Below, piece by piece: positions 1 through 64,000 of a DNA stretch of 64,000 bases. The position numbers and the translations under genes were made by a program. The first letter of the stretch is position 1, and each line of letters opens with the position of its first letter. This stretch comes from Parabacteroides distasonis ATCC 8503 (GTDB taxonomy: Bacteria; Bacteroidota; Bacteroidia; Bacteroidales; Tannerellaceae), in contig NC_009615.1 in the NCBI RefSeq assembly GCF_000012845.1, forward strand, positions 1,883,501 to 1,947,500. Direction: 5' to 3'. The notes beneath the pieces are model-generated. The model had not been told where the DNA came from, searched no databases, and worked only from the letters and a program-made list of their open reading frames with translations.

Positions 1-1171
1 TCATCGTGTTAATCGTCAATCCCATGTAGTGCAATACGATGATAGAGACCAGCAAAGATAACGGCAAGGCTACCAACGAGATCACCGTCGTACGTATATT
101 CATCAAGAACAGGAACAAGACGATCACCACGAAGAAACTACCCTCAAACAAGCTCTTCTTTACATTATTAATAGAGTTATCGATAAAATGACTCTGGCGG
201 AATATATCCGTAGAGACATGTACATCCGCCGGCAAGTTCTTCCGCAAATCGACAACAATCTCGTCCAGCTTCTCCGTCAACTTCTCCGTACTCGTATCCG
301 GCTGTTTGGTCACAGTAATCAGCACGGCTGGCTTTGTCCGCTCGGAAGCGGTTCCCAGCTTCGGGCTTTTACCGCCGATCTTAACCGTAGCGATATCACC
401 CAGCGTAACCGGATACTCATTCACGGTCTTCACCACACCCTGAGCGATCTCCTCCGCCTTCGAAGTCGATAAGACTCCTCGGATGATGTATTCGTTCGAG
501 AACTCATACAATACACCACCATTGGCGTTCCGGTTCATATTCCGACAAACATCCAACACCTCGTTCAACCCTACACCGTAGTGCTTCATACGAGCCGGGT
601 CCAACAAGATCTGGTACTCCTTAATATCGCCACCGATCACGGCAACCTGCGCCACACCGCCCGTAGACAACAAACGGGGACGGATCGTCCAGTCGGCGAT
701 CGTACGTAAGTCCAACAAAGACGTGGAATCGGCGGTCAAACCGAGGATCATCATCTCACCCAAGATGGATGACTGCGGGCCTAAGGTCGGTTTACCTACG
801 TTCTCGGGAAGGCTCTCACCCAAGACAGCCAGTTTTTCGGACACGATCTGACGAGCCCGGTAAATATCCGTACCCCAATCGAACTCTACCCAAACCACGG
901 AGAATCCGGTGGTAGACGAGGAACGCACACGCCGTACGTCCATCGCACCGTTCACGGCAGTCTCCACAGGGAATGTCACCAAGCGTTCCACCTCCTCGGG
1001 AGCCATACCGTTCGCCTCGGTCATGATCACGACCGTTGGGGCGTTCAAGTCCGGGAACACATCCACGTCCGTATTAAACGCCGTGTACGTACCCCAGATC
1101 ATCAGCAATAGCGCACAAACCAAGATTACCAACCGGTTGTGCAATGAATAATAAATTATCTTATTTAACAT
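1..1171 (-). CDS. CusA/CzcA-type heavy-metal RND efflux pump, N-terminal part
   Basis: Inner-membrane proton-driven pump of the heavy-metal RND family, which exports metal ions through a tripartite envelope complex. The reading frame opens at an ATG at 1169-1171 and runs without a stop to the left edge, giving about 390 residues of a roughly 1000-residue protein. The N-terminus has the first membrane helix (starting MLNKIIYYSLHNRL) and the typical FPDLNAPTVVIMTEANGMAPEEVE segment of the porter domain. Near the left edge a hydrophobic stretch corresponds to the second membrane helix. The start lies 16 bases downstream of the adaptor gene, so the two are co-transcribed. The outer-membrane partner is not seen and may lie off the left edge. 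The metal cannot be read from this fragment. Confidence 0.9.
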   Translation of the reverse strand, partial: MLNKIIYYSLHNRLVILVCALLLMIWGTYTAFNTDVDVFPDLNAPTVVIMTEANGMAPEEVERLVTFPVETAVNGAMDVRRVRSSSTTGFSVVWVEFDWGTDIYRARQIVSEKLAVLGESLPENVGKPTLGPQSSILGEMMILGLTADSTSLLDLRTIADWTIRPRLLSTGGVAQVAVIGGDIKEYQILLDPARMKHYGVGLNEVLDVCRNMNRNANGGVLYEFSNEYIIRGVLSTSKAEEIAQGVVKTVNEYPVTLGDIATVKIGGKSPKLGTASERTKPAVLITVTKQPDTSTEKLTEKLDEIVVDLRKNLPADVHVSTDIFRQSHFIDNSINNVKKSLFEGSFFVVIVLFLFLMNIRTTVISLVALPLSLLVSIIVLHYMGLTINTM

Positions 1172-1186
1172 GCAACATCCCTCCTA

Positions 1187-2395
1187 TTAATGGCTATGGC
1201 TATGAGCCGGTATCGCGTTAGAAGCGGAAGACAACTTGATCTGGTAAGCGCCACGGGTCACGACCTCATCGCCCGGTTTCAATCCGGAAAGGATCTGTAC
1301 CTCCGAGCCGTTATTCGCTCCCAGCGTCACCCATTGCTTCTTATAGCCTTCCTCATCCAGACGGATAAATACCGAATAAACGCCCTGCTCCTCGATAAGG
1401 GCGGAGACAGGCACGCTCAAGACATTCTCCATCGGCTTTGTCAACAAAAAGATCTCCACGAAAGAACCGGGGATAACCGCTCCTTTATTATCGAACTCGA
1501 AAGTCACCGGTACATAGAAAGAGTTCATATCGGAAGCCTTTCCATACGATAACAACCGTCCACGCAAATCAGACAATTTATAGAGAGCGTTATCATACGG
1601 AGTCATGAAATTAGCGGTTTGGATCATGGGAAGATCGTTGTAATACCTCTCAGACACGTCCGCACGCAATACCAAACGATTGTTTTGCGAGATCGTAGCC
1701 AAAGGCTGACCTACGGATACATAATCACCCTCTTTCACTTGGATGTTCTTCAAGTAACCATTCAAGGGAGAGACTACAGACACACCTTTCGCCGTCTGTT
1801 TTCCCGCTATCGCCTCATAAGCGACCTTGGCGTTCTCGTAATTCAAGCGGGCCTGCTCGAAATCCTTGGCGGATACGATCTTATCGCCTACCAAGGCTTG
1901 CATACGCTCGTATTCCTTTTTCGCCGTCTCATAAGCGAATTTAGCCTTTGCCGCCACGTCTCCATCAGAGAGGGCGTTGGAAGCGATACTCAACACGGCC
2001 TGTCCCTTGCGTACCGCCGTACCATCCACGAATGGCAAGCTACCAAACGAGATCACGCCGGGGACGGTAGCGACGATCACGGACTCCTCCCCTTGCGCCG
2101 CCATTACTCGTCCGCTCGTCTTAATCACATCCGTGAAAGGAGCGGGATTAACCGTTACAGTCTGCAAACCAACGGCCTCGGCTAAAGCCTTCTTAAAGAC
2201 AATCTCGCCGGGATGGGTACCACCGGCCTCATGCTCATGCTCATGGTCATGGCCTTCGTGTTCATGTCCCTCATGATCATGATCGTGAGCCTCTAATTCA
2301 TGATTATGCTCATCGTGTCCGGCTTGCGACGCATTTCCCGCACAACCGGCAAACAGGTAAGCGCACATCGCACCTACCAAATATATTTTCTTCAT
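1187..2395 (-). CDS. CusB/CzcB-like periplasmic adaptor of RND metal efflux pump, His-rich lipoprotein
   Basis: Membrane-fusion protein linking the RND pump to an outer-membrane channel. It is 402 aa with a lipoprotein signal (lipobox LFAGC, Cys18). Residues about 27-62 form a dense His/Asp/Glu run, and the protein ends with HSHSH, both likely metal-binding. The middle has the biotinyl-lipoyl and alpha-hairpin region (VATVPGVISFGSLPFVDG, then YETAKKEYERMQALVGDKIVS), followed by beta-barrel and membrane-proximal domains. It is co-directional with the pump gene. The His-rich extension suggests zinc, copper or nickel/cobalt, but the exact ion is an inference. Confidence 0.9.
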   Translation of the reverse strand: MKKIYLVGAMCAYLFAGCAGNASQAGHDEHNHELEAHDHDHEGHEHEGHDHEHEHEAGGTHPGEIVFKKALAEAVGLQTVTVNPAPFTDVIKTSGRVMAAQGEESVIVATVPGVISFGSLPFVDGTAVRKGQAVLSIASNALSDGDVAAKAKFAYETAKKEYERMQALVGDKIVSAKDFEQARLNYENAKVAYEAIAGKQTAKGVSVVSPLNGYLKNIQVKEGDYVSVGQPLATISQNNRLVLRADVSERYYNDLPMIQTANFMTPYDNALYKLSDLRGRLLSYGKASDMNSFYVPVTFEFDNKGAVIPGSFVEIFLLTKPMENVLSVPVSALIEEQGVYSVFIRLDEEGYKKQWVTLGANNGSEVQILSGLKPGDEVVTRGAYQIKLSSASNAIPAHSHSH

Positions 2396-2473
2396 TGTGT
2401 AAAAAATCTTGATATCGTTAATAATAAATAGATAGGGGCAAGTCTGTCCTCACCCGCTCTCACAAACGAGGTA

Positions 2474-2866
2474 TCAAGACATAGGAGGGGCACGAAGTCC
2501 CGAGGCACTCACTATCCAAGCGTCGTGCAGCGACTCAATGTAGGGGGCGTTCTCGTGATCAAGGAGCTGTCCGCAAAACGCCGGTTCAGGTGGATAAATG
2601 TAATCAAATAAAACGAGTAACGGCATCAGATGTATATCCACATCTCCATCCATAAAATGAGAAATATGCGTACTGAAATAGGCCAAGTTATGCCCGTCGC
2701 AACCGCAATCATGCGTATCTGTGCTTTTATCGCCATGCGCTTGCTCTGCGGTCAAGGATTGATAACAAGGCATCCCGTCCCGGTGATGATGGTGAGGGAT
2801 AACCACAGAAAGCAACGCCAAGATGCCGGCCATCAGCACCACGTATTGTACAATCCTCTGTTTCAT
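2474..2866 (-). CDS. small His/Cys-rich membrane-anchored protein before the metal pump
   Basis: About 130 aa. One N-terminal membrane segment (IVQYVVLMAGILALLSVVI) is followed directly by HHHH and a periplasmic tail with HDCGCDGH and several more His and Cys residues, a plausible metal-binding layout. Similar short proteins precede metal RND operons in Bacteroidetes; I do not assign a family with certainty. An upstream ATG at 2878 is in frame, but a -7 element (2883-2890) would start transcription almost on it, so the MKQRIV start at 2866 is preferred. It probably leads the operon with the adaptor and pump genes. Confidence 0.7.
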   Translation of the reverse strand: MKQRIVQYVVLMAGILALLSVVIPHHHHRDGMPCYQSLTAEQAHGDKSTDTHDCGCDGHNLAYFSTHISHFMDGDVDIHLMPLLVLFDYIYPPEPAFCGQLLDHENAPYIESLHDAWIVSASGLRAPPMS

Positions 2867-2882
2867 TTTCTCACGCATGGCA

Positions 2883-2890
2883 CAAAGATA
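2883..2890 (-). promoter_or_regulatory. Bacteroidetes -7 element for the metal-efflux operon
   Basis: On the minus strand this reads TATCTTTG, matching TAnnTTTG. It lies about 15 bases before the preferred start codon at 2866. No clear -33 box was recognised. Confidence 0.5.
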
Positions 2891-2922
2891 AGGATATTTT
2901 TCCGTTTTTTACATGAATGTTG

Positions 2923-2930
2923 TAAGTTTG
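2923..2930 (+). promoter_or_regulatory. Bacteroidetes -7 element for the small membrane protein gene
   Basis: TAAGTTTG matches TAnnTTTG and sits 19 bases before the ATG at 2949. It is divergent from the metal-operon promoter, 33 bases away. Confidence 0.5.
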
Positions 2931-2948
2931 CGGTAAATAAAAAGATAG

Positions 2949-3368
2949 ATGAAGTTTGGAGTAAATAAAAAGATATTATTATATACCGCCGGTTGCGTAT
3001 GGATTTTCGCCGGTATCAATATCTTACGCATCGGTATCGTCACATGGTTAAACGATACCCATTATTGGTTATTCAAGATCGGGGAAGCGACCATCGTTTT
3101 CTTGCTTTTCTTCAATTTGGTCTTTAAACGGCTTTTCTATAAACATTCCGAACGGATCTCCCGGAAAAACGGGAAACATTGCCCGTTCTCTTTCTTCGAC
3201 GTGAAAGGTTGGATTATCATGATCTTCATGATCGCTTTCGGGATCACGATCCGTGCGCTCCATTTACTGCCGAATTCTTTCATTTCTGTATTCTATACGG
3301 GATTATCCACGGCGTTGATCATAACGGGATTCTTATTCTTGAGACAAGGAAAAACCGTTGGGAATTGA
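2949..3368 (+). CDS. small four-helix membrane protein of unknown function
   Basis: 139 aa with about four hydrophobic segments (roughly residues 8-30, 43-62, 86-106 and 112-131) and a basic loop between helices 2 and 3 (KRLFYKHSERISRKNGKH). No catalytic or binding motif was recognised, and I do not know its family. It is transcribed alone from its own -7 element and converges on the thiazole synthase gene. Its stop codon lies within the left arm of an intergenic hairpin, and its last residues (Gly-Asn) are written by that arm. Confidence 0.75.
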   Translation: MKFGVNKKILLYTAGCVWIFAGINILRIGIVTWLNDTHYWLFKIGEATIVFLLFFNLVFKRLFYKHSERISRKNGKHCPFSFFDVKGWIIMIFMIAFGITIRALHLLPNSFISVFYTGLSTALIITGFLFLRQGKTVGN

Positions 3369-3442
3369 GAATTGAAAATTAAAGATACAACAATCAATAA
3401 TTCTCAATTCTCAATTCTCAATTCTCAATTTTCAATTCCCAA
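3358..3442. terminator. long AT-rich hairpin with 7-base repeat between convergent genes
   Basis: The left arm (3358-3380) and right arm (3420-3442) pair over about 23 bp with one G-U and one mismatch, the ends being TTGGGAATTGAG and its complement. The right side is built from repeated AATTCTC units (3400-3430). Both flanking genes end inside the arms, each with Gly-Asn-stop. It probably acts as a bidirectional terminator; the repeat nature suggests slippage-prone DNA. Confidence 0.6.
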
Positions 3443-4202
3443 GCTTTTCGCAGATCAACTCAGCCGCCTTCTTGCCGCTCATCAGCATGCCGCCAAAGAT
3501 CGGTCCCATACGGAAGCTACCGCTTACGCCGTTAGCGGCCATACCGGAAACGAATAATCCCGGGTAGATCTCCTTCGTGTTCTCCACCGTCGTCTGCTCA
3601 CCCAGCTCCACATTCAAGGAACGCTCGCCGATCACGCCTCCGGTCGGTGTATTCAATTGGATATCATTCTTACGGGCTACCACACGGGCGATCTCGCAAT
3701 CATGCCCCGTACCTTCCAAGACAGCCTTTGCCATGATCGTCAACGGATCCACGTGCATCCCCTCACGGATTACCGGAGCCCAGTTCACTACCACACCGGC
3801 TACGGCATCGTTATGAAACACCACGTCCTCTACCGAATAGCAGTTAAAGATCGTAGCGCCCGCCTTCGTCGCCTGATAAATCAAAGCGGAAGTGGTATGT
3901 ACCGAATCCATGATATACGTGCCGTTAGCACCCTCCTTATAACTTACGCCCAATTCCTTGATAATCGGCATAGCCTCTTCCTGCACCACGATATCGTTGA
4001 ACATCATAGCGCCGCCCCACATACCTCCACCGGGAGCCAGCTTACGATCAAACAACGCCACCTTCTTACCGGCTTTCGCCAAGAAATAAGCGGCCACGAT
4101 ACCGGAAGGTCCCCCTCCCACGATCGCTACATCCACAGACAAGTTGCTCTTCAACTTCTCGAAGTAAGAGTCAATGATTCCACTTGAAACAATCTGTTCC
4201 AT
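3432..4202 (-). CDS. thi4: Thi4-type sulfide-dependent ADP-thiazole synthase
   Basis: Makes the thiazole half of thiamine from NAD and glycine. It is 256 aa, normal for the bacterial/archaeal family. The N-terminal Rossmann motif VAIVGGGPSGIVAA (residues about 25-38) binds the dinucleotide, followed by the GGGMWGGAMMF segment. At the position where the yeast suicide enzyme has its sulfur-donating Cys, this protein has His150 (GMHVDP), which in the family indicates use of external sulfide rather than self-sacrifice. The C-terminus has the conserved glycine-rich SGMAANGVSGSFRMGPIFGGML. A TPP riboswitch lies upstream in the leader. The gene stands alone; other thiamine genes are not in the window. 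Confidence 0.93.
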   Translation of the reverse strand: MEQIVSSGIIDSYFEKLKSNLSVDVAIVGGGPSGIVAAYFLAKAGKKVALFDRKLAPGGGMWGGAMMFNDIVVQEEAMPIIKELGVSYKEGANGTYIMDSVHTTSALIYQATKAGATIFNCYSVEDVVFHNDAVAGVVVNWAPVIREGMHVDPLTIMAKAVLEGTGHDCEIARVVARKNDIQLNTPTGGVIGERSLNVELGEQTTVENTKEIYPGLFVSGMAANGVSGSFRMGPIFGGMLMSGKKAAELICEKLGN

Positions 4203-4277
4203 CTTAATAACTAATTAAAGTTTAAACATCAGGGAGCACATAGAGGTAACGCCCCCTTTATTTCCTAGTTCTACCTT

Positions 4278-4354
4278 ATTTTCCCTTCGCCGGCATTACC
4301 CGGATCAGGTTCGATGGGTATAATCTCAGCCCGTATGACTCGGGCACCCCTATG
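4278..4354 (-). promoter_or_regulatory. TPP (THI-box) riboswitch
   Basis: On the minus strand the leader has the canonical aptamer elements in order: GGGGTGCC, CTGAGAT, ATACCC, GAACCTGATC, GGGTAATGCCGGCG, AGGGAA. Thiamine pyrophosphate binding would repress the downstream thiazole synthase. A CCCCC run before the aptamer and a GGGGG run between aptamer and gene (about 4251-4258) could pair and form part of the switch, which is a guess. Confidence 0.95.
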
Positions 4355-4368
4355 TGAAAAGTCGGGGG

Positions 4369-4376
4369 CAAATGTA
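4369..4376 (-). promoter_or_regulatory. -7 element upstream of the TPP riboswitch
   Basis: The minus strand reads TACATTTG (TAnnTTTG) 15 bases before the aptamer, placing the transcript start just before the riboswitch. Confidence 0.55.
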
Positions 4377-4451
4377 CAAAAAATTAGTATATATGTACTC
4401 AACAGAGCCATAAAAGGCAAAAAACGCTCAGCCAAACAAAATGTAAGAAGC

Positions 4452-4976
4452 TTAATCTTCTTCCGACCAGTCATCAGACCAACCGAATTCTTTATCCCGG
4501 AATAATTCAGCTAATCCCGAAATCTGCTTGAACCGAAGTAACTCATTTTTATCCATTCCAATATTACGCATGATCCACTTATCAGACATCCCAGATTTGA
4601 CCAACTCCGTAACAATCTCCGTCATAAGTTCCAAGTTGTGCATCCCTCGAGCCCTGTTATGGCGAATGGTTGAAGCCATTCGGTTTGAAATATCTTTCTC
4701 AATCACCGTTACAGGCAACATTCCTTTCTCACGATCATAAATCCTTTGAGATTGCTTCATAACCAGATAACGATGATAACCATCTACTATCTCATATAAA
4801 TCATCCTCTTCAAGATAATAACAGACGCAAGGCATCGTATAGCCATCCTCCCAAATGGAAAGTTCCAATAATCGCATTTCCGGTGGTGCCATGATATTAG
4901 GGTTATAGCTGTTGGCTACAATTTTTTCTATAGGGACAGCCCTAACACCATATGCCGGACTAACAAAGTTTCCCAT
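4452..4976 (-). CDS. IbrB-like ParB/sulfiredoxin-fold protein
   Basis: 174 aa. The N-terminal ParB-like domain has the paired motifs VPIEKIVANSYNPN (residues 14-27) and IVDGYHRYLVMK (63-74); the GYHR box replaces the ParB GEHR nucleotide-binding box. The C-terminal part (about 105-160) is helical (MTEIVTELVKSGMSDKWIMRNIGM), resembling an HTH that follows such domains, and the tail is acidic. Its start overlaps the end of the PP-loop gene by 17 bases, so the two are translated together. In E. coli, IbrA and IbrB are a pair of this architecture needed for expression of prophage eib genes; their chemistry is not settled. ParB-fold relatives include CTPases and kinases, so nucleotide binding is expected here but not shown. 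Confidence 0.8.
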   Translation of the reverse strand: MGNFVSPAYGVRAVPIEKIVANSYNPNIMAPPEMRLLELSIWEDGYTMPCVCYYLEEDDLYEIVDGYHRYLVMKQSQRIYDREKGMLPVTVIEKDISNRMASTIRHNRARGMHNLELMTEIVTELVKSGMSDKWIMRNIGMDKNELLRFKQISGLAELFRDKEFGWSDDWSEED

Positions 4977-6261
4977 GCTTATAAAAATTATATTTGTCCA
5001 TTACTTCTTTTCTCATATCCCTTTCTCGTTTTGTCTGGGAAAAACCCATATACTTACATGTATGATCGTTTTTCAAAATACAAACACACATACGTTTGTA
5101 AGTAGGGATTTCTTTAAACTCAGGTATATTGATATCATCGATATACTCCATCCGTACCGGTTTCTTATCCGTATGGTAAGCGGTACATTCTTCCACAATG
5201 ATAGGAATATTAGCCGCCCGTAACTTAGCGATAGTCTCCTCACTGAGGCATCCTCCTTTTTCTCTCCAGAATTTACGGCTGACTCTTAACTTATTCAAAT
5301 AGTTCTCACGAGTTTCTTCGGGTAAAGTATTTAGGAGAAAATACATATATTTCTCCCAAGAGAACCCGGCTGGGCACTTGATAGCCCTCCATCCCATAGC
5401 GGAGGTATTCCCATATATACCGGCAAAGCCAACACCGTTTACACGTCCAACCATCCTCCCCCACATGTCGGGATCGACAACTTTGTAAATGAACAGTGTG
5501 GATATCGCTTGGGATATGAATGGGCTCGCCACACGTTGCCGGGACAAAGGCACCCCTGCTTGATAATACAAATCATACAAATGATTATATGTCCAACCGA
5601 ACTTTCCGTTCGCTATCCAGATATCCTGAGTTTTCCAATCATAAATAGGATATGCGTTATATATAGAATAATTCATTCTGCGAGTCCATTTATAATTAGC
5701 TAGTTTTCTGTAATTCTTATCACTATGTATGGCCCGCCACCTATTAAAACTCTCTTGGGTACGGATACCAACAAGGCAACATATACGCCGGCCCATTTTC
5801 CGTTGATACAACCAAAAAGGGAACATATTCTGAAAATCATAATCCCACATGTCCTCCTTGAAAAAGTCAAAGTCTTTCGCCCGGAGACATGAATGGGGCA
5901 TCTCTCGAACCCAGATATCCCGGTACTCCTCGCTCCAAGGTCTCCAATATTGTTGAAACATAGATGTACATGTCTGGACTTTAAAAGGAACACAACAATG
6001 ATAAATATCAAGGATATCGGAATTAGCGGCATAAACCTTTTCCACATATTCGATCGTCTGGCTGTATTGAACCTCATAATCCATATGAAATACACCTAAT
6101 TTTCGTCCCGGAGCGTATCTACGAATATAATCTACACACAAATTCAACAGTACACCACTATCCTTTCCGCCGGAAAAAGAGACGTATACGTAATCGAAAT
6201 AATCAAAAATGATCTTCAATCTTTTCTCTGTCGCCTCGTACACATCCATTCTTCGCATCAT
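4960..6261 (-). CDS. IbrA-like PP-loop ATP pyrophosphatase (PAPS-reductase fold, DUF3440 type)
   Basis: 433 aa. The PP-loop SFSGGKDSGV is at residues 28-37, followed by the adenylation-domain core (FHMDYEVQYSQTIEYVE) and the LVGIRTQES motif typical of PAPS reductase-like proteins. The long C-terminal half is Trp/Tyr-rich (YPIYDWKTQDIWIA) and carries Cys residues (MCVCILKNDHTC), as in the IbrA/DUF3440 group. It is not a plain PAPS reductase: there is no cysteine biosynthesis neighbour and the partner is an IbrB-like protein. ATP-dependent activation of a substrate, possibly sulfur transfer or nucleic-acid modification, is an inference. Its start overlaps the stop of the upstream GNAT-like gene by four bases (ATGA). 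Confidence 0.85.
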   Translation of the reverse strand: MMRRMDVYEATEKRLKIIFDYFDYVYVSFSGGKDSGVLLNLCVDYIRRYAPGRKLGVFHMDYEVQYSQTIEYVEKVYAANSDILDIYHCCVPFKVQTCTSMFQQYWRPWSEEYRDIWVREMPHSCLRAKDFDFFKEDMWDYDFQNMFPFWLYQRKMGRRICCLVGIRTQESFNRWRAIHSDKNYRKLANYKWTRRMNYSIYNAYPIYDWKTQDIWIANGKFGWTYNHLYDLYYQAGVPLSRQRVASPFISQAISTLFIYKVVDPDMWGRMVGRVNGVGFAGIYGNTSAMGWRAIKCPAGFSWEKYMYFLLNTLPEETRENYLNKLRVSRKFWREKGGCLSEETIAKLRAANIPIIVEECTAYHTDKKPVRMEYIDDINIPEFKEIPTYKRMCVCILKNDHTCKYMGFSQTKRERDMRKEVMDKYNFYKHGKLC

Positions 6262-6671
6262 GACTCTACCTCCGGTAAATAATGCATTTTATCATAATTT
6301 TTCCACTCAACACATGTCTGGAACTTTTTTTGTGAGAACACTTTTACATGACGTTTATGCACAACAGCCATAAGTGAAGCTTGAGATGAAAAATCCTTTA
6401 TGACTTCTTCAAGAAGTTCACTCAATACCGAAGGATCATCACCACTCACGAAATAATTGTCTATAGAGTAATAGAGATGTCCTTTTTTTACAGGCATAAA
6501 ACCAACAACAGCTGTTTCATGAAAGGCTATATACCAAACGTGGCTACGAGATGTTTTAAAAGGGTAATTGTTATTTTGTCGCAAAATGGCTGGATTCATG
6601 ACCAAAGGTGCGACAAGTTCATATAACAATTTGTCCGTTCCCTGCAATGTCATAATTTTCATGGTCTGCAC
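6258..6671 (-). CDS. GNAT-like acetyltransferase, first gene of the ibrAB-like operon
   Basis: 137 aa. A central strand-rich part (VWYIAFHETAVVGFMPVKKG) and a C-terminal segment (VHKRHVKVFSQKKFQTCVEWKNYDKMHY) match the layout of GNAT N-acyltransferases, with the acyl-CoA loop poorly conserved. It could be a catalytically weak or specialised GNAT. It begins a three-gene unit, overlapping the next gene by ATGA, and a -7 element lies 18 bases upstream. A start at the fourth codon (MKIMTLQG) is also possible. The fixed pairing with the PP-loop and ParB-type genes suggests a common substrate, which is not known. Confidence 0.7.
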   Translation of the reverse strand: MQTMKIMTLQGTDKLLYELVAPLVMNPAILRQNNNYPFKTSRSHVWYIAFHETAVVGFMPVKKGHLYYSIDNYFVSGDDPSVLSELLEEVIKDFSSQASLMAVVHKRHVKVFSQKKFQTCVEWKNYDKMHYLPEVES

Positions 6672-6688
6672 TTAATAATATTACCATG

Positions 6689-6696
6689 CAAATTTA
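6689..6696 (-). promoter_or_regulatory. -7 element for the GNAT-ibrA-ibrB operon
   Basis: The minus strand reads TAAATTTG (TAnnTTTG), 18 bases upstream of the ATG at 6671. No clear -33 box was seen. Confidence 0.5.
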
Positions 6697-6747
6697 GGCA
6701 TTATATATAGATACCGTAGCCACAAAAACACAAAAATGTAATTTACT

Positions 6748-7909
6748 CTATTTATATTTAGTCACTCGCTCATAATCGATAACGCCTTTCCAATTCATAC
6801 AAAAAGCGAAATCATACAGATGGCCCTCGCTATCCGTATAGCATTTCATATCCCGGGGAACATCTTCGAATTGCTCCTCCACGATACGCATATCTGCCGG
6901 CATCTGCAAAGGCAACAAAGCGGAAGGCTCGGCTTTTCCACTGATGATATCCAAGACCGCTTGGTTTTGTACACCGAAGTTCACCAGAATGGCATCCGCC
7001 GAACCCTCGAACTCGGACATAATCGTAGGCTTATCCATCTCCAAAGATACGATTACAGGCTTACCTTTCATTTTAGCCTTTGTCTCCAAAACAGAAAGCA
7101 TATCCTGCTTATTAGCTGTTTTCACGGACTTACCTTTATAAGAACGGTTCGTGAAATTCTCAAACGGATCTCCCCCCGCCAAACTTGGGTTACGGGCATA
7201 GGTAGCGGTATAATCATTATACTGTAAACTGATAGGCATATAACCGTTTCCACCTTTCTCACAATCGGATTTATCATACCCCGTACCACTGTTCGGGCTC
7301 GTCATAAAGACGATGGCGAAATCCGCCTCATCGGGATTATCAACGACCGTAAGATACCATGACCGATACCCTCTACTAAAGCTTGCGCATTATTATTCCA
7401 GCGAGCCGCCACTTTCGGGCTTTGCACTCTCGTAACCAATACATGACGAACATTATCCTCGGTGAGGAATTTACGCTGCGCATCGGAAAGATCGGATGGC
7501 TGGGCTCCACTCTCATCAAAAGATTTGCCATTGTAGGTAGAAGTTCCAAACCCTTTCGAGGCACCGGGGATAGATTGATGGGCGCTATAAAGCATCAATC
7601 CGGCGATTTCCTCTGTAGATACTGTCCGGCCAAATCAACGGCACGTTCCTCGGGCGTAAGACGCCAATCCTCATACGGATCAAGCCGCCCGTTCCGATTC
7701 AGATCTTTGAAGGCATATCCGTCAACAGTAAGAAGTCTCACCCCCGAATTGGCGGAATATCCTAATACAGCTCCTTCTTGCTGGGTAACGATACGGATAG
7801 AATCTTTCTCCACCTCCGTCCACTTCGTGCCCGAACAAGCACAGGTGGAAACTAACAAGGCGCCCAACATACCATGGGTCAGCCGAACAGTAATAAAAGG
7901 TTTTCGCAT
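6748..7909 (-). pseudogene. GH3 beta-glucosidase remnant with frameshifts and a large internal deletion
   Basis: Three pieces of one GH3 lipoprotein remain in different frames. 7595-7909 has a signal (LVSTCAC) and a dockerin-like stretch (DLNRNGRLDPYEDWRLTPEERA). 7302-7598 has the next segment (MLYSAHQSIPG, KFLTEDNVRHVLVTRV). 6748-7305 has the C-terminal domain (SPNSGTGYDKSD, then VIVSLEMDKPTIMSEFEGSADAILVNFGVQ). A missing base near 7608 shifts frame after DLAGQ; the intended STEEIAGLM continues in another frame. Near 7350 the sequence jumps from EGIGHGI to NPDEADFAIVF. Full GH3 enzymes of this type are about 750 aa, so the catalytic barrel is deleted and the locus cannot make active enzyme. 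Confidence 0.88.
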
Positions 7910-7967
7910 ACTTTCTTAGTTTTAATAGGTTAATCTCTATTCAATAATGGTTTCTCAAGAATACGAT

Positions 7968-8615
7968 TTATCCGAAATGAGGCGGACGCTTATTCAATCT
8001 GCGCTCGATAAAGCTTTTCATAAATTCCACGGTCTCGTCGATCCCTAATACGGATACATCGATCGAGAAATTATAAGAAGAGGCCATTCCCCATGTCTTA
8101 TTCGTATAATAATTATAGTAAGCCGCACGGGATTTATCAGTCTTCTCCATCATGTTCTTCGCCTCTTCCACCGTCACACCATGCCTTTCCACGGTCTTTT
8201 GGACCCGGCTCTCCACTGAACTATGGATAAAGAAGCTCAAACAAGCCGGATTATCCCGGAGGATATAATCAGCGCAACGCCCTACCAAAACACACGACTC
8301 AGTCTCCGCCAATTTACGGATAGCGTCACTCTGTATCTTAAAAAGACCGTCATTAGACAAAATATCATTATAAGGCGTAAACATCCCTCCCATAAAAGAA
8401 GAATACCCCATCGTAAAAGCGTACGATAAACCACTGGAGGCACGTTCGTCTGCCTTCTCGAAAACATCCTCGCATAATCCACTCTCACGGGCCGCCACGG
8501 TAATCAGTTCCTTATCATAGTAACCGATACCCAACTCCTTCGCCAAACGTTGTCCGATCTCGCGGCCACCGCTTCCGAACTGGCGGCCTATCGTCAATAT
8601 GATTTTATTATCCAT
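7968..8615 (-). CDS. cytidylate kinase-like family protein
   Basis: P-loop kinase-like protein of about 215 aa. The N-terminus has the modified phosphate-binding loop ITIGRQFGSGGREIGQRLA where a standard kinase has GxxGxGK, followed by GIGYYDKELI and a mid-protein VGRCADYILRD motif, all typical of this family. The substrate is uncertain. The reading frame extends eight codons further upstream to 8639, but the -7 element at 8643-8650 would put transcript initiation near that codon, so MDNKII at 8615 is the likelier start. It is a single gene, divergent from the histidine kinase. Confidence 0.85.
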   Translation of the reverse strand: MDNKIILTIGRQFGSGGREIGQRLAKELGIGYYDKELITVAARESGLCEDVFEKADERASSGLSYAFTMGYSSFMGGMFTPYNDILSNDGLFKIQSDAIRKLAETESCVLVGRCADYILRDNPACLSFFIHSSVESRVQKTVERHGVTVEEAKNMMEKTDKSRAAYYNYYTNKTWGMASSYNFSIDVSVLGIDETVEFMKSFIERRLNKRPPHFG

Positions 8616-8642
8616 AGATTTCAAGTTTAATTCAACCATCTA

Positions 8643-8650
8643 CAAACGTA
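8643..8650 (-). promoter_or_regulatory. -7 element for the cytidylate kinase-like gene
   Basis: The minus strand reads TACGTTTG (TAnnTTTG). Its position argues for the downstream start codon at 8615. Confidence 0.5.
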
Positions 8651-8720
8651 CAAAATTATTTTTAAAGCCACGATAATAATATAATAAACACTAAAACAAA
8701 AAATAATCAAAGTTTATACT

Positions 8721-8728
8721 TACATTTG
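8721..8728 (+). promoter_or_regulatory. -7 element for the hybrid histidine kinase gene
   Basis: TACATTTG (TAnnTTTG) 32 bases before the ATG at 8761. No convincing -33 box was seen. Confidence 0.5.
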
Positions 8729-8760
8729 TTTTCGAATAAATTTAGTACACTCAATTTATC

Positions 8761-11301
8761 ATGAATAACATTCATTCCAATACAACATTTCTTAATGAGG
8801 CTATAGACAAGAAGACCGATGTAGAAGATGAAAAGACCGACTTGATTTTGGCCAATATGATTGATTTGCGAAAAACGATGTCGGATGTATTGTCACTTCT
8901 TCTTGGAGCCAAAAAAAACTCGGTTATTGACCAAGCGCTATTCCGCATCTTACAATTTTTCGATGTGGATCGGGTGTATATCGGAACATTTGACGAACAA
9001 ACTCATACTGTTGATTTTACGAATGAAGTTACTTGTGATGGCATTATCTCTATGCGAGAGGATTTACTGCGTCAACTCCCGCAAGACGAGATTCCTTGGT
9101 GGTACGACAGTATCAAAAAGGGCATGGATATCGTTATTCATGATGTCTCTAAAATGCCGGAAGAGGCGAAGAGTGAGCAGCATCTTCTGATTTTGCAAGA
9201 GGTTTCATCCTTATTAGTCATCCCTATTTTCAAGCAAGGCAAACCATCCGGATTTATCGGCTTTGATTCTGTAAAAAAGAAACGGAACTGGAGTGCCTTA
9301 GATATAGAGAACTTACATATGTTGGCTGATATCCTTTCCATAGCCATTGAAAGAGGGGAAGTTCAAGGATTAGTAGAACATACGGCTATGCAAGTCATGA
9401 AAAGCGAGACGAAGTTTAAGATCATTTTCGACAAGATGCCTTGGGGCGCCGAACTTTATGATGAGAATGGAGTGTTGGTAGATATCAACCAAGCGGATCT
9501 CGATATTTTTGGTGTTACCCGTGAGCAGGCCGTGGGACTGAATATGTTCGAGAATCCTAATATCCCGAAATATGTAAACCAAAGCCTCAAAAACGGAAAA
9601 GATATATTCTTTCCTCTTAATTATGATTTCAAGGTTGCTTCTCAAAACGGCTATTACGATAGTCATCATGATTCTAAAACAAAGCATCTGTTGGTAAAAG
9701 GAGTCACATTAAAAGACTCTCTTGATAATATATTCGGCTATATTTATATTGTATTCGACGATACCGAGAATCACATCAAGCGGGAACAAATCGAAAATAG
9801 CCTAGCCCGGCTAAAAGTATCAGTAGATACCGGGGATTCCATTCTTTGGGAATACGATGTAGAGAATGATAAATTGACCGTAGATTTTGGCCTCAATGAA
9901 GACATTAATAATAATGAGGGGCTAAAAGCGATTCATGATTACAACTTCAAGAATCAAGAAGACTATAAATCCTCAATCCATCCGGATGATTTTGACCGGG
10001 TATATAATAAACAGTTCAAACCTCTCCTGCAAGGGAAGATCAATAACTTCGTAGCGGCCTACAGGCGTATCCTCAATGGCAAAACATTCTGGTTCAACTC
10101 CAATGTACGCTCCTATAAATTCAACGATGACGGAACGCCTAACAGGATCGTAAGCTATACCTCCAACATAACCCAGCAACGGGAAAAGGAGATCGAGCTA
10201 ATCAAGGTAAAGGAAGCTGATAAATTGAAGTCCGCATTCTTGGCGAATATGAGTCATGAGATACGCACGCCGCTGAACGCTATCGTCGGGTTCTCAAATA
10301 TAATCGCCGAGATTGATGATGAGGTAGAGCGTCAATCTTATTTAGATATCATTCATAAAAACAATGATTTGCTACTGCAACTGATCGATGATATCCTTGA
10401 TTTCTCTAAAATCGAGGCGGGAACCATGGATTATCATTTCGAGGAAGTGGACATCAAGGATATATGTGGCGAAATCGCATTGGCAGACTCTATAAAGATG
10501 CCTTCAGACGTGGTTCTTATCTTTGATCTCGGCTCCCCATCCGTAATCGTTAAAACCGATGAGCGGAGGGTTATGCAAGTGATATCTAATTTCGTGAATA
10601 ACGCTATCAAATTTACCACAAAAGGAAGTATCACGATTTATTATGAGATAGAAGGGGATTTTATCCGAGTCTGCGTGAAAGATACAGGTATCGGTATCTC
10701 CGCGGAAAACCAAAGACGTATATTCGAGCGATTCATCAAGGTAGATACTTTCCAGCAAGGTACGGGATTGGGATTAACCATCAGCCGAACCATTATCGAG
10801 GCATTAGGAGGTAAAATCGGCGTAGACTCTGAAGAAGGGGTGGGTTCCACTTTTTGGTTCACTCTGCCTTTGGACACAAAACGGACTGATATTGAGCTTT
10901 CACCGGATATCCCCGTCCAATCCGAAGAAACGCCCCGTTCAGATAGGCATCATTCCATCTTAATCGCCGAGGACGTTTATGAGAATTATTTCCTTTTGGA
11001 AACCTTGTTTGGCAAGCAATACCAACTTTATCATGCGCTAAACGGGCAAGAGGCTATCGATATGTTCGAGACATATCATCCGGACCTAATCCTGATGGAC
11101 ATAAAAATGCCGGTTATGGACGGATTCGAAGCGACTCGCAGAATCCGCACCTTATCCAAGACCATTCCGATCATAGCGCTCACGGCATTCGCTTTCGAAA
11201 GGGAAAAGGAGATCGCCAAACAATGTGAATTCACGGATTATGTAGTGAAGCCCATTGATATAAAAGAACTAAAGAAATTAATCGTTAAGGTATTGGCATA
11301 A
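8761..11301 (+). CDS. soluble hybrid sensor histidine kinase (GAF-PAS-PAS-HisKA-HATPase-REC)
   Basis: 846 aa cytoplasmic kinase with no signal peptide or membrane segment. Order: a GAF-like domain (about 45-200), PAS (about 213-335), a second PAS (about 350-475), HisKA with the phosphoaccepting His499 in MSHEIRTPLNA, HATPase_c (N-box NFVNNAIKF near 611, G-boxes DTGIGIS and GTGLGL), and a C-terminal receiver with phosphoacceptor Asp780 in LILMDIKMP. It has no DNA-binding output, so it is not a one-protein hybrid two-component regulator of the SusCD-linked type. It must pass phosphate to a separate protein, not in this window, or act by the receiver itself. The signal is unknown. A strong terminator follows directly. 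Confidence 0.93.
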   Translation: MNNIHSNTTFLNEAIDKKTDVEDEKTDLILANMIDLRKTMSDVLSLLLGAKKNSVIDQALFRILQFFDVDRVYIGTFDEQTHTVDFTNEVTCDGIISMREDLLRQLPQDEIPWWYDSIKKGMDIVIHDVSKMPEEAKSEQHLLILQEVSSLLVIPIFKQGKPSGFIGFDSVKKKRNWSALDIENLHMLADILSIAIERGEVQGLVEHTAMQVMKSETKFKIIFDKMPWGAELYDENGVLVDINQADLDIFGVTREQAVGLNMFENPNIPKYVNQSLKNGKDIFFPLNYDFKVASQNGYYDSHHDSKTKHLLVKGVTLKDSLDNIFGYIYIVFDDTENHIKREQIENSLARLKVSVDTGDSILWEYDVENDKLTVDFGLNEDINNNEGLKAIHDYNFKNQEDYKSSIHPDDFDRVYNKQFKPLLQGKINNFVAAYRRILNGKTFWFNSNVRSYKFNDDGTPNRIVSYTSNITQQREKEIELIKVKEADKLKSAFLANMSHEIRTPLNAIVGFSNIIAEIDDEVERQSYLDIIHKNNDLLLQLIDDILDFSKIEAGTMDYHFEEVDIKDICGEIALADSIKMPSDVVLIFDLGSPSVIVKTDERRVMQVISNFVNNAIKFTTKGSITIYYEIEGDFIRVCVKDTGIGISAENQRRIFERFIKVDTFQQGTGLGLTISRTIIEALGGKIGVDSEEGVGSTFWFTLPLDTKRTDIELSPDIPVQSEETPRSDRHHSILIAEDVYENYFLLETLFGKQYQLYHALNGQEAIDMFETYHPDLILMDIKMPVMDGFEATRRIRTLSKTIPIIALTAFAFEREKEIAKQCEFTDYVVKPIDIKELKKLIVKVLA

Positions 11302-11338
11302 AAAAGCGTGTTGCGACAATCGCAACACGCTTTTTTTT
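11300..11338. terminator. bidirectional rho-independent terminator
   Basis: Perfect stem GCGTGTTGCG / CGCAACACGC with loop ACAAT, flanked by an A-run on the left and eight T on the right. It serves both the kinase gene (plus) and the GH92 gene (minus), whose TAA lies at 11337-11339 in the T-run. Confidence 0.95.
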
Positions 11339-13613
11339 ACTTAGGCATCGGAGCGGCAGAAGGAGGAGGCGTTCCCAATCCCCATTCCTTATTCGCTTTC
11401 GGCCCCATCTCTAACTCTAACAAACCACCAGCGGCGATATCGCTATGATTGAACCAAGGCTGGTTCAAGGTTACGCCGTTCAACTTAGCGGATTGTACGT
11501 ATTTATTCTCATCGGATGCGTTATTCGCACGGATCTCGAACGTATTGCCGTTACCCATATCCACTTTCACGTCGGTAAACATCGGGCTACCGATATTATA
11601 GGTAGGAGAACCCGGAGTCACCGGATAGAATCCCATCTGGCTGAAAACAACGAAAGCGGACATACCACCACCGTCCTCATCGCCCGGCACACCCATCAAA
11701 TCATTGCGGAACCATTGATTCAATAAGGTACGAATACGTTTCTGGGTCATCCAAGGCTTACCCGCATAATTATACAAGTACGGGATATGCAAGCTCGGCT
11801 CATTCGCCATAGAGAACATACCTACGTTACCCGTATGATCCGGAAGCGTGGAATAGAATTGCCATTTAGACATACCCAGCGGCGTATTGAACATGGAATC
11901 CAAGGCAGAGGTAAACGCCTCATTGCCTCCGATCAAAGAGATCAAGTCACCGATATTATGCTGTACGTCCCAACGATAAATATATCCGTTATTCTCATCG
12001 TAATAATCACGGGCACCTAGACCGCCATCATAACGGTAATCCAATGGATAGATAAACTTGCCATCCTTATCTTTCGGATGGAAGAAACCTGTCTCCGGAT
12101 TAAATACGTTCCGGTAATTGTAAGAGCGACGCAAATAATAATCCGCCTCGTCTTTCTTTCCCAATTCTTGAGCGATCTGGGACAAGCACCATTCATCATA
12201 CGAAGTACCTAAAGTCACGGCGATCGGCTGACGTTTTTCCCAAATGGATACGTTAGGCACCGTCTCTTTCTCTCCCGGTCTCAATGCGGGAATATAGCCA
12301 TGTTCCTTGTAGAAATCATCCAACCAACCGGCGGGAGCGGCAGACCACGGGATCAAGGTCTTTTCCTCGATACCTTTCTTACAAGCGATATAGGCTTTTT
12401 CCAGCTCAAACCCACGCAAGCCCTTGCGGTAAGCGTCGATCACGGTAGCGACAGCATGGTTTGAGTTCATACGGCGTGTATCTCCTGTCACCTCCGGGAA
12501 GGTAGGCATCCAATCGGTACCCATCTGCTCCGCCATCAGGAGATAAGAGTTGATGATATCGTTCTCACGCTCATTATCGATCAAGACACGCAGGGGATGT
12601 GTAGCACGGTAGGTATCCCAAATCCAGTCGTCCGTATAGAAAGACCGTCCGCCATCCTCATGGATCTTTCCGTCGAAAGCACTGTAATAATGTCCGTCCT
12701 CGCTCAAGTTTATCGGGCGTTCGTAGCAACGATATAAAGAGGTATAGAATACGGTCTTCTCATCCTTGGTACCGCCTTGTACTTGTATTTTACCTAAAGC
12801 GTCGTTCCAATCGTTGCGGGCGATCTTCGCTACCACATCCACGTCGTAAGCGGCGATCTCACGCTCCAGATTCTTCTTCGCCTGTTCCTCGCTGATAAAA
12901 GAGATACCGTAGCGAACGCCAAGTTTCTTCACGTCCTCCCCGAAGGAAAGGGCGATAGCGGCATTGATACCTTCCACGGAAGTCTCGTTATAGTTGACAC
13001 TGCCGTTCGACAATACCCCCGCTTTCACAGGCTTCTGGTTCGTCTCGGCATATAAAAAGACTTTCGTTTTCTTATCTATATATTGATAACCGCTTACGGC
13101 GTTACCATTTACTTGTAGCTGTCCGTTACGGCTGTTAAATACCAGATAAGCCGGTCCCTCTTTCTCGAAAGTGAGCGAATATACGGCACTTTGATGGGAC
13201 GGGGCGAAGTCCACGTCGATTTCCTCATTATCCAGATATACCTGATAACGGTACGGCAAAATCTTCTCCCGGTCATAGCTATAAGCGATCACGGGTCGCA
13301 AGCCGGATTCGTCACCTTGATAAGGGCATAAATTGAACGCAGAACGCTCACGATGGTTTGTCACGATAATAGGCAAACCGCCCAGACGGTCACCCGTGAA
13401 GTCCGCACGCTCCGGATATACACGTAGCATACTGTTCGGCAAATGCACGGTCGGGAAAGTAGGCACCAATAAATGGCTGATGTTTCCCATATAAGGATTC
13501 ACGTAATCCACCGGGTCCATCGCAGAAGGAGAAGTCCCTCCGCCACCGGCACATGACACCCACAGGAAAACGGAAGCCAAAAGGGCCATCGAAGTTTTAA
13601 GCTTTGTCTTCAT
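11337..13613 (-). CDS. GH92 alpha-mannosidase-like lipoprotein (divergent member)
   Basis: 758 aa when started at MKTKLKTSM, which gives a proper lipoprotein signal (lipobox WVSC, Cys21); a 20-codon upstream extension is unlikely. GH92 enzymes are calcium-dependent exo-alpha-mannosidases with an N-terminal beta-sandwich and a C-terminal (alpha/alpha)6 barrel. Family signals: VDYVNPYMG at the N-terminus, WDTYRATHPL, and the acidic loop GDEDGGGMSAF, where typical members have GNEDxGQMSAW. The N-terminal substrate region (PIIVTNHRERSAFNLCPY) also differs from its two neighbours, so its linkage preference may differ. It is the third of three consecutive GH92 genes, 118 bases after the second. Confidence 0.9.
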   Translation of the reverse strand: MKTKLKTSMALLASVFLWVSCAGGGGTSPSAMDPVDYVNPYMGNISHLLVPTFPTVHLPNSMLRVYPERADFTGDRLGGLPIIVTNHRERSAFNLCPYQGDESGLRPVIAYSYDREKILPYRYQVYLDNEEIDVDFAPSHQSAVYSLTFEKEGPAYLVFNSRNGQLQVNGNAVSGYQYIDKKTKVFLYAETNQKPVKAGVLSNGSVNYNETSVEGINAAIALSFGEDVKKLGVRYGISFISEEQAKKNLEREIAAYDVDVVAKIARNDWNDALGKIQVQGGTKDEKTVFYTSLYRCYERPINLSEDGHYYSAFDGKIHEDGGRSFYTDDWIWDTYRATHPLRVLIDNERENDIINSYLLMAEQMGTDWMPTFPEVTGDTRRMNSNHAVATVIDAYRKGLRGFELEKAYIACKKGIEEKTLIPWSAAPAGWLDDFYKEHGYIPALRPGEKETVPNVSIWEKRQPIAVTLGTSYDEWCLSQIAQELGKKDEADYYLRRSYNYRNVFNPETGFFHPKDKDGKFIYPLDYRYDGGLGARDYYDENNGYIYRWDVQHNIGDLISLIGGNEAFTSALDSMFNTPLGMSKWQFYSTLPDHTGNVGMFSMANEPSLHIPYLYNYAGKPWMTQKRIRTLLNQWFRNDLMGVPGDEDGGGMSAFVVFSQMGFYPVTPGSPTYNIGSPMFTDVKVDMGNGNTFEIRANNASDENKYVQSAKLNGVTLNQPWFNHSDIAAGGLLELEMGPKANKEWGLGTPPPSAAPMPK

Positions 13614-13642
13614 TTTGTCGATTATTAATTCGTTAATTATTC

Positions 13643-13708
13643 TTTGCTCCTCAGCCGGGTACTTTCCCGGCAATCCGTGAGACGTTGTCTCACGGGTAAC
13701 AGAGCAAA
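13643..13708 (-). other. structured intergenic element between GH92 genes
   Basis: Outer stem TTTGCTC (13643-13649) with GAGCAAA (13702-13708) encloses two perfect hairpins: CCGGG-TACTTT-CCCGG (13655-13670) and CCGTGAGAC-GTT-GTCTCACGG (13675-13695). This predicts a three-way junction in the transcript. It may be a processing or attenuation element, or a dispersed palindromic repeat; no known RNA family was recognised. Confidence 0.6.
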
Positions 13709-13731
13709 CCGCTCACTGGTAAGGGAGCTAT

Positions 13732-16002
13732 TTACTCAGCCGTCTTCGGACGATTTTCCGGGGCAGCTCCGAACTCCTTATTCGGCGTGTTGCCCATCAC
13801 AAAGGTAAGATTCCCTCCCTTCACGATATCATCATACAGAATATAAGAATTGTTATAAGGTTTACCATTTAGCAACACGGATTGGATATATACATTCTCC
13901 TTGCTGTTGTTCTGGGCTACGACCTCGAAAGTCTTACCCTCCGGCAAATGAACGGAAGCCTTATCGAATAACGGGCTACCGAACACGAATACGCCATTGG
14001 AAGGATTCACTTGGTAAAATCCCAAGGCAGACATGATATGCCAAGCGGACATCTGGCCACAATCCTCGTTTCCGATGATGCCTTCCGGCTGGTCGGTATA
14101 GAACACATCTTGAATGTAACGAACTTTCTCGGCTGTCTTCCATTGCTCGCCGGCGTAAGGATACAAGTAAGTAACATGATGGCTCGGCTCATTTCCATGG
14201 GCGTACATGCCGATCAAGCCACTGATATCCGGAGAGGCGTTCTCCCCTAACTCACCTTCCACCAAGAACAAAGAATCCAGTTTCGAGATAAACGGAGCGT
14301 CACCACCCATCAACTCGATCAAGCCTTCCGGATGCTGGGGCACGAAGAATGTATAATGCCAGCCATTTCCCTCACAGAAATCGCCTACGCTATGTATGGA
14401 CTGGATCGGATCGTACGGCGTACGCCAGCTGCCATCATTCATTTTCGGACGGATAAAGTTGATATCCTTATCGAAATACTGCGTATAATATTTACCACGT
14501 TTCAAGTAATTTTGGTAATCCTCCGTCTTGCCCATTTTTTTCGCCATCAAGGCGATACCCCAATCATCAGCGGCATATTCCATCGCGATAGAAGTAGCCT
14601 CACGTACCTTATCACAAGGGATATAGCCTTTTTCCAACACGTACGGCACCCCGTTTTGCTTCTCATAGACAGATGAAGCAACCATATAACGATACGCACG
14701 GTCGGCGTCAAAGCCGGTAAAACCTTTCAGATAGGCATCTGCGATAATAGGCACAGCGCTATATCCCGGCATTTGGTCCGTCTCACCACCAATCAACGGC
14801 CAGATCGGTAATTTCTCTTGCTGGTCGTAAATGCTTAACATCGAGTTCACCAAATCCGACACATATTGAGGCTTGATAATCGTGAACAACGGATGCAAGG
14901 TACGATACGTATCCCATAGAGAGAAAGTGGAATAGTTCTTCCAAGTATTGTTCGTATACACCTTATCGTCATGGCCACGGAAATCGCCATTCGCGTCGCA
15001 ATACAACGTCGGAGCGATAAACGCATGGTACATGGCGGTATAGAAAATCTTCTTGGCACGCTCATCTTTCGTATCGATGGAGATACAAGACAATTGGTCA
15101 TTCCATTTATCGATAGCCTCGTTACGAACCTCGTCGAAATCCCAATGAGAAAGCTCCGTACGTAAGTTAGCCAAGGCATTCTCACAACTTACGGAAGAGA
15201 TAGCGACCTTTACCAAGGCGGTCGGGGCATCTCCCTTAAAGGTAATCACTCCCTTAACGGACTCGCCCGTCAACTCATCATTACCTGCGGCCTCATCATC
15301 GTTGAATACAGCCAAAGACTCGATCGGCTGATCACATTTCAACGTAAAGAATACTTTGTGACGTGGGCTCCAACCTTTGGAAAAGCGGTACCCCTCGATC
15401 GTGTACTCATCAATCTTCTTCAAATAAGTGTCATACGCTTTATCACCGATACCCTCCTTCAAGTTGATCAAGAGGCGATGCTCACTTCCCGACGGATACG
15501 TATAACGATGTAAGGCTACACGCTCGGTCGCTGTCAACTCCGCCTTTACGCCATTATCCATCAGCAAAGAGTAATATCCCGGAGCTACGGCTTCGTTGGC
15601 ATGTTTATAATAGGAAGAAGCGGCTCCCTCTATATTATCTTGCTCGCCACGGGCGGTACGTACCTCGCCCGTATAAGGCATCAGAAGGATATCCCCCAGA
15701 TCAGAACATCCGGTTCCGCTCAAATGCGTATGACTAAATCCGATAATGATACTATCGGAGTAATGATAACCGGAACACCAGTCCCATCCCTTAAAAATAT
15801 TCTGAGGACCTACCTGAACAGCTCCAAACGGAACGTTCGCCCCGACAAATACGTGTCCGTGCTCTCCCGATCCGATATAAGGATCTACATATGCGGTAAA
15901 GTCTGTCTTGTTTTCCATCTTCTCCGGTGTAGCACAGGAGTATGCGAAAAATGTCAGGCATATCGCTATGCCTGACATTAATGGTTTATGAATGAAATTC
16001 AT
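13732..16002 (-). CDS. GH92 alpha-mannosidase lipoprotein
   Basis: 756 aa with a lipoprotein signal (lipobox FAYSC, Cys23). Classic GH92 sequence: VDPYIGSGEHGHVFVGANVPFG, SHTHLSGTGCSDLGDILLMP, LWDTYRTLHPL, HGNEPSHH and the catalytic-region acidic loop GNEDCGQMSAW. It is the most canonical of the four GH92 proteins in the window. The HGNEPSHH loop resembles that of members active on alpha-1,2 linkages, an inference only. Ten bases separate it from the upstream GH92 gene, so it is co-transcribed. It is likely tethered to the cell surface or the periplasmic face of a membrane. Confidence 0.93.
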   Translation of the reverse strand: MNFIHKPLMSGIAICLTFFAYSCATPEKMENKTDFTAYVDPYIGSGEHGHVFVGANVPFGAVQVGPQNIFKGWDWCSGYHYSDSIIIGFSHTHLSGTGCSDLGDILLMPYTGEVRTARGEQDNIEGAASSYYKHANEAVAPGYYSLLMDNGVKAELTATERVALHRYTYPSGSEHRLLINLKEGIGDKAYDTYLKKIDEYTIEGYRFSKGWSPRHKVFFTLKCDQPIESLAVFNDDEAAGNDELTGESVKGVITFKGDAPTALVKVAISSVSCENALANLRTELSHWDFDEVRNEAIDKWNDQLSCISIDTKDERAKKIFYTAMYHAFIAPTLYCDANGDFRGHDDKVYTNNTWKNYSTFSLWDTYRTLHPLFTIIKPQYVSDLVNSMLSIYDQQEKLPIWPLIGGETDQMPGYSAVPIIADAYLKGFTGFDADRAYRYMVASSVYEKQNGVPYVLEKGYIPCDKVREATSIAMEYAADDWGIALMAKKMGKTEDYQNYLKRGKYYTQYFDKDINFIRPKMNDGSWRTPYDPIQSIHSVGDFCEGNGWHYTFFVPQHPEGLIELMGGDAPFISKLDSLFLVEGELGENASPDISGLIGMYAHGNEPSHHVTYLYPYAGEQWKTAEKVRYIQDVFYTDQPEGIIGNEDCGQMSAWHIMSALGFYQVNPSNGVFVFGSPLFDKASVHLPEGKTFEVVAQNNSKENVYIQSVLLNGKPYNNSYILYDDIVKGGNLTFVMGNTPNKEFGAAPENRPKTAE

Positions 16003-16011
16003 CTTAATTGC

Positions 16012-18366
16012 TTATTTCTTCTTTTTACTAGGTTTTACGGAAATAGGGGAAAGTTTATTGATCCCTTCCTCGTTTACGGAGAATGAGTAAGGCATATCCT
16101 CCGGATTAATACCACGATTCATATTCGGCTTGTCACCCATCTTGAAGTCAATCACGCCACCCTTAAACAAATCGTTATGATCCAAATAATTCTTGGTGTA
16201 GTTCTTGCCGTTGAACGTCATAGATTCGATATAGATATTCTTATCGCTGTTGTTCGGGGCGTTGATCACCAAGTTGTTTCCATTCTCAAAATGGATCGTA
16301 GCCTTCTTGAACAGCGGAGCGCCCAACACATATTGGGTCGTACCCGGAGCTACCGGATAGAATCCTAACGCTGAGAATACATACCAAGCGGAAGTCTGGC
16401 CATTATCCTCATCACCGCAATAACCATCCGGACCCGGAGTATACATCTTATTCATTACTTGACGCAACCAATATTGAGCCTTCCAAGGTTGACCCGCATA
16501 GTTGTATAAATAAATCATATGCTGGATCGGCTGGTTACCGTGAGCGTAGTTACCCATATTCATCACGGTCATCTCGCGGATCTCGTGGATCACACCACCG
16601 TAGTAGCTATCATCGAACAAAGGCGGCACAGCAAATACGGAGTCAAGCATCATCACAAATGAATCCTTACCGCCCATCAAGTCGATCAATCCCTGAGGAT
16701 CGTGGAATACAGACCATGAATAGTGCCAGCTATTACCTTCCGTGAAAGCGTCACCCCATTTCAGCGGAGAGAACGGAGCCATGAACTCGCCATTCTCATT
16801 CTTGCCACGCATCAACTTGGTTTCCTTGTCGTACAGGTTCTTATAGTTCAACGCACGACGGGCATATAAATCCAATTCCTTTTTCGGACGGCCTAGTTGT
16901 TTAGCGATCTGCCAGATACACCAGTCATTGTAAGCATATTCCAATGTACGAGCGGCATTCTCGTTAATCTTCACATCGTAAGGAACATATCCCAACTTAT
17001 TATAATATTCATGCCCCAGACGTCCTGTAGAAGAAACCGTCGGATGAACGTTTTCCGTACCATGGATCAAACCTTTATATAGAGTCTCCAAATCGTCAAC
17101 CTTCACGCCTTTCATATAAGCGTCTACCAAGATAGATGCCGAGTTATTACCGACCATGCAACCACGGTGGCCCGGACTTGCCCATTCCGGGAAGAAGCCG
17201 CTTTCCTTATACGTATTGATCAAACCCTCTTGCATTTCCTTGTTTACAGACGGGAACATCAAGTTCAAGAATGGGAACAAACTACGGAACGTATCCCAGA
17301 ATCCGGTATCGGTAAACATATAACCGGGTAATACCTCACCATTATACGGGCTGTAATGAACCACCTCGCCTTGAGCGTTGATCTCATAGAACTTACGAGG
17401 GAACAACAATGAACGATAGAAGCAAGAATAGAAAGTACGGTATTGATCCAAATCTCCACCTTCAACCTCGATCTTGCTCAGATGCTCATTCCAAACATCC
17501 TTACCTTTCTGAACCAAAGTATCAAAGTTATCGTTACCTAATTCCTTCATATTGATAGCGGCCTGATCGAAGCTAATAAATGAGGAAGCCACCTTAGCGT
17601 GGACGATCTCACCTTTCTTCGTCTTGAAACCGATAACGGCTCCTACATGGTCACTCGTTTGTTCCTTCGTTCCCTCTTTCAAGGAAGCGTCAGCAAATGT
17701 AGCCTCGTATGTGAAAGGTTTATCAAACTCGATCACAAAGTAATTCTTGAAATTATCGGGAACCCCACCGCTATTCTTCGTTGAATAACCGATGATCTTA
17801 TTCTCCTCCGGAATTACCTTGATATAAGAGCCCTTATCCAAGGCATCCACCACGATATAAGAATGCTCGTTTTCCGGGAAAGTGAAACGGAACATAGCCG
17901 CACGATCTGTCGGCGTTAATTCCGTCACCACATCATGCTCCGCCAAATATACCTTATAATAATAAGCCTTGGCGATCTCCCCTTTGTGAGAGAACCAGCT
18001 CGCACGTTTATCTTGGTCGAACTCCGGTTTACCAACCACCGGCATGATCGCAAATTGTCCGTAATCATTGATCCACGGACTTGGCTGGTGGGTCTGTTTA
18101 AAACCACGGATCTTGTTAGCCGTATATACATACTGCCATCCATCTCCCATCTTACCAGTCTGAGGAGTCCAGAAATTCATACCCCACGGACGAGCGATCG
18201 CCGGATAGGTATTTCCTGTAGACAACTCATAGGAAGATTGCGTCCCCATTAGCGGGTTTACATACTCTACTGGGTCAAAAGACTCATTCACAGCCGCTGC
18301 CGCAGGTTTCCCCACCCACATCAGCATCGCCGCTAAAGCTAAAGCCCAAACGCTTTTTTTCTTCAT
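16012..18366 (-). CDS. GH92 alpha-mannosidase (secreted/periplasmic)
   Basis: 784 aa with an ordinary cleavable signal peptide (AAMLMWVGKPAAAA) rather than a lipobox. GH92 landmarks: VEYVNPLMGTQSSYELSTGNTYP, FWDTFRSLFPFLNL, GNQPIQH and GDEDNGQTSAW. The binding-site loops differ from the neighbouring enzymes (KQTHQPSPWINDYGQFAIMP), as in the group often annotated as GH92 with a TGNTYP motif. The tail is basic (SKKKK). It is the first gene of the three-GH92 unit and is divergent from susC, so the 358-base intergenic region probably holds promoters for both directions. Confidence 0.92.
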   Translation of the reverse strand: MKKKSVWALALAAMLMWVGKPAAAAVNESFDPVEYVNPLMGTQSSYELSTGNTYPAIARPWGMNFWTPQTGKMGDGWQYVYTANKIRGFKQTHQPSPWINDYGQFAIMPVVGKPEFDQDKRASWFSHKGEIAKAYYYKVYLAEHDVVTELTPTDRAAMFRFTFPENEHSYIVVDALDKGSYIKVIPEENKIIGYSTKNSGGVPDNFKNYFVIEFDKPFTYEATFADASLKEGTKEQTSDHVGAVIGFKTKKGEIVHAKVASSFISFDQAAINMKELGNDNFDTLVQKGKDVWNEHLSKIEVEGGDLDQYRTFYSCFYRSLLFPRKFYEINAQGEVVHYSPYNGEVLPGYMFTDTGFWDTFRSLFPFLNLMFPSVNKEMQEGLINTYKESGFFPEWASPGHRGCMVGNNSASILVDAYMKGVKVDDLETLYKGLIHGTENVHPTVSSTGRLGHEYYNKLGYVPYDVKINENAARTLEYAYNDWCIWQIAKQLGRPKKELDLYARRALNYKNLYDKETKLMRGKNENGEFMAPFSPLKWGDAFTEGNSWHYSWSVFHDPQGLIDLMGGKDSFVMMLDSVFAVPPLFDDSYYGGVIHEIREMTVMNMGNYAHGNQPIQHMIYLYNYAGQPWKAQYWLRQVMNKMYTPGPDGYCGDEDNGQTSAWYVFSALGFYPVAPGTTQYVLGAPLFKKATIHFENGNNLVINAPNNSDKNIYIESMTFNGKNYTKNYLDHNDLFKGGVIDFKMGDKPNMNRGINPEDMPYSFSVNEEGINKLSPISVKPSKKKK

Positions 18367-18724
18367 GATATAGCTATTTAATTAATAATATAATTTATCC
18401 GTTTTTGTGTTTTATATTCATAGTTAGACTACAAATATCCATTTAATTAACATGAATAGAAAGTGATCCTCGTGTCATTTATTTAGAAATATCCCTTTCT
18501 TTCTTATGAATTTCTGGCATTATACGAATATAGGTGCAAATCTAACAAAAAGAATTAGAAAAAAGAAATCCAATGAGCCAGATCATACTCTGTTCATCGC
18601 ACTTTTATCACTATCGAAAAAGATTAAATATCACATGCTAGTTCCGTACGAACTATGTCTATTCTAGAATATAATATTACATATAAATGTAATCAATCTA
18701 AACTTAATTTAAAACAAGAGCAAA
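18367..18724. promoter_or_regulatory. divergent promoter region between GH92 cluster and first SusCD pair
   Basis: 358 AT-rich bases without a gene. It holds the CGTAC-centred dyad at 18639-18655, and its last 90 bases are similar in inverted orientation to the leader of the second susC. No confident -7 box was found for either direction. Confidence 0.5.
18639..18655. promoter_or_regulatory. inverted repeat TAGTTC-CGTAC-GAACTA, possible operator
   Basis: Perfect 6-bp arms around a 5-base spacer, 69 bases before susC. The same arms with the complementary spacer occur at 29057-29073, at the equivalent distance from the second susC. The binding protein is unknown. Confidence 0.45.
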
Positions 18725-19008
18725 ATGACAAAGAATGAATCTAAGCTATTATCCCTTCAAGGGATAGCTAAAGCCTCAGCGTTCTGTTTGTTGCTTTCCG
18801 CTTTTTCTGTAAACGCCGCCATGGCCGCTCCCGCTCCCGCAGGCACGGTTGATGAAGTAATGGCAGTGCAGCAAGGCAAGAAAGTAACAGGTGTGGTTAT
18901 TGACGGTACAGGTGAGCCTGTTATTGGCGCTAACGTGGTGGTGAAAGGCACTACAAACGGTACGATCACTGATTTCGATGGAAATTACACGATCGAGGGT
19001 GTGTCCGC
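18639..19008 (+). repeat. inverted-duplication arm 1 (susC leader and 5' end)
   Basis: From the dyad through about codon 95 of susC, this segment is nearly identical, including synonymous positions for most of the coding part, to the reverse complement of 28702-29073. Similarity falls sharply after the GAGGGTGTG that encodes the end of the carboxypeptidase-like domain. Confidence 0.8.
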
Positions 19009-21889
19009 AAACGATGTGTTGGTCATTTCTTATATCGGTTACTTATCTCAAGAGGTTCCTGTAGGTAATCAATCGATGATCAAGGTGACATTGAAAGAGG
19101 ATACCCAAACATTGGATGAGGTTGTAGTAGTAGGTTACGGTACGATGAAGAAATCTGACGTGACAGGTTCTATCTCTACGGCTAAAGGAGATGATTTGGT
19201 AAAGAATCAAAGCTTTAGCGCATTGGATAACTTGCGTGGTAAGGTATCTGGTGTAAACATCTTCTCTAACTCTAGCCAGCCGGGCGCTTATTCAAACCGT
19301 GTGGTTATTCGTGGTATCGCGACAATCAACTCTTCTTCTAATCCGTTGTATGTAGTGGACGGCGTAGTAATGGAAAACTTCGACTTGGTGAACCCGAATG
19401 ATATCGAGTCTATGGAGGTATTGAAAGACGCTTCCGCTGCCGCTATCTATGGTGCCCGTGGTGCCAATGGTGTCATCATGGTAACGACCAAACGTGGTAA
19501 GAAAGATGGCGAAGGTGTCGCTATTAGCTACCAAGGTTCTGTTAGCGTGAGCTCGATAGCACGAAAAATGGATTTGCTAAATGCACAAGAGTGGACAGAC
19601 ACTTTTATGAAAGGTCTGGAGAATGAGAACAAATGGTTAGGAACCAATTGGTCTTTAAATCGTACCGATTGGTTTACCGACCGTAATTACTTTGATGCAA
19701 ACGGTAATCCTATTTACGATACGGATTGGCAGGATGAGGCAACTCGCACGGCTGTTTCCCACAACCACCAGTTGAATATTCAACAAGCGGGTAAGAACTC
19801 TTCTATGGGTGCGTTCTTGAACTATACCGATCAACAAGGTATCATGTTGAACACCTATAACAAACGTTTGAACGCTAAGATGGCTTACGACGCAGATCCT
19901 ACAAAATGGTTATCTACATCTGTAAACGTATTGGTTAACCACACGTGGGGCCGTTATACTCCTGAAGATGGTGGTGGACAGGAAGCTCGTCGTACCATGA
20001 TCGAAATGTTGCCTTGGCTACCTGTATATGAGCCGGGTACAAATAAGTATACGACTAGCACGTCTCCTTCTTTGAGCGGTTTCAACTTGGAGGGTATGTC
20101 AAACCCAGTATTTATCTTGAACGATCAGCGTAGAATGAAATATAACACCCAGATCTTCGGTAACGCCGCATTGACATTCCACTTAGCTGAAGGCTTAGAC
20201 TTGAAGACTCAATTTGGATTGGATAGCCATAATATCACTTATCGTGGTTATTCTTCTGTCGGTTTGAACAATATCTCTATGCCGAATGGTTGGGCCGAAT
20301 ATGAGAACTGGAATACTTTGTATTGGCAGGAAGAGACTTATTTAACCTATAATAAGGTGTTAGGCGATCATCGTATCAACGCTATGGCCGGTTTGTCTTG
20401 GCAGGAACGTACTTATAGAAGAAATAAGTCTAAAACGGAAGGTTTCTCCGACGACTTCTACGAGGATTACAATATGATCGTAGGTACAACCCCTAAATCT
20501 CCTGAATCCGACTGGACTCGTTGGGCGATGAACTCTTATTTCTTGCGTTTCGCTTATACCTATAAAGATCGTTACTCCGCTACCGTAACAGGTCGTATTG
20601 ATGGTTCTTCCAAGTTTGGTGATAACAACAAATATGCATTCTTCCCATCAGCCGGTTTGGCATGGAATGTCTCTCAAGAGGATTTCTTGAAGGATAGTAA
20701 TTTAATCAGTAACTTGAAACTGCATACCAGCTATGGTTTAACTGGTAACTCTGAGATCGATCCGTATAAGTCTTTGGGTAAGATTAAGTCGGAGACTTTA
20801 TTATTGAATGGTACACGTGCGCCATATTCCTATATGGAAACGATGCCAAACCCGGATTTGAAATGGGAAAAGACCGGACAATTTGATGTTGGTTTCAATT
20901 TAGGATTATTCCACAATCGTTTGAATTTTGATGTGTCTTACTACAATAAGAAAACAACCGACTTGCTGTTGGATTGTCCGGTGCCTCACTCAACAGGTTT
21001 CTCTACAATCTTCAAGAACATCGGTTCTGTTCGTAACCAAGGTTTAGATATCATGGTGAACGGTACTCCGGTACAAGGCGAATTTACTTGGAACTCTACG
21101 GTGAATTTGAACTTTAACAAGAATGAGATTCTTCATTTGGGTGACACCGACGCTGATGTTTACTTGTACGACTGGGTAGGAGGTGGTTCTATCCTTCGTG
21201 TTGGTGAAAGTATGGGTAGTTTCTATGGTTTGGTACGTAATGGAATCTTCACGGAAGAAGATTATAAGGCTGGCAAATGCGAGAAAAACCAAATCGGACG
21301 TCCAGACCGCTCAGAGTCTCGTGAGATCATTGGTAAAGGTTTACCAGATTGGACTGGAAGCTGGGTCAACAACTTTTCTTATAAGAACTTTGACTTAACG
21401 GTTGACTTCCAGTTCGTATGGGGAGTTGAGACTTTGCAGCGTTTCATGCACTCTACTTATGACCGTTTTGGTATGACTAATGGCTTGAGCAATATTCTGT
21501 ATGACGGTTATAACGGTACAAATGCAGGTACGATGGAGCAAGCTATCTTCTTAGCTTATGACAAACCTCATGGTGGTGGAGATACAACGACTGACTCACA
21601 ATGGGTAGCTAATGGTTCTTACTTACGTTTGAATATGCTTCAGTTAGGTTATACATTTGACTCAAGCGTAGCGAAGAAGGTAGGTTTGTCAGGTTTACGT
21701 CTGTATTTAAGTGGTAATAATTTGTTCCAGATTGTTTCCAAAGATTTCTTAGGTTACGATCCAGAGAGTACATCAGAGGTAAGTAGTTCTAGTGGAGTTT
21801 CTTCTGGTAGCCAATTTGGGCAGAACATGACATTCTTCTCATATCCGAGAGCTAGGACATTTACATTTGGTGTTAATGTAACATTTTAA
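18725..21889 (+). CDS. SusC-family TonB-dependent outer-membrane transporter
   Basis: 1054 aa. Signal peptide (AFCLLLSAFSVNAAMA), then a carboxypeptidase-regulatory-like domain (about 50-125, VTGVVIDGTGEPVIGANVVVKG), the DEVVVVGYGTMKKSDVTGS plug entry, the TonB plug (to about 270, with DASAAAIYGARGANGVIMVTTKRG), and a beta-barrel ending in GVNVTF. It imports oligosaccharides delivered by its SusD partner, here presumably mannose-containing glycans given the GH92/GH38 neighbours. The 5' 280 bases are almost identical to those of the second susC, while the barrel has diverged. susD follows after 28 bases. Confidence 0.95.
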   Translation: MTKNESKLLSLQGIAKASAFCLLLSAFSVNAAMAAPAPAGTVDEVMAVQQGKKVTGVVIDGTGEPVIGANVVVKGTTNGTITDFDGNYTIEGVSANDVLVISYIGYLSQEVPVGNQSMIKVTLKEDTQTLDEVVVVGYGTMKKSDVTGSISTAKGDDLVKNQSFSALDNLRGKVSGVNIFSNSSQPGAYSNRVVIRGIATINSSSNPLYVVDGVVMENFDLVNPNDIESMEVLKDASAAAIYGARGANGVIMVTTKRGKKDGEGVAISYQGSVSVSSIARKMDLLNAQEWTDTFMKGLENENKWLGTNWSLNRTDWFTDRNYFDANGNPIYDTDWQDEATRTAVSHNHQLNIQQAGKNSSMGAFLNYTDQQGIMLNTYNKRLNAKMAYDADPTKWLSTSVNVLVNHTWGRYTPEDGGGQEARRTMIEMLPWLPVYEPGTNKYTTSTSPSLSGFNLEGMSNPVFILNDQRRMKYNTQIFGNAALTFHLAEGLDLKTQFGLDSHNITYRGYSSVGLNNISMPNGWAEYENWNTLYWQEETYLTYNKVLGDHRINAMAGLSWQERTYRRNKSKTEGFSDDFYEDYNMIVGTTPKSPESDWTRWAMNSYFLRFAYTYKDRYSATVTGRIDGSSKFGDNNKYAFFPSAGLAWNVSQEDFLKDSNLISNLKLHTSYGLTGNSEIDPYKSLGKIKSETLLLNGTRAPYSYMETMPNPDLKWEKTGQFDVGFNLGLFHNRLNFDVSYYNKKTTDLLLDCPVPHSTGFSTIFKNIGSVRNQGLDIMVNGTPVQGEFTWNSTVNLNFNKNEILHLGDTDADVYLYDWVGGGSILRVGESMGSFYGLVRNGIFTEEDYKAGKCEKNQIGRPDRSESREIIGKGLPDWTGSWVNNFSYKNFDLTVDFQFVWGVETLQRFMHSTYDRFGMTNGLSNILYDGYNGTNAGTMEQAIFLAYDKPHGGGDTTTDSQWVANGSYLRLNMLQLGYTFDSSVAKKVGLSGLRLYLSGNNLFQIVSKDFLGYDPESTSEVSSSSGVSSGSQFGQNMTFFSYPRARTFTFGVNVTF

Positions 21890-21917
21890 TTAATCTCATT
21901 AAATTAGACATTAAAAA

Positions 21918-23498
21918 ATGAAAAAAATATCAACAATTGCGGTTGCCTGTGCCGGGTTATTGAGCTTTACGGCTTGTAACAACTTTTTGGACGAAGAGCC
22001 TAAGTCAACATTGACTGATGTCGCATACTATAAGACACAATCTCAAATGGAATCTAATGTAAACTATTTGTATCGTACGGGTGCGATCGGTAGTTATGTG
22101 GATTTCGGTAGTGCTTATATCGGGCCTTTCGCTTCTATTCAAGAAGAATTGACAGGATATTTCTCTAATTCTTATGAAGGACAGGAAATAGTTTGCCGTT
22201 ATACCAGAGAATTGACCCGTCAACAAAACACGATGCAGTTAGCATCTAAGATGGACAAGGTTTGGGATGACTGCTATCGCGGAATTAACGTGGCAAATGG
22301 AGCGATTAAGCATATGCCAGAGGTACCTATGGATCAGGCTACTGCAGATCGCTTGACGGCTGAGGCTAAGTTTTTCCGTGCTTTCAACTATTTTTACTTA
22401 GTAAAGACTTTCGGAGCGGTTCCATTCTATACAGATCCCTATGAGCTGGCTGAGAACATGGAGCTTCCCCGTACGGAAACCTCAACCATCTATAACCAAA
22501 TCGAAAGCGATTTGAAGGATGCTATGAATGTATTGCCAGAGGCTACTTTCGCCGCTAATGGTCATCGTATCACGAAGTATGTGGCCGCTATGACGCTGAC
22601 TGATGTTTATATGTATCAGCATAAATATGCAGAGGCTGCTGAAACTGTGCGTATTGTCGTTAATTCAAATCATAAATTAACAACAAATGATGATTTGGCG
22701 ATGAATAGCGCATTTAACAAATTGCGTTCTACAGATGACTTGGATGAGGCTATCTATGCCTATGAGTATGATAATCAGATTAGTCCGAGTAACTGGTTAC
22801 CTACTTATGCTTTTGATGGTGACGCTTCTAGTAACGGTTTGTTTGGAACATATGCCATCACCCAGAAAGTACATGGACCGAATGACCGTTATCTGAATAT
22901 TTATGAATCAAACGATTTACGTCGTCAACCGAATCAGTTCTACCACTGGACTTATACAAATCCAAAAACTGGAAAGGTTTGGAATTCTGTAGGTAACGCT
23001 GCTTGTTGTTGGTATTATTACGATGAGGATGCCTTACTTACTACAGGTCGTGGCACAAAAGACTGGAACGTATATCGTTATGCTGAAGCTTTATTGGACG
23101 CTGCAGAGTCAATCGCTCAATCAACTGGAGTGACTGCTGAAGCGGCCGGCTATTTGGCTCAAGTGAAGGCTCGTGCGAATATGGAAGGTAAAACCGCTGC
23201 GGAGATTGCATCATCTTTACAAAGTATGGGTAAACAAGCCTTCATCGAAGAGTGTTGGACTGAGCGTCTACGTGAGTTGCCTTTGGAATTTAAGATGTGG
23301 GATATGTGTGTACGTACAGGCATGTTCCCGAATATTTCCGAGACAACCCCGGGACAAGTAACCTACATTCCGTTAGTGGGTGCTAAGAACGCATCTGGAG
23401 CAACAATCAAAGAATCCGACCTATTATGGCCGTTATCCGTGAACGAGATCCAGCGTAACCCGAGTCTGACTCAGAATGAGGGATATTCTGCAAAGTAA
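21918..23498 (+). CDS. SusD-family surface glycan-binding lipoprotein
   Basis: 526 aa lipoprotein (SFTAC, Cys20) with the standard SusD start NNFLDEEPKS and a TPR-rich fold (AEAKFFRAFNYFYLVKTFGAVPF). The C-terminus VNEIQRNPSLTQNEGY is typical of the RagB/SusD family. It forms the lid of the adjacent SusC barrel. The end of the gene and its terminator are duplicated, in reverse orientation, in the facing susD at 24191. Confidence 0.95.
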   Translation: MKKISTIAVACAGLLSFTACNNFLDEEPKSTLTDVAYYKTQSQMESNVNYLYRTGAIGSYVDFGSAYIGPFASIQEELTGYFSNSYEGQEIVCRYTRELTRQQNTMQLASKMDKVWDDCYRGINVANGAIKHMPEVPMDQATADRLTAEAKFFRAFNYFYLVKTFGAVPFYTDPYELAENMELPRTETSTIYNQIESDLKDAMNVLPEATFAANGHRITKYVAAMTLTDVYMYQHKYAEAAETVRIVVNSNHKLTTNDDLAMNSAFNKLRSTDDLDEAIYAYEYDNQISPSNWLPTYAFDGDASSNGLFGTYAITQKVHGPNDRYLNIYESNDLRRQPNQFYHWTYTNPKTGKVWNSVGNAACCWYYYDEDALLTTGRGTKDWNVYRYAEALLDAAESIAQSTGVTAEAAGYLAQVKARANMEGKTAAEIASSLQSMGKQAFIEECWTERLRELPLEFKMWDMCVRTGMFPNISETTPGQVTYIPLVGAKNASGATIKESDLLWPLSVNEIQRNPSLTQNEGYSAK

Positions 23499-23530
23499 TA
23501 TTTTTTATTTTAATAACTGATGGTTTTAAA

Positions 23531-23562
23531 GGGGAGGATGAGTTTTTCATTCTCCTCTTTTT
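23531..23562 (+). terminator. terminator of the first SusCD pair
   Basis: Stem GAGGATGA / TCATTCTC (one G-U) with a T-rich loop, followed by CTTTTTC. About 70 bases from the stop codon through this hairpin are repeated in inverted orientation at 24115-24193. Confidence 0.8.
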
Positions 23563-24125
23563 CATTGTCCTCTCTTTTCGATTTGTCTGGCGATTATCAA
23601 TTTATCATTTTGTAAATGAAAGTCCTTGAGGATTGCTTTTTTAGAACTGAGGCACGTATCATCTACGAAAAACAAGAAAAAATATTCGCAATCTGCTGTA
23701 TTATAACATATTGTTAAAAAAGCACCTTTTATTCTAGCGAGATTTATTCATTCTAATTCATATTTACAGGGTAAAAGACCCGTTTTCATTTGAATACGAC
23801 ACCCATTTCTTCCCAATCTATCACTTCATACTACCGCTCTTATCACTTAACGCCACCGTATACGTTGGCCAACGGCACAGTTTGCATCGGTTAATACTAC
23901 TTATTGTATCGGAAAATGATGGTTTTTTGAAGAAAATAAGGTCCTGAATGTCTTTTTTTTCCTAAAGTTTAGGCTGGTTGAGTCTTTTTAAAAAAGAGGG
24001 CTGTCAGAGAAATGCTTCTTTTTAACATGAATTGTCAAGGTTTTCGGTATTTTACTTACTATTCATATACCTTAAAAAGCAGAGAAAACATAATAATTGT
24101 ACACTAATATGAATGTGGCAATGAA
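23563..24125. other. gene-free region between convergent SusCD pairs
   Basis: 563 AT-rich bases between two inverted terminators. I see no convincing coding sequence on either strand, no insertion-sequence ends with target duplication, and no recognised RNA gene. Confidence 0.6.
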
Positions 24126-24158
24126 TAAAAAGGAGAGAATGAAAAACTCATCCTCCCC
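24126..24158 (-). terminator. terminator of the second SusCD pair
   Basis: Minus-strand copy of the 23531-23562 hairpin, ending in TCTCCTTTTT. It differs by only a few bases. Confidence 0.8.
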
Positions 24159-24190
24159 TTTAAAACCATCAGTTATTAAAATAAAAAATA

Positions 24191-25783
24191 TTACTTCGCA
24201 GAATATCCCTCATTCTGAGTTAAATTCGGGTTACGCTGTATTTCATTTACAGGGATCGGCCAGTATAGGTCTGTCTCCTTGAACTTAGCACCACTACCAT
24301 TCGTAGCACCGATCAAATCAACAAATTGAACCTCACCCTTGTTTGTAGCGGAGATTTGAGGGAATTTACCTGTACGAACACAGTCATCCCAAATCTTCAT
24401 TTCCAATGGGAACTCACGTAAACGCTCTTTCCAGCACTCTTCAATAAAAGCTTGCTTGCCTAATCTTTGAAGCTCGGAAGCGATTGTAGAAACATCCTTA
24501 CCTTCCATATTAGCACGTGCCTTAACTTGTGCCAAATAGCCGGCAGCCTCAGCGTTTACACCACTAGACTGAGCGATAGCTTCAGCGGCAGATAATAATG
24601 TTTCAGCATAACGATAGAAGTTCCAGTCTTTCGTACCCTTACCAGTCTCTAAGATAGCAGTTTCATCGTACCAGTACCAGTTACAAAGCATCTTCATATC
24701 CAAAGTTGTTCCATCAACCGGATGTGTATATGTACGATGGAAGAACTGATTCATCTGGGCACGCAAGTCTTTCTCACCATACACATTTAAATAACGCTCG
24801 CTAACACCATACACATTTACCCACAAAGAGTACTTGTTTCCAGTAGAAGAGTTGGCGAAGAATGTCGGAGAAATCAAATTGAATGCGTGAACAGGGATAT
24901 TACCGTTAGGAGAAATAGCCGCATCATATTCACGGGCATAAATAACCTCTGGCAGATCATCTGTTGTACGTAACTTATTGAACGCACTACCTTCCGCAAG
25001 GTTATCGTTAGTAGCCAAAGCGAATTTTCCGCTATTGATTACATCTTTCAATGGAGTAATCGCATTAGCGTACTCGCCTAGTCGCATGTAAACATCGGCC
25101 AGCAACATATCAGCCGCATATTTTGTCACACGGTGACTATTTCCCGCGAAAGTAGCATCAGGCAAATTCTCTACAGCAAACTGTAAATCAGGAATAATAA
25201 CAGTTTTGTAAACCTCCGACGCAGCTGTACGAGCCGGATATTCAACCAAAGTAGCATCTTCTGTTGGCTCTGTAATCATTGGAACATCACCAAACATCTT
25301 CACAAGATAGAAATAGTTTAGCGCACGGAAGAAACGAGCCTCTGCTTTATACTGAGCTTGTCCGTCCATCTCTACGCCATCCACATATTTAATAACTGCG
25401 TTAGCTACATTGATCGACTTATAACAACCTTTCCATGTGTCATTAGTCAAATAATTACAACAAGATTGCGTAAAGTTCTGACGAGTCAACTGGCGAGCAT
25501 AAGAACAGTCTACTTCCTGGCCTTCATACTCATTCACAAAATAACCAGTTACCATGTTCATTACTGACAAGCTAGAACCTCTATAAGCGCCTGTCATATT
25601 ACCCATCTTATCGGGAGCACCGTCACGATATAGATAATTGACATTGCCAATAATATCAGCACTTGTCTTATAATAGGTATCCAGCGTCAAGGATGACTTT
25701 GGTTCCTCATCCAAAAAACTGTCACATGCGGTAAATCCTACCAATCCCGCACATAAAATAGCCGTTGTTAATATTTTTTTCAT
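24191..25783 (-). CDS. SusD-family surface glycan-binding lipoprotein (second pair)
   Basis: 530 aa lipoprotein (GFTAC, Cys20) starting DSFLDEEPKSSLTLDTYYK. It contains ARFFRALNYFYLVKMFGDVP and the same C-terminal VNEIQRNPNLTQNEGYSAK as the first SusD. The two are clearly paralogous along their length but diverged inside, so they may bind related but different glycans. It is co-transcribed with the susC that starts at 28985, 25 bases apart. Confidence 0.95.
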   Translation of the reverse strand: MKKILTTAILCAGLVGFTACDSFLDEEPKSSLTLDTYYKTSADIIGNVNYLYRDGAPDKMGNMTGAYRGSSLSVMNMVTGYFVNEYEGQEVDCSYARQLTRQNFTQSCCNYLTNDTWKGCYKSINVANAVIKYVDGVEMDGQAQYKAEARFFRALNYFYLVKMFGDVPMITEPTEDATLVEYPARTAASEVYKTVIIPDLQFAVENLPDATFAGNSHRVTKYAADMLLADVYMRLGEYANAITPLKDVINSGKFALATNDNLAEGSAFNKLRTTDDLPEVIYAREYDAAISPNGNIPVHAFNLISPTFFANSSTGNKYSLWVNVYGVSERYLNVYGEKDLRAQMNQFFHRTYTHPVDGTTLDMKMLCNWYWYDETAILETGKGTKDWNFYRYAETLLSAAEAIAQSSGVNAEAAGYLAQVKARANMEGKDVSTIASELQRLGKQAFIEECWKERLREFPLEMKIWDDCVRTGKFPQISATNKGEVQFVDLIGATNGSGAKFKETDLYWPIPVNEIQRNPNLTQNEGYSAK

Positions 25784-25808
25784 CGCAATTTTCTGAATAA
25801 TTAATTAA

Positions 25809-28800
25809 TTAAAATGTTACATTTACACCCAACGTAAACGTTCTAGCTCTCGGATAAGAGAAGAAGGCCATATTCTGACCAAATTGCTCTGGAGATACCG
25901 CACCATTAGATGTAGAGATCTGGGATGTACTTTCAGGATCGTATCCATTAAAGTCTTTCGCCGTGATCAAGAATGCGTTGTTCACATTCAAATATAGGCG
26001 TAAGCTACTAAACGGAGTCTTTGCCAATTGATTTGAGTCGAAAGTATAACCTAACTGGATTAAGTTCGCACGTAAATAAGAACCATTAGCCACCCATTGA
26101 GAGTCTGTCAATGTATCCTGTCCTGCGTGACCACCGTTGAACAACCAGATAGCTTGCTGCATAGAATTAGGATTCGTTCCATTATATGCGTCATACAAGA
26201 TATTTGTCAAACCGTTAGTTTGTCCGAAACGGTCATACGTAGAGTGATAGAACTGTTGCAAGGTCTGAACACCAGCGACAAATTGTAGATCCAATGTGAA
26301 ATCCCAATTCTTGTAACGTAATGTATTGATCATAGATCCAGTCCAATCAGGTACACCTTTACCTATGATCTCACGCTCAGAAGAACGTTTCGCACGACCG
26401 ATCTGTTTCTTCTCACAGTTACCAGCCTCATAATCCTCGATCGTATAAACGCCTAAACGCTTATAACCATAGAAACTACCTACACTCTCACCAACACGTA
26501 AGATGGAAGCACCACTTACCCATTCGTTCTTCAAGATATCCTCGTCATTATCACCTAATGATAAGATCTTATTCTTATTAAAGTTGGCATTGATAGAGGT
26601 TGTCCAAGTGAAGTCTTTCGTATCAATATTGCGAGTAGACAACATCAAATCCAAACCTTGGTTACGGATAGAACCGATATTCTTATAAACTGTCTCGAAA
26701 CCTGTTGTATGAGGAACCGGGGCATCCAATAACAGATCAGAAGTCTTCTTGTTGTAATAAGAAGCATCTAACGTGATTCTATTATTGAACAAACCTAAAT
26801 CAAAACCTATATCGAATTGAGCGGTTTTCTCCCATCTCAGATCAGAGTTTGGTAATCTATTCAAATAAGAATAGGAATTACGTGTTCCATTCAATAATAA
26901 GGTTTCGCTTGTAACTGTTGCCAAAGATTTGTAAACACCAATCTCAGAGTTACCGGTCAAACCATAGCTAGTATGCAACTTCAAGTTGCTGATCGTATTT
27001 TGATCAGACATAAAGTCTTCTTGCGTGATGTTCCAAGCCAAACCTGCTGATGGGAAGAATGCGTATTTATTATTCTTACCAAACTTAGAAGAACCGTCAT
27101 AACGACCAGTAATTGTAGCGGAGTAACGATCCTTGAATGTATAAGCGAAACGTAAGAAATATGAGTTCATAGCCCAACGTTCCCAATAAGTCTTTGGAGC
27201 ATCAGGCTTCGTACCTGCGTCCATATTGAAGTCCTCAAAGAAATCGCTAGTGAAGTTCTCTGTATACATTCTAGAATAGTCATATTTACGCTCCTGCCAA
27301 GACAAACCGGCCATAGCATTGATACGGTGCTCACCAATCGTCTTGTTATAAGTCAAGTAAGTCTCTTCCTGCCAATAAAGAGTATTTGCGTGATATCTTT
27401 CAGCACGTCCATGTTGGTCATATGCCAAATTCACCAAGTCACTTGGCATATATTTGTGCAAAGTCTTAAAGTTAGCGTCAACACCGAATTGAGTCTTCAA
27501 ATCCAAACCTTCGATGATATGGAATGTCAAGGCTGCATTACCGAATACTTTTGTATTATAGTTCATATTCTTATAAGTCTTCAAGATATGAACAGGGTTA
27601 GACATTGCCTCAAAGTCCATCGGCATACCTTCTGGAGTATTAGTAGAAGTATACTTTCCATCGTATTGAACCGGCATCCAAGGAACCATCTCGATCATAG
27701 TACGACGAGCGTCCTGTCCACCGCCATCCTCAGGAGTAGAGTTGCCCCAAGTATGATTTACAGCTAAATTGACCGCTGTAGACAACCATGTCGTAGGATT
27801 GGCGTCATAAGCGATCTTCGCATTCAAACGTTTTGAATAGGTATTCAGCATGATGCCTTGGTTATCAGTATAGTTCAAGAATGCACCCATAGATGATTTC
27901 TCGCCACCTTGCTGAACATTCAATTGATGGTTATGAGAGATCGCTGTACGAGTTGCCTCATCTTGCCAATCTGTATCATAAAGAGGATTACCGTTAGAAT
28001 CGAAGAAACGACGATCTGTAAACCAATCCGCACGATTAGTAGACCAGTTAAATGGATTGCCATCCTTATCAGATCCCCATCTATTCTCATTCTCAATACC
28101 TTGCATAAAAGCATCGCACCACTCCTGCGCATTCATCGTATCCATCTTACGAGCGCGATGAGCCAAGCTTACAGAACCAGAGTAGCTAACCTTCGTTCCG
28201 CCTTCTTTGTTACCACGTTTCGTAGTAACCATGATAACACCATTGGCACCACGAGCACCATAGATAGCGGTAGCGGAAGCATCTTTCAATACCTCCATAG
28301 ACTCGATGTCATTCGGGTTCATCAAATAGAAGTTCTCCATTACTACGCCGTCCACAACATACAACGGATCAGAAGAGGCATTAATTGTCGCTTGACCACG
28401 GATAACAACACGGCTACCATAAGCACCCGGCTGGCTAGAGTTAGAGAAGATATTTACACCGGCAGCCTTACCACGCAAGTTATCCAATGCACTAAAGTTT
28501 TGAGCTTTTAACATCTCTTCTCCTTTAGCTGTAGAAATAGAACCTGTTACATCCGATTTACGCATCGTACCGTAACCTACTACTACTACCTCATCCAAAG
28601 TCTGTGTATCTTCTTTCAATGTAACATTGATTGCAGATTGGTTGCCTACAGGGATCTCTTGAGATAAATAACCAATATAGGAAATCACCAAAACTCCGTC
28701 GGCGGGCACACCCTCGATCGTATAATTTCCATCGAAATCAGTGATCGTACCGTTTGTAGTGCCTTTCACCACCACGTTAGCGCCAATAACAGGCTCACCT

Positions 28801-28985
28801 GTACCGTCAACAACCACACCTGTTACTTTCTTGCCTTGCTGCACTGCCATTACTTCATCAACCGTGCCTGCGGGAGCGGGAGCGGCCATAGCGGCGTTTA
28901 CAGAGAAGGCAGAAAGCAGCAAACAGAACGCTGAGGCTTTAGCTATCCCCTGAATGGATAATAGCTTAGATTCATTCTTTGTCAT
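25809..28985 (-). CDS. SusC-family TonB-dependent outer-membrane transporter (second pair)
   Basis: 1058 aa when started at MTKNESKLLSIQG, the same start as the other susC. The frame is open for 66 codons further upstream, but that part has no signal peptide and overlaps the leader shared with the other copy. Domain order: signal peptide, carboxypeptidase-like domain, plug (DASATAIYGARGANGVIMVTTKRG), 22-strand barrel ending GVNVTF. Relative to the first SusC it carries small insertions in the extracellular loops. It forms one arm of the inverted SusCD duplication. Confidence 0.95.
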   Translation of the reverse strand: MTKNESKLLSIQGIAKASAFCLLLSAFSVNAAMAAPAPAGTVDEVMAVQQGKKVTGVVVDGTGEPVIGANVVVKGTTNGTITDFDGNYTIEGVPADGVLVISYIGYLSQEIPVGNQSAINVTLKEDTQTLDEVVVVGYGTMRKSDVTGSISTAKGEEMLKAQNFSALDNLRGKAAGVNIFSNSSQPGAYGSRVVIRGQATINASSDPLYVVDGVVMENFYLMNPNDIESMEVLKDASATAIYGARGANGVIMVTTKRGNKEGGTKVSYSGSVSLAHRARKMDTMNAQEWCDAFMQGIENENRWGSDKDGNPFNWSTNRADWFTDRRFFDSNGNPLYDTDWQDEATRTAISHNHQLNVQQGGEKSSMGAFLNYTDNQGIMLNTYSKRLNAKIAYDANPTTWLSTAVNLAVNHTWGNSTPEDGGGQDARRTMIEMVPWMPVQYDGKYTSTNTPEGMPMDFEAMSNPVHILKTYKNMNYNTKVFGNAALTFHIIEGLDLKTQFGVDANFKTLHKYMPSDLVNLAYDQHGRAERYHANTLYWQEETYLTYNKTIGEHRINAMAGLSWQERKYDYSRMYTENFTSDFFEDFNMDAGTKPDAPKTYWERWAMNSYFLRFAYTFKDRYSATITGRYDGSSKFGKNNKYAFFPSAGLAWNITQEDFMSDQNTISNLKLHTSYGLTGNSEIGVYKSLATVTSETLLLNGTRNSYSYLNRLPNSDLRWEKTAQFDIGFDLGLFNNRITLDASYYNKKTSDLLLDAPVPHTTGFETVYKNIGSIRNQGLDLMLSTRNIDTKDFTWTTSINANFNKNKILSLGDNDEDILKNEWVSGASILRVGESVGSFYGYKRLGVYTIEDYEAGNCEKKQIGRAKRSSEREIIGKGVPDWTGSMINTLRYKNWDFTLDLQFVAGVQTLQQFYHSTYDRFGQTNGLTNILYDAYNGTNPNSMQQAIWLFNGGHAGQDTLTDSQWVANGSYLRANLIQLGYTFDSNQLAKTPFSSLRLYLNVNNAFLITAKDFNGYDPESTSQISTSNGAVSPEQFGQNMAFFSYPRARTFTLGVNVTF

Positions 28986-29073
28986 TTTGCTTTGTTTTTT
29001 AATTAAGTTTAGATTGATTACATTGTCTATGTAATTTTTATCGTTATAGATGGACATAGTTCGTACGGAACTA
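28702..29073 (-). repeat. inverted-duplication arm 2 (susC leader and 5' end)
   Basis: Partner of 18639-19008. The start codon, signal peptide and carboxypeptidase-like domain are almost the same at base level. In the leader AATGTAATCAATCTAAACTT and the CGTAC dyad are retained. The arms lie about 10 kb apart in opposite orientation. Confidence 0.8.
29057..29073. promoter_or_regulatory. inverted repeat TAGTTC-GTACG-GAACTA, possible operator
   Basis: Mirror copy of the dyad at 18639-18655, 72 bases before susC and downstream of the likely -7 element at 29110-29117. A protein bound here could block elongation. Confidence 0.45.
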
Positions 29074-29109
29074 GTGCGCCATTCATGGTCTATATCATTA
29101 AAAACTGGG

Positions 29110-29117
29110 CAAATGTA
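29110..29117 (-). promoter_or_regulatory. -7 element for the second susC
   Basis: The minus strand reads TACATTTG (TAnnTTTG), giving a leader of about 120 bases before susC. The equivalent element is not conserved at the first susC. Confidence 0.45.
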
Positions 29118-29238
29118 TAACTTTTTTTGTAAACTAGACTTAAATCTATAGTATTTTTTTAATAAAAATGACACATTTATCACAAATCACCCCTTGAAAC
29201 CAAGAATATCAGCCCCTAAATGTACTAAAAATATATTG

Positions 29239-29253
29239 TTCCGTACGGACTTA
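29239..29253. promoter_or_regulatory. third CGTACG-centred palindrome
   Basis: Contains TCCGTACGGA, a perfect 10-bp palindrome resembling the core of the two susC-leader dyads but with weaker outer arms. It lies about 125 bases upstream of the likely -7 element. Confidence 0.3.
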
Positions 29254-29687
29254 CAATAGTATCATCGTCTTTCTATCACATAAATAATTAACTATCAAAT
29301 ATTAGCAGTAAAAACACTTTAAATTGGTTACAACAAACAAATGTTAAATTTATTGAGATTCAAGGCTAGGCGAAAATGACACTAGTATGGCTTCTATGAA
29401 AAAAACAGATAATGTATTCAGAGACTGGATAATATGAAAAAATTTAGCCCTCCTTTATAAATAAAAGAAAAACCACATTATCTACAATATTTCTACCAAG
29501 AAAGCGCCATAGACTTATTCCCACAAGGCTTGAAATCCAATAAGGCATTACCCGAAACAGAGTCTCTCATGACACTCTTCACCCATCACTCTAACACAAA
29601 CAAGTCTTCTGCTTAGAATAATACCGATTTATTTGGGATTAAATCCTATCAAAACATTCAATATACAAACATAAGACAAACTGGATA

Positions 29688-29708
29688 AGGGCGGGCAAAC
29701 CCCGCCCC
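29688..29708 (-). terminator. GC-rich hairpin after the GH38 gene
   Basis: Stem AGGGCGGG / CCCGCCCT with a short loop CAAAC, seven bases beyond the GH38 stop. No T-run follows on the minus strand, so it may be a stability hairpin rather than a strong terminator. Confidence 0.5.
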
Positions 29709-29715
29709 TACCATG

Positions 29716-32604
29716 CTACCAAGATAATTTTATAAACTTATTCTCCCACGGAGCGAAACTCAACGGATTCCCCGAAACTGGGTCTCCTACGACATCACAA
29801 ACCGTAGTTTTCACAAAATTAATTTTATCTGAAGCTACAGAGAAAGTAGCGGGCTTCCCGCCTATCTCACGCAATTGAAGCATAACAGCGTTCTCGCCTT
29901 CCACAGGCCTCATGTTTACCAACAACAAGTTCTCCGGTACGATCTTGAAAATGGAAGCCGATTGGAGAGGCTCCACCTTTTTATCTCCGGCAGGCAAAAC
30001 ACGGGTCAAGAACGGAATCCGGTTTTCCCAAGCGAACTTAGTCGCATACTCAATAGAGTTGTCTTTCGAAGAGTTGATGAAGTAACTCCATTGCATCTCT
30101 CCCATTTGGTCCGCATTGAAATTGGTTACCCAGTAGTTGTTCATCGGCCATGAATACATATTCGTGGACTGAGGTACGGCTCCGGCTTTATACCGCCCCG
30201 TATTGATCGCCCCAAATTGCATTAATGGTATTTCTTGGCTACCCATCACGACCTGTGACTCTCCATTACGAGCCGTAGCGAAGTTTTGCACCGTGTACCA
30301 ATCGTTAGAGGAGCCCGGGATTTGGTCTACACCCGCCTCAATCGATCCGCCGGGTACATCTAAATGGATCTTTCCTCCTTCAACCTCAAACGGGAAAGCG
30401 ATATAAACCGCTTCCGGATCTGTTACCGCTTTTTTGCGCAGGCGATAAACTACCTCGATTTTCTTTGTTACGTTAAATACACGGAATTCCACCATCAAAT
30501 TATTCGGCTCACGTCCCGCTACCGTCTCTCCCCGGAAACGATAGGTATCCCAGACATCGCCTTTCTCATATTTCTCGAAACGCATCTTCTCTGGGCGACG
30601 GCGGAGGAATTGGGGAGCACGATATTGTTCCATCGGATGACGGCTATCGATAATCTCATAAATAAACTCTCCCATCTCCCATTCCGCATCCGGCGTAACC
30701 AATTGTTTGTTCAAATCCTTATCACATAATTTACGAATCGTACCTTTACGGGTATTGAAGTCGATGGCATACCAAGGATTCTCCACATGTGTCTCTTTTA
30801 AATCCGTTGCGCCCTGTATTTCCGGACGTGGCGCATCCTTTACCTTTATATAATACTGCGCATATCCCAAAGCCGGGACATCTTTCACGTAAAAGTTCCA
30901 ATAAGTACCATCGGAACGGCTTTCGCCGGCTTGTGCGGGAATTACGTTGCCAGCCGTATCCACGATCTCGAAAGCCTTGTCTTTCGGAAGAATCTGATGA
31001 TCGACATAAGCTTTAGCGATACCGCTATAACTCCAGTTGAGCGTATTGAATACAGCGATAGACGGAACATCGCTTTTGGGCACGAACGATTGTAATATAC
31101 CCATAGTGGCCTCTCCCAGCAAACCGGAATGGCGATAGGCTTCCCACGCATACGATTGTTTCAAGGAGCGTTGTTCCCAAGTTTCCAGTCCATAAGCATT
31201 ACGTACGCTCTCACTATGCCCGAAAGTATGCTCATCATAGAACAAAAGAGCTTTGTTGATGTCCTGAATTCGATCATTGATGTCTGTCGGCAATTGAGCG
31301 CCTAGCATTTTGGCGAATGACAATCCGGCTTGGTTCGCGATAATATCCGAGTGAGTCACACGAGATATGGCGGCCTCGCGGGCACCGGAACCAAAACCAT
31401 CCGTCCACCAATCCGGCCAAGCTCCACGAATGGTCTCGATACGATCCGCATATTGGCTCTCTACCGTCTTAAAGAACTCGCTGGCTACCGCCGTGCGTAA
31501 TTTCGGCCATTCATACTTCTCATTCCATTTTTGTAGCATCTCACAACTTTTCGTGGATGGAGGCGCATTATCCGTAAAATAACCCGAATGCTGGGCGGCC
31601 AATATATCATACGGATAGTTTTTCGCTTCCATTTGATCCAGATACGCTAAGACCCGTTCCTCGAACTGCTCAAAATCATCGGTATGGATACCAAAGAAAT
31701 TTCCTTGGTTATAATGCTCGGCACGATAGGTCAAGACCTTCTTCCCGGATGGAGATTCCCACCAGAATACGGTAGGTTTATCAAAACAGATCAACGCCCG
31801 GTGGCCATGGGTTCCCATATTCACATATTTCACGCCGGCATCCGCAAAATACTCGCTGAAGCACCAACCGATTCCATTCACGTCGTCTTGCATAGCTACC
31901 TCGGCACGCATCCCATTCTCACGGAATTGCTTGATCGGATAAAGGGAGGCGGCGAGCGTTTGCTCATCGGGTAATTCGTCAAAGTTCAAGTACATCGTAG
32001 CTAATTCGATACGACCCTCTTTTACCCGCTGCTTCAGGCGAGCGATCTGTTCCGCCGGACGGCATTTCAAATATTCGCTAACCGCCCAAGCGATCTCGCA
32101 AGTCCAACGGAATTTAGCGAAATCCGGATAATTATCCGTAGCGTCGCAATAATCCAACGCATAATCAATATATCGTAGATGTTCCGCTAGGATTTCCATT
32201 TGGGAACGGGTATAACCGATATCCGTATGCGTGTGTTGCACCATATTCATTTGCCAATGGCGAACCGGTTTTACCGTCACCATAGTCTCCTCTTTCTCTT
32301 TCCCACTTGTCAGCGTCAACGGTAATTGGCGAGTCGTGCTAACCTCGGGTATCTCGATTCGGAACACATTATCCCCGGACACCAGTTTCTCTTTACGGCT
32401 TTGCTCGCCTAAACGGATCGTTACTGTAGAAGGCTCTCCTTCATGTTTCACGGAGATCTCGACCTTTTGGGTCAGTCCGTTTTTCGATTTATAAACCGCC
32501 GGCAATACACGGCTCTTGACATCCGATAATCCCGGAGACGCATGGACCGACAATGTCCCAATCAACAAAGCCAATCCTGCTGATAAATAAGTTCTTTTTT
32601 TCAT
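29716..32604 (-). CDS. GH38 alpha-mannosidase
   Basis: 962 aa with an N-terminal signal peptide (LLIGTLSVHA). After about 110 residues of beta-sandwich, the zinc-binding motif HTHTDIGYT (124-132) opens the GH38 catalytic domain; NFDELPDEQ and QDDVNGIGW carry further conserved acidic residues. The C-terminal half is the usual beta-rich region. GH38 enzymes hydrolyse alpha-mannosides with retention. It is the last gene of the minus-strand operon from 40434, one base after the MFS transporter stop. Together with the GH92 enzymes it would finish trimming of mannose-rich glycans in the periplasm. Confidence 0.9.
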   Translation of the reverse strand: MKKRTYLSAGLALLIGTLSVHASPGLSDVKSRVLPAVYKSKNGLTQKVEISVKHEGEPSTVTIRLGEQSRKEKLVSGDNVFRIEIPEVSTTRQLPLTLTSGKEKEETMVTVKPVRHWQMNMVQHTHTDIGYTRSQMEILAEHLRYIDYALDYCDATDNYPDFAKFRWTCEIAWAVSEYLKCRPAEQIARLKQRVKEGRIELATMYLNFDELPDEQTLAASLYPIKQFRENGMRAEVAMQDDVNGIGWCFSEYFADAGVKYVNMGTHGHRALICFDKPTVFWWESPSGKKVLTYRAEHYNQGNFFGIHTDDFEQFEERVLAYLDQMEAKNYPYDILAAQHSGYFTDNAPPSTKSCEMLQKWNEKYEWPKLRTAVASEFFKTVESQYADRIETIRGAWPDWWTDGFGSGAREAAISRVTHSDIIANQAGLSFAKMLGAQLPTDINDRIQDINKALLFYDEHTFGHSESVRNAYGLETWEQRSLKQSYAWEAYRHSGLLGEATMGILQSFVPKSDVPSIAVFNTLNWSYSGIAKAYVDHQILPKDKAFEIVDTAGNVIPAQAGESRSDGTYWNFYVKDVPALGYAQYYIKVKDAPRPEIQGATDLKETHVENPWYAIDFNTRKGTIRKLCDKDLNKQLVTPDAEWEMGEFIYEIIDSRHPMEQYRAPQFLRRRPEKMRFEKYEKGDVWDTYRFRGETVAGREPNNLMVEFRVFNVTKKIEVVYRLRKKAVTDPEAVYIAFPFEVEGGKIHLDVPGGSIEAGVDQIPGSSNDWYTVQNFATARNGESQVVMGSQEIPLMQFGAINTGRYKAGAVPQSTNMYSWPMNNYWVTNFNADQMGEMQWSYFINSSKDNSIEYATKFAWENRIPFLTRVLPAGDKKVEPLQSASIFKIVPENLLLVNMRPVEGENAVMLQLREIGGKPATFSVASDKINFVKTTVCDVVGDPVSGNPLSFAPWENKFIKLSW

Positions 32605-32605
32605 T

Positions 32606-33754
32606 TTATCGTGTTTTTATGGATATAAGTCCTATATACAACATACATATTAATAATAGCATCAAGCCGGCTACCTGCCCGAACATATCGGCTAAGCCTC
32701 CCATACAAGGCGTAATCAAGGCGCCTCCCGATACCCCCATAATCATCAAGGCCGATACCTCGTTGGATTGCTCCGGACGATGTTCCAACGCGAAAGAGAA
32801 CAGGATCGAAAACACATTCGAGCAAGCCAAGCCAACCAGTACGATCATAACGCCCATGCTCCACAAGCTATCCGAGATAAGCAATCCCACGAAAGCAAGG
32901 ATAACGATCAGCATGCTTCCCCTTAAGAAAGGTCGTGACGAGATCCTCGCCAACAATATAGCCCCCAGGAAAGAGCCTCCCGTACGAGCGGCGAAATAAA
33001 GGCTACTCCCTAATCCGGCCTCTTGCAACGGCATGGATAACTTTTCCATCAATAGCTTGGGGATCGTCGTATTCAGACCGACATCGATCCCGACAATACA
33101 CAGAATCCCCAAGAAAAGCATCCGTATCCTAGCATCTTTACATAAAGCTAATGTAGAGGCGAACGAGGCTTCTTGCTCCTCTCCTTCCTCTTTACCCGGA
33201 ATAGCCGTTATCAACCAAATGATAGACAACAAGGTAGTCACCGAATAGACAATGAATATCAACTTCCAATCCCCCCAAAAAGAGGAAGCGACCCCCGCAA
33301 TAATCGGACCTAAGAAGGAAGATACCGCCTTAATAAACTGCCCTAACGTAAGCACGCTCGTTACCTTATCCGGATTTACCACCCGGGCTACCATCGGGTT
33401 CAAAGATACTTGCAAAATCGTATTTCCAATTCCCAGCAAAGCGAACGCAAACAAGATACAAGCAAAGTCATAGAAGAAAAGAGGTATCAGCATCGCCAAG
33501 GTCGTGATGGCCAAGGCAGCGACTACCGTATTCCTACGCCCGTGCCGTCCCATCCAGATACCGGTGGGGACAGAGAACAGGGCGAACCAAAGAAAGACCA
33601 TCATGGGTAATAGGTTCGCCAAGGTGTCGGACAAACCAAAATCCATCTTCACATAATTCGTGGCAATTCCCACGACATCCACGAATCCCATCACAAAAAA
33701 GCCGAAAAGGATCGGGAATATAGCGGAGTTCGTACTTTTAGTTCTCATATCCAT
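32606..33754 (-). CDS. MFS sugar transporter (FucP/glucose-galactose type)
   Basis: 382 aa with about 12 membrane segments. The N-terminus (FFVMGFVDVVGIATNYVKMDFGLSD) and the first cytoplasmic loop (GIWMGRHGRRNT) match sugar:proton symporters of the FGHS group. A charged central loop (GKEEGEEQE) separates the halves. It probably imports the monosaccharide released by the mannosidases, mannose by context, into the cytoplasm where the ROK kinase acts. Its start overlaps the GH92 stop by 17 bases, indicating translational coupling. Confidence 0.88.
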   Translation of the reverse strand: MDMRTKSTNSAIFPILFGFFVMGFVDVVGIATNYVKMDFGLSDTLANLLPMMVFLWFALFSVPTGIWMGRHGRRNTVVAALAITTLAMLIPLFFYDFACILFAFALLGIGNTILQVSLNPMVARVVNPDKVTSVLTLGQFIKAVSSFLGPIIAGVASSFWGDWKLIFIVYSVTTLLSIIWLITAIPGKEEGEEQEASFASTLALCKDARIRMLFLGILCIVGIDVGLNTTIPKLLMEKLSMPLQEAGLGSSLYFAARTGGSFLGAILLARISSRPFLRGSMLIVILAFVGLLISDSLWSMGVMIVLVGLACSNVFSILFSFALEHRPEQSNEVSALMIMGVSGGALITPCMGGLADMFGQVAGLMLLLICMLYIGLISIKTR

Positions 33755-36104
33755 CTTTTGGTTGGCTACCCATTTCTAAAACCAAATGTCCACCTTGAAT
33801 AATCTCCGAGAAAGGAATACGAGTATCCGTCAATGGTTTCCCGTTTAAGTTCATCGATTGCACGTAATCATTTTGCTTACTATTATTACGGGCCTCAATC
33901 ACGAATTCCTTCCCTTTATAATAGCGGTCATTCAGCCGGATCGTAATCTTATCGAATAAAGGACTGCCCAAAGCGAAAGAAGGCGCTTGATCCGTCAAGC
34001 CTTTCATATCGAATAAGCCTAAGGAAGAGATCACGTACCAAGCCCCGAGCTGGCCTTGATCCTCATCTTGTCCGTAGCCATAACCGTGGATGCCATCCGT
34101 ACCATAGAACTCATTCAAGATCGCCCGTACCCATTTTTGCGTAAGCGAGGGACGACCGGCCTCGTTGAACATCCAAGGGATGTGCAAGCACGGTTGGTTT
34201 CCTTGGTTATACAAGGTTTGCAAACCGGCGAAAGCCCCTACTTCCGTGCCTCCGCTAAAGATTAATTTACGAGACACCGTGAAGATGCTATCCAACCGAT
34301 GGTTAAACACGTCTGCGCCTACTTTCGCGACCAAGCCTTTCGCGTCGTGCGGTACATAGAATGTATATTGCCAAGCGTTACCTTCTTGGAATCCGCGCCA
34401 TACTTGCATCGGATTGAAGTCCTCGATAAACGTACCATCCTTCTTTTTAGGACGGACAAAATTACAGGAAGGGTCATAGATACGCTCCCAGCCTTTCGAT
34501 AAGTCCATCAAACGGTTATAATCGTCCGTCTTACCCAGTTGCTTCGCCCATTGGGCCACGGCCCATGCGCTATAAGCATATTCCAAGGTATGGGAAGCGG
34601 AGAACATGAAAGCCTCGTCCGGCCCGTCCCCCTTATCCAAATGAGGCACATAACCATATTCCACGAAATAACGGGTATCGATCTTTCCTGCGCCCAATGG
34701 ACGATTCTCCCCATCCAACTCATTCTTCAAGCAAGCCTCATAGGCCGTATTCACATCGAAATCCCGAATGCCACATTGATAAGCGCCAGCGATAATCGTA
34801 CTTAATAAATTCGTACCAACCCCGGAGACATAACGGCTATTAGCGATTCCATCCGCCAGCCAGCCGGCGTCCTTGTACACCAACAAATGGCTACTTATAT
34901 AATCCGAATAATATTCCGGATAGGCCAAAGCCCAAACCTGCGTCAGATTCCATTGCGCTCCCCAAGCGGCATCGGTATTATATAAGTTATGTATCGGTTT
35001 CCCGTCTTTCAAAGGGATTTGTCCTACCGAGCCATCATTTCTCGGATAAGCGCCATTCACGTCGCTAGCCAATCCGCGGCCCAATAAAGCATGATACAAA
35101 CCGGTATAGAATTTCACCTTATCCTCTTGCGCCGGAGTCTCTACCCGGATACGTCCCAAATATTCTTCCCATGTTTGGCGAGAGATTTCCCTTGCTTCGT
35201 CAAACGTAAGGGTAGCGGCCTCCGTCTCCCTATTTAACCGGGCATTCTCCACGGATGTATAGGAAAGACCTACTTTAGCGGTTACCGACTCTTGATCTTG
35301 GGTACGGAATGTCAAATAAAGTCCGGCTCCCACACCCGTCGCTTTTCGTTCATCCGGACGGATATCCGCCCCGTTGAAAGCGCCATATCCAACGGGAGCC
35401 TTATCCAGCACCGCCGAGAAATACAAAGGAACCGATGCCCCGGGCTGGTATTTCCTCACATATTCAGGCTCGGTAATCACCCAGCCCTCGATACGCCCGT
35501 CTTCCGTAAAAGTAATTTCCGCGTCCCGCACGGCTCCGCTTTCTCCTTGGCGGTTTCCTATATCGAACAAGATACGGCTATCCTCCCCGGCCGGAAACGT
35601 ATAACGCTGGATAGCGACACGAGGGGTAGCGGTAAGCTCCGCCCGGATCGAGTAATCTTTTAGGAGAACGGAATAATAACCGGCGGTAGCGATCTCGTCC
35701 GCACGATCAAAACGGGAACGGTATCCTATACCTGTCGAGTCGTCTACCGCCCCGGGAATTGTTTTCAATGAACCCGTCGTAGGCATCAAGACGATTCCAC
35801 CGATCTGAAACTCATGCAAGCAGGGGAAACCCTCGATCGATTGATCCCGATAATCGTAACCGGTAGCCTCCCAACCGGATTTATTCCCGATATGCCCGTT
35901 CGTAGAAGGGGCCGGCTTGGCCATACCGAAAGGCATCGCTCCCGGGGTAAAATGAAACCAACGGCAATGCGCCGTGCCGATCCGAGGCTCTACATATTGG
36001 CTAAGCTCCTCTTGCTGGACCTTCTTGCCTTGTGTCACGCAGGATGTGAAAACCCCGCACAGGAACAAGAGGAAACAGACCGGCTTCATACTATACTTTC
36101 TCAT
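33738..36104 (-). CDS. GH92 alpha-mannosidase lipoprotein (operon member)
   Basis: 788 aa with a lipoprotein signal (VFTSC, Cys22). GH92 features: YVEPRIGTAHCRWFHFTPGAMPFG, the DEDQGQLGAW acidic loop and GNQPCLH. It is clearly different from the three GH92 proteins at 11337-18366, for example having LHEFQIGGIVLMP where one of them has SGTGCSDLGDILLMP, so it probably has another linkage or aglycone preference. It lies in the operon with sugar kinase, isomerase, transporter and GH38, three bases after the ROK gene. Confidence 0.92.
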   Translation of the reverse strand: MRKYSMKPVCFLLFLCGVFTSCVTQGKKVQQEELSQYVEPRIGTAHCRWFHFTPGAMPFGMAKPAPSTNGHIGNKSGWEATGYDYRDQSIEGFPCLHEFQIGGIVLMPTTGSLKTIPGAVDDSTGIGYRSRFDRADEIATAGYYSVLLKDYSIRAELTATPRVAIQRYTFPAGEDSRILFDIGNRQGESGAVRDAEITFTEDGRIEGWVITEPEYVRKYQPGASVPLYFSAVLDKAPVGYGAFNGADIRPDERKATGVGAGLYLTFRTQDQESVTAKVGLSYTSVENARLNRETEAATLTFDEAREISRQTWEEYLGRIRVETPAQEDKVKFYTGLYHALLGRGLASDVNGAYPRNDGSVGQIPLKDGKPIHNLYNTDAAWGAQWNLTQVWALAYPEYYSDYISSHLLVYKDAGWLADGIANSRYVSGVGTNLLSTIIAGAYQCGIRDFDVNTAYEACLKNELDGENRPLGAGKIDTRYFVEYGYVPHLDKGDGPDEAFMFSASHTLEYAYSAWAVAQWAKQLGKTDDYNRLMDLSKGWERIYDPSCNFVRPKKKDGTFIEDFNPMQVWRGFQEGNAWQYTFYVPHDAKGLVAKVGADVFNHRLDSIFTVSRKLIFSGGTEVGAFAGLQTLYNQGNQPCLHIPWMFNEAGRPSLTQKWVRAILNEFYGTDGIHGYGYGQDEDQGQLGAWYVISSLGLFDMKGLTDQAPSFALGSPLFDKITIRLNDRYYKGKEFVIEARNNSKQNDYVQSMNLNGKPLTDTRIPFSEIIQGGHLVLEMGSQPKDGYEN

Positions 36105-36107
36105 AAT

Positions 36108-37205
36108 TTATTTAGATAGATGGTTTAACGCAAAAACATAAGCACCCATAGCGATCGAGCGGTTGGCTCCTTGCTTGCTGAAGGTCACCCCTATCCGTTT
36201 ACAAGGATCGTATCCTACCTTGCGATTCGTACCCGGGACTAGCACCTCGACAGCCTCTCCCCGGGCAAAACCGGCGAAGCTCTTCTCGTCGTCCAAGTCA
36301 TACACCTCCTTTTGCAAGCGCCCGAAACGAGCACCGTCCATCATTCCCGTCTGCGCGTTCATCTCTTTCAACAAGACCGGCAGGATGTACTTGGAAGCAC
36401 CGGACAAACCACCGCCTATCACGATAAGCCCATCGATCAAGGTAATAGCGGAAGCCAACGCGTCCCCAGCCATCTCACCCAACTCCTCAAACGCGGCGAT
36501 AGCCGCTTCCCGGTTACCCGGACGAATACCCTCGGCGATCTCGAAGATCTCTTTCGGGGTACGCGCCCCCGCATCACCGCTCCGCTCCGCATAGACACGC
36601 ATGACCGCCCGTATGCTGACGCTCTCCTCCACGATATACTCCGGGTACTTCTTGTTCCGCAGGCACCATACATATCCTCCCGCCGCGTTATCACCCCGCA
36701 AAAGCTCTCCATCGATGACAACCCCGGCACCAAAGCCTGTCCCTAGCGTGACACCTAGCAAATTCTTATATCGTTTCGTACTTCCCGCCTCCCGCAAACG
36801 GCGGTTGATCTCCGGGAGCACTCCCGTCAACGCCTCTCCGTACGCAAACAAGCTTCCGTCGTTATTGATAAATACCGGTATCCCGAATATATCTTCCAGA
36901 AACGGGCCTAACGCTACGCCACCCCGGAAAGAGGGGAAGTTGGGTAAATCGCCTATGATACCGGCTTGATAATCCGCCGGACCAGGAAAAGCGAAACTGA
37001 TAGCGACCGGAGCTTCCGGCAAGTCTGCTTGAATTGCCTTAAAACCCTCTACCAAATTACCTAAACACTTATCCAAGCAATCCGCGCATGCCGGAAGAAC
37101 TACCGGATCGGCTATCTCTTTTCCACCTTGGATGGCAGAGAAGACAAAATTCGTTCCTCCCGCATCCAATGTCATTACTATTCTATTGTCATTTGTGTAC
37201 ATCAT
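36108..37205 (-). CDS. ROK-family sugar kinase, probable mannokinase/glucokinase
   Basis: 365 aa. The ATP-binding DAGGTN is at residues 14-19, FINNDGSLFAYGE carries the catalytic Asp, and LGTGFGAGVVIDGELLRGDNAAGG is the ROK signature region. The usual zinc-binding CxCGxxGC motif of many ROK proteins is absent or degenerate (YVWCLRNKKYPEYI), as in some Bacteroidetes members. Context, with a mannose-6-phosphate isomerase directly upstream and mannosidases downstream, suggests phosphorylation of mannose. Kinase specificity cannot be read from the sequence. The leader holds a TGCCAC/TGGCAC phased array. Confidence 0.88.
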   Translation of the reverse strand: MMYTNDNRIVMTLDAGGTNFVFSAIQGGKEIADPVVLPACADCLDKCLGNLVEGFKAIQADLPEAPVAISFAFPGPADYQAGIIGDLPNFPSFRGGVALGPFLEDIFGIPVFINNDGSLFAYGEALTGVLPEINRRLREAGSTKRYKNLLGVTLGTGFGAGVVIDGELLRGDNAAGGYVWCLRNKKYPEYIVEESVSIRAVMRVYAERSGDAGARTPKEIFEIAEGIRPGNREAAIAAFEELGEMAGDALASAITLIDGLIVIGGGLSGASKYILPVLLKEMNAQTGMMDGARFGRLQKEVYDLDDEKSFAGFARGEAVEVLVPGTNRKVGYDPCKRIGVTFSKQGANRSIAMGAYVFALNHLSK

Positions 37206-37240
37206 ATATTCCTTTTCTTTACTTAAAGAGGTCCCGCCAG

Positions 37241-37347
37241 TGCCACAGCAGTGGCACTACTTTGCCATTAGAGGTGACACAACCTTGCCTTCGAAGTGGC
37301 ACAATCGTGCCATCAGTAGTGGCAAAGCAGTGCAATGCCTATGGCAA
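37241..37347. repeat. decayed phased array of TGCCAC/TGGCAC half-sites
   Basis: About ten hexamers alternate between TGCCA(C/T) and TGGCA(C/A) or one-base variants, with starts mostly 11 bases apart (two steps of 12). It lies between the isomerase stop and the ROK kinase start. It is the same design as the near-perfect array at 55356-55471. The transcript could form several 5-bp hairpins. Confidence 0.75.
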
Positions 37348-37354
37348 ACGGTGA

Positions 37355-39112
37355 TTATTGCCTAAAACGTACGTAAGCCTTTATAGTACCACAATATTTA
37401 CCTACAGACGATCCATACGGACGGATCGTATATTCACCCACGCAAGCCGGGATGATAAAAGTCTCCGCGTAATGAACGATGAAAGGTTCGAATGCGCCTG
37501 TCGGGCTCTCCACGATCAACTCATCTCCCTTGATTACATTCAGTACTTGCACCCCTCCATTCGTATTGTGAGGCACGATATCCGTGAACCAATGACGGCG
37601 GGTCTCGATGAACTCGTTCTCATGCAAGCCGGTCCGCTCCTCCCGCCAACCGTCTCCCTCGGCGATCATCTCCACTTGGTTGATCAAGTTATGACGGACA
37701 AACTCCGTTTGCCGCTCCCATTGGATCACTTTCGAGCCGTGGCCGATATTAATAGGTCGAGGCAGTCCGTCCAATCCCAAGCGGCCCCAGTCCCAAAGCT
37801 TAAACGTAAAGATACTTGGCGTAGCGCTAATCTCAAGCACCATGGCACCGGCTCCCGAACAATGGACCGTTCCGGCGGGGATCAGATAATGATCATGGCG
37901 TTTGGCAGGCCATTTATTGACATATTTCTCCGTATCGAAAGGCTTTCCGGTCTGTTGGGACTCGTTTAGGGCAGCGATCATCTCGTCCGGGTTGACACCG
38001 GTTTTCAATCCCAGATAAACGGTAGCGTCCTCCTCGGCATCCAGCAGGTAGTAGCTCTCGTCCTGCGTATAATAAATCCCGAACGTATCCCGGATATATT
38101 GGGTGACCGGATGCACTTGCAAACTTAGGTTTCCTCCTCCCATCGTATCCAAGAAGTCGAAACGGATCGGGAAATCTTGTCCGAAACGAGCCTCGACCGG
38201 CCCGCCCAGCAAGTCTCTCGTCTTATAGAATACCAAGTCATTGGAAGGGATCTCAAACAGCTCTCCGGCAACTTTCAGGTATAAACTATTTTCCTCGGGC
38301 ACGCAATCAAAACACCAACCGAAGTTATCTTGCTTTTTATTCAGATCACAGACCTCTTTCATCCATTGGCCGCCCCAAGGAGCCGGATCAAAGAAAGGTA
38401 CTACCCGGAACGGAGTATGCGCCGTTTTCTCTAACCCTTCTTTCAATGTCTCCCCGGAAATCATCTTAGGTGTTCGGACGATATGGGTATCCAACCAATA
38501 ATCGACCTTAGGAAGGACTTTCTTCTTCAGATTATCGCAAACAATCCAATCAATAAAATATCCTCGCTTATAATGGTACGACGGGGCTTCCTCCCGGTTT
38601 TCCACACCTAGCCCGTTCACCTCTTTTCTACGGGAACGCATCTGGATCTCCCAACGAGCCATATCCGCATAGATCAATTTGTCCGGAGCGGAAACGATCT
38701 CGGCGGCGGCGTGGCCATAAACGATTGTCCAGCCTTTTCCATCACGCAAGGACTCCCGGCAGGCGTTCACCTTCTCCTCATCCAAGAAATCCGTATAAGA
38801 GAAATGAGCCCGGCGGCCAAACAACCGGTCATCCGTCAGATAAGGATAGGTCATCGCCTCTATATCTTCTGCCGATTTAAATAAATCTCGCGTATTGATA
38901 AAACGATCGGGCGCGAGCGCTTGCAGTTCACGCATCAACTCCTCGTGATGAACCCCTTGGTAGCATTCCACCACCCAAACTTGTGATCCATTCGTTTCCG
39001 CATGTATCTCCGCCAATCGCTTCCGTATCGATTCCCAGCCTTTCCACAAGGTACCGTCTACAACGGTGGCCGGCATTTTATCATAATTACTTTTTCTCAT
39101 CTCTTTTGACAT
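37355..39112 (-). CDS. class I mannose-6-phosphate isomerase with N-terminal extra domain
   Basis: 585 aa, about 200 longer than a minimal class I enzyme. Residues about 240-585 are the cupin-type isomerase: FFDPAPWGGQWM, the zinc-binding LSLQVHP (329-335), and PAGTVHCSGAG. Residues 1-220 form an additional domain with WVVECYQGVHHEELMREL and DRLFGRRAHF, resembling a nucleoside-kinase-like fold that lacks a P-loop; its role is unknown. The enzyme converts mannose-6-phosphate to fructose-6-phosphate, linking the mannosidase products to glycolysis. It is second in the operon after the six-hairpin lipoprotein gene. Confidence 0.88.
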   Translation of the reverse strand: MSKEMRKSNYDKMPATVVDGTLWKGWESIRKRLAEIHAETNGSQVWVVECYQGVHHEELMRELQALAPDRFINTRDLFKSAEDIEAMTYPYLTDDRLFGRRAHFSYTDFLDEEKVNACRESLRDGKGWTIVYGHAAAEIVSAPDKLIYADMARWEIQMRSRRKEVNGLGVENREEAPSYHYKRGYFIDWIVCDNLKKKVLPKVDYWLDTHIVRTPKMISGETLKEGLEKTAHTPFRVVPFFDPAPWGGQWMKEVCDLNKKQDNFGWCFDCVPEENSLYLKVAGELFEIPSNDLVFYKTRDLLGGPVEARFGQDFPIRFDFLDTMGGGNLSLQVHPVTQYIRDTFGIYYTQDESYYLLDAEEDATVYLGLKTGVNPDEMIAALNESQQTGKPFDTEKYVNKWPAKRHDHYLIPAGTVHCSGAGAMVLEISATPSIFTFKLWDWGRLGLDGLPRPINIGHGSKVIQWERQTEFVRHNLINQVEMIAEGDGWREERTGLHENEFIETRRHWFTDIVPHNTNGGVQVLNVIKGDELIVESPTGAFEPFIVHYAETFIIPACVGEYTIRPYGSSVGKYCGTIKAYVRFRQ

Positions 39113-39132
39113 TTAATATTGCACGCTTGTAT

Positions 39133-40434
39133 TTAACTCTTATTTTTCTCTGCCCAATCCCTTAATAATTCAATCGCCTTAGATAACACTCCGGCCGATC
39201 CCTTGAAATTACCAGAGCCGCTGGGGACACCGCCTTTGCCATACCATTCGTAGAATCCGTCATTTTGGATCACACGCTCGATCATCGGATGGATCTCCGC
39301 ATAAGCCTCCTCAACCATTCCATTAACGACAAGCTGCTGGATCATCCGACCGCCAAACCATGTCCAATCCCCGCCATTCTGATACAGATAAGCCTTAGAC
39401 ATTCCTCCATGGAAAAAACCATCCGGATACACGGGATATAAGGTCAGACCAATGCTTGGCATACCCGACAGGCGAACATTCTCAAGCATCTGGGCATTTA
39501 CGGTACGTATCTCGTCTTTCGATAATAAGCCGGCCTCTATAGCGATAGCCGTCCCACCATGATAATGAATGGCAAGTTCATCAAAACCTTCCGGAATCGG
39601 AGATTTCTCCGGATAAATATGAGGAATGAACTTCTGGCGCTTTACATCCCATAGATGAGCCCGCACATTTCTCTCGATTCCCTCACGCAGACTTTTCCAA
39701 CGGGAGGCTTGCGGAGAATCAGGAGCCATTTCCAACAAATAATCCAAGGCGATTATGAACATAGCGTTATCATATACATCGATAGCCGGATCCGACAAAT
39801 CATTCATATCACATCCGAAATCGTCATTCGGCTGTACATCGCCCCAATCAGCGGTCATTGCTCCATAAAGCAATCCATATTTCTCATTATATCGTTCCCG
39901 CATCAGATAATCTACCATCGCGTTCATTCGCTCGAGAACGGTCTTCCCGACAACTTTCTCATTCAATATCTCCCGATCACCCGTCTTACGAATGTATTTA
40001 CCTACGATCTGAATCAAGGAAGATTCTTGGTCCGTCTCTACCGTATTCTTAAAAGCGACATGTTTCGGAGCGGCATTCGAATAATAAGGCGTATCATCAT
40101 ACCATGTAAAATCTTCTTTCAGCACATAACCATCGATCATCTCATCATTCGGCTGTTGAAGAGCGAAAAACAATAAAATAGCTTCCCGCAGTTCGTGTGG
40201 ATCACTCTCCTCGCAAGCGATCTCTATAAACGTATTCATATCACGAGCCCATATCTGGGAATAACCGCTACCTGCGTTAAAACCATTGCGGATGGTAGCA
40301 CGAGCCATACTATCGACCTTCAACAAATTCGTATCAGACAATATCTGATTGGCCAATCGCTGTCTATCGGTTAATCCCGTACAAGACAAAAAAGATACAA
40401 ATACAAAAGAAACTACAACTAGAATTTTATTCAT
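39133..40434 (-). CDS. six-hairpin ((alpha/alpha)6) glycosidase-like lipoprotein, family unclear
   Basis: 433 aa lipoprotein (SFLSC, Cys18). The sequence has the helix-barrel pattern of six-hairpin glycosidases: GSGYSQIWARDMNTFIEIA, TADWGDVQPNDD, YDNAMFIIALDYLL, QNGGDWTWFGGRMIQQLV and FYEWYGKGGVPSGSGNFKGSAGVL. Conserved Asp and Trp residues in these motifs are likely in the active site. It lacks the hallmark motif of GH125 alpha-1,6-mannosidases that I remember, so I give no GH number. It leads the operon that ends with GH38. It may remove a sugar that blocks mannosidases, which is an inference from context. Confidence 0.7.
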   Translation of the reverse strand: MNKILVVVSFVFVSFLSCTGLTDRQRLANQILSDTNLLKVDSMARATIRNGFNAGSGYSQIWARDMNTFIEIACEESDPHELREAILLFFALQQPNDEMIDGYVLKEDFTWYDDTPYYSNAAPKHVAFKNTVETDQESSLIQIVGKYIRKTGDREILNEKVVGKTVLERMNAMVDYLMRERYNEKYGLLYGAMTADWGDVQPNDDFGCDMNDLSDPAIDVYDNAMFIIALDYLLEMAPDSPQASRWKSLREGIERNVRAHLWDVKRQKFIPHIYPEKSPIPEGFDELAIHYHGGTAIAIEAGLLSKDEIRTVNAQMLENVRLSGMPSIGLTLYPVYPDGFFHGGMSKAYLYQNGGDWTWFGGRMIQQLVVNGMVEEAYAEIHPMIERVIQNDGFYEWYGKGGVPSGSGNFKGSAGVLSKAIELLRDWAEKNKS

Positions 40435-40459
40435 GGCATTATGTTATGATTTATGTCGG

Positions 40460-40467
40460 CAAAATTA
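40460..40467 (-). promoter_or_regulatory. -7 element for the mannoside operon
   Basis: The minus strand reads TAATTTTG (TAnnTTTG), 25 bases before the operon's first ATG at 40434. It is divergent from the AraC promoter 25 bases away. Confidence 0.5.
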
Positions 40468-40491
40468 TTTCAATAATCCAGAAAGAAATGC

Positions 40492-40499
40492 TACATTTG
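40492..40499 (+). promoter_or_regulatory. -7 element for the AraC regulator gene
   Basis: TACATTTG (TAnnTTTG), 37 bases before the ATG at 40537. Confidence 0.5.
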
Positions 40500-40536
40500 T
40501 TCCGATTTACTTGTACAATCTTATGATTTATAGATC

Positions 40537-41427
40537 ATGGTCAAGATAAAAGAAGGATTTAAGGGAGAACGGCTCGTTTCTTTACCCGAGGAACTATTGG
40601 CAAGCTACCGGAGGGAACCGCTCATCAATAATTTATATGTACGCAAGATAGGTTTCTTCCCACGTGTTAAATATCATTTTCTCCAAAAAGAACATGGCTG
40701 TGACTACGCCATGCTTATTTATTGTACGGAGGGAAAAGGATGGTATCGTATCCTCGGTAAACAATATACCGTGGAGAAATACCAATATATCATCATCCCT
40801 CCCGGTATCCCCTACTCATTCGGGGCAGACGAGGGAGATCCATGGACTATTTACTGGTTACACTTCCAAGGGAAGCTTTGCGATCAATTCCTGCCGTCGC
40901 ATCCGGTTCCGGTCACTATTTCGCCGAATGAATATTCCCGTTTACAAGATCGGTTACGGCTGTTTGAGGAGATATATAGCAGTTTCTCCATGGGATATAT
41001 TAAAGAATATATGATTTATTCCTCCATGTGCCTTTACAATTTTCTGGCCTCTTTCATCTATCTGGAGCAATTCCGCCATATCATGATTCCCTCGCAAAAA
41101 GAATATCCGTTCACGGCACGGGTTATTCATTATATGCGTGAGAACATCCAGCAGAATCTTACCTTGAAGGAATTAGCGTCTTATTTCAAATATTCCCCTT
41201 CTCACTTCTCTGCTCTCTTCTTTGGCGAGACCGGGGTCTCGCCCATGAATTACTTCATACGCTTGAAAATACAGAAGGCTTGTGAATATATCGAGCTAAC
41301 GAATATGAAGTTGAATGAGATCGCCACGCATCTGGGATTCGAGGATGCCGCCTACTTCTCGCGTACGTTTACGAAAGTTATGGGTTGCTCTCCTTCCGTT
41401 TATCGTAAAAAGGAGATGGAGATATAG
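40537..41427 (+). CDS. AraC-family transcriptional regulator
   Basis: 296 aa. The N-terminal cupin sensor domain (about 25-170, with YQYIIIPPGIPYSFGADEGDPW) resembles sugar-binding AraC/RhaR-type sensors. The C-terminal double HTH spans about 190-290 (LTLKELASYFKYSPSHFSALF and LNEIATHLGFEDAAYFSRTFTK). It is divergent from the six-gene mannoside operon with overlapping control regions, so it is the likely activator of that operon; ligand and binding site are not known. Confidence 0.92.
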   Translation: MVKIKEGFKGERLVSLPEELLASYRREPLINNLYVRKIGFFPRVKYHFLQKEHGCDYAMLIYCTEGKGWYRILGKQYTVEKYQYIIIPPGIPYSFGADEGDPWTIYWLHFQGKLCDQFLPSHPVPVTISPNEYSRLQDRLRLFEEIYSSFSMGYIKEYMIYSSMCLYNFLASFIYLEQFRHIMIPSQKEYPFTARVIHYMRENIQQNLTLKELASYFKYSPSHFSALFFGETGVSPMNYFIRLKIQKACEYIELTNMKLNEIATHLGFEDAAYFSRTFTKVMGCSPSVYRKKEMEI

Positions 41428-41466
41428 AATTCGTTTGGATTTCTAGTATTTCTCATAAGAATAAAA

Positions 41467-41474
41467 TATATTTG
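41467..41474 (+). promoter_or_regulatory. -7 element for the glutamate symporter gene
   Basis: TATATTTG (TAnnTTTG), 40 bases before the ATG at 41515. Confidence 0.45.
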
Positions 41475-41514
41475 TACAATAGATATTTAAACGAACATAA
41501 AGTAAGTAGTTACT

Positions 41515-42861
41515 ATGATAGACCTAACACAGTTCACCCCTTGGACTCTCTTTACGGATCTTGGATTCATTTCGATACTTCTATTGGTTGGCAAATTCAT
41601 ACGAGTCAAGGTAAAACTGATACAACAATTATTCATACCCCCCAGCTTGATCGCGGGCTTGCTAGGACTGGCGTTCGGACCTAATGGACTGGGGTGGATT
41701 CCGCTTTCCAATGACTTAGGTACTTATGCGGCTATCCTTATCGCCTTGGTGTTTGGCGCGTTGCCTTTATCTTCCCCGAACGTCTCCATGAAAGAAGTAG
41801 CGAAACGAGTCGGACCGATGTGGGCGTACGCTCAGGTGGGTATGTTATTGCAATGGGCATTAGTAGGCTTGTTCGGATTGTACGTGATCAAGCTGATCTG
41901 GCCGGACCTGAATGACGCTTTCGGCATTATGCTGCCGACAGGTTTTTATGGCGGACACGGCACGGCCGCCGCTATCGGGTCCGCATTCGAGGGATTGGGC
42001 TGGGACGAGGCTCGCAGTTTAGGCATGACTACTGCTACCGTAGGGGTTATTTGCTCGATCATCGGAGGTTTACTGATGGTCAAATGGGCGGCCAAGCATA
42101 AACAAACCGCTTTTATCTCGGATTTCGACGATCTCCCGGACGAGCTGAGAAGTGGGTTGCTGCCAGAGGATAAGCGGGATTCCATCGGAGAAGCTACGAC
42201 TTCCTCCATATCCATCGATACGCTGACTTTCCATGTGGCTTTGGTATTTGTCGTGGCTTTTTTGGGATATATGGTTAGCCAAACCGTAAAGGTATATTAT
42301 CCGGTATTGGAGTTACCTGTTTTCAGTTGTGCCTTTATCATTGGATTAGTATTAAAGAAATTCTTCGACGCGACAACCATATCCAGATATATCTGTCCAC
42401 AGACGACCCAGAGGCTGAGCAGTTCCTTCACGGATATGCTGGTAGCTTGCGGTGTAGCGTCTATCAAGCTAGGGGTGATCGTAAAATATGCCTTGCCGCT
42501 TATCGTACTCATCATAGCGGGCGTGGCGATCGTCTGGTGCATAACATTCTTCTTAGGAAGAAGATTAGCCAAGACTTTCTGGTTCGAGCGAATGATTTTC
42601 GCTTGGGGATGGTGGACCGGCACGATGGCTATGGGCATCGCCTTGCTGCGGATCGTAGACCCGAAACTTTCCAGCAAAGCGATGGATGATTATGCGATGG
42701 CTTACCTGCCTATCGCTCCCATAGAGATCTTATTGATCACCTTCGTCCCCATCCTTTTCGTAAACGGATTGGGAGTTTGGTTGCTATTAGCCTGCTTGGT
42801 CCTTTCCCTACTTATCTTGCTGCTGGCGTGGAAGATGGGATGGTGGATTACTCGCTCTTGA
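41515..42861 (+). CDS. gltS: GltS-family sodium:glutamate symporter
   Basis: 448 aa inner-membrane protein with about 11 membrane segments. The family pore motifs are present: PTGFYGGHGTAAAIGSAFEGLGW in the first half and FTDMLVACGVASIKL in the second. It imports glutamate with sodium. It is slightly longer than E. coli GltS (about 400 aa), mostly in the hydrophilic loop near residues 195-230 (DFDDLPDELRSGLLPEDKRD). It is transcribed alone. Its last 14 bases overlap the end of the convergent permease gene, so the two 3' ends are antisense to each other. Confidence 0.9.
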   Translation: MIDLTQFTPWTLFTDLGFISILLLVGKFIRVKVKLIQQLFIPPSLIAGLLGLAFGPNGLGWIPLSNDLGTYAAILIALVFGALPLSSPNVSMKEVAKRVGPMWAYAQVGMLLQWALVGLFGLYVIKLIWPDLNDAFGIMLPTGFYGGHGTAAAIGSAFEGLGWDEARSLGMTTATVGVICSIIGGLLMVKWAAKHKQTAFISDFDDLPDELRSGLLPEDKRDSIGEATTSSISIDTLTFHVALVFVVAFLGYMVSQTVKVYYPVLELPVFSCAFIIGLVLKKFFDATTISRYICPQTTQRLSSSFTDMLVACGVASIKLGVIVKYALPLIVLIIAGVAIVWCITFFLGRRLAKTFWFERMIFAWGWWTGTMAMGIALLRIVDPKLSSKAMDDYAMAYLPIAPIEILLITFVPILFVNGLGVWLLLACLVLSLLILLLAWKMGWWITRS

Positions 42862-45214
42862 TACTATTTACCGGGTTCTCGTTCGCCGCTTTCCAGTTCT
42901 GGAAACTCACGGTCAATAACGTGATTACGGTTACGATCAATAAGGCGATTAAGAATACCCACCAATGAAGTGGAGTCTTATAAGCGAAACCCTCGAGCCA
43001 CATCCTCACGCCCTGCCAAGCGATCGGCGCCGCTATCACGAAGCAAATACCTACAATCCTCAGATAGGCCTTATTAAACATCAGCAGGATCTCCCCTACC
43101 GTAGCTCCATGTACCTTGCGGATACCTATTTCCTTACGGCGGTATTGAGTCTCGAACACCACTAAGCCAAATACCCCGACCAAAGAGATAATAATCGCCA
43201 GCAAGCTAAAGATCGTAACCAGATCGCGTAGGTTCTCCTCTTTCTGGTAAAGATGATTAAAGATCTCATCATAGAACTCGATATTGAACGGATAAGAAGG
43301 ATCTAATTCTCTCATCGTCTCCTGGATGTGACCTACTACGGCATGAAAGTCCGATCCGGCTTTCAAGCGGATATAAGAGATTGGCAAAGAATAACCAAAG
43401 TTTCCGACCAAGAAAGCGATATTATCCTCTCCACCACGAAGCGAGGTGAATTTCACATCGTCGGAGAAACCGATAAGATGACCGGAAGAATAGCTATCGA
43501 ACGCGTCCCCCACTTGCATATCCAACCCCTCCATCGCCGTACGATTGAATATATAAGACACATGATCCGAAAGTTCGTCCGCCTTTGAGAAATCTCTCCC
43601 TTCTATAACCGGAATCCCCATCACCCGCAAGAAATTGGAAGATGCTATAATTATGAAATACTGAAAGTCCTTACCCTTATAATTACCGCCATTCGTGTTA
43701 TACCCGTCCTTAGAGCCCACTTTCTCCATAGCGAAAGCTACATCCTCGATCCCCGAATTCTCTTTCAAGCGATTCACATATGTATCGTGATGCTTATTAT
43801 ACATTGTCTCATTCAGCTCCACGATAGCTACCTGATCCTTATCGAATCCTAAAGAGAAATTCCTCATATAACTATTCTGGATTTGCACAAAGCAAGCCCC
43901 GATAATCAACACGATCGAAACAACGAACTGGACACAAATCAATGTCGTACGTAACTTACGCCCGGAAGGAGATAACCCGAAGCTGCCCTTCAGCACCAAG
44001 GCCGGAGGAAAAGAAGTTATATAATAAGCAGGATAAATACCCGCCAGCCAACCGATAACCAACGCTACGATGCCACACAAGAAAACGATCGGAAGATTTG
44101 AGACCAAACTCAAATCGGCCTCGATAAAAGGTAACGCTTCCGCCCAATCCAATCCCCAAACGATAACGAGACTTACCAGCCACGCCATAAAACTAATAAG
44201 GGCTGCCTCTATCAATAAAGATCTGCGCAACAAAGTATCCGAGCTACCCAATACCTTCTGCGTATTGATGCTTTTGATTCGCAACGGAGTCAAAGAAGTG
44301 CTAAAGTTCGTGAAGTTAATAGCCGCGACAATGACAATCAGAAGGGCTATACCGAACAATAAGGCCGTGACTTCCTTGTTTCCGCTCCGGAATGTACCAC
44401 CGTCTTGCGTCTCATTCATATAATAAATATCAGTCAGCGGGACGAGCCGGATCTGTTCTCCTTCATGGTAAATCTTCTTGAAATCAAAATGACGGTTGAA
44501 ATTATCGGCAACCTCATCTGCCATGGCAGGATTATCAAGCAATAAATAACAAACCCAGTTACTTGAGCTAAAATTATTGATATTATAATCCGGATCGATC
44601 GCCGTATAGACCACGTTCCGAAGCTGCGTGTTCTCCGGGAAATCCTTATAAACCGCACCAATCGTAAAGAGTTTAGCCGATTTAGTCCAGATATTTTCTT
44701 CCGCTCGCAACGTCTTACCAACCGCAGAGATGTCTTCCCCAAACAACTTGTCAGCCAAGCTTCGGGGTACCATTACTTTCTCAGGATCTTTCAAGCAATC
44801 GATATCGCCTTCCACGATCGGGAACGCGAATATCTTCGGTAAACTAGCGTGGCAGGTTGTCACGATTTCCTTAAACCCAAACGGTTGCCCGTTTCTATCC
44901 ACCGAGAGATAAACACCATTCTGGCCAAAAGAAGGAGTCAACAATGTACCCGCCTCTATATGCGGGGAAGATTGGATGACAGCCTCCACAAAGGCACGGG
45001 GTAATATTGTCCCGAAAGTACCCGGAATGGTCAAGTCCACCCTAAAAATCCGCCCGGACGTAGGATGGCAACGATCAAAAGTCCGCTCAAAATTAATCTG
45101 TATCAAAATCACGATAAAAGCGGCGAAAGCAACCGCAAGACCGGCTACGTTCAATGCGGTCGCCATTTTAAACCGCCTCAACACACTCAGAAAGTTCCGA
45201 ATAATCGTTTTCAT
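42848..45214 (-). CDS. FtsX/MacB-type ABC transporter permease
   Basis: 788 aa with the Bacteroidetes double arrangement: membrane helix, MacB-like periplasmic domain, three FtsX helices, then the same again. Start MKTIIRNFLSVLRRFKMATALNVAGLAVAFAAF; the C-terminal FtsX unit has YRRKEIGIRKVHGATVGEIL, and the end ANENPVNSIKSE is shared with the neighbours. Such proteins work with a LolD/MacB-like ATPase in mechanotransmission or export rather than ordinary transport; the cargo is unknown. It is the last of four paralogues, 22 bases after the previous one, and its 3' end overlaps gltS. Confidence 0.88.
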   Translation of the reverse strand: MKTIIRNFLSVLRRFKMATALNVAGLAVAFAAFIVILIQINFERTFDRCHPTSGRIFRVDLTIPGTFGTILPRAFVEAVIQSSPHIEAGTLLTPSFGQNGVYLSVDRNGQPFGFKEIVTTCHASLPKIFAFPIVEGDIDCLKDPEKVMVPRSLADKLFGEDISAVGKTLRAEENIWTKSAKLFTIGAVYKDFPENTQLRNVVYTAIDPDYNINNFSSSNWVCYLLLDNPAMADEVADNFNRHFDFKKIYHEGEQIRLVPLTDIYYMNETQDGGTFRSGNKEVTALLFGIALLIVIVAAINFTNFSTSLTPLRIKSINTQKVLGSSDTLLRRSLLIEAALISFMAWLVSLVIVWGLDWAEALPFIEADLSLVSNLPIVFLCGIVALVIGWLAGIYPAYYITSFPPALVLKGSFGLSPSGRKLRTTLICVQFVVSIVLIIGACFVQIQNSYMRNFSLGFDKDQVAIVELNETMYNKHHDTYVNRLKENSGIEDVAFAMEKVGSKDGYNTNGGNYKGKDFQYFIIIASSNFLRVMGIPVIEGRDFSKADELSDHVSYIFNRTAMEGLDMQVGDAFDSYSSGHLIGFSDDVKFTSLRGGEDNIAFLVGNFGYSLPISYIRLKAGSDFHAVVGHIQETMRELDPSYPFNIEFYDEIFNHLYQKEENLRDLVTIFSLLAIIISLVGVFGLVVFETQYRRKEIGIRKVHGATVGEILLMFNKAYLRIVGICFVIAAPIAWQGVRMWLEGFAYKTPLHWWVFLIALLIVTVITLLTVSFQNWKAANENPVNSIKSE

Positions 45215-45236
45215 CTTATTATTATAGTTTCATTTA

Positions 45237-47621
45237 TTATTCCGTCTTAATGCTATCCACCGGGTTCGCGTTCGCCGCACGCCAGTTCTGGAAAGTTACC
45301 GTAAACATCGTTATTAAGGAGACTATTAATAGAGCGAACGCAAATATCCACCAATAAATAGGAGTTTTATAAGCGAAACCCTCTAACCATTTCCGTACGC
45401 CATAATAAGCCAAGGGAGCCGCTATGATAAAGCAAACGCAGACAATACGGAAATAAATCTTATTGAACATAACCAAGATCTCATGAACCGTGGCCCCGAA
45501 TACCTTACGAATGCCGATCTCTTTCCGGCGATACTGGGTCTCGAATATAACGAGGCCGAATATACCGACAATAGAGATAATCACAGCCAACAGGCTAAAC
45601 AATAAAATCATCGTACTTAAATTCCGTTCCTGATGATATAAATGATCGAAAATCTCATCATAAAATTCCACCTCACAAGGATAGGTAGGGTCCAAGCGAG
45701 CCACCGTCTGGCGGATATGATCCACCACACCCACGATATCGCTTCCCGCCTTCACCCGGATAAACGAATACAGCATCAAGCTGGGTTCATTGATAACAAA
45801 ACCTAACTCGGAGACGCCCTGTCGCAAGGAGGTGAATTTGACATCATCCACAAACCCGATCAAGGAACCATCGGCCGATTCCTCCTCAAGCCATGGAATC
45901 CGCATGATATCATTCGGCTCCATGCTCCATTTATCCCGCATTTGTTTATTGAATACATAGCTATAGCTGTTGCCTTTCTCATCAGACTCGGTAGGCATCC
46001 GCCCCCCGATCAAGGGAATACCCATTACCTTGAAGAAATTCCAAGAGACAGCGAGAGACGTAAAACCGACACTCTGTTCCTTATAGATGCCAGACCACGT
46101 ACGGTAACTATCCTCCGACCCGAACTTCTGGCGACAAAACGCCACATCCTCTATCCCCGGATATTCTTTCAATCCGCCCACGTAACTATCCTTATGGTTA
46201 CGCATAATATTCCCATTCAACTCGACAACCACTACCTGATCCTTGTCGAAGCCTAAAGAGTACTTTTGCATGAACCTATTTTGCTGACGAACGAACATGG
46301 CTGATATAATCAACACGATAGAGACCACAAACTGAAAACCGATCAATGCCGTACGCAACTTCTTCCCCGAGGAAGAAAGCCCGAAGGAGCCTTTCAAAAC
46401 CACTGCCGGAGGAAAAGATGTCATATACAAAGATGGATAGATCCCCGCGATAAGACCTATTATAACAGACAATGCTGCCAAGCCTCCCACCAAACCGGGA
46501 TAAGCGGACAGTGCCGTATCCGCTTGCACGAAATACAACCATCCCATATGTCCTAATCCCCAAACGATAAACAAAGAACAAAGGAAAGCAAGCAAGCTAA
46601 TGCCCACGGCCTCAAATAACAGGGAAGCACGTAATATGCCGGCAGAACTCCCCAGCACTTTTTGCGTGTTGATACTCTTGATGCGCAAAGGCGCCAAAGA
46701 GGTACTAAAATTCGTGAAGTTGATACCCGCCACGATAATCACCAGAAAAGCGATCAGCATCAGTAGCCGGGTTTTCTCCGCACTACCGCTTTTCACTAAA
46801 CTTCCGCTGGAATCCTCGTTCATATAATAAATATCGGTTAGGGGGACCAGCTCGGCATGTATATCTTTCGCCATATCCCCATATTGCTTCGAATAGTCAA
46901 AATGGGCATCAAAGTTCCCAGCCACTTCTTTCGGGGAAGCAGAAGGATCTAGCATCACGTAACAGAAATAGTTACTACTTATCCAATTCGTCAGTGCGTA
47001 ATCCGGAGACATCTCTGTATAAATCACGTTTTTCAACTGTGTGTTTTCCGGGAAATCCTTATAAACACCTCCTACGACCAAATATTTCACACCCGGTTTT
47101 GTCCAGATCCCACCATCGGAAACGATCTGCTTTCCAATTGCCGATTCCTTTCCAAATAACCGGTGAGCCATACTTTCCGGTATCAAGGCTTTTTCCGGTT
47201 CCGACAAGCAAGAAGATTCTCCTTCACGCATCGTAAACTGGAACATCCGGGTAATCTCCGGATGGCAAGTTATGATCGTCTCCTTGAAACCTTGCTTTCC
47301 CTCTTTTCTTGTAACAGTCACATACATCTCTCCTATATACGGATTAATTAACGTACCGGCCTCAATATGCGGGGAAGAGTGGATAAACGACTCTATCAAC
47401 GGGCGGCAATGGATCATGCTCGCTCCATCCGGGAAAGAAAGCCCCATCCGATAAATCCGGGTCGAGTTCGGATGACAACGATCGAAGTTATGCTCAAAGC
47501 TTACTTGCATCATGATAATTAAAAACGCGGCGAAAGCGACCGCTAATCCCGCTACATTCAAAAAGGTAGCTACCTTGAAACGTATTAATACATTGATGAA
47601 ATTGCGTATGATTGTTTTCAT
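45237..47621 (-). CDS. FtsX/MacB-type ABC transporter permease
   Basis: 794 aa paralogue of its neighbours, with the same domain order and the same terminal signature (ANANPVDSIKTE). The first membrane segment is LNVAGLAVAFAAFLIIM; the C-terminal FtsX helices contain YRRKEIGIRKVFGATVHEIL. It lies 49 bases downstream of an ATPase remnant that keeps a sigma54-like promoter, so it and the following permease gene may be transcribed separately from the other permeases. No ATPase is left in this sub-unit, so it must use the ATPase at 52787 or another one. Confidence 0.88.
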   Translation of the reverse strand: MKTIIRNFINVLIRFKVATFLNVAGLAVAFAAFLIIMMQVSFEHNFDRCHPNSTRIYRMGLSFPDGASMIHCRPLIESFIHSSPHIEAGTLINPYIGEMYVTVTRKEGKQGFKETIITCHPEITRMFQFTMREGESSCLSEPEKALIPESMAHRLFGKESAIGKQIVSDGGIWTKPGVKYLVVGGVYKDFPENTQLKNVIYTEMSPDYALTNWISSNYFCYVMLDPSASPKEVAGNFDAHFDYSKQYGDMAKDIHAELVPLTDIYYMNEDSSGSLVKSGSAEKTRLLMLIAFLVIIVAGINFTNFSTSLAPLRIKSINTQKVLGSSAGILRASLLFEAVGISLLAFLCSLFIVWGLGHMGWLYFVQADTALSAYPGLVGGLAALSVIIGLIAGIYPSLYMTSFPPAVVLKGSFGLSSSGKKLRTALIGFQFVVSIVLIISAMFVRQQNRFMQKYSLGFDKDQVVVVELNGNIMRNHKDSYVGGLKEYPGIEDVAFCRQKFGSEDSYRTWSGIYKEQSVGFTSLAVSWNFFKVMGIPLIGGRMPTESDEKGNSYSYVFNKQMRDKWSMEPNDIMRIPWLEEESADGSLIGFVDDVKFTSLRQGVSELGFVINEPSLMLYSFIRVKAGSDIVGVVDHIRQTVARLDPTYPCEVEFYDEIFDHLYHQERNLSTMILLFSLLAVIISIVGIFGLVIFETQYRRKEIGIRKVFGATVHEILVMFNKIYFRIVCVCFIIAAPLAYYGVRKWLEGFAYKTPIYWWIFAFALLIVSLITMFTVTFQNWRAANANPVDSIKTE

Positions 47622-47670
47622 AACTTACTCTATTTTATTGATACTAAAATCGACCCAAAAAGAGTATTCC

Positions 47671-47787
47671 TTAAATAAGATGGCTGATATTCATTCGTTT
47701 CAAGATATTCAAAGAAACCTTGTTCAACGCAATTGTCTCAACCTCTTCCGTACGGAAAAACTTACTTAAACCTTCGATCTTAATCAT
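47671..47787 (-). pseudogene. remnant of an ABC ATPase gene (38 codons)
   Basis: Encodes MIKIEGLSKFFRTEEVETIA and then LNKVSL joined directly to NILKRMNISHLI and a stop. Compared with the intact ATPase at 52787-53467, residues 1-26 are identical and then join residues about 125-133 in frame, with about 98 codons deleted and the rest lost. Walker A and B are gone. Its 5' leader, including promoter and dyads, is still similar to that of the intact gene. Confidence 0.88.
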
Positions 47788-47833
47788 GGCTGTATTTGTT
47801 TTAATTTATTATACTCAAATCCATCTAATAATA

Positions 47834-47852
47834 TTCAAATAACGTGCCAAAC
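47834..47852 (-). promoter_or_regulatory. sigma54-like -24/-12 promoter before the ATPase remnant
   Basis: The minus strand reads GTTTGGCACGTTATTTGAA. TGGCACG with four bases to TTG fits the sigma54 consensus TGGCACGnnnnTTGC except for the last C. The same site in nearly the same sequence lies before the intact ATPase. Confidence 0.6.
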
Positions 47853-47903
47853 TACATATCAAACTAATATTCAATAAATTAATTCTCAATTCATAAAACA
47901 GAA

Positions 47904-47942
47904 GTGTCCAATAATTGGACACCATTGTACAATTATTGGACA
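47904..47942. promoter_or_regulatory. paired dyads, possible enhancer sites for a sigma54 activator
   Basis: GTGTCCAATAATTGGACAC (47904-47922, perfect palindrome) and TGTACAATTATTGGACA (47926-47942, imperfect). The first begins 70 bases from the start of the promoter, exactly as in the copy at 53588. Confidence 0.6.
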
Positions 47943-47986
47943 CATACTTTTCTATGAAAACAGCAATATGATTCTACAAAAATCTT

Positions 47987-50341
47987 CTATTCATTCTTAA
48001 TACTATGTACTGGATTCTCATTCGCCGCACGCCAGTTCTGGAAAGTGACAGTCAATATCGTGATAACCGCTATGATAGCAAAAGCGATCAAATACACCCA
48101 CCAATACATAGGAGTCTTATAAGCGAAATTCTCAAGCCATCGATGTACCACATAACCGGCGATAGGCGCCCCCAAAACAAAACAAACACATAAGATTCTT
48201 ATGTATGTCTTGTTAAACATCACGATAATCTCCTCGGTAGTAGAGCCTAATACCTTACGGATACCGATCTCTTTCTTCCGGTACTCACTATCGAATACGA
48301 CCAAACCGAATACCCCTACCACCGAGATAAAGATCGCGATTAAACTAAATAAGGTAATCAATGAACTGAGGCTTCTCTCTTTCTCATAAAGTCCGTTCAA
48401 TACCTCATCGAAGAAACGGACATTAAACGGGTATTCCGGATCAAATGATTGAAGCGTAGTCTTGACATGTTGCATAGCCCCCCGTAAGTCAGAGCCGGCT
48501 TTTACCTTTATATAAGCGTAATTAGGTTGGTTTCCCCAATTATTAGTACCCCATACAAAAAAGGCCATAGGCGTTACCTCCGTACGGAAAGAGGCGAATT
48601 TAACATCCGGCATAAAACCGACAATCTCCATACTATCTATTAAAGATCCTATCTCCAGCCCATATTCTGTCCGGGCACGTTCGTTAAAGACAAACGTGCC
48701 ATAACGTTTCGCCTTATCTTCCTCCCGGAAATCACGACCTTCCGATATTTTCACATTCATCACCTTCAAAAAAGAAGGTTCAACCGGTAGACATTGGAAT
48801 TGTATATCCTTATCCCGGTATTTACGTCCCCATCCCATGTATTGGTCCTGACTAGAAAGGAGCATCTCCGCATATGTAACCTCTTCGATACCGGAGAAAG
48901 ATTTCACTTGGCTGGCGAAGGCATCCCGACTTTTCCGGATATTGTTATTCATATTCGTAATAATTATCTCATCCTTATCATAACCGAGAGGGGTGTTTTG
49001 CATATAATAATTCTGCAAATACATGAATGTAGCACCAATAATTAATCCGAAAGAAGCTACATACTGCACTCCTATCAATGCATTTCGTAATTGACGTCCC
49101 TTCGGAGACAAGCCAAAACTACCTTTCAACACTAAAGCCGGTGGGAAAGAAGTCATATAATATGCTGGATATATACCGGCAAGAAACCCGGTAGCTATTG
49201 AGATAAAAGCTGTAGCCAAAACCAATCCGATATGCATTGATAACGAAATATCGGCATTTATCAATGAGGCTATTTCCGTCTTCCCCGCAATATAAACTAA
49301 TAGCAGTCCTAACAAATAAGAGATTATACTTATTAACACCGCTTCTAAAATCAAAGCAAAACGGATCACAGATTCTTTTCCCCCTAATACTTTTTGTGTA
49401 TTAATACTCTTAATACGCATCGGGGTAAGTGCCGTACTGAAATTCGTGAAATTAATTCCGGCGATTACCACGATCACGATAGCTATGGCAAATAATATCA
49501 TCAAAGTTTGCCTGCTGGCTTTCGGGGTCTGGTCATATTTTACATCAGTCGTATAATGAACATCAGGCAACGGATTAATACGGAAAGTCATTCCAGATCC
49601 CCCCCATGAGAAACTATTATCCTTTATTAGAGCAGGATCAAAATGTGCCTTGAAATTTTCAAATAACCCCTCGACATTCTTCGGATTGTCCAAACGGATA
49701 TAGAAAATATAATTCCAGTTTCCCCAGCTTTGGGCGTTTTCCTTCGGGTCCATCTTTTGATAAATACAATTCCGTACAGATGAATTCCGTGGATAATCCT
49801 TATACACTCCACCTACCGTTAGATGATCTCCATTCTCAAACTTCAATTGCTTGCCTACAGCCGATTGATTCCCAAAAAACTTCTGAGCCATGCTCTGCGG
49901 CAACAAAACAACGTTTGGCTCCTGTAACGCCTCCGGATTTCCTTCCTGAAATTTAAAGTCAAATACCTTCGTGAATTCAGGATAAACATTTATACATTGT
50001 TCCTTAAAAGTATTCCGTACACCATTCTCTTCTACAGAGAAAAACAAGTCCCCTCCCCAAGGATTCGCCAAGGTCCCAGCTACGATATGAGGCGAGGATT
50101 GGATAAAAGCATCGGCCAGCGGACGGCAAATAACTGCCTGCCCACCATCCTCAAACATAGCTTCTACCCGAAATATAGATTCCGTATCCGTATATCCTCG
50201 GTCAAAATTCTGATCATACTCGACTTGCATCATAATCAAGATGAAAGCAGAAAAAGCCACAGATAGTCCTAATACATTTAAAAGTGTCGCCATCTTGAAA
50301 CGGCGCAATACACTCAAGAGATTCCTCAAAATAGTTTTCAT
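47987..50341 (-). CDS. FtsX/MacB-type ABC transporter permease
   Basis: 784 aa from MKTILRNLLSVLRRFKMATLLNV; the frame extends 20 codons upstream but that would overlap the previous gene and lacks the shared start. Double FtsX arrangement, with YRKKEIGIRKVLGSTTEEII in the last unit and ANENPVHSIKNE at the end. It lies 25 bases after the permease at 50367. The sigma54-like promoter of the remnant lies downstream of it, so this gene is read with the intact ATPase. Confidence 0.88.
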   Translation of the reverse strand: MKTILRNLLSVLRRFKMATLLNVLGLSVAFSAFILIMMQVEYDQNFDRGYTDTESIFRVEAMFEDGGQAVICRPLADAFIQSSPHIVAGTLANPWGGDLFFSVEENGVRNTFKEQCINVYPEFTKVFDFKFQEGNPEALQEPNVVLLPQSMAQKFFGNQSAVGKQLKFENGDHLTVGGVYKDYPRNSSVRNCIYQKMDPKENAQSWGNWNYIFYIRLDNPKNVEGLFENFKAHFDPALIKDNSFSWGGSGMTFRINPLPDVHYTTDVKYDQTPKASRQTLMILFAIAIVIVVIAGINFTNFSTALTPMRIKSINTQKVLGGKESVIRFALILEAVLISIISYLLGLLLVYIAGKTEIASLINADISLSMHIGLVLATAFISIATGFLAGIYPAYYMTSFPPALVLKGSFGLSPKGRQLRNALIGVQYVASFGLIIGATFMYLQNYYMQNTPLGYDKDEIIITNMNNNIRKSRDAFASQVKSFSGIEEVTYAEMLLSSQDQYMGWGRKYRDKDIQFQCLPVEPSFLKVMNVKISEGRDFREEDKAKRYGTFVFNERARTEYGLEIGSLIDSMEIVGFMPDVKFASFRTEVTPMAFFVWGTNNWGNQPNYAYIKVKAGSDLRGAMQHVKTTLQSFDPEYPFNVRFFDEVLNGLYEKERSLSSLITLFSLIAIFISVVGVFGLVVFDSEYRKKEIGIRKVLGSTTEEIIVMFNKTYIRILCVCFVLGAPIAGYVVHRWLENFAYKTPMYWWVYLIAFAIIAVITILTVTFQNWRAANENPVHSIKNE

Positions 50342-50366
50342 ACGTAATTTTATATTACCTGTTATA

Positions 50367-52691
50367 TTATTCGTTCTTAATGCTACGGACCGGATTCTCA
50401 TTGGCGATATTCCAAGATTTCAGGATCACGCATCCCCAAATGATCGCTAGAACCAGTAGAGCCGTAGATATGAAAATAAAAACAGTCAGCGGTATCTTAT
50501 CCGCGAATTGCCTCAACCAGCTCTCTCCCACGACTCGTGAGGCTATCACTCCTAAAAGGATAGCCGGGAAAGCCGTGACCAAAACGTCCTTAGATAAAAG
50601 ACGTAAAATATTCGGGGCCGTCGCTCCATTCACCTTGCGAATCGCTATCTCCTTGCTCCTACGGTGCATCTCGTCCGTAATATATCCTAATAATCCCATT
50701 AAGGTGATCAGCAAGATAGCGATCGAGGCAACAAAGACACCGTCACGGAAATGACGGGTTCCCTCATACTGAGACTCTATAATCGTTTTCAGCACCGTAA
50801 AACCGACATCCTCATCCGGGAATAGTTCCGCAATCCGATCATTCATTTCCCGCAAATATTCCGGAGTTAGCTCGGAGACACGAACCGTAAAGTTACAATA
50901 ACTCATCCGGTCACTACCAAACATGATGACCGGTAACTGGGGAGTGAAGAAGGAATTCACCATGAAATCACGGGTTACACCCACTATTTTTCCTTTTAAA
51001 TTACCCTCATCATCATAAATATATTTACCGATCGCAGCATCCGTCCACCCACGTTTACTCACGAATGACTCATTCACTAAAATATCCCCGTCACCTTTTA
51101 GTGGTTGCCCCTCAAGCAAGGGGATTTTCATCAGAGAGAGATAATCGGCATCATAGTTTACCTGTCGGGCCGTGAACAGCCAGTTTTTCTCATTATCCAG
51201 AATAGGGAAACCACCATAACCACTTAGAATGTCCATTGACGAAAGCCCCGTAGCCGTGACATAAGGTAACTTCTTGAACTCGGCGGTAAGTTTGGCCGTT
51301 TCCGGATCATCCATATTATTCAAGGGGGCATACACTATATTTTCCGGATCATATCCTAAATCATTATTCATTAGCCGATCATATTGCAATAACACGATCA
51401 CCAATAATGTAATGACAAACGCAATTCCCCCAAACTGGATAAAGAGCAAACTCCGCTTCCATCCCTGCTTACCCGAAGTAGATACCCGGAATACTTGGGT
51501 AACCGGGATAACGCTGAACAAACGGGCCGGTAGCAAGGCGGACAAAATGAATATAGCCAAGATCATGATCGCAGGAAGCCATATAGTCTGCGCATTCAAT
51601 AAAGTGCCCAAAGTAGGAACAGCCGCCATATCCGCTACATATTCCCGGAAAGCGAATAAAAGCAATGCCATACATACAAGAGCCACTACAAATAAAGCCG
51701 CCGTCTCAAACAAGAACATATTGAAAATGTCCTTGCTGGAAGCTCCATTACATTTGTGTACTCCTACGGATCTCGCCCGGATCGGCAGAGAAGATACCGA
51801 GTTCAAGATATAATTCATCGCCGCCACGAATAACAAAGCGAAAGCCAGTACGCTCATGATCACCACCATCCGCTTCACCTCGGTACTTTGCGTATATATC
51901 TCCGAGACCGGCTTGATATAAAGCTCCATATCAAAACCTTGTTTCCTCTCTCTTTCTACATCTATATATTTAGGCAATAAAGCCGGTATTTTCTGATTGA
52001 TTTGTTCCGGGAACACACCCGGTTTCAGGCGGATATAGCCCAGATAACTATCGTCGGCACCCCAACCGGCATAGGCACCGAACTGGGTTTTCATATTAAT
52101 GAAAGAAGCGACAGCGTCAAAACGTAAATGACTATTTTCCGGTATGTCACGGAATATCCCGGCCACCGTATAAGGATAGTTTTTTCCGTACAGCAGTTGT
52201 TTCCCGATCGGATCTTCCTTGCCAAATATACGTTCAGCCATTTTTTCCGATAAGAAAACTTGATCTTCGATTCCCAACAAACGATCATCCCCTCTTAGCA
52301 CCTTGATTCCCATCGTACGGAAAAAGAGGGAATCCGCCATCATCAAACGGGGCTTGAACCGATCCTCACCATGATACAATACGGCTCCGTATCTTCTCCG
52401 GCAAACCGTCGCATACTGTATCTCGGGGAACTCTTGCCGCAAAGCCTCCGGGATCGGGGCAAATAGGATACGAGACCCATCTTCCTCTCCCGTTTTATCA
52501 TCATTGTATCGCACATGCACGCTATACAAATCTTCCACTTGGTCAAAGAATGTATCGAAGCTCAATTCAAAAGCGACCCTAGCGAACAGGATCAATCCCA
52601 CTCCAAGTCCTAGTGTCAAGGACAGAACCTTGATCACATTTCCCCCTCGGCCTCGAAGTAAATAACGGATTGTATAATATAGCTGTCTCAT
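50367..52691 (-). CDS. FtsX/MacB-type ABC transporter permease (most divergent of four)
   Basis: 774 aa. Start MRQLYYTIRYLLRGRGGNVIKVLSLTLGLGVGLILF, unlike the MKTIIRN start of the other three. The last FtsX unit has HRRSKEIAIRKVNGATAPNIL, and the C-terminus NENPVRSIKNE is shared. It is the first permease after the ATPase, 95 bases downstream. This arrangement suggests that the ATPase and this permease are the core and the other three were added by duplication. Confidence 0.88.
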   Translation of the reverse strand: MRQLYYTIRYLLRGRGGNVIKVLSLTLGLGVGLILFARVAFELSFDTFFDQVEDLYSVHVRYNDDKTGEEDGSRILFAPIPEALRQEFPEIQYATVCRRRYGAVLYHGEDRFKPRLMMADSLFFRTMGIKVLRGDDRLLGIEDQVFLSEKMAERIFGKEDPIGKQLLYGKNYPYTVAGIFRDIPENSHLRFDAVASFINMKTQFGAYAGWGADDSYLGYIRLKPGVFPEQINQKIPALLPKYIDVERERKQGFDMELYIKPVSEIYTQSTEVKRMVVIMSVLAFALLFVAAMNYILNSVSSLPIRARSVGVHKCNGASSKDIFNMFLFETAALFVVALVCMALLLFAFREYVADMAAVPTLGTLLNAQTIWLPAIMILAIFILSALLPARLFSVIPVTQVFRVSTSGKQGWKRSLLFIQFGGIAFVITLLVIVLLQYDRLMNNDLGYDPENIVYAPLNNMDDPETAKLTAEFKKLPYVTATGLSSMDILSGYGGFPILDNEKNWLFTARQVNYDADYLSLMKIPLLEGQPLKGDGDILVNESFVSKRGWTDAAIGKYIYDDEGNLKGKIVGVTRDFMVNSFFTPQLPVIMFGSDRMSYCNFTVRVSELTPEYLREMNDRIAELFPDEDVGFTVLKTIIESQYEGTRHFRDGVFVASIAILLITLMGLLGYITDEMHRRSKEIAIRKVNGATAPNILRLLSKDVLVTAFPAILLGVIASRVVGESWLRQFADKIPLTVFIFISTALLVLAIIWGCVILKSWNIANENPVRSIKNE

Positions 52692-52786
52692 CGATTTGTA
52701 TTTAAGTTAAATTGAAAGCTAACCGACCTTCACAGGCCAATTAGCTTATAAAAAACTCTTGTGTGTATGTGTTTATGTCATGTTGA

Positions 52787-53467
52787 CTAAATAAATTCAC
52801 TAACGGAAGAAACAACGCTACCGTCGAATAAATTGATCACACGGTGGGCGAAACCCGCGTCGTGCTTGGAGTGCGTCACCATTACGATTGTCGTTCCCTC
52901 CTTATTCAGCTCGGTGAGCAGCTGCATAACCTCGGCACCGTTCTTGGAATCCAAGTTACCCGTTGGCTCATCGGCCAAGATTATCTTCGGGTTGGAAACT
53001 ACCGCACGAGCGATCGCCACACGCTGCTGCTGACCTCCAGAGAGTTGCTGAGGGAAGTGAGCCGCACGGTGGCTGATATTCATCCGCTTCAAGATATCCG
53101 TTACCATCTGCTTACGCTCCGACGCCTTGATCTTTAGATAAGTCAACGGCAGCTCCACGTTCTCAAAAACGTTCAACTCGTCTATCAAGTTGAAGCTCTG
53201 GAACACGAAACCGATGTTTCCCTTACGGACCTGCGTACGCTCTTTCTCTTTCAAGTGTCCTACCTCTTGGTCGCCCAAGTAATAATTTCCCTCGGAAGGA
53301 TTATCCAGCAAACCCAGAATATTCAACAACGTAGACTTACCGCAACCGGAAGGTCCCATGACAGCGACGAACTCGCCATCTTTTACCTCCAAAGAAACCT
53401 TATTCAACGCAATTGTCTCAACCTCTTCCGTACGGAAAAACTTACTTAAACCTTCGATCTTAATCAT
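52787..53467 (-). CDS. LolD/MacB-type ABC transporter ATPase
   Basis: 226 aa. Walker A GPSGCGKST (38-46), Q-loop (FQSFN, about 89-93), signature LSGGQQQR (142-149), Walker B IILADEP (162-168), and the H-loop His in MVTHSKH. This is the normal length for the LolD/MacB/FtsE group. It powers the downstream FtsX-type permeases. A truncated copy with a near-identical start lies at 47671. Its leader carries the sigma54-like promoter and two dyads, and a hairpin separates it from the upstream sigma-factor operon. Confidence 0.93.
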   Translation of the reverse strand: MIKIEGLSKFFRTEEVETIALNKVSLEVKDGEFVAVMGPSGCGKSTLLNILGLLDNPSEGNYYLGDQEVGHLKEKERTQVRKGNIGFVFQSFNLIDELNVFENVELPLTYLKIKASERKQMVTDILKRMNISHRAAHFPQQLSGGQQQRVAIARAVVSNPKIILADEPTGNLDSKNGAEVMQLLTELNKEGTTIVMVTHSKHDAGFAHRVINLFDGSVVSSVSEFI

Positions 53468-53517
53468 GACTGTATTTGTTTTAATTGTTATCTAACTATT
53501 TAATTTACCATATCTAA

Positions 53518-53536
53518 TTCAAATAGTGTGCCAAAC
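53518..53536 (-). promoter_or_regulatory. sigma54-like -24/-12 promoter of the ABC operon
   Basis: The minus strand reads GTTTGGCACACTATTTGAA, about 50 bases before the ATPase ATG. Spacing between GG and the TTG box fits sigma54; the -12 GC is GA here. It is conserved at the remnant copy. Confidence 0.6.
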
Positions 53537-53587
53537 TAACTAAATATTTAATTCTCAAACAAGTAGTATTTTACTTTCCAAAACAGA

Positions 53588-53627
53588 CTGTCCAATTATT
53601 TGACAGTGGTGTACAAAATTTAGACAC
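53588..53627. promoter_or_regulatory. paired dyads upstream of the sigma54-like promoter
   Basis: CTGTCCAATTATTTGACAG (53588-53606) and GTGTACAAAATTTAGACAC (53609-53627) are imperfect dyads of the form TGTnnAAnnnTTnGACA. The equivalent pair occurs at 47904-47942 at identical spacing, as expected for enhancer sites of an NtrC-type activator. Confidence 0.55.
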
Positions 53628-53650
53628 TACTATCCAATATCTCGACATAA

Positions 53651-53685
53651 AGAAACACCTCCCAGCTTCACAGATGAGAGGTGCT
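53651..53685 (-). terminator. terminator after the small secreted protein gene
   Basis: On the minus strand the stem CACCTC / GAGGTG is followed by TTTCTTT. It separates the sigma-factor operon from the ABC operon. Confidence 0.55.
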
Positions 53686-53712
53686 ATTGTTGACTTATCT
53701 ACATAGTAAAAC

Positions 53713-54153
53713 CTACATGTCACTACTTGATCTTATCTCTATATCTTTTTCCTCCGGCATGTCGAAGTTCTCAATGACTGTCAAGAGAAGCTCCTCTTCA
53801 TCAACATTTATAGAATAAGAAACTGTATTTTTACCCTTCGAGAAACGGATAAACCAACTAACCACCCCATCGTTCTCATTCTCGATCACTTGATAAGCCT
53901 CTTCCTTGTCCCGCTCAAAAGCGGATTTAATTTCTTGTTGTAATGCGGCGTGGCCCTCCACGACGAAAGAAGAGACTATCTTATATACCTTTTTAGTTTT
54001 CGGATCTTTATTCGTTACTACGCTTTTATCGATCGTCTTATCCGCTTTACATTTCTGCACGACAGCCTCCAAATTCTTCTGTGCCCATAACTCTGTACTG
54101 AAATTTCCCACCAAAAGGCATAATGCCACCCAAAAACATTTACTTGCTTTCAT
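53713..54153 (-). CDS. small secreted protein, DUF5024-like
   Basis: 146 aa with a cleavable signal peptide (ALCLLVGNFSTELWAQ). The mature part has KNLEAVVQKCKADKTIDKSVV, then VYKIVSSFVVEGHAAL and AFERDKEEAYQVIENENDG, the layout of Bacteroidetes periplasmic proteins I remember as DUF5024; function unknown. It is 27 bases after the anti-sigma-like gene and likely part of the same operon, so perhaps a target or modulator of that signalling pair. Confidence 0.65.
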   Translation of the reverse strand: MKASKCFWVALCLLVGNFSTELWAQKNLEAVVQKCKADKTIDKSVVTNKDPKTKKVYKIVSSFVVEGHAALQQEIKSAFERDKEEAYQVIENENDGVVSWFIRFSKGKNTVSYSINVDEEELLLTVIENFDMPEEKDIEIRSSSDM

Positions 54154-54180
54154 AACTTCTTTTGTTTATTAGTTAATTTA

Positions 54181-54768
54181 CTATTTATCCAATTCCAAGA
54201 TCTTATAAACCTCCTTACGTACCTGAGTATCCGGAATATTCCTCAGTAGAGTCTCCCGTTTCTTCTCGAACCGCTTATTCATCCTTTCCGGCAAATAAGC
54301 TATTTCATCCGCATTTCTTAAGAGCTGATCCGCATTCTTCTCCATCGCTTCCGCCGCTCGGGATATGACCTCCAATTCGGGTTGTATCTTCTTTATATCT
54401 GTCATTACGACACCATTGCGCACGATGTAGCTTCCCTCATAAGGGTTAAAAGAAGCATTTTGATTCATAAAGACCGTATTCACCAAAAACAACAAAAGAG
54501 AAGCCGCCACGCAAACTGCGATTGCCCATCCTATTTTTCGTTTATAAGAAATTTCCTTAGCGGGTAGCCTCAATTCCGGAGTCTCGCTAAAATCCAAGGC
54601 AATGCCACTCTCGAAATATCCGAATACCTCCCGATAACGTTCCAGATGGGCGGGAATATCCGGACGGGCGAAAAACTCATACAACACTCGCTCCTCCTCG
54701 TTCGAGGTCTGACCCTCGAAGAAGCGGTCTAATAAATCCTCTATAGACCTGTATTCCTCTGTTTTCAT
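54181..54768 (-). CDS. probable anti-sigma factor, single-pass membrane protein
   Basis: 195 aa. The cytoplasmic N-terminal region (about 1-75) begins with IEDLLDRFFEGQTSNEEERVLYEFFA, the helical pattern seen in Bacteroidetes proteins paired with ECF sigma factors. One membrane segment (about 78-98, IGWAIAVCVAASLLLFLVNTVF) is followed by a coiled-coil-like periplasmic part. The start overlaps the sigma gene stop by four bases (ATGA). It has no FecR domain, so it is not the usual TonB-linked anti-sigma factor. Anti-sigma function is an inference from pairing. Confidence 0.7.
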   Translation of the reverse strand: MKTEEYRSIEDLLDRFFEGQTSNEEERVLYEFFARPDIPAHLERYREVFGYFESGIALDFSETPELRLPAKEISYKRKIGWAIAVCVAASLLLFLVNTVFMNQNASFNPYEGSYIVRNGVVMTDIKKIQPELEVISRAAEAMEKNADQLLRNADEIAYLPERMNKRFEKKRETLLRNIPDTQVRKEVYKILELDK

Positions 54769-55268
54769 AACGTCTGCATTTTAAAGAATTGCTCTCTCAC
54801 CCGTTTACGGGCACGGGAAAGATTCATACGTACCGCCTCGGGGGTACTTCCGGTCAACCCGGCGATTTCCTCCACCTCGAAACCATCCACGTGTTTCATG
54901 CGAAGAATGGTCTGTTGAAGTCCCGGTAGTTTATTGATAAGCCGCATTACATGCTCCAAACTGTCTTTTTGTTCCAGCTGGGTATAAGGCGTGGAAGCAT
55001 CGCAGATAAAGAATTGTTCGCCCGCCTCACCTTCCGTGCGTTCACGGACTTTCATCCGGTTTAGGCAAAGGTGCTTGGTGATTTGTACGGACAAGGCCAT
55101 TACATTATTATAATAGTCCAACTCGCCACGCATATACCACAGCTTCAAAAAGACTTCCTGCATGACATCCTCGGCATCCTCCGGGTTATCCAGCAGCCTT
55201 CTCGCATAATAAAGGAATAGTTTCTCCCGCAAAGGCAATATCTCTTTTTTAAACTGTTCTTGTTCCAT
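54765..55268 (-). CDS. ECF RNA polymerase sigma factor
   Basis: 167 aa with region 2 (NPEDAEDVMQEVFLKLWYMR, about 27-46) and region 4 (VEEIAGLTGSTPEAVRMNLSRARKRV, about 132-157), the standard ECF size and order. It directs transcription of a small regulon; targets unknown, but its own operon and the secreted protein gene are likely. An 11-bp-phased TGCCAC array lies upstream between it and the TIM-barrel gene. Confidence 0.92.
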   Translation of the reverse strand: MEQEQFKKEILPLREKLFLYYARRLLDNPEDAEDVMQEVFLKLWYMRGELDYYNNVMALSVQITKHLCLNRMKVRERTEGEAGEQFFICDASTPYTQLEQKDSLEHVMRLINKLPGLQQTILRMKHVDGFEVEEIAGLTGSTPEAVRMNLSRARKRVREQFFKMQTL

Positions 55269-55355
55269 TCTATCTTAATGACAATCGAGAAAAGAAAACG
55301 TAACATGGCTGGAAAAAATAAATTCAAGGTCTTTGTCATTCTAGTATTATAGTCG

Positions 55356-55471
55356 TGCCACCCTTATGGCACGATAATGCCACGGCGATGGCACGATGAT
55401 GCCATAGCGATGGCACAACGATGCCACGCTAGTGGCACAGCCGTGCCACTATAACGGCACTGGCTTGGCAC
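55356..55471. repeat. 11-bp phased array of alternating TGCCAC/TGGCAC half-sites
   Basis: Eleven hexamers start exactly every 11 bases: 55356, 55367, 55378, 55389, 55400, 55411, 55422, 55433, 55444, 55455 and 55466. They alternate TGCCAC and TGGCAC (one TGCCAT, one CGGCAC; the last two are in the same orientation). Spacers of five bases vary. Each neighbouring pair is an inverted repeat, and the period is one helical turn, so all half-sites would face the same side of the DNA. Confidence 0.92.
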
Positions 55472-55493
55472 TGTAAGTTATTACTAAATAGCC

Positions 55494-56375
55494 CTATACA
55501 TCACAGATACGGATACACTTCTCCAAGGAAGCGATCTTGTCTTCTTGGGCGGGGACGAACTCCTGCCCAACGAAGCCTTTATAGCCTGTCTCCATAAGAG
55601 CCTTGATGATAGCCGGATAATAAAGTTCCTGCGTCTCGTCGATCTCGGCACGGCCCGGACTTCCACCGGTATGTACGTGCGAGAAATAAGGATGGTATTT
55701 CCGGATATTCTCGATGATATTCCCCTCCATGATCTGCATATGATAAATATCATATAGTAACTTAAAATTAGGGGAACCGATACGGCGACAAAGCTCCGCA
55801 CCCCAAACCGTATGATCGCACAGATAATCCTTATGACCGACACTGTTCAAAAGCTCCATGGTCAAGACGACCTTGTGTTTCTCCGCTAACGGGATAAGGC
55901 GCTTCAACCCCTTCTCGCAGTTCTCCCAGCCTTGCAAGTCCGTTACGCCATTACGTCTGCCGGAGAAGCAAATCAAGTTTGTCAATCCAGCGTCCGCCAC
56001 CATCGGGATCACCTTCTCATAACTGGCGACCAACTCGTCATGCAAGGCCGGATCATTGAAACCTCGATCTATTCCAAGCCCGGCCCCTTGCGCCATCGCC
56101 ACCGTCAGGCCATGTTTTTGTACGATCGGCCAATCTACCGGGTCCAGCAACTCAACGGATTCAATCCCTATATGCTTGCAGATCTCACAGAACTCATCCA
56201 GCTTATAATCGCCGAAACACCATTTACTTACGGAGTGGCGGACATTTCCTTTCAAGGGTTCCTTCACGTCTGTTTTCTTTTTCGCGGCGGCTGCCGCCTC
56301 GATACCTGTAGTCGCCAAAGCCACGCCTCCAGCTAAAAATGTCTTGATAGCCGTTCTTCTTGATATGTTTTCCAT
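55494..56375 (-). CDS. Tat-exported TIM-barrel protein (sugar isomerase/epimerase-like)
   Basis: 293 aa from MENISRRTAIKTFLAGG, a twin-arginine signal; a 45-codon upstream extension is rejected because it precedes the signal and the -7 element at 56404-56411 lies inside it. The mature protein is an AP-endonuclease-2-like TIM barrel related to hydroxypyruvate isomerase: VVLTMELLNSVGHKDY, LLYDIYHMQIMEGN and HVHTGGSPGRAEID carry metal-binding Glu, Asp and His residues. The substrate is unknown. It has its own promoter and is divergent from the DUF2490 gene. Confidence 0.88.
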   Translation of the reverse strand: MENISRRTAIKTFLAGGVALATTGIEAAAAAKKKTDVKEPLKGNVRHSVSKWCFGDYKLDEFCEICKHIGIESVELLDPVDWPIVQKHGLTVAMAQGAGLGIDRGFNDPALHDELVASYEKVIPMVADAGLTNLICFSGRRNGVTDLQGWENCEKGLKRLIPLAEKHKVVLTMELLNSVGHKDYLCDHTVWGAELCRRIGSPNFKLLYDIYHMQIMEGNIIENIRKYHPYFSHVHTGGSPGRAEIDETQELYYPAIIKALMETGYKGFVGQEFVPAQEDKIASLEKCIRICDV

Positions 56376-56403
56376 GTATTCGAATTTGATAGTTAATAGG
56401 AGA

Positions 56404-56411
56404 CAAATATA
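56404..56411 (-). promoter_or_regulatory. -7 element for the TIM-barrel gene
   Basis: The minus strand reads TATATTTG (TAnnTTTG), 29 bases before the ATG at 56375. Confidence 0.55.
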
Positions 56412-56440
56412 AGAAAAATCGGATATAATATCCTGAGGCG

Positions 56441-56470
56441 TTGGTATTACATCCAAAAACACTACTTTTG
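56441..56470 (+). promoter_or_regulatory. -33/-7 promoter for the DUF2490 gene
   Basis: TTGG at 56441 and TACTTTTG at 56463-56470, 18 bases apart, fit the Bacteroidetes -33/-7 pattern and support translation from 56489. Confidence 0.55.
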
Positions 56471-56488
56471 CATCGGAAGTCACTCTAC

Positions 56489-57151
56489 ATGAAAAACACA
56501 TCATATACAAAACGATCTATTTATCTGATCCTATTCTTTATAATAGGATGCACTTCATCCCTATACGGAATGGAAGGCGCAGGTGTGTATTTCAAGGCGA
56601 GCCTATGCGGAAAAATCTATAAGCATTTTTCCTTTCTTGTAGAAGAGGACATCCGTCCGAGAGATGACTTTAAGGAAGCGGAATGGTTCCTCACCACCGT
56701 TGAGGTAAACTACAAGTTTAATAAATATCTTCTGGCAGGAAGCGGATATATGTCTCTAGCACGATACAAGGCATCCGACGAGTTACGAAACCGATATTAT
56801 CTCTACGCTACGGGGACTTATTCGGCCGGACGTTTTACCCTCTCTGTCCGGGAACGTTTTCAAAGTACCTATAAGGTTCACGCCGAACATCCCAAGAATT
56901 ATCTGCGTTCGATGCTGACCCTCTCCTATAAGATCCGCAAGAGTGGTTTCTGTCCTTTTGCCTACACCGAGGTCTTCAATGATACGCGAAATAAGATGCG
57001 GTCCGATAAGATCCGTTTCTCCACAGGAAGTAATTACCAACTAAACCCGAACAATAACCTCCAACTCTATTATCGCTACCATATATTTAATGTAGACGAT
57101 CCCGTGAATTACCGCCATGCGATCGGTATCTGCTATACCCATCGTTTTTAA
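56489..57151 (+). CDS. DUF2490-type outer-membrane beta-barrel protein
   Basis: 220 aa from MKNTSYTKRS; an upstream in-frame ATG at 56441 overlaps the likely promoter. Signal peptide (YLILFFIIGCTSSLYG), then amphipathic beta strands with alternating aromatic residues (FSFLVEEDIRPRDDFKEAEW, YLYATGTYSAGRFTLSVRER), ending YRHAIGICYTHRF with a terminal Phe, as in outer-membrane proteins. DUF2490 function is unknown. It may be co-transcribed with the transporter gene 61 bases downstream. Confidence 0.8.
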   Translation: MKNTSYTKRSIYLILFFIIGCTSSLYGMEGAGVYFKASLCGKIYKHFSFLVEEDIRPRDDFKEAEWFLTTVEVNYKFNKYLLAGSGYMSLARYKASDELRNRYYLYATGTYSAGRFTLSVRERFQSTYKVHAEHPKNYLRSMLTLSYKIRKSGFCPFAYTEVFNDTRNKMRSDKIRFSTGSNYQLNPNNNLQLYYRYHIFNVDDPVNYRHAIGICYTHRF

Positions 57152-57174
57152 TAAGAATTTTCGTACCTTCGCGT

Positions 57175-57208
57175 CCCGAGTGCTTGATAAACCTCGTTAA
57201 AAACAAGA
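57175..57208 (+). promoter_or_regulatory. probable preQ1-I riboswitch
   Basis: Compact H-type pseudoknot: P1 CGAG (57177-57180) with CTCG (57193-57196); loop CTTG (57183-57186) with CAAG (57204-57207) as P2; an A-rich linker TTAAAAA between; and a C at the end of the first loop. P2 overlaps the AAGAAG before the ATG at 57213, so ligand binding could hide the ribosome site. The downstream gene is a queuosine-precursor transporter, the usual companion. P1 is only 4 bp, so the call is tentative. Confidence 0.6.
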
Positions 57209-57212
57209 AGAC

Positions 57213-57893
57213 ATGCAAAAAACAGTTACAGTACCTTTCATGCTGCTAGGTATACTTTTTAATATATGCCTTGTAGCGTCCAATCTTTTAGAGACAAAAG
57301 TAGTGCAAGTAGGCGGTATAACGGCTACCGCAGGTTTGATCGTATTCCCGATCTCGTATATCATCAATGATTGTATAGCGGAAGTGTGGGGATTCAAGAA
57401 GGCACGGCTAATTATCTGGAGTGGCTTCGCCTCTAATTTCCTAGTGATCGCTTTCGCGCAATTGGCGGTATTATTACCGGCCGCCCCTTTCTGGGAGGGG
57501 GAGGAAGGTTTCAATTTCGTCTTCGGGATGGCCCCACGTATAGCGGTCGCCAGCTTGATAGCGTTTTTGGCCGGTTCTTTCCTGAACGCCTATGTGATGA
57601 GCAAAATGAAAATCGCCTCCAACGGAAAGAATTTCTCGTTACGAGCGATCGTATCTACCCTTATCGGTGAGAGCGCCGATTCCCTGATCTTTTTCCCGAT
57701 CGCCTTCGCCGGATTGATCCCGGCCGGAGAATTGCTTATCATGATCGGGACGCAGGCGGTACTTAAATCCTTGTACGAGGTTATCATCCTTCCCGTCACC
57801 ATCCGTGTCGTAAAGTACATCAAGAAAGTAGACGGGAATGATGTGTATGATCTTGGTACCTCGTATAATATCCTAAAGGTTAAAGACATTTAG
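57213..57893 (+). CDS. YhhQ-family queuosine precursor transporter
   Basis: 226 aa inner-membrane protein with six or more membrane segments (FMLLGILFNICLVASNLLETK, VFPISYIINDCIAEVWGFKKAR, SLIAFLAGSFLNAYVMSKMK, IGESADSLIFFPIAFAGLIP). The NDCIAEVWG and GESADSLIFFPIAF segments are hallmarks of the COG1738/YhhQ group, which imports preQ0 or preQ1 for tRNA queuosine synthesis. A probable preQ1 riboswitch in the leader supports this substrate. It converges on the HAD phosphatase gene, with a 7-bp GC hairpin between the stops. Confidence 0.9.
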   Translation: MQKTVTVPFMLLGILFNICLVASNLLETKVVQVGGITATAGLIVFPISYIINDCIAEVWGFKKARLIIWSGFASNFLVIAFAQLAVLLPAAPFWEGEEGFNFVFGMAPRIAVASLIAFLAGSFLNAYVMSKMKIASNGKNFSLRAIVSTLIGESADSLIFFPIAFAGLIPAGELLIMIGTQAVLKSLYEVIILPVTIRVVKYIKKVDGNDVYDLGTSYNILKVKDI

Positions 57894-57918
57894 GCCGGGA
57901 CCAAACAATGACCGGCCT
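57892..57918. terminator. bidirectional hairpin between convergent stops
   Basis: Perfect stem AGGCCGG / CCGGCCT (57892-57898 and 57912-57918) with a 13-base loop, filling the gap between the transporter stop and the HAD stop. There is no long T-run. Confidence 0.6.
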
Positions 57919-58533
57919 TCATTTGAATAGATGCGACCAATCCTCCCTTTGCTGCGGCATATAGGACTTCATTCCCAATAATTCAGCCGCCCGGCAATTC
58001 ACGGAAGCGTCATCAATCAGCATAGTCTCCTCGGCTAAAAGATTCGAGTCCTTCAGTACGTACTCAAAAATATCCGCGTTCGGCTTCAGCATATGCAATT
58101 CGTAAGAGAGGTAAATCTTATGGAAGAAATCTTGGGCACAAAGACCTTGATAAGAGAAATAGGTATCTTCGGACCATTTCCAATGAAGCTCGTTCGTATT
58201 GCTCAGAAGCATCGTATTATAGCGTTCACGAAGCTCCAATAGCAGACGCAACTTATTTTCCGGGACGTCTCCCAACATGGCGATCCATGCCGTGTCGATT
58301 TGTTCGTCCGTCAGGGGCTTCCCCGATAAGGCACGAATATCATCGCGAAACTGTTCCACCGAAATCGTTCCCAACTCTAATCGCTCAAACAAGTCCTTAT
58401 GTTGATAGTTATTCGTGATCTGCTCCCGGATATTCTCCACGCCCAGATTCTCGAAAGCCTCGATACAACGGTTGCGAGTCAGGTTAATAAGCACACCGCC
58501 CAAGTCTATAATCAAGTTCTTTATGCCTTCCAT
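57919..58533 (-). CDS. HAD-superfamily phosphatase (YihX-like)
   Basis: 204 aa from MEGIKNLIIDLGGVLINL; an in-frame extension to 58620 lies within the potD gene and is rejected. Motif I DLGGVL lacks the usual second Asp, as in the YihX-like group. Motif II is SNTNELH, and LIDDASVNCRAAELLGM is motif IV. Such enzymes dephosphorylate sugar phosphates or nucleotides. The start is one base after the potD stop, so it is the last gene of the polyamine transport operon, though a functional link is not obvious. Confidence 0.88.
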   Translation of the reverse strand: MEGIKNLIIDLGGVLINLTRNRCIEAFENLGVENIREQITNNYQHKDLFERLELGTISVEQFRDDIRALSGKPLTDEQIDTAWIAMLGDVPENKLRLLLELRERYNTMLLSNTNELHWKWSEDTYFSYQGLCAQDFFHKIYLSYELHMLKPNADIFEYVLKDSNLLAEETMLIDDASVNCRAAELLGMKSYMPQQREDWSHLFK

Positions 58534-58534
58534 A

Positions 58535-59878
58535 TCATTTCTTTTTATACCAGCTACGACGTCTGCGATGTCGTCTTTTCTGTTGATAACGATTGATCCG
58601 CTTGTAAACGACCCAGACAAACAACAAGCCGAAAACAGCGAATATCAATATAACAATCCAAGAGTTAAGATTGTCACCTTTTACCCGGCTCCACATTTCC
58701 AGAACCACCTCCGTCTCGTTCCCGAAATCACGGATCATGGCACAACGTTCCACGACCTTCCGGTCCGGATATTGAGCCGGGTCTATCTGGACACGCTCCG
58801 CTCCCGGTCCGAAGAAATAACTTACGTCCGAGAACTCGGTCTGCGTCGTATCGATCTTTTCCGCCAATATTTCCGGGGTGGCCACGGTGCTGACATATCC
58901 GGTCACCTCCATATTACGGCTGACGATGTCCGGACGGCATAGATAGTCCATAAAATAACTGGCCGCCTTCACGTTGCGAGCGTATTTAGGGATCGCCCAA
59001 CCATCGTACCAGATATTACTACCCTCCAAAGGAACCTCATACCCCAGATCTACGCCTACGGCACTCGCCTCTTCCATGGCCCAGACCGCGTCGCCGCTCC
59101 AAGTGAAATTCAGCCACGCCTTTCCTTTCGTCATCATCTCCTTACCGAAATCGGCCTCCCAACCGGCGATATTCGGTTTCATCTTCTTCAAGTATTCCTC
59201 GGCGATAGCGATCATTTCCGGGGAGCTATCGTTCATCAATTGCTCCACCGTGATCGTACCATTCGCCAATTCCCTCGCATGGGCGTATATGATAGCGGTT
59301 CCATAAGCGTCACGATAACTATCCTTCATCAAGATCTTATTCCTGAAACGAGGGTCCCAAAGGCATTTCCACGACATTACCTCGTCCCTCGAGACATCGG
59401 CTTTATTATACAACAGGCCGGCGGTTCCCCACATATAAGGAACCACGTAGTCGGTAGTCTTACGGCCCGGCTGACTTAACTTATTCAGTTCCTCTTGGAT
59501 ATAGGGAGAGACATTGTTGATATAATCCGGTGTCTTCCCGAAATTACGGTCGATCGGTAGCAAGAGATTTTTCCGCAGCATGCGCTCAAGGATATACTCC
59601 GAAGGGCAAATCAAGTCGAAATCCTCATGCCCCCGTTCGATCTTGGTCAACATGATCTCATTGATATCAAAGACCTGATAGATAATCCGGACCTCCTCAC
59701 CCGTCTGTTCCTTATACCATTTCGGGAAATCCGTCAGGACGTCCTCGTCGATATAATCTCCCCAGTTATAAATCTTCAAGATCTTACTTCTCTCCTCGTC
59801 CGAGCGCCCGCAAGAAGTGAACAGCCCCATAAGCAGGGCCAAAACAGACAAAATCGATATAAATTTCTTCATTTTCAT
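58535..59878 (-). CDS. potD: PotD-like polyamine-binding lipoprotein with C-terminal membrane anchor
   Basis: 447 aa. Lipoprotein signal (LFTSC, Cys23), then a PotD/PotF-type periplasmic binding fold starting ILKIYNWGDYIDEDVL and with YMWGTAGLLYNK and WYDGWAIPKYARN. After the fold ends (near 390) there is a membrane helix (about 406-425, SWIVILIFAVFGLLFVWVVY) and a strongly basic tail of about 22 residues. Usual PotD is about 350 aa and free in the periplasm; here lipid at one end and a helix at the other would hold it to the inner membrane. The ATG directly follows the potC stop (TAAATG). Confidence 0.9.
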   Translation of the reverse strand: MKMKKFISILSVLALLMGLFTSCGRSDEERSKILKIYNWGDYIDEDVLTDFPKWYKEQTGEEVRIIYQVFDINEIMLTKIERGHEDFDLICPSEYILERMLRKNLLLPIDRNFGKTPDYINNVSPYIQEELNKLSQPGRKTTDYVVPYMWGTAGLLYNKADVSRDEVMSWKCLWDPRFRNKILMKDSYRDAYGTAIIYAHARELANGTITVEQLMNDSSPEMIAIAEEYLKKMKPNIAGWEADFGKEMMTKGKAWLNFTWSGDAVWAMEEASAVGVDLGYEVPLEGSNIWYDGWAIPKYARNVKAASYFMDYLCRPDIVSRNMEVTGYVSTVATPEILAEKIDTTQTEFSDVSYFFGPGAERVQIDPAQYPDRKVVERCAMIRDFGNETEVVLEMWSRVKGDNLNSWIVILIFAVFGLLFVWVVYKRINRYQQKRRHRRRRSWYKKK

Positions 59879-60667
59879 TTACGCTCGCTTCGCTTTCTCA
59901 GCACGTTTATTTATAACAATCAACAATACTAACACGGTTACGAATATAATCGTTGAGAGGGGACGCAACTCCGGGGTCAATCCTCCTTTCCGGGCATCCG
60001 CATAGATAAAGGTGGAAAGGGTTTCCAAGCCCTCATTACCAATCGTAAATATGGTCACGGCGAAATCGTCGATAGAGAGCGTGAAGGCAAGGATAAAACC
60101 ACTGATCATACCCGGACGGATTTCCGGGAAGATCACCTTCCGCAAGGCTTGAAACGGAGTCGCCCCCAAATCCAACGCCGCCTCGTAGATATTCTGGTTC
60201 ATCTGTTTCAAGCGGGGCATGACGCTTAATACCACATACGGCGTACAGAACGTGATATGCGCCAACACGACCGTCGTCAAACCTTGAGAGATCCCTAAGC
60301 TGACAAACAACAGGAACAAGGAAATACCGGTGATGATATCCGGATTCAACATCGGGATGTTATTGACAAAGCTCACGGCGTTACGGGCCCTTGTCTTCAA
60401 ATTAAAGATCCCGATAGCGGCCACGCTTCCCAACAAGGTAGATACCGTAGCGGCTATCATGGCGATAGCGAACGTATTCCAAAGGGCGCTTACCAACGAG
60501 TGCTGCACGTTGCCGGCAAAAAGGGAGCTATATAATTTCGTGGAGAACCCGGTCCAGTTACCCAGCACTTTCGCCTCCGTGAACGAGAAGATCATGATAA
60601 TCAGGATCGGCGAGTAGAGCAACAAAAGCAAAGCCCACAGATATCCCTTAGCTAAATATTTCACCAT
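59879..60667 (-). CDS. potC: PotC-like polyamine ABC permease
   Basis: 262 aa with six membrane segments. The EAA loop motif is EAALDLGATPFQALRKVIFPEIRPG (about 162-186), which contacts the ATPase. The N-terminus WALLLLLYSPILIIMIFSFTEAK is typical of PotC/YdcV. It pairs with PotB in the transporter that brings spermidine or putrescine into the cytoplasm. The start overlaps the potB stop by one base. Confidence 0.93.
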   Translation of the reverse strand: MVKYLAKGYLWALLLLLYSPILIIMIFSFTEAKVLGNWTGFSTKLYSSLFAGNVQHSLVSALWNTFAIAMIAATVSTLLGSVAAIGIFNLKTRARNAVSFVNNIPMLNPDIITGISLFLLFVSLGISQGLTTVVLAHITFCTPYVVLSVMPRLKQMNQNIYEAALDLGATPFQALRKVIFPEIRPGMISGFILAFTLSIDDFAVTIFTIGNEGLETLSTFIYADARKGGLTPELRPLSTIIFVTVLVLLIVINKRAEKAKRA

Positions 60668-61464
60668 CAGATAAGCCCTCCCTCATTCGCCGAATCACTG
60701 CTCTCATTACTGAACAATCCCGTGATTCCGATTAATAACAACATGATAAGAGAAAGCGCCGCCCCGTAGTTCCACATACCGTTATTGATATTCTCCTGTA
60801 TGGTCGTACCGAAGAGCTTGATATTGTTCATCGTCAACAATTCGGCGATGGCAAACGTAGAGATGGTCGGCATAAACACCATCATGATACCACTCATCAC
60901 TCCCGGCATCGATAGTGGGAATACGGCCTTGATAAATACCTGCGACGGATTCGCCCCCAAGTCTTGCGCCGCCTCTATCAAGCTGTGATCCATTTTCTGG
61001 AGCGTATTATAAATCGGGTAGATCATAAAGGGCAAGAAGTTGTACACCATGCCAAAGATCAAGGCCCCCTCTCCCAGCGGGAAATTCAAGAAATCGAACA
61101 AAGCCACGGTAGCCAACGTACGGATCAAGATATTGACCCACATCGGAAGGATAAACAAAACGACCATCGTACGGGAAGTATTAAACCGGGCTTGGCTCAA
61201 TATCCAAGCGGCCGGATATCCCAGCAGCAGACAAAGGATGGTCGTTATCAAAGCGATCCCGACTGAATACACGAAGGTGTTGATCGCCTCGGGATGGATC
61301 ATGAACTTACGGAAGTTGGCGAAGGTAAACATCCCCTCGTCATTCGTAAAGGCGTAATACACGATCAAGAAGAGCGGTATCACGACAAAGATGGCCAAGA
61401 ACAGGACATAAGGAATGGTCCAGTTCCTTCGTCTCATAAAAAATGCAGAAAACGTATTGATCAC
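60667..61464 (-). CDS. potB: PotB-like polyamine ABC permease
   Basis: 265 aa with six membrane segments. EAA loop: EAAQDLGANPSQVFIKAVFPLSMPG (about 168-192). The N-terminus WTIPYVLFLAIFVVIPLFLIVYYAFTN matches PotB. It lies 12 bases after potA, and the stop and the potC start overlap (1 base), so the genes are translationally coupled. Confidence 0.93.
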   Translation of the reverse strand: MINTFSAFFMRRRNWTIPYVLFLAIFVVIPLFLIVYYAFTNDEGMFTFANFRKFMIHPEAINTFVYSVGIALITTILCLLLGYPAAWILSQARFNTSRTMVVLFILPMWVNILIRTLATVALFDFLNFPLGEGALIFGMVYNFLPFMIYPIYNTLQKMDHSLIEAAQDLGANPSQVFIKAVFPLSMPGVMSGIMMVFMPTISTFAIAELLTMNNIKLFGTTIQENINNGMWNYGAALSLIMLLLIGITGLFSNESSDSANEGGLI

Positions 61465-61476
61465 TTCCTTCCCTTT

Positions 61477-62865
61477 TTAAGCATGAATAATTCGAATTTT
61501 ATCCGGGGCGATCGTTATGCCGACATGATCTCCATCATCCCATACATCGTTGGTATCGACAAAGATGTCCTCGTCCCAATCCGTAAACACGGTCAGATGA
61601 TAATGGTTGCCTTTGTAGAGGATAAATTTTACTTCTCCGGTCAAGCGACCGTCTTCCTCGTTATCCTCCAAGATCACATCTTTAAAATCGATCTCGACTT
61701 TCACAGGCGTATTTGGCTCTATATCGGTTACTTCCTTACATTCGAACGTACAGCCTAGGAATTCCACATGCGTAGCGTCGATAAGCTTTCCCTCGAAGGT
61801 ATTGCAAATACGCTCTTTCTTCATTACATGGATATCGAAAGGCTTGATAAGAAGCCCGACCTCGCTACCTGCCTCGAAACAGTGGTAATCCTGTACCATG
61901 AACTCGTATCCGTTCGGGGTTTGCACCATCATCTCGTAATGCACACCCTTAAAGATGGAGGAGGTTACCGTACCCGTCAACATCGCCGCCTCCGACGGCT
62001 CGAAGATGTAAATATCCTCGGGGCGCAACACGACATCTACCGGCATTTGCTCCCCGAATCCCTCATCCACGCACTCGAACTCATGACCGGCGAAAGAGAC
62101 TTGCCTATCCTTGATCATCGTCCCGTTCAAGATGTTACTCTCACCGATGAAATCAGCGACGAACGAATTGACCGGCTCGTTATAAATATCGATCGGGGTA
62201 CCGATTTGCTGGATCTTTCCCTCGCTCATGACAACGATCGTGTCGCTCAGCGTCAGCGCTTCCTCTTGGTCGTGGGTCACGTACACGAACGTAATGCCTA
62301 AGGACTTATGCATCTCTTTCAATTCCATTTGCATGTCCTTGCGCATCTTCAAGTCCAAGGCCGCCAACGGCTCATCCAGCAATAACACCTCCGGCTCATT
62401 CACGATAGCGCGAGCGATCGCCACACGTTGCTGCTGGCCACCGGAAAGGGAATCGACATCCCGATCCTCATAGTCTGTCAACCCTACCATTTTCAACGCC
62501 TGTTTCACTTTCTTCTCGATCGTGGCGGAAGGAAGTTTCTTCAGCTTCAGGCCAAAGGCGATATTATTGTACACATTCAGATGTGGAAATAAAGCATATT
62601 TCTGGAATACCGTATTTACGGGACGTTTATGCGGCGGCGTCTGCGTAATCTCCTTCCCGGACATCGTGATAACGCCCTCGGAGGCCGTCTGGAAGCCGGC
62701 TATCAAACGCAACAGGGTAGTCTTTCCGCAACCGGAAGGCCCCAAAATGGTTACAAACTCGCCCTTGCGGACCTGTAAATTTACATCATTCAGCACGGCC
62801 TTCTCGCCAAAATACTTCGATACGTGCTCCACGCTGATAATGCGATCCGATTTTCGTATTGACAT
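61477..62865 (-). CDS. potA: PotA-like polyamine ABC ATPase with two C-terminal TOBE-like units
   Basis: 462 aa, about 90 longer than E. coli PotA. Walker [10 protein letters not shown] (42-50), signature LSGGQQQR (140-147), Walker B LLLDEP, and H-loop VTHD. After the nucleotide-binding domain come two similar beta-rich units: [20 protein letters not shown] (about 288-307) and, near the C-terminus, [20 protein letters not shown], suggesting an internal duplication of the TOBE domain that senses substrate or regulates. It is first of the operon potA-potB-potC-potD-HAD. Confidence 0.93.
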
Positions 62866-63055
62866 TCTCGCTTGATCTAATTAGAATTAAACAATCATGA
62901 ACAATGTTCTTATTTATTTTTGCGCGAATGTACAGATTTTAATAAGGCCGGGCACTATCGTTTTTACAAAATCTGACCTTACACCGGGTGAGAAGCGTCG
63001 CATTTCTCCAAGATTCGACCGCGCACCCGACGCGGGCGGGATATTTGGGAAATAT

Positions 63056-64000
63056 TCAATCCACGTATATCCGGTAGCTCCCCGATCCCAATCGGTACAC
63101 AGCCTTCCCATCCTTCAATCCCACGGGCGTGATCCCCTCCTGCCCTTTCTCCATACGAACGGACTTCTCCGATTTGGCGGGCAGATATAAGGTAGCCGTC
63201 GTATTAGCGGGAATGGTTGCCTCGTATATATAGCCCTTCTTTTGGATTTGCCATCCACTCTCGATACGGCCATAGGCGGAATCGTAATGACCCCGGATGA
63301 ACGAGAAGGTTCCGCCGATACGGGGTTGAAGGATGATGTGCTTATAGGCGGGTTGTTCCTCATCCCGCTGGATACCCAAGGTATAAGCTATCATCCACTC
63401 CTCGATAGCGCCATACGAATAATGGTTGAAAGAGTTCATATCCACAGGGCCGAAGCCATTTACCAACGTGTAGGAATTCCAACGTTCCCAAATCGTGGTA
63501 GCGCCTTGCAGGACAGGATACAGCCATGAAGGATAGGCGGTTTGCTCAAACAGCTTATAGGCGACATCGTCATAACCATTGTCGGATAATACCAAATTCA
63601 GGTAAGGCGTACCGATAAAGCCGGTCGTAAGCGTATAATTATGTTTCTTGATATTCTCTACCAGATACCGGATCGCCAAGGGTTTGTTTTTCTCATTGAA
63701 CAGATCGAACTGGAGAGGAACCACGTATGAGGTCTGCGTATCCACGATCTTCGCCTCGGTAGCCGCCGTTCCGGGCCACATACCTACTTGCGAATCCTTG
63801 CCAAAGATAGATTCCACCGTCGGGGCGAACGTGCGTCCTTCCTCGTTTACGAACAAGTCGTTAAAGGACCTCTTCACGTTCTCGTAGAAAGTACGGAAAC
63901 GCCTTTGGTCCGCATCCTTCCCTAAACGTTTCGCTACCTGCTCCATAATCAAAGCGTCGTAGGCGGAGTAAGCGGTGTTCGTCAACATGGAATTCGTCGG
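63056..64000 (-). CDS. GH78-like alpha-L-rhamnosidase, C-terminal part
   Basis: About 314 residues; the frame stays open to the right edge, so the N-terminus is outside the window and the ATG at 63988 is internal. The visible part is the end of an (alpha/alpha)6 barrel with TTGFIGTPYLNLVLSDNGYDD, WERWNSY and FNHYSYGAIEEWMIAYTLGI, then a beta-sandwich (IILQPRIGG, IESGWQIQKKGYIYEATIPA). These motifs are typical of bacterial GH78 rhamnosidases. It would release rhamnose from plant or bacterial glycans. It is separated from potA by 190 bases without a recognised gene. Confidence 0.88.
   Translation of the reverse strand, partial: PTNSMLTNTAYSAYDALIMEQVAKRLGKDADQRRFRTFYENVKRSFNDLFVNEEGRTFAPTVESIFGKDSQVGMWPGTAATEAKIVDTQTSYVVPLQFDLFNEKNKPLAIRYLVENIKKHNYTLTTGFIGTPYLNLVLSDNGYDDVAYKLFEQTAYPSWLYPVLQGATTIWERWNSYTLVNGFGPVDMNSFNHYSYGAIEEWMIAYTLGIQRDEEQPAYKHIILQPRIGGTFSFIRGHYDSAYGRIESGWQIQKKGYIYEATIPANTTATLYLPAKSEKSVRMEKGQEGITPVGLKDGKAVYRLGSGSYRIYVD

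Follow-up and report, generated by a model that had tools for sequence, protein, structure and literature searches.

The IbrA and IbrB proteins are, as we take it, encoded by an island of E. coli ECOR-9, and YbdN and YbdM are presumably their counterparts in E. coli K-12. In the passages available from one source, activation of prophage genes is reported for E. coli IbrAB (PMC7649339). Two other systems, DndC/DndB and SspD/SspE, function in DNA modification, namely phosphorothioation, according to the parts of the source at hand (PMC10853773). Excerpts from a further source describe ParB-fold proteins as able to bind ATP, GTP or CTP; examples are a DndB-like one, for ATP and GTP, and a ParB-acetyltransferase fusion, for GTP (PMC12704722). 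The titles and passages found in the open-licence literature report neither an activity nor a complex nor a modified base for IbrAB pairs, and they describe neither a trio composed of a GNAT-like protein, IbrA and IbrB, nor the exchangeable gene treated below. IbrA-like sequences occur on phages and plasmids, and their chemistry is not given in those titles and passages.

Such a trio is found in Parabacteroides distasonis ATCC 8503, whose genome is a single contig of 4,811,379 bases. The window, i.e. the whole stretch of 64,000 nucleotides that was analysed, contains three overlapping ORFs on the minus strand at positions 4452-6671, in the order gnat-ibrA-ibrB, and their place and strand agree with the first-pass annotation of this DNA:

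4452 to 4976, minus strand: IbrB-like gene, 174 aa; ParB/sulfiredoxin fold; Box II DGYHR
4960 to 6261, minus strand: gene for the IbrA-like protein, 433 aa; PP-loop/PAPS-reductase-like domain and DUF3440
6258 to 6662, minus strand: gene for the GNAT-fold protein, 134 aa counted from the ATG at 6662; lacks the canonical acetyl-CoA loop motif
6689 to 6696, minus strand: Bacteroidetes -7 promoter element TAAATTTG, starting 34 bp before the ATG of gnat

Both overlaps described earlier are present, ATGA at 6258-6261 between gnat and ibrA, and 17 bases at 4960-4976 between ibrA and ibrB. The first ORF was likewise correctly placed, but its start had been put at the GTG at 6671, which would add three residues. 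The ATG at 6662 is more likely, since the best-matching homologue cluster (898 member sequences) has 134 aa and the annotated P. distasonis record gives the gene as 405 bp. A -7 element for the shared promoter proposed for the three genes is present, and of 44 gnat loci 27 have the pattern TAnnTTTG in the 110 bp upstream, compared to 3.6 expected from mononucleotide shuffles. The AT-richness ascribed to the trio is real, but modest in extent; its GC content is 39.7%, against 45.0% for the window, and 5.7% of equal-sized stretches are equally low.

The three genes are closely linked. In 295 Bacteroidales genomes, an even sample of a larger group, DUF3440 is found in 25 and the GNAT-like family in 22, all of which are within the 25. 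The two matches are on one contig in 21 of these 22 genomes, about 1.1 kb apart from start to start, while in G312 they lie on two separate contigs. The GNAT-like matches of G312 and G292 (two of the 22) each contain one in-frame TGA. Of the three gnat-negative genomes with DUF3440, two (G051 and G131) have a helicase directly upstream, and the third (G086) has only a partial DUF3440 match. At the gnat loci in named genomes ibrA is adjacent in 21 of 21 and ibrB in 20 of 21. All 43 loci with the complete set of genes share one order and strand; the window is counted among them, along with another P. distasonis record and a faecal phage record without annotation, and the loci are thus not fully independent. 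These counts show an operon with nearly strict linkage and support the earlier claim that the genes form a unit; the rare co-occurrence that the first-pass annotation had allowed for is not what is seen in Bacteroidales, and a chance meeting of the three genes was set aside. The pairwise distances of the three proteins also correlate (r of 0.75, 0.58 and 0.83, values that none of 2000 permutations reached for any pair); calculated without a species-tree control, this correlation shows common travel of the sequences and not contact between the proteins. IbrB was undetected at three IbrA loci, L026, L075 and L076, two of which are prophages; L026 is the one from the 21 gnat loci in named genomes. 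Metagenomic IbrA-IbrB fusions (P0133, P0218 and P0228) were left out of the argument because sequencing frameshifts could create them.

IbrA scores above the cut-off for both DUF3440 (307.7 bits) and PAPS_reduct, PF01507 (45.1 bits). Residues 1-263 resemble FAD synthase, CysD, APS/PAPS reductases, TilS and sulfur transferases, and many PP-loop relatives of this kind form AMP-linked intermediates. The PP-loop, earlier described as intact, is so throughout the family, with SGGKDS in all 32 aligned rows. The DUF3440 half of the predicted model is poor (mean pLDDT 69.4), which is too low for reading; the C-terminal tail, PTYKRMCVCILKNDHTCKYMGF, starts at residue 386. With its PF01507 match, PP-loop fold and SGGKDS, the protein could be taken for a true PAPS reductase of sulfate assimilation. 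However, ECGxH, the catalytic motif of PAPS reductases, is found in none of the 32 rows, and sulfur genes are absent among the 25 flanking Pfam families listed (of 151). Sulfate assimilation was set aside, and we consider it very improbable.

IbrB matches PF02195 with 20.2 bits, under the cut-off of 26.3, and phrog_2159 strongly with 240.5 bits. It carries the Box II GxxR that marks the ParB/Srx superfamily, and the ParB-type GYHR box noted earlier is indeed intact, DGxHR being found in 16 of 16 aligned rows. Among solved structures it matches by sequence a nucleoid occlusion protein (E 0.0011); for IbrA and the GNAT-like protein the same search gave chance-level matches only. No helix-turn-helix family is found among the Pfam and NCBIfam matches of this 174-residue protein.

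These features bear on a mainly regulatory role, which is the main rival of the DNA-directed activity that we favour, although we find it somewhat unlikely. IbrB would then be an NTP-gated DNA-binding or anti-silencing factor, tuned by IbrA and the GNAT-like protein, similar to the action of IbrAB on the prophage eib genes of E. coli. A paper citing work from 2002 states, in its available text, that Eib expression is higher when ibrB is present (PMC7649339), and the ParB-like VirB is described as an antisilencer in the passages at hand (PMC10770331). Further, deletion of ybdO (citR) in E. coli raised ybdN and ybdM along with cys and flagellar genes, with log2 values of 5.5 for ybdN, 2.5 for ybdM and 2.0-2.8 for several cys genes in the part of the source available (PMC9068703). 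However, ybdO itself encodes a regulator, so that these changes cannot be attributed to ybdNM, and the data, being confounded by the regulator, are suggestive. The small size of IbrB without a helix-turn-helix family also speaks against such a role, as does the invariably intact PP-loop of IbrA, which suggests catalysis.

No Pfam, NCBIfam or PADLOC family matches the product of the first gene at E 1. Its predicted model is confident (pLDDT 89.3) and the protein clearly has a GNAT fold as modelled. The loop from strand 4 to helix 3, DNYFVSGDD, seems by eye to be about four residues shorter than the usual form. The acetyl-CoA (pyrophosphate) loop motif was scored as the exact string R/QxxGxG/A, which is found in none of the 29 rows of the family alignment A1 and in three of 120 homologues, each time far C-terminal. 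Among 47 diverse members it is never at the loop position; L032 alone has the string, located before strand 4, and L101 has a near-match, RERGNQ, at the loop. As a control we used 18 ORFs of the same genome that lie at its 20 matches to PF00583. The string is found anywhere in 13 of the 18, an unaligned count, and in the 13 that were short enough to align it is at the loop in seven, only elsewhere in two and absent in four. Strongly kept within the GNAT-like family are NNNYPFKT, an early Trp, (D/N)NYY and a C-terminal YxKM, and an invariant Phe112 in A1 appears, as placed by eye, to sit at the position of the general-acid tyrosine in the helix after strand 5.

The first-pass annotation had proposed that IbrA activates a small molecule or a nucleic acid and that the GNAT then acylates it, which would here have to proceed via a diverged cofactor loop. 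This route, which we find decidedly unlikely, agrees with the GNAT fold of the model, with the six of 13 aligned controls that also lack the exact motif at the loop, with the near-match in L101 and with the existence of a GTP-binding ParB-acetyltransferase fusion, as given in excerpts of its source (PMC12704722). Against it, none of the 29 A1 rows contains the exact motif and none of the 47 diverse members has it at the loop, while seven of 13 controls do, and the claim of acyl transfer is not sustained. With an imperfect control the missing motif casts doubt on acyl transfer without disproving it, and its apparent loss is consistent across the family and no proof of inactivity. Judging from the alignments and the model, we suggest with moderate confidence that the protein is a GNAT fold turned to binding, and the family may be a case where this fold is used for something other than acetylation.

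The earlier interpretation overlooked two features of the cassette, a phage ancestry and an exchangeable partner upstream of ibrA. IbrA matches are found in 217 of 50,697 phage records (40 covering at least 80% of the protein) and IbrB matches in 218 of the 50,697 (206 covering at least 80% of the query). The two counts are equal for each of ten organism names listed, as totals and not as record-by-record pairs. In plasmids IbrA matches occur in 597 of 72,556 records, 566 of them covering at least 80% of the protein. The GNAT-like gene is found in four phage records, one of them weakly (E 0.4), and MT839645 has all three genes. A gnat search of viral contigs with A1 gave no confirmed match; three divergent GNAT-like copies adjoin ibrA in such contigs. 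Of the 80 viral contigs that rank best of 224 by IbrA, 78 contain ibrB, 54 an SNF2-like helicase, 15 a small protein and three a GNAT-like protein. The two helicases tested match PF00176.

The small upstream protein matches the end of DUF3440 in three examples tested, and a model built from it finds the window's IbrA at E 2.6e-8. Its PSYxxxCxxILKND stretch resembles IbrA from residue 386 onwards, so the small protein appears to repeat the tail motif and is possibly a docking mimic. These tail-like proteins (L079, L081, L086-L089, L093-L095, L099, L106, L111, L113, L117 and L121) have 79-128 aa and lie upstream of ibrA in 14 of 15 cases and downstream in L099. The small protein of L088 has 217 aa and is fused to a GNAT-like domain.

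At 130 ibrA loci the upstream gene encodes a helicase in 57, a GNAT in 44, a tail-like or c4 protein in 20, GNAT and helicase in three, GNAT and tail in one, and none of these in five; the loci were picked by GNAT or IbrA similarity and the class shares are thus not natural frequencies. A helicase and a tail-like protein are found together at none of the 130. As judged from gene content, these loci show that the gene upstream of ibrA is exchangeable, which hints at what the third protein may replace.

In a FastTree analysis of the 130 IbrAs, the GNAT-only label needs two changes, against a mean of 36.5 when shuffled, while the any-GNAT label needs five, and there was thus not one simple gain. 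L041 carries a helicase end along with GNAT and ibrA and comes out as sister of the GNAT group with a value of 93; the program flags L047 and L054 as long branches. With IQ-TREE and 102 rows the GNAT-only label needs three changes, and 41 of 42 GNAT-only rows form one group together with L075 at 98, L026 being placed elsewhere and L041 standing beside the group at just 69. Both trees were rooted at the midpoint. The GNAT-type IbrA thus appears to be nearly one group inside the helicase-type IbrA, i.e. within the phage type. Because of this nesting, the helicase type would have come first, with the GNAT added later and the helicase then lost.

In the chromosomes the cassette has no fixed place. 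The flanks are mostly unshared among 21 gnat loci, and the sole clear shared site is that of L013 and L015 in Paraprevotella, which have the same place and about a dozen neighbour families in common. In a search of relatives, the GNAT-like gene is found in two of 35 Parabacteroides genomes, at different places. A conserved core locus, which the first-pass annotation had kept in view, is not what most of these places indicate, and this candidate was set aside. In the named P. distasonis record the gene order around the trio is the same as in the window. Two records of isolate TSDC17.2-1.1, NZ_OY725755.1 and NZ_OY725969.1, are labelled plasmid 10 and plasmid 67 and have chromosome-like neighbourhoods; the former matches the chromosome here in gene order, which makes its plasmid label doubtful.

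In P. distasonis the trio is part of what seems to be an insert beside thi4:

4265 to 4361, minus strand: thi4 TPP riboswitch, close to the insert's left border
about 4386 to 7965, no strand assigned: insert, missing from close relatives, between the thi4 riboswitch and the cytidylate-kinase-like gene
6748 to 7909, minus strand: probable glycoside hydrolase family 3 remnant, inside the insert and outside the cassette

The site was compared in 11 of the 20 strong thi4 matches in the genus outside the window's own genome. A cytidylate-kinase-like gene lies beside thi4 in nine of these 11 relatives, and the trio is absent from the site in all nine. The gap between the two genes is 175-236 bp in eight of the nine and 3.77 kb in the window, which indicates that the trio and the probable glycoside hydrolase remnant were inserted. 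In the ninth, G025 (locus L185), a gap of 1.36 kb holds what by eye is an EamA-type transporter, and the site may thus be prone to insertion. The TACATTTG element at 4362-4385, just upstream of the thi4 riboswitch, is kept as judged by eye, so the insert seems to begin just past the thi4 promoter. PF01915 matches 6748-7305 of the remnant, while the ORFs at 7302-7598 and 7595-7909 have no Pfam match and were assigned to it by eye; its GC content, 47.2%, is above that of the trio. Neither a target-site duplication nor a transposon end was seen when the borders were checked by eye, and no transfer mechanism was found for the insert.

The phage kinship, the patchy distribution and the varied places could also point to a chromosomal anti-phage or superinfection-exclusion device acquired from phages, and among the PADLOC models IbrA is distantly similar to BrxP (E 1.7e-7) and DndC (E 4.5e-6). 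However, PADLOC gave no match for gnat or ibrB, and none at E 1e-5 for the ten neighbours of the cassette in the window. Around the 21 gnat loci, 108 of the 115 listed flanking proteins were scanned; no Pfam family has more than three proteins, and 12 PADLOC families are represented by one protein each at E 1e-15. A defence island was set aside, and we hold an anti-phage device to be unlikely.

The reading that we prefer, with a probability of roughly 0.38, is that the cassette is a domesticated phage IbrAB module that uses ATP to act on DNA or on targets bound to DNA, with IbrB as its switch and the third protein giving it direction. Most likely, IbrA would use its PP-loop and ATP to activate a target, either through adenylation or through a related transfer, IbrB would gate IbrA as an NTP-binding switch, and the GNAT-fold protein would be a dedicated non-acetylating partner of IbrA, apparently filling the operon position that in phages mostly belongs to an SNF2 DNA helicase or to a small protein similar to the IbrA tail. 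The target would probably be DNA or a DNA-bound complex, as suggested by the SNF2-like motor that the phage operons encode. Arguments against this reading are the poor DUF3440 model, the five changes of the any-GNAT label, the value of 69 for L041, the loci without ibrB, the imperfect motif control and the near-match in L101. We infer that IbrA is a catalyst, that IbrB acts as a switch, that GNAT and IbrA are in contact, and that DNA is the target; this best guess combines adenylating PP-loop relatives, NTP binding by ParB folds, the analogy to DndC/DndB and SspD/SspE, and the SNF2 motor. The cassette itself probably descends from a phage gene set. In a wider reading, which we hold only tentatively, IbrAB would be a minimal phage enzyme that modifies or marks nucleic acids by means of exchangeable targeting subunits, i.e. 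an SNF2 motor, a small mimic of the IbrA tail or a CoA-less GNAT-fold adaptor, and the version with the GNAT would have been adopted by gut Bacteroidales as a chromosomal cassette that stands on its own. The near-constant third protein makes the trio a small testable complex.

Compared to known systems, the locus has the arrangement that defines an IbrAB pair, a DUF3440 PP-loop protein adjoining a ParB-like protein on the same strand. E. coli IbrA/IbrB likewise consist of a PP-loop/DUF3440 gene followed by a ParB-like gene on the same strand, and IbrA of the E. coli/Klebsiella type is about 32-33% identical to that of the window. Unlike the trio, the pair has no annotated GNAT neighbour in the E. 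coli and Klebsiella records examined. Among the structures listed for the model of the GNAT-like protein is 4cry, which we take to be a PanZ-type GNAT-fold regulator. PanZ uses the GNAT fold for regulation rather than acetylation, yet keeps acetyl-CoA binding, whereas the family described here is without the loop motif. As in the trio, a PP-loop enzyme is combined with a ParB-superfamily protein in DndC with DndB and SspD with SspE, according to the passages available (PMC10853773). IbrA is, however, just weakly similar to DndC, and Dnd or Ssp components are found neither in the ten window neighbours nor in the PADLOC families of the scanned flanking proteins. In phage blocks consisting of an SNF2 helicase, IbrA and IbrB, IbrA is up to 64% identical to that of the window and is mostly followed by IbrB, and these blocks have the helicase upstream where the trio has the GNAT-like protein.
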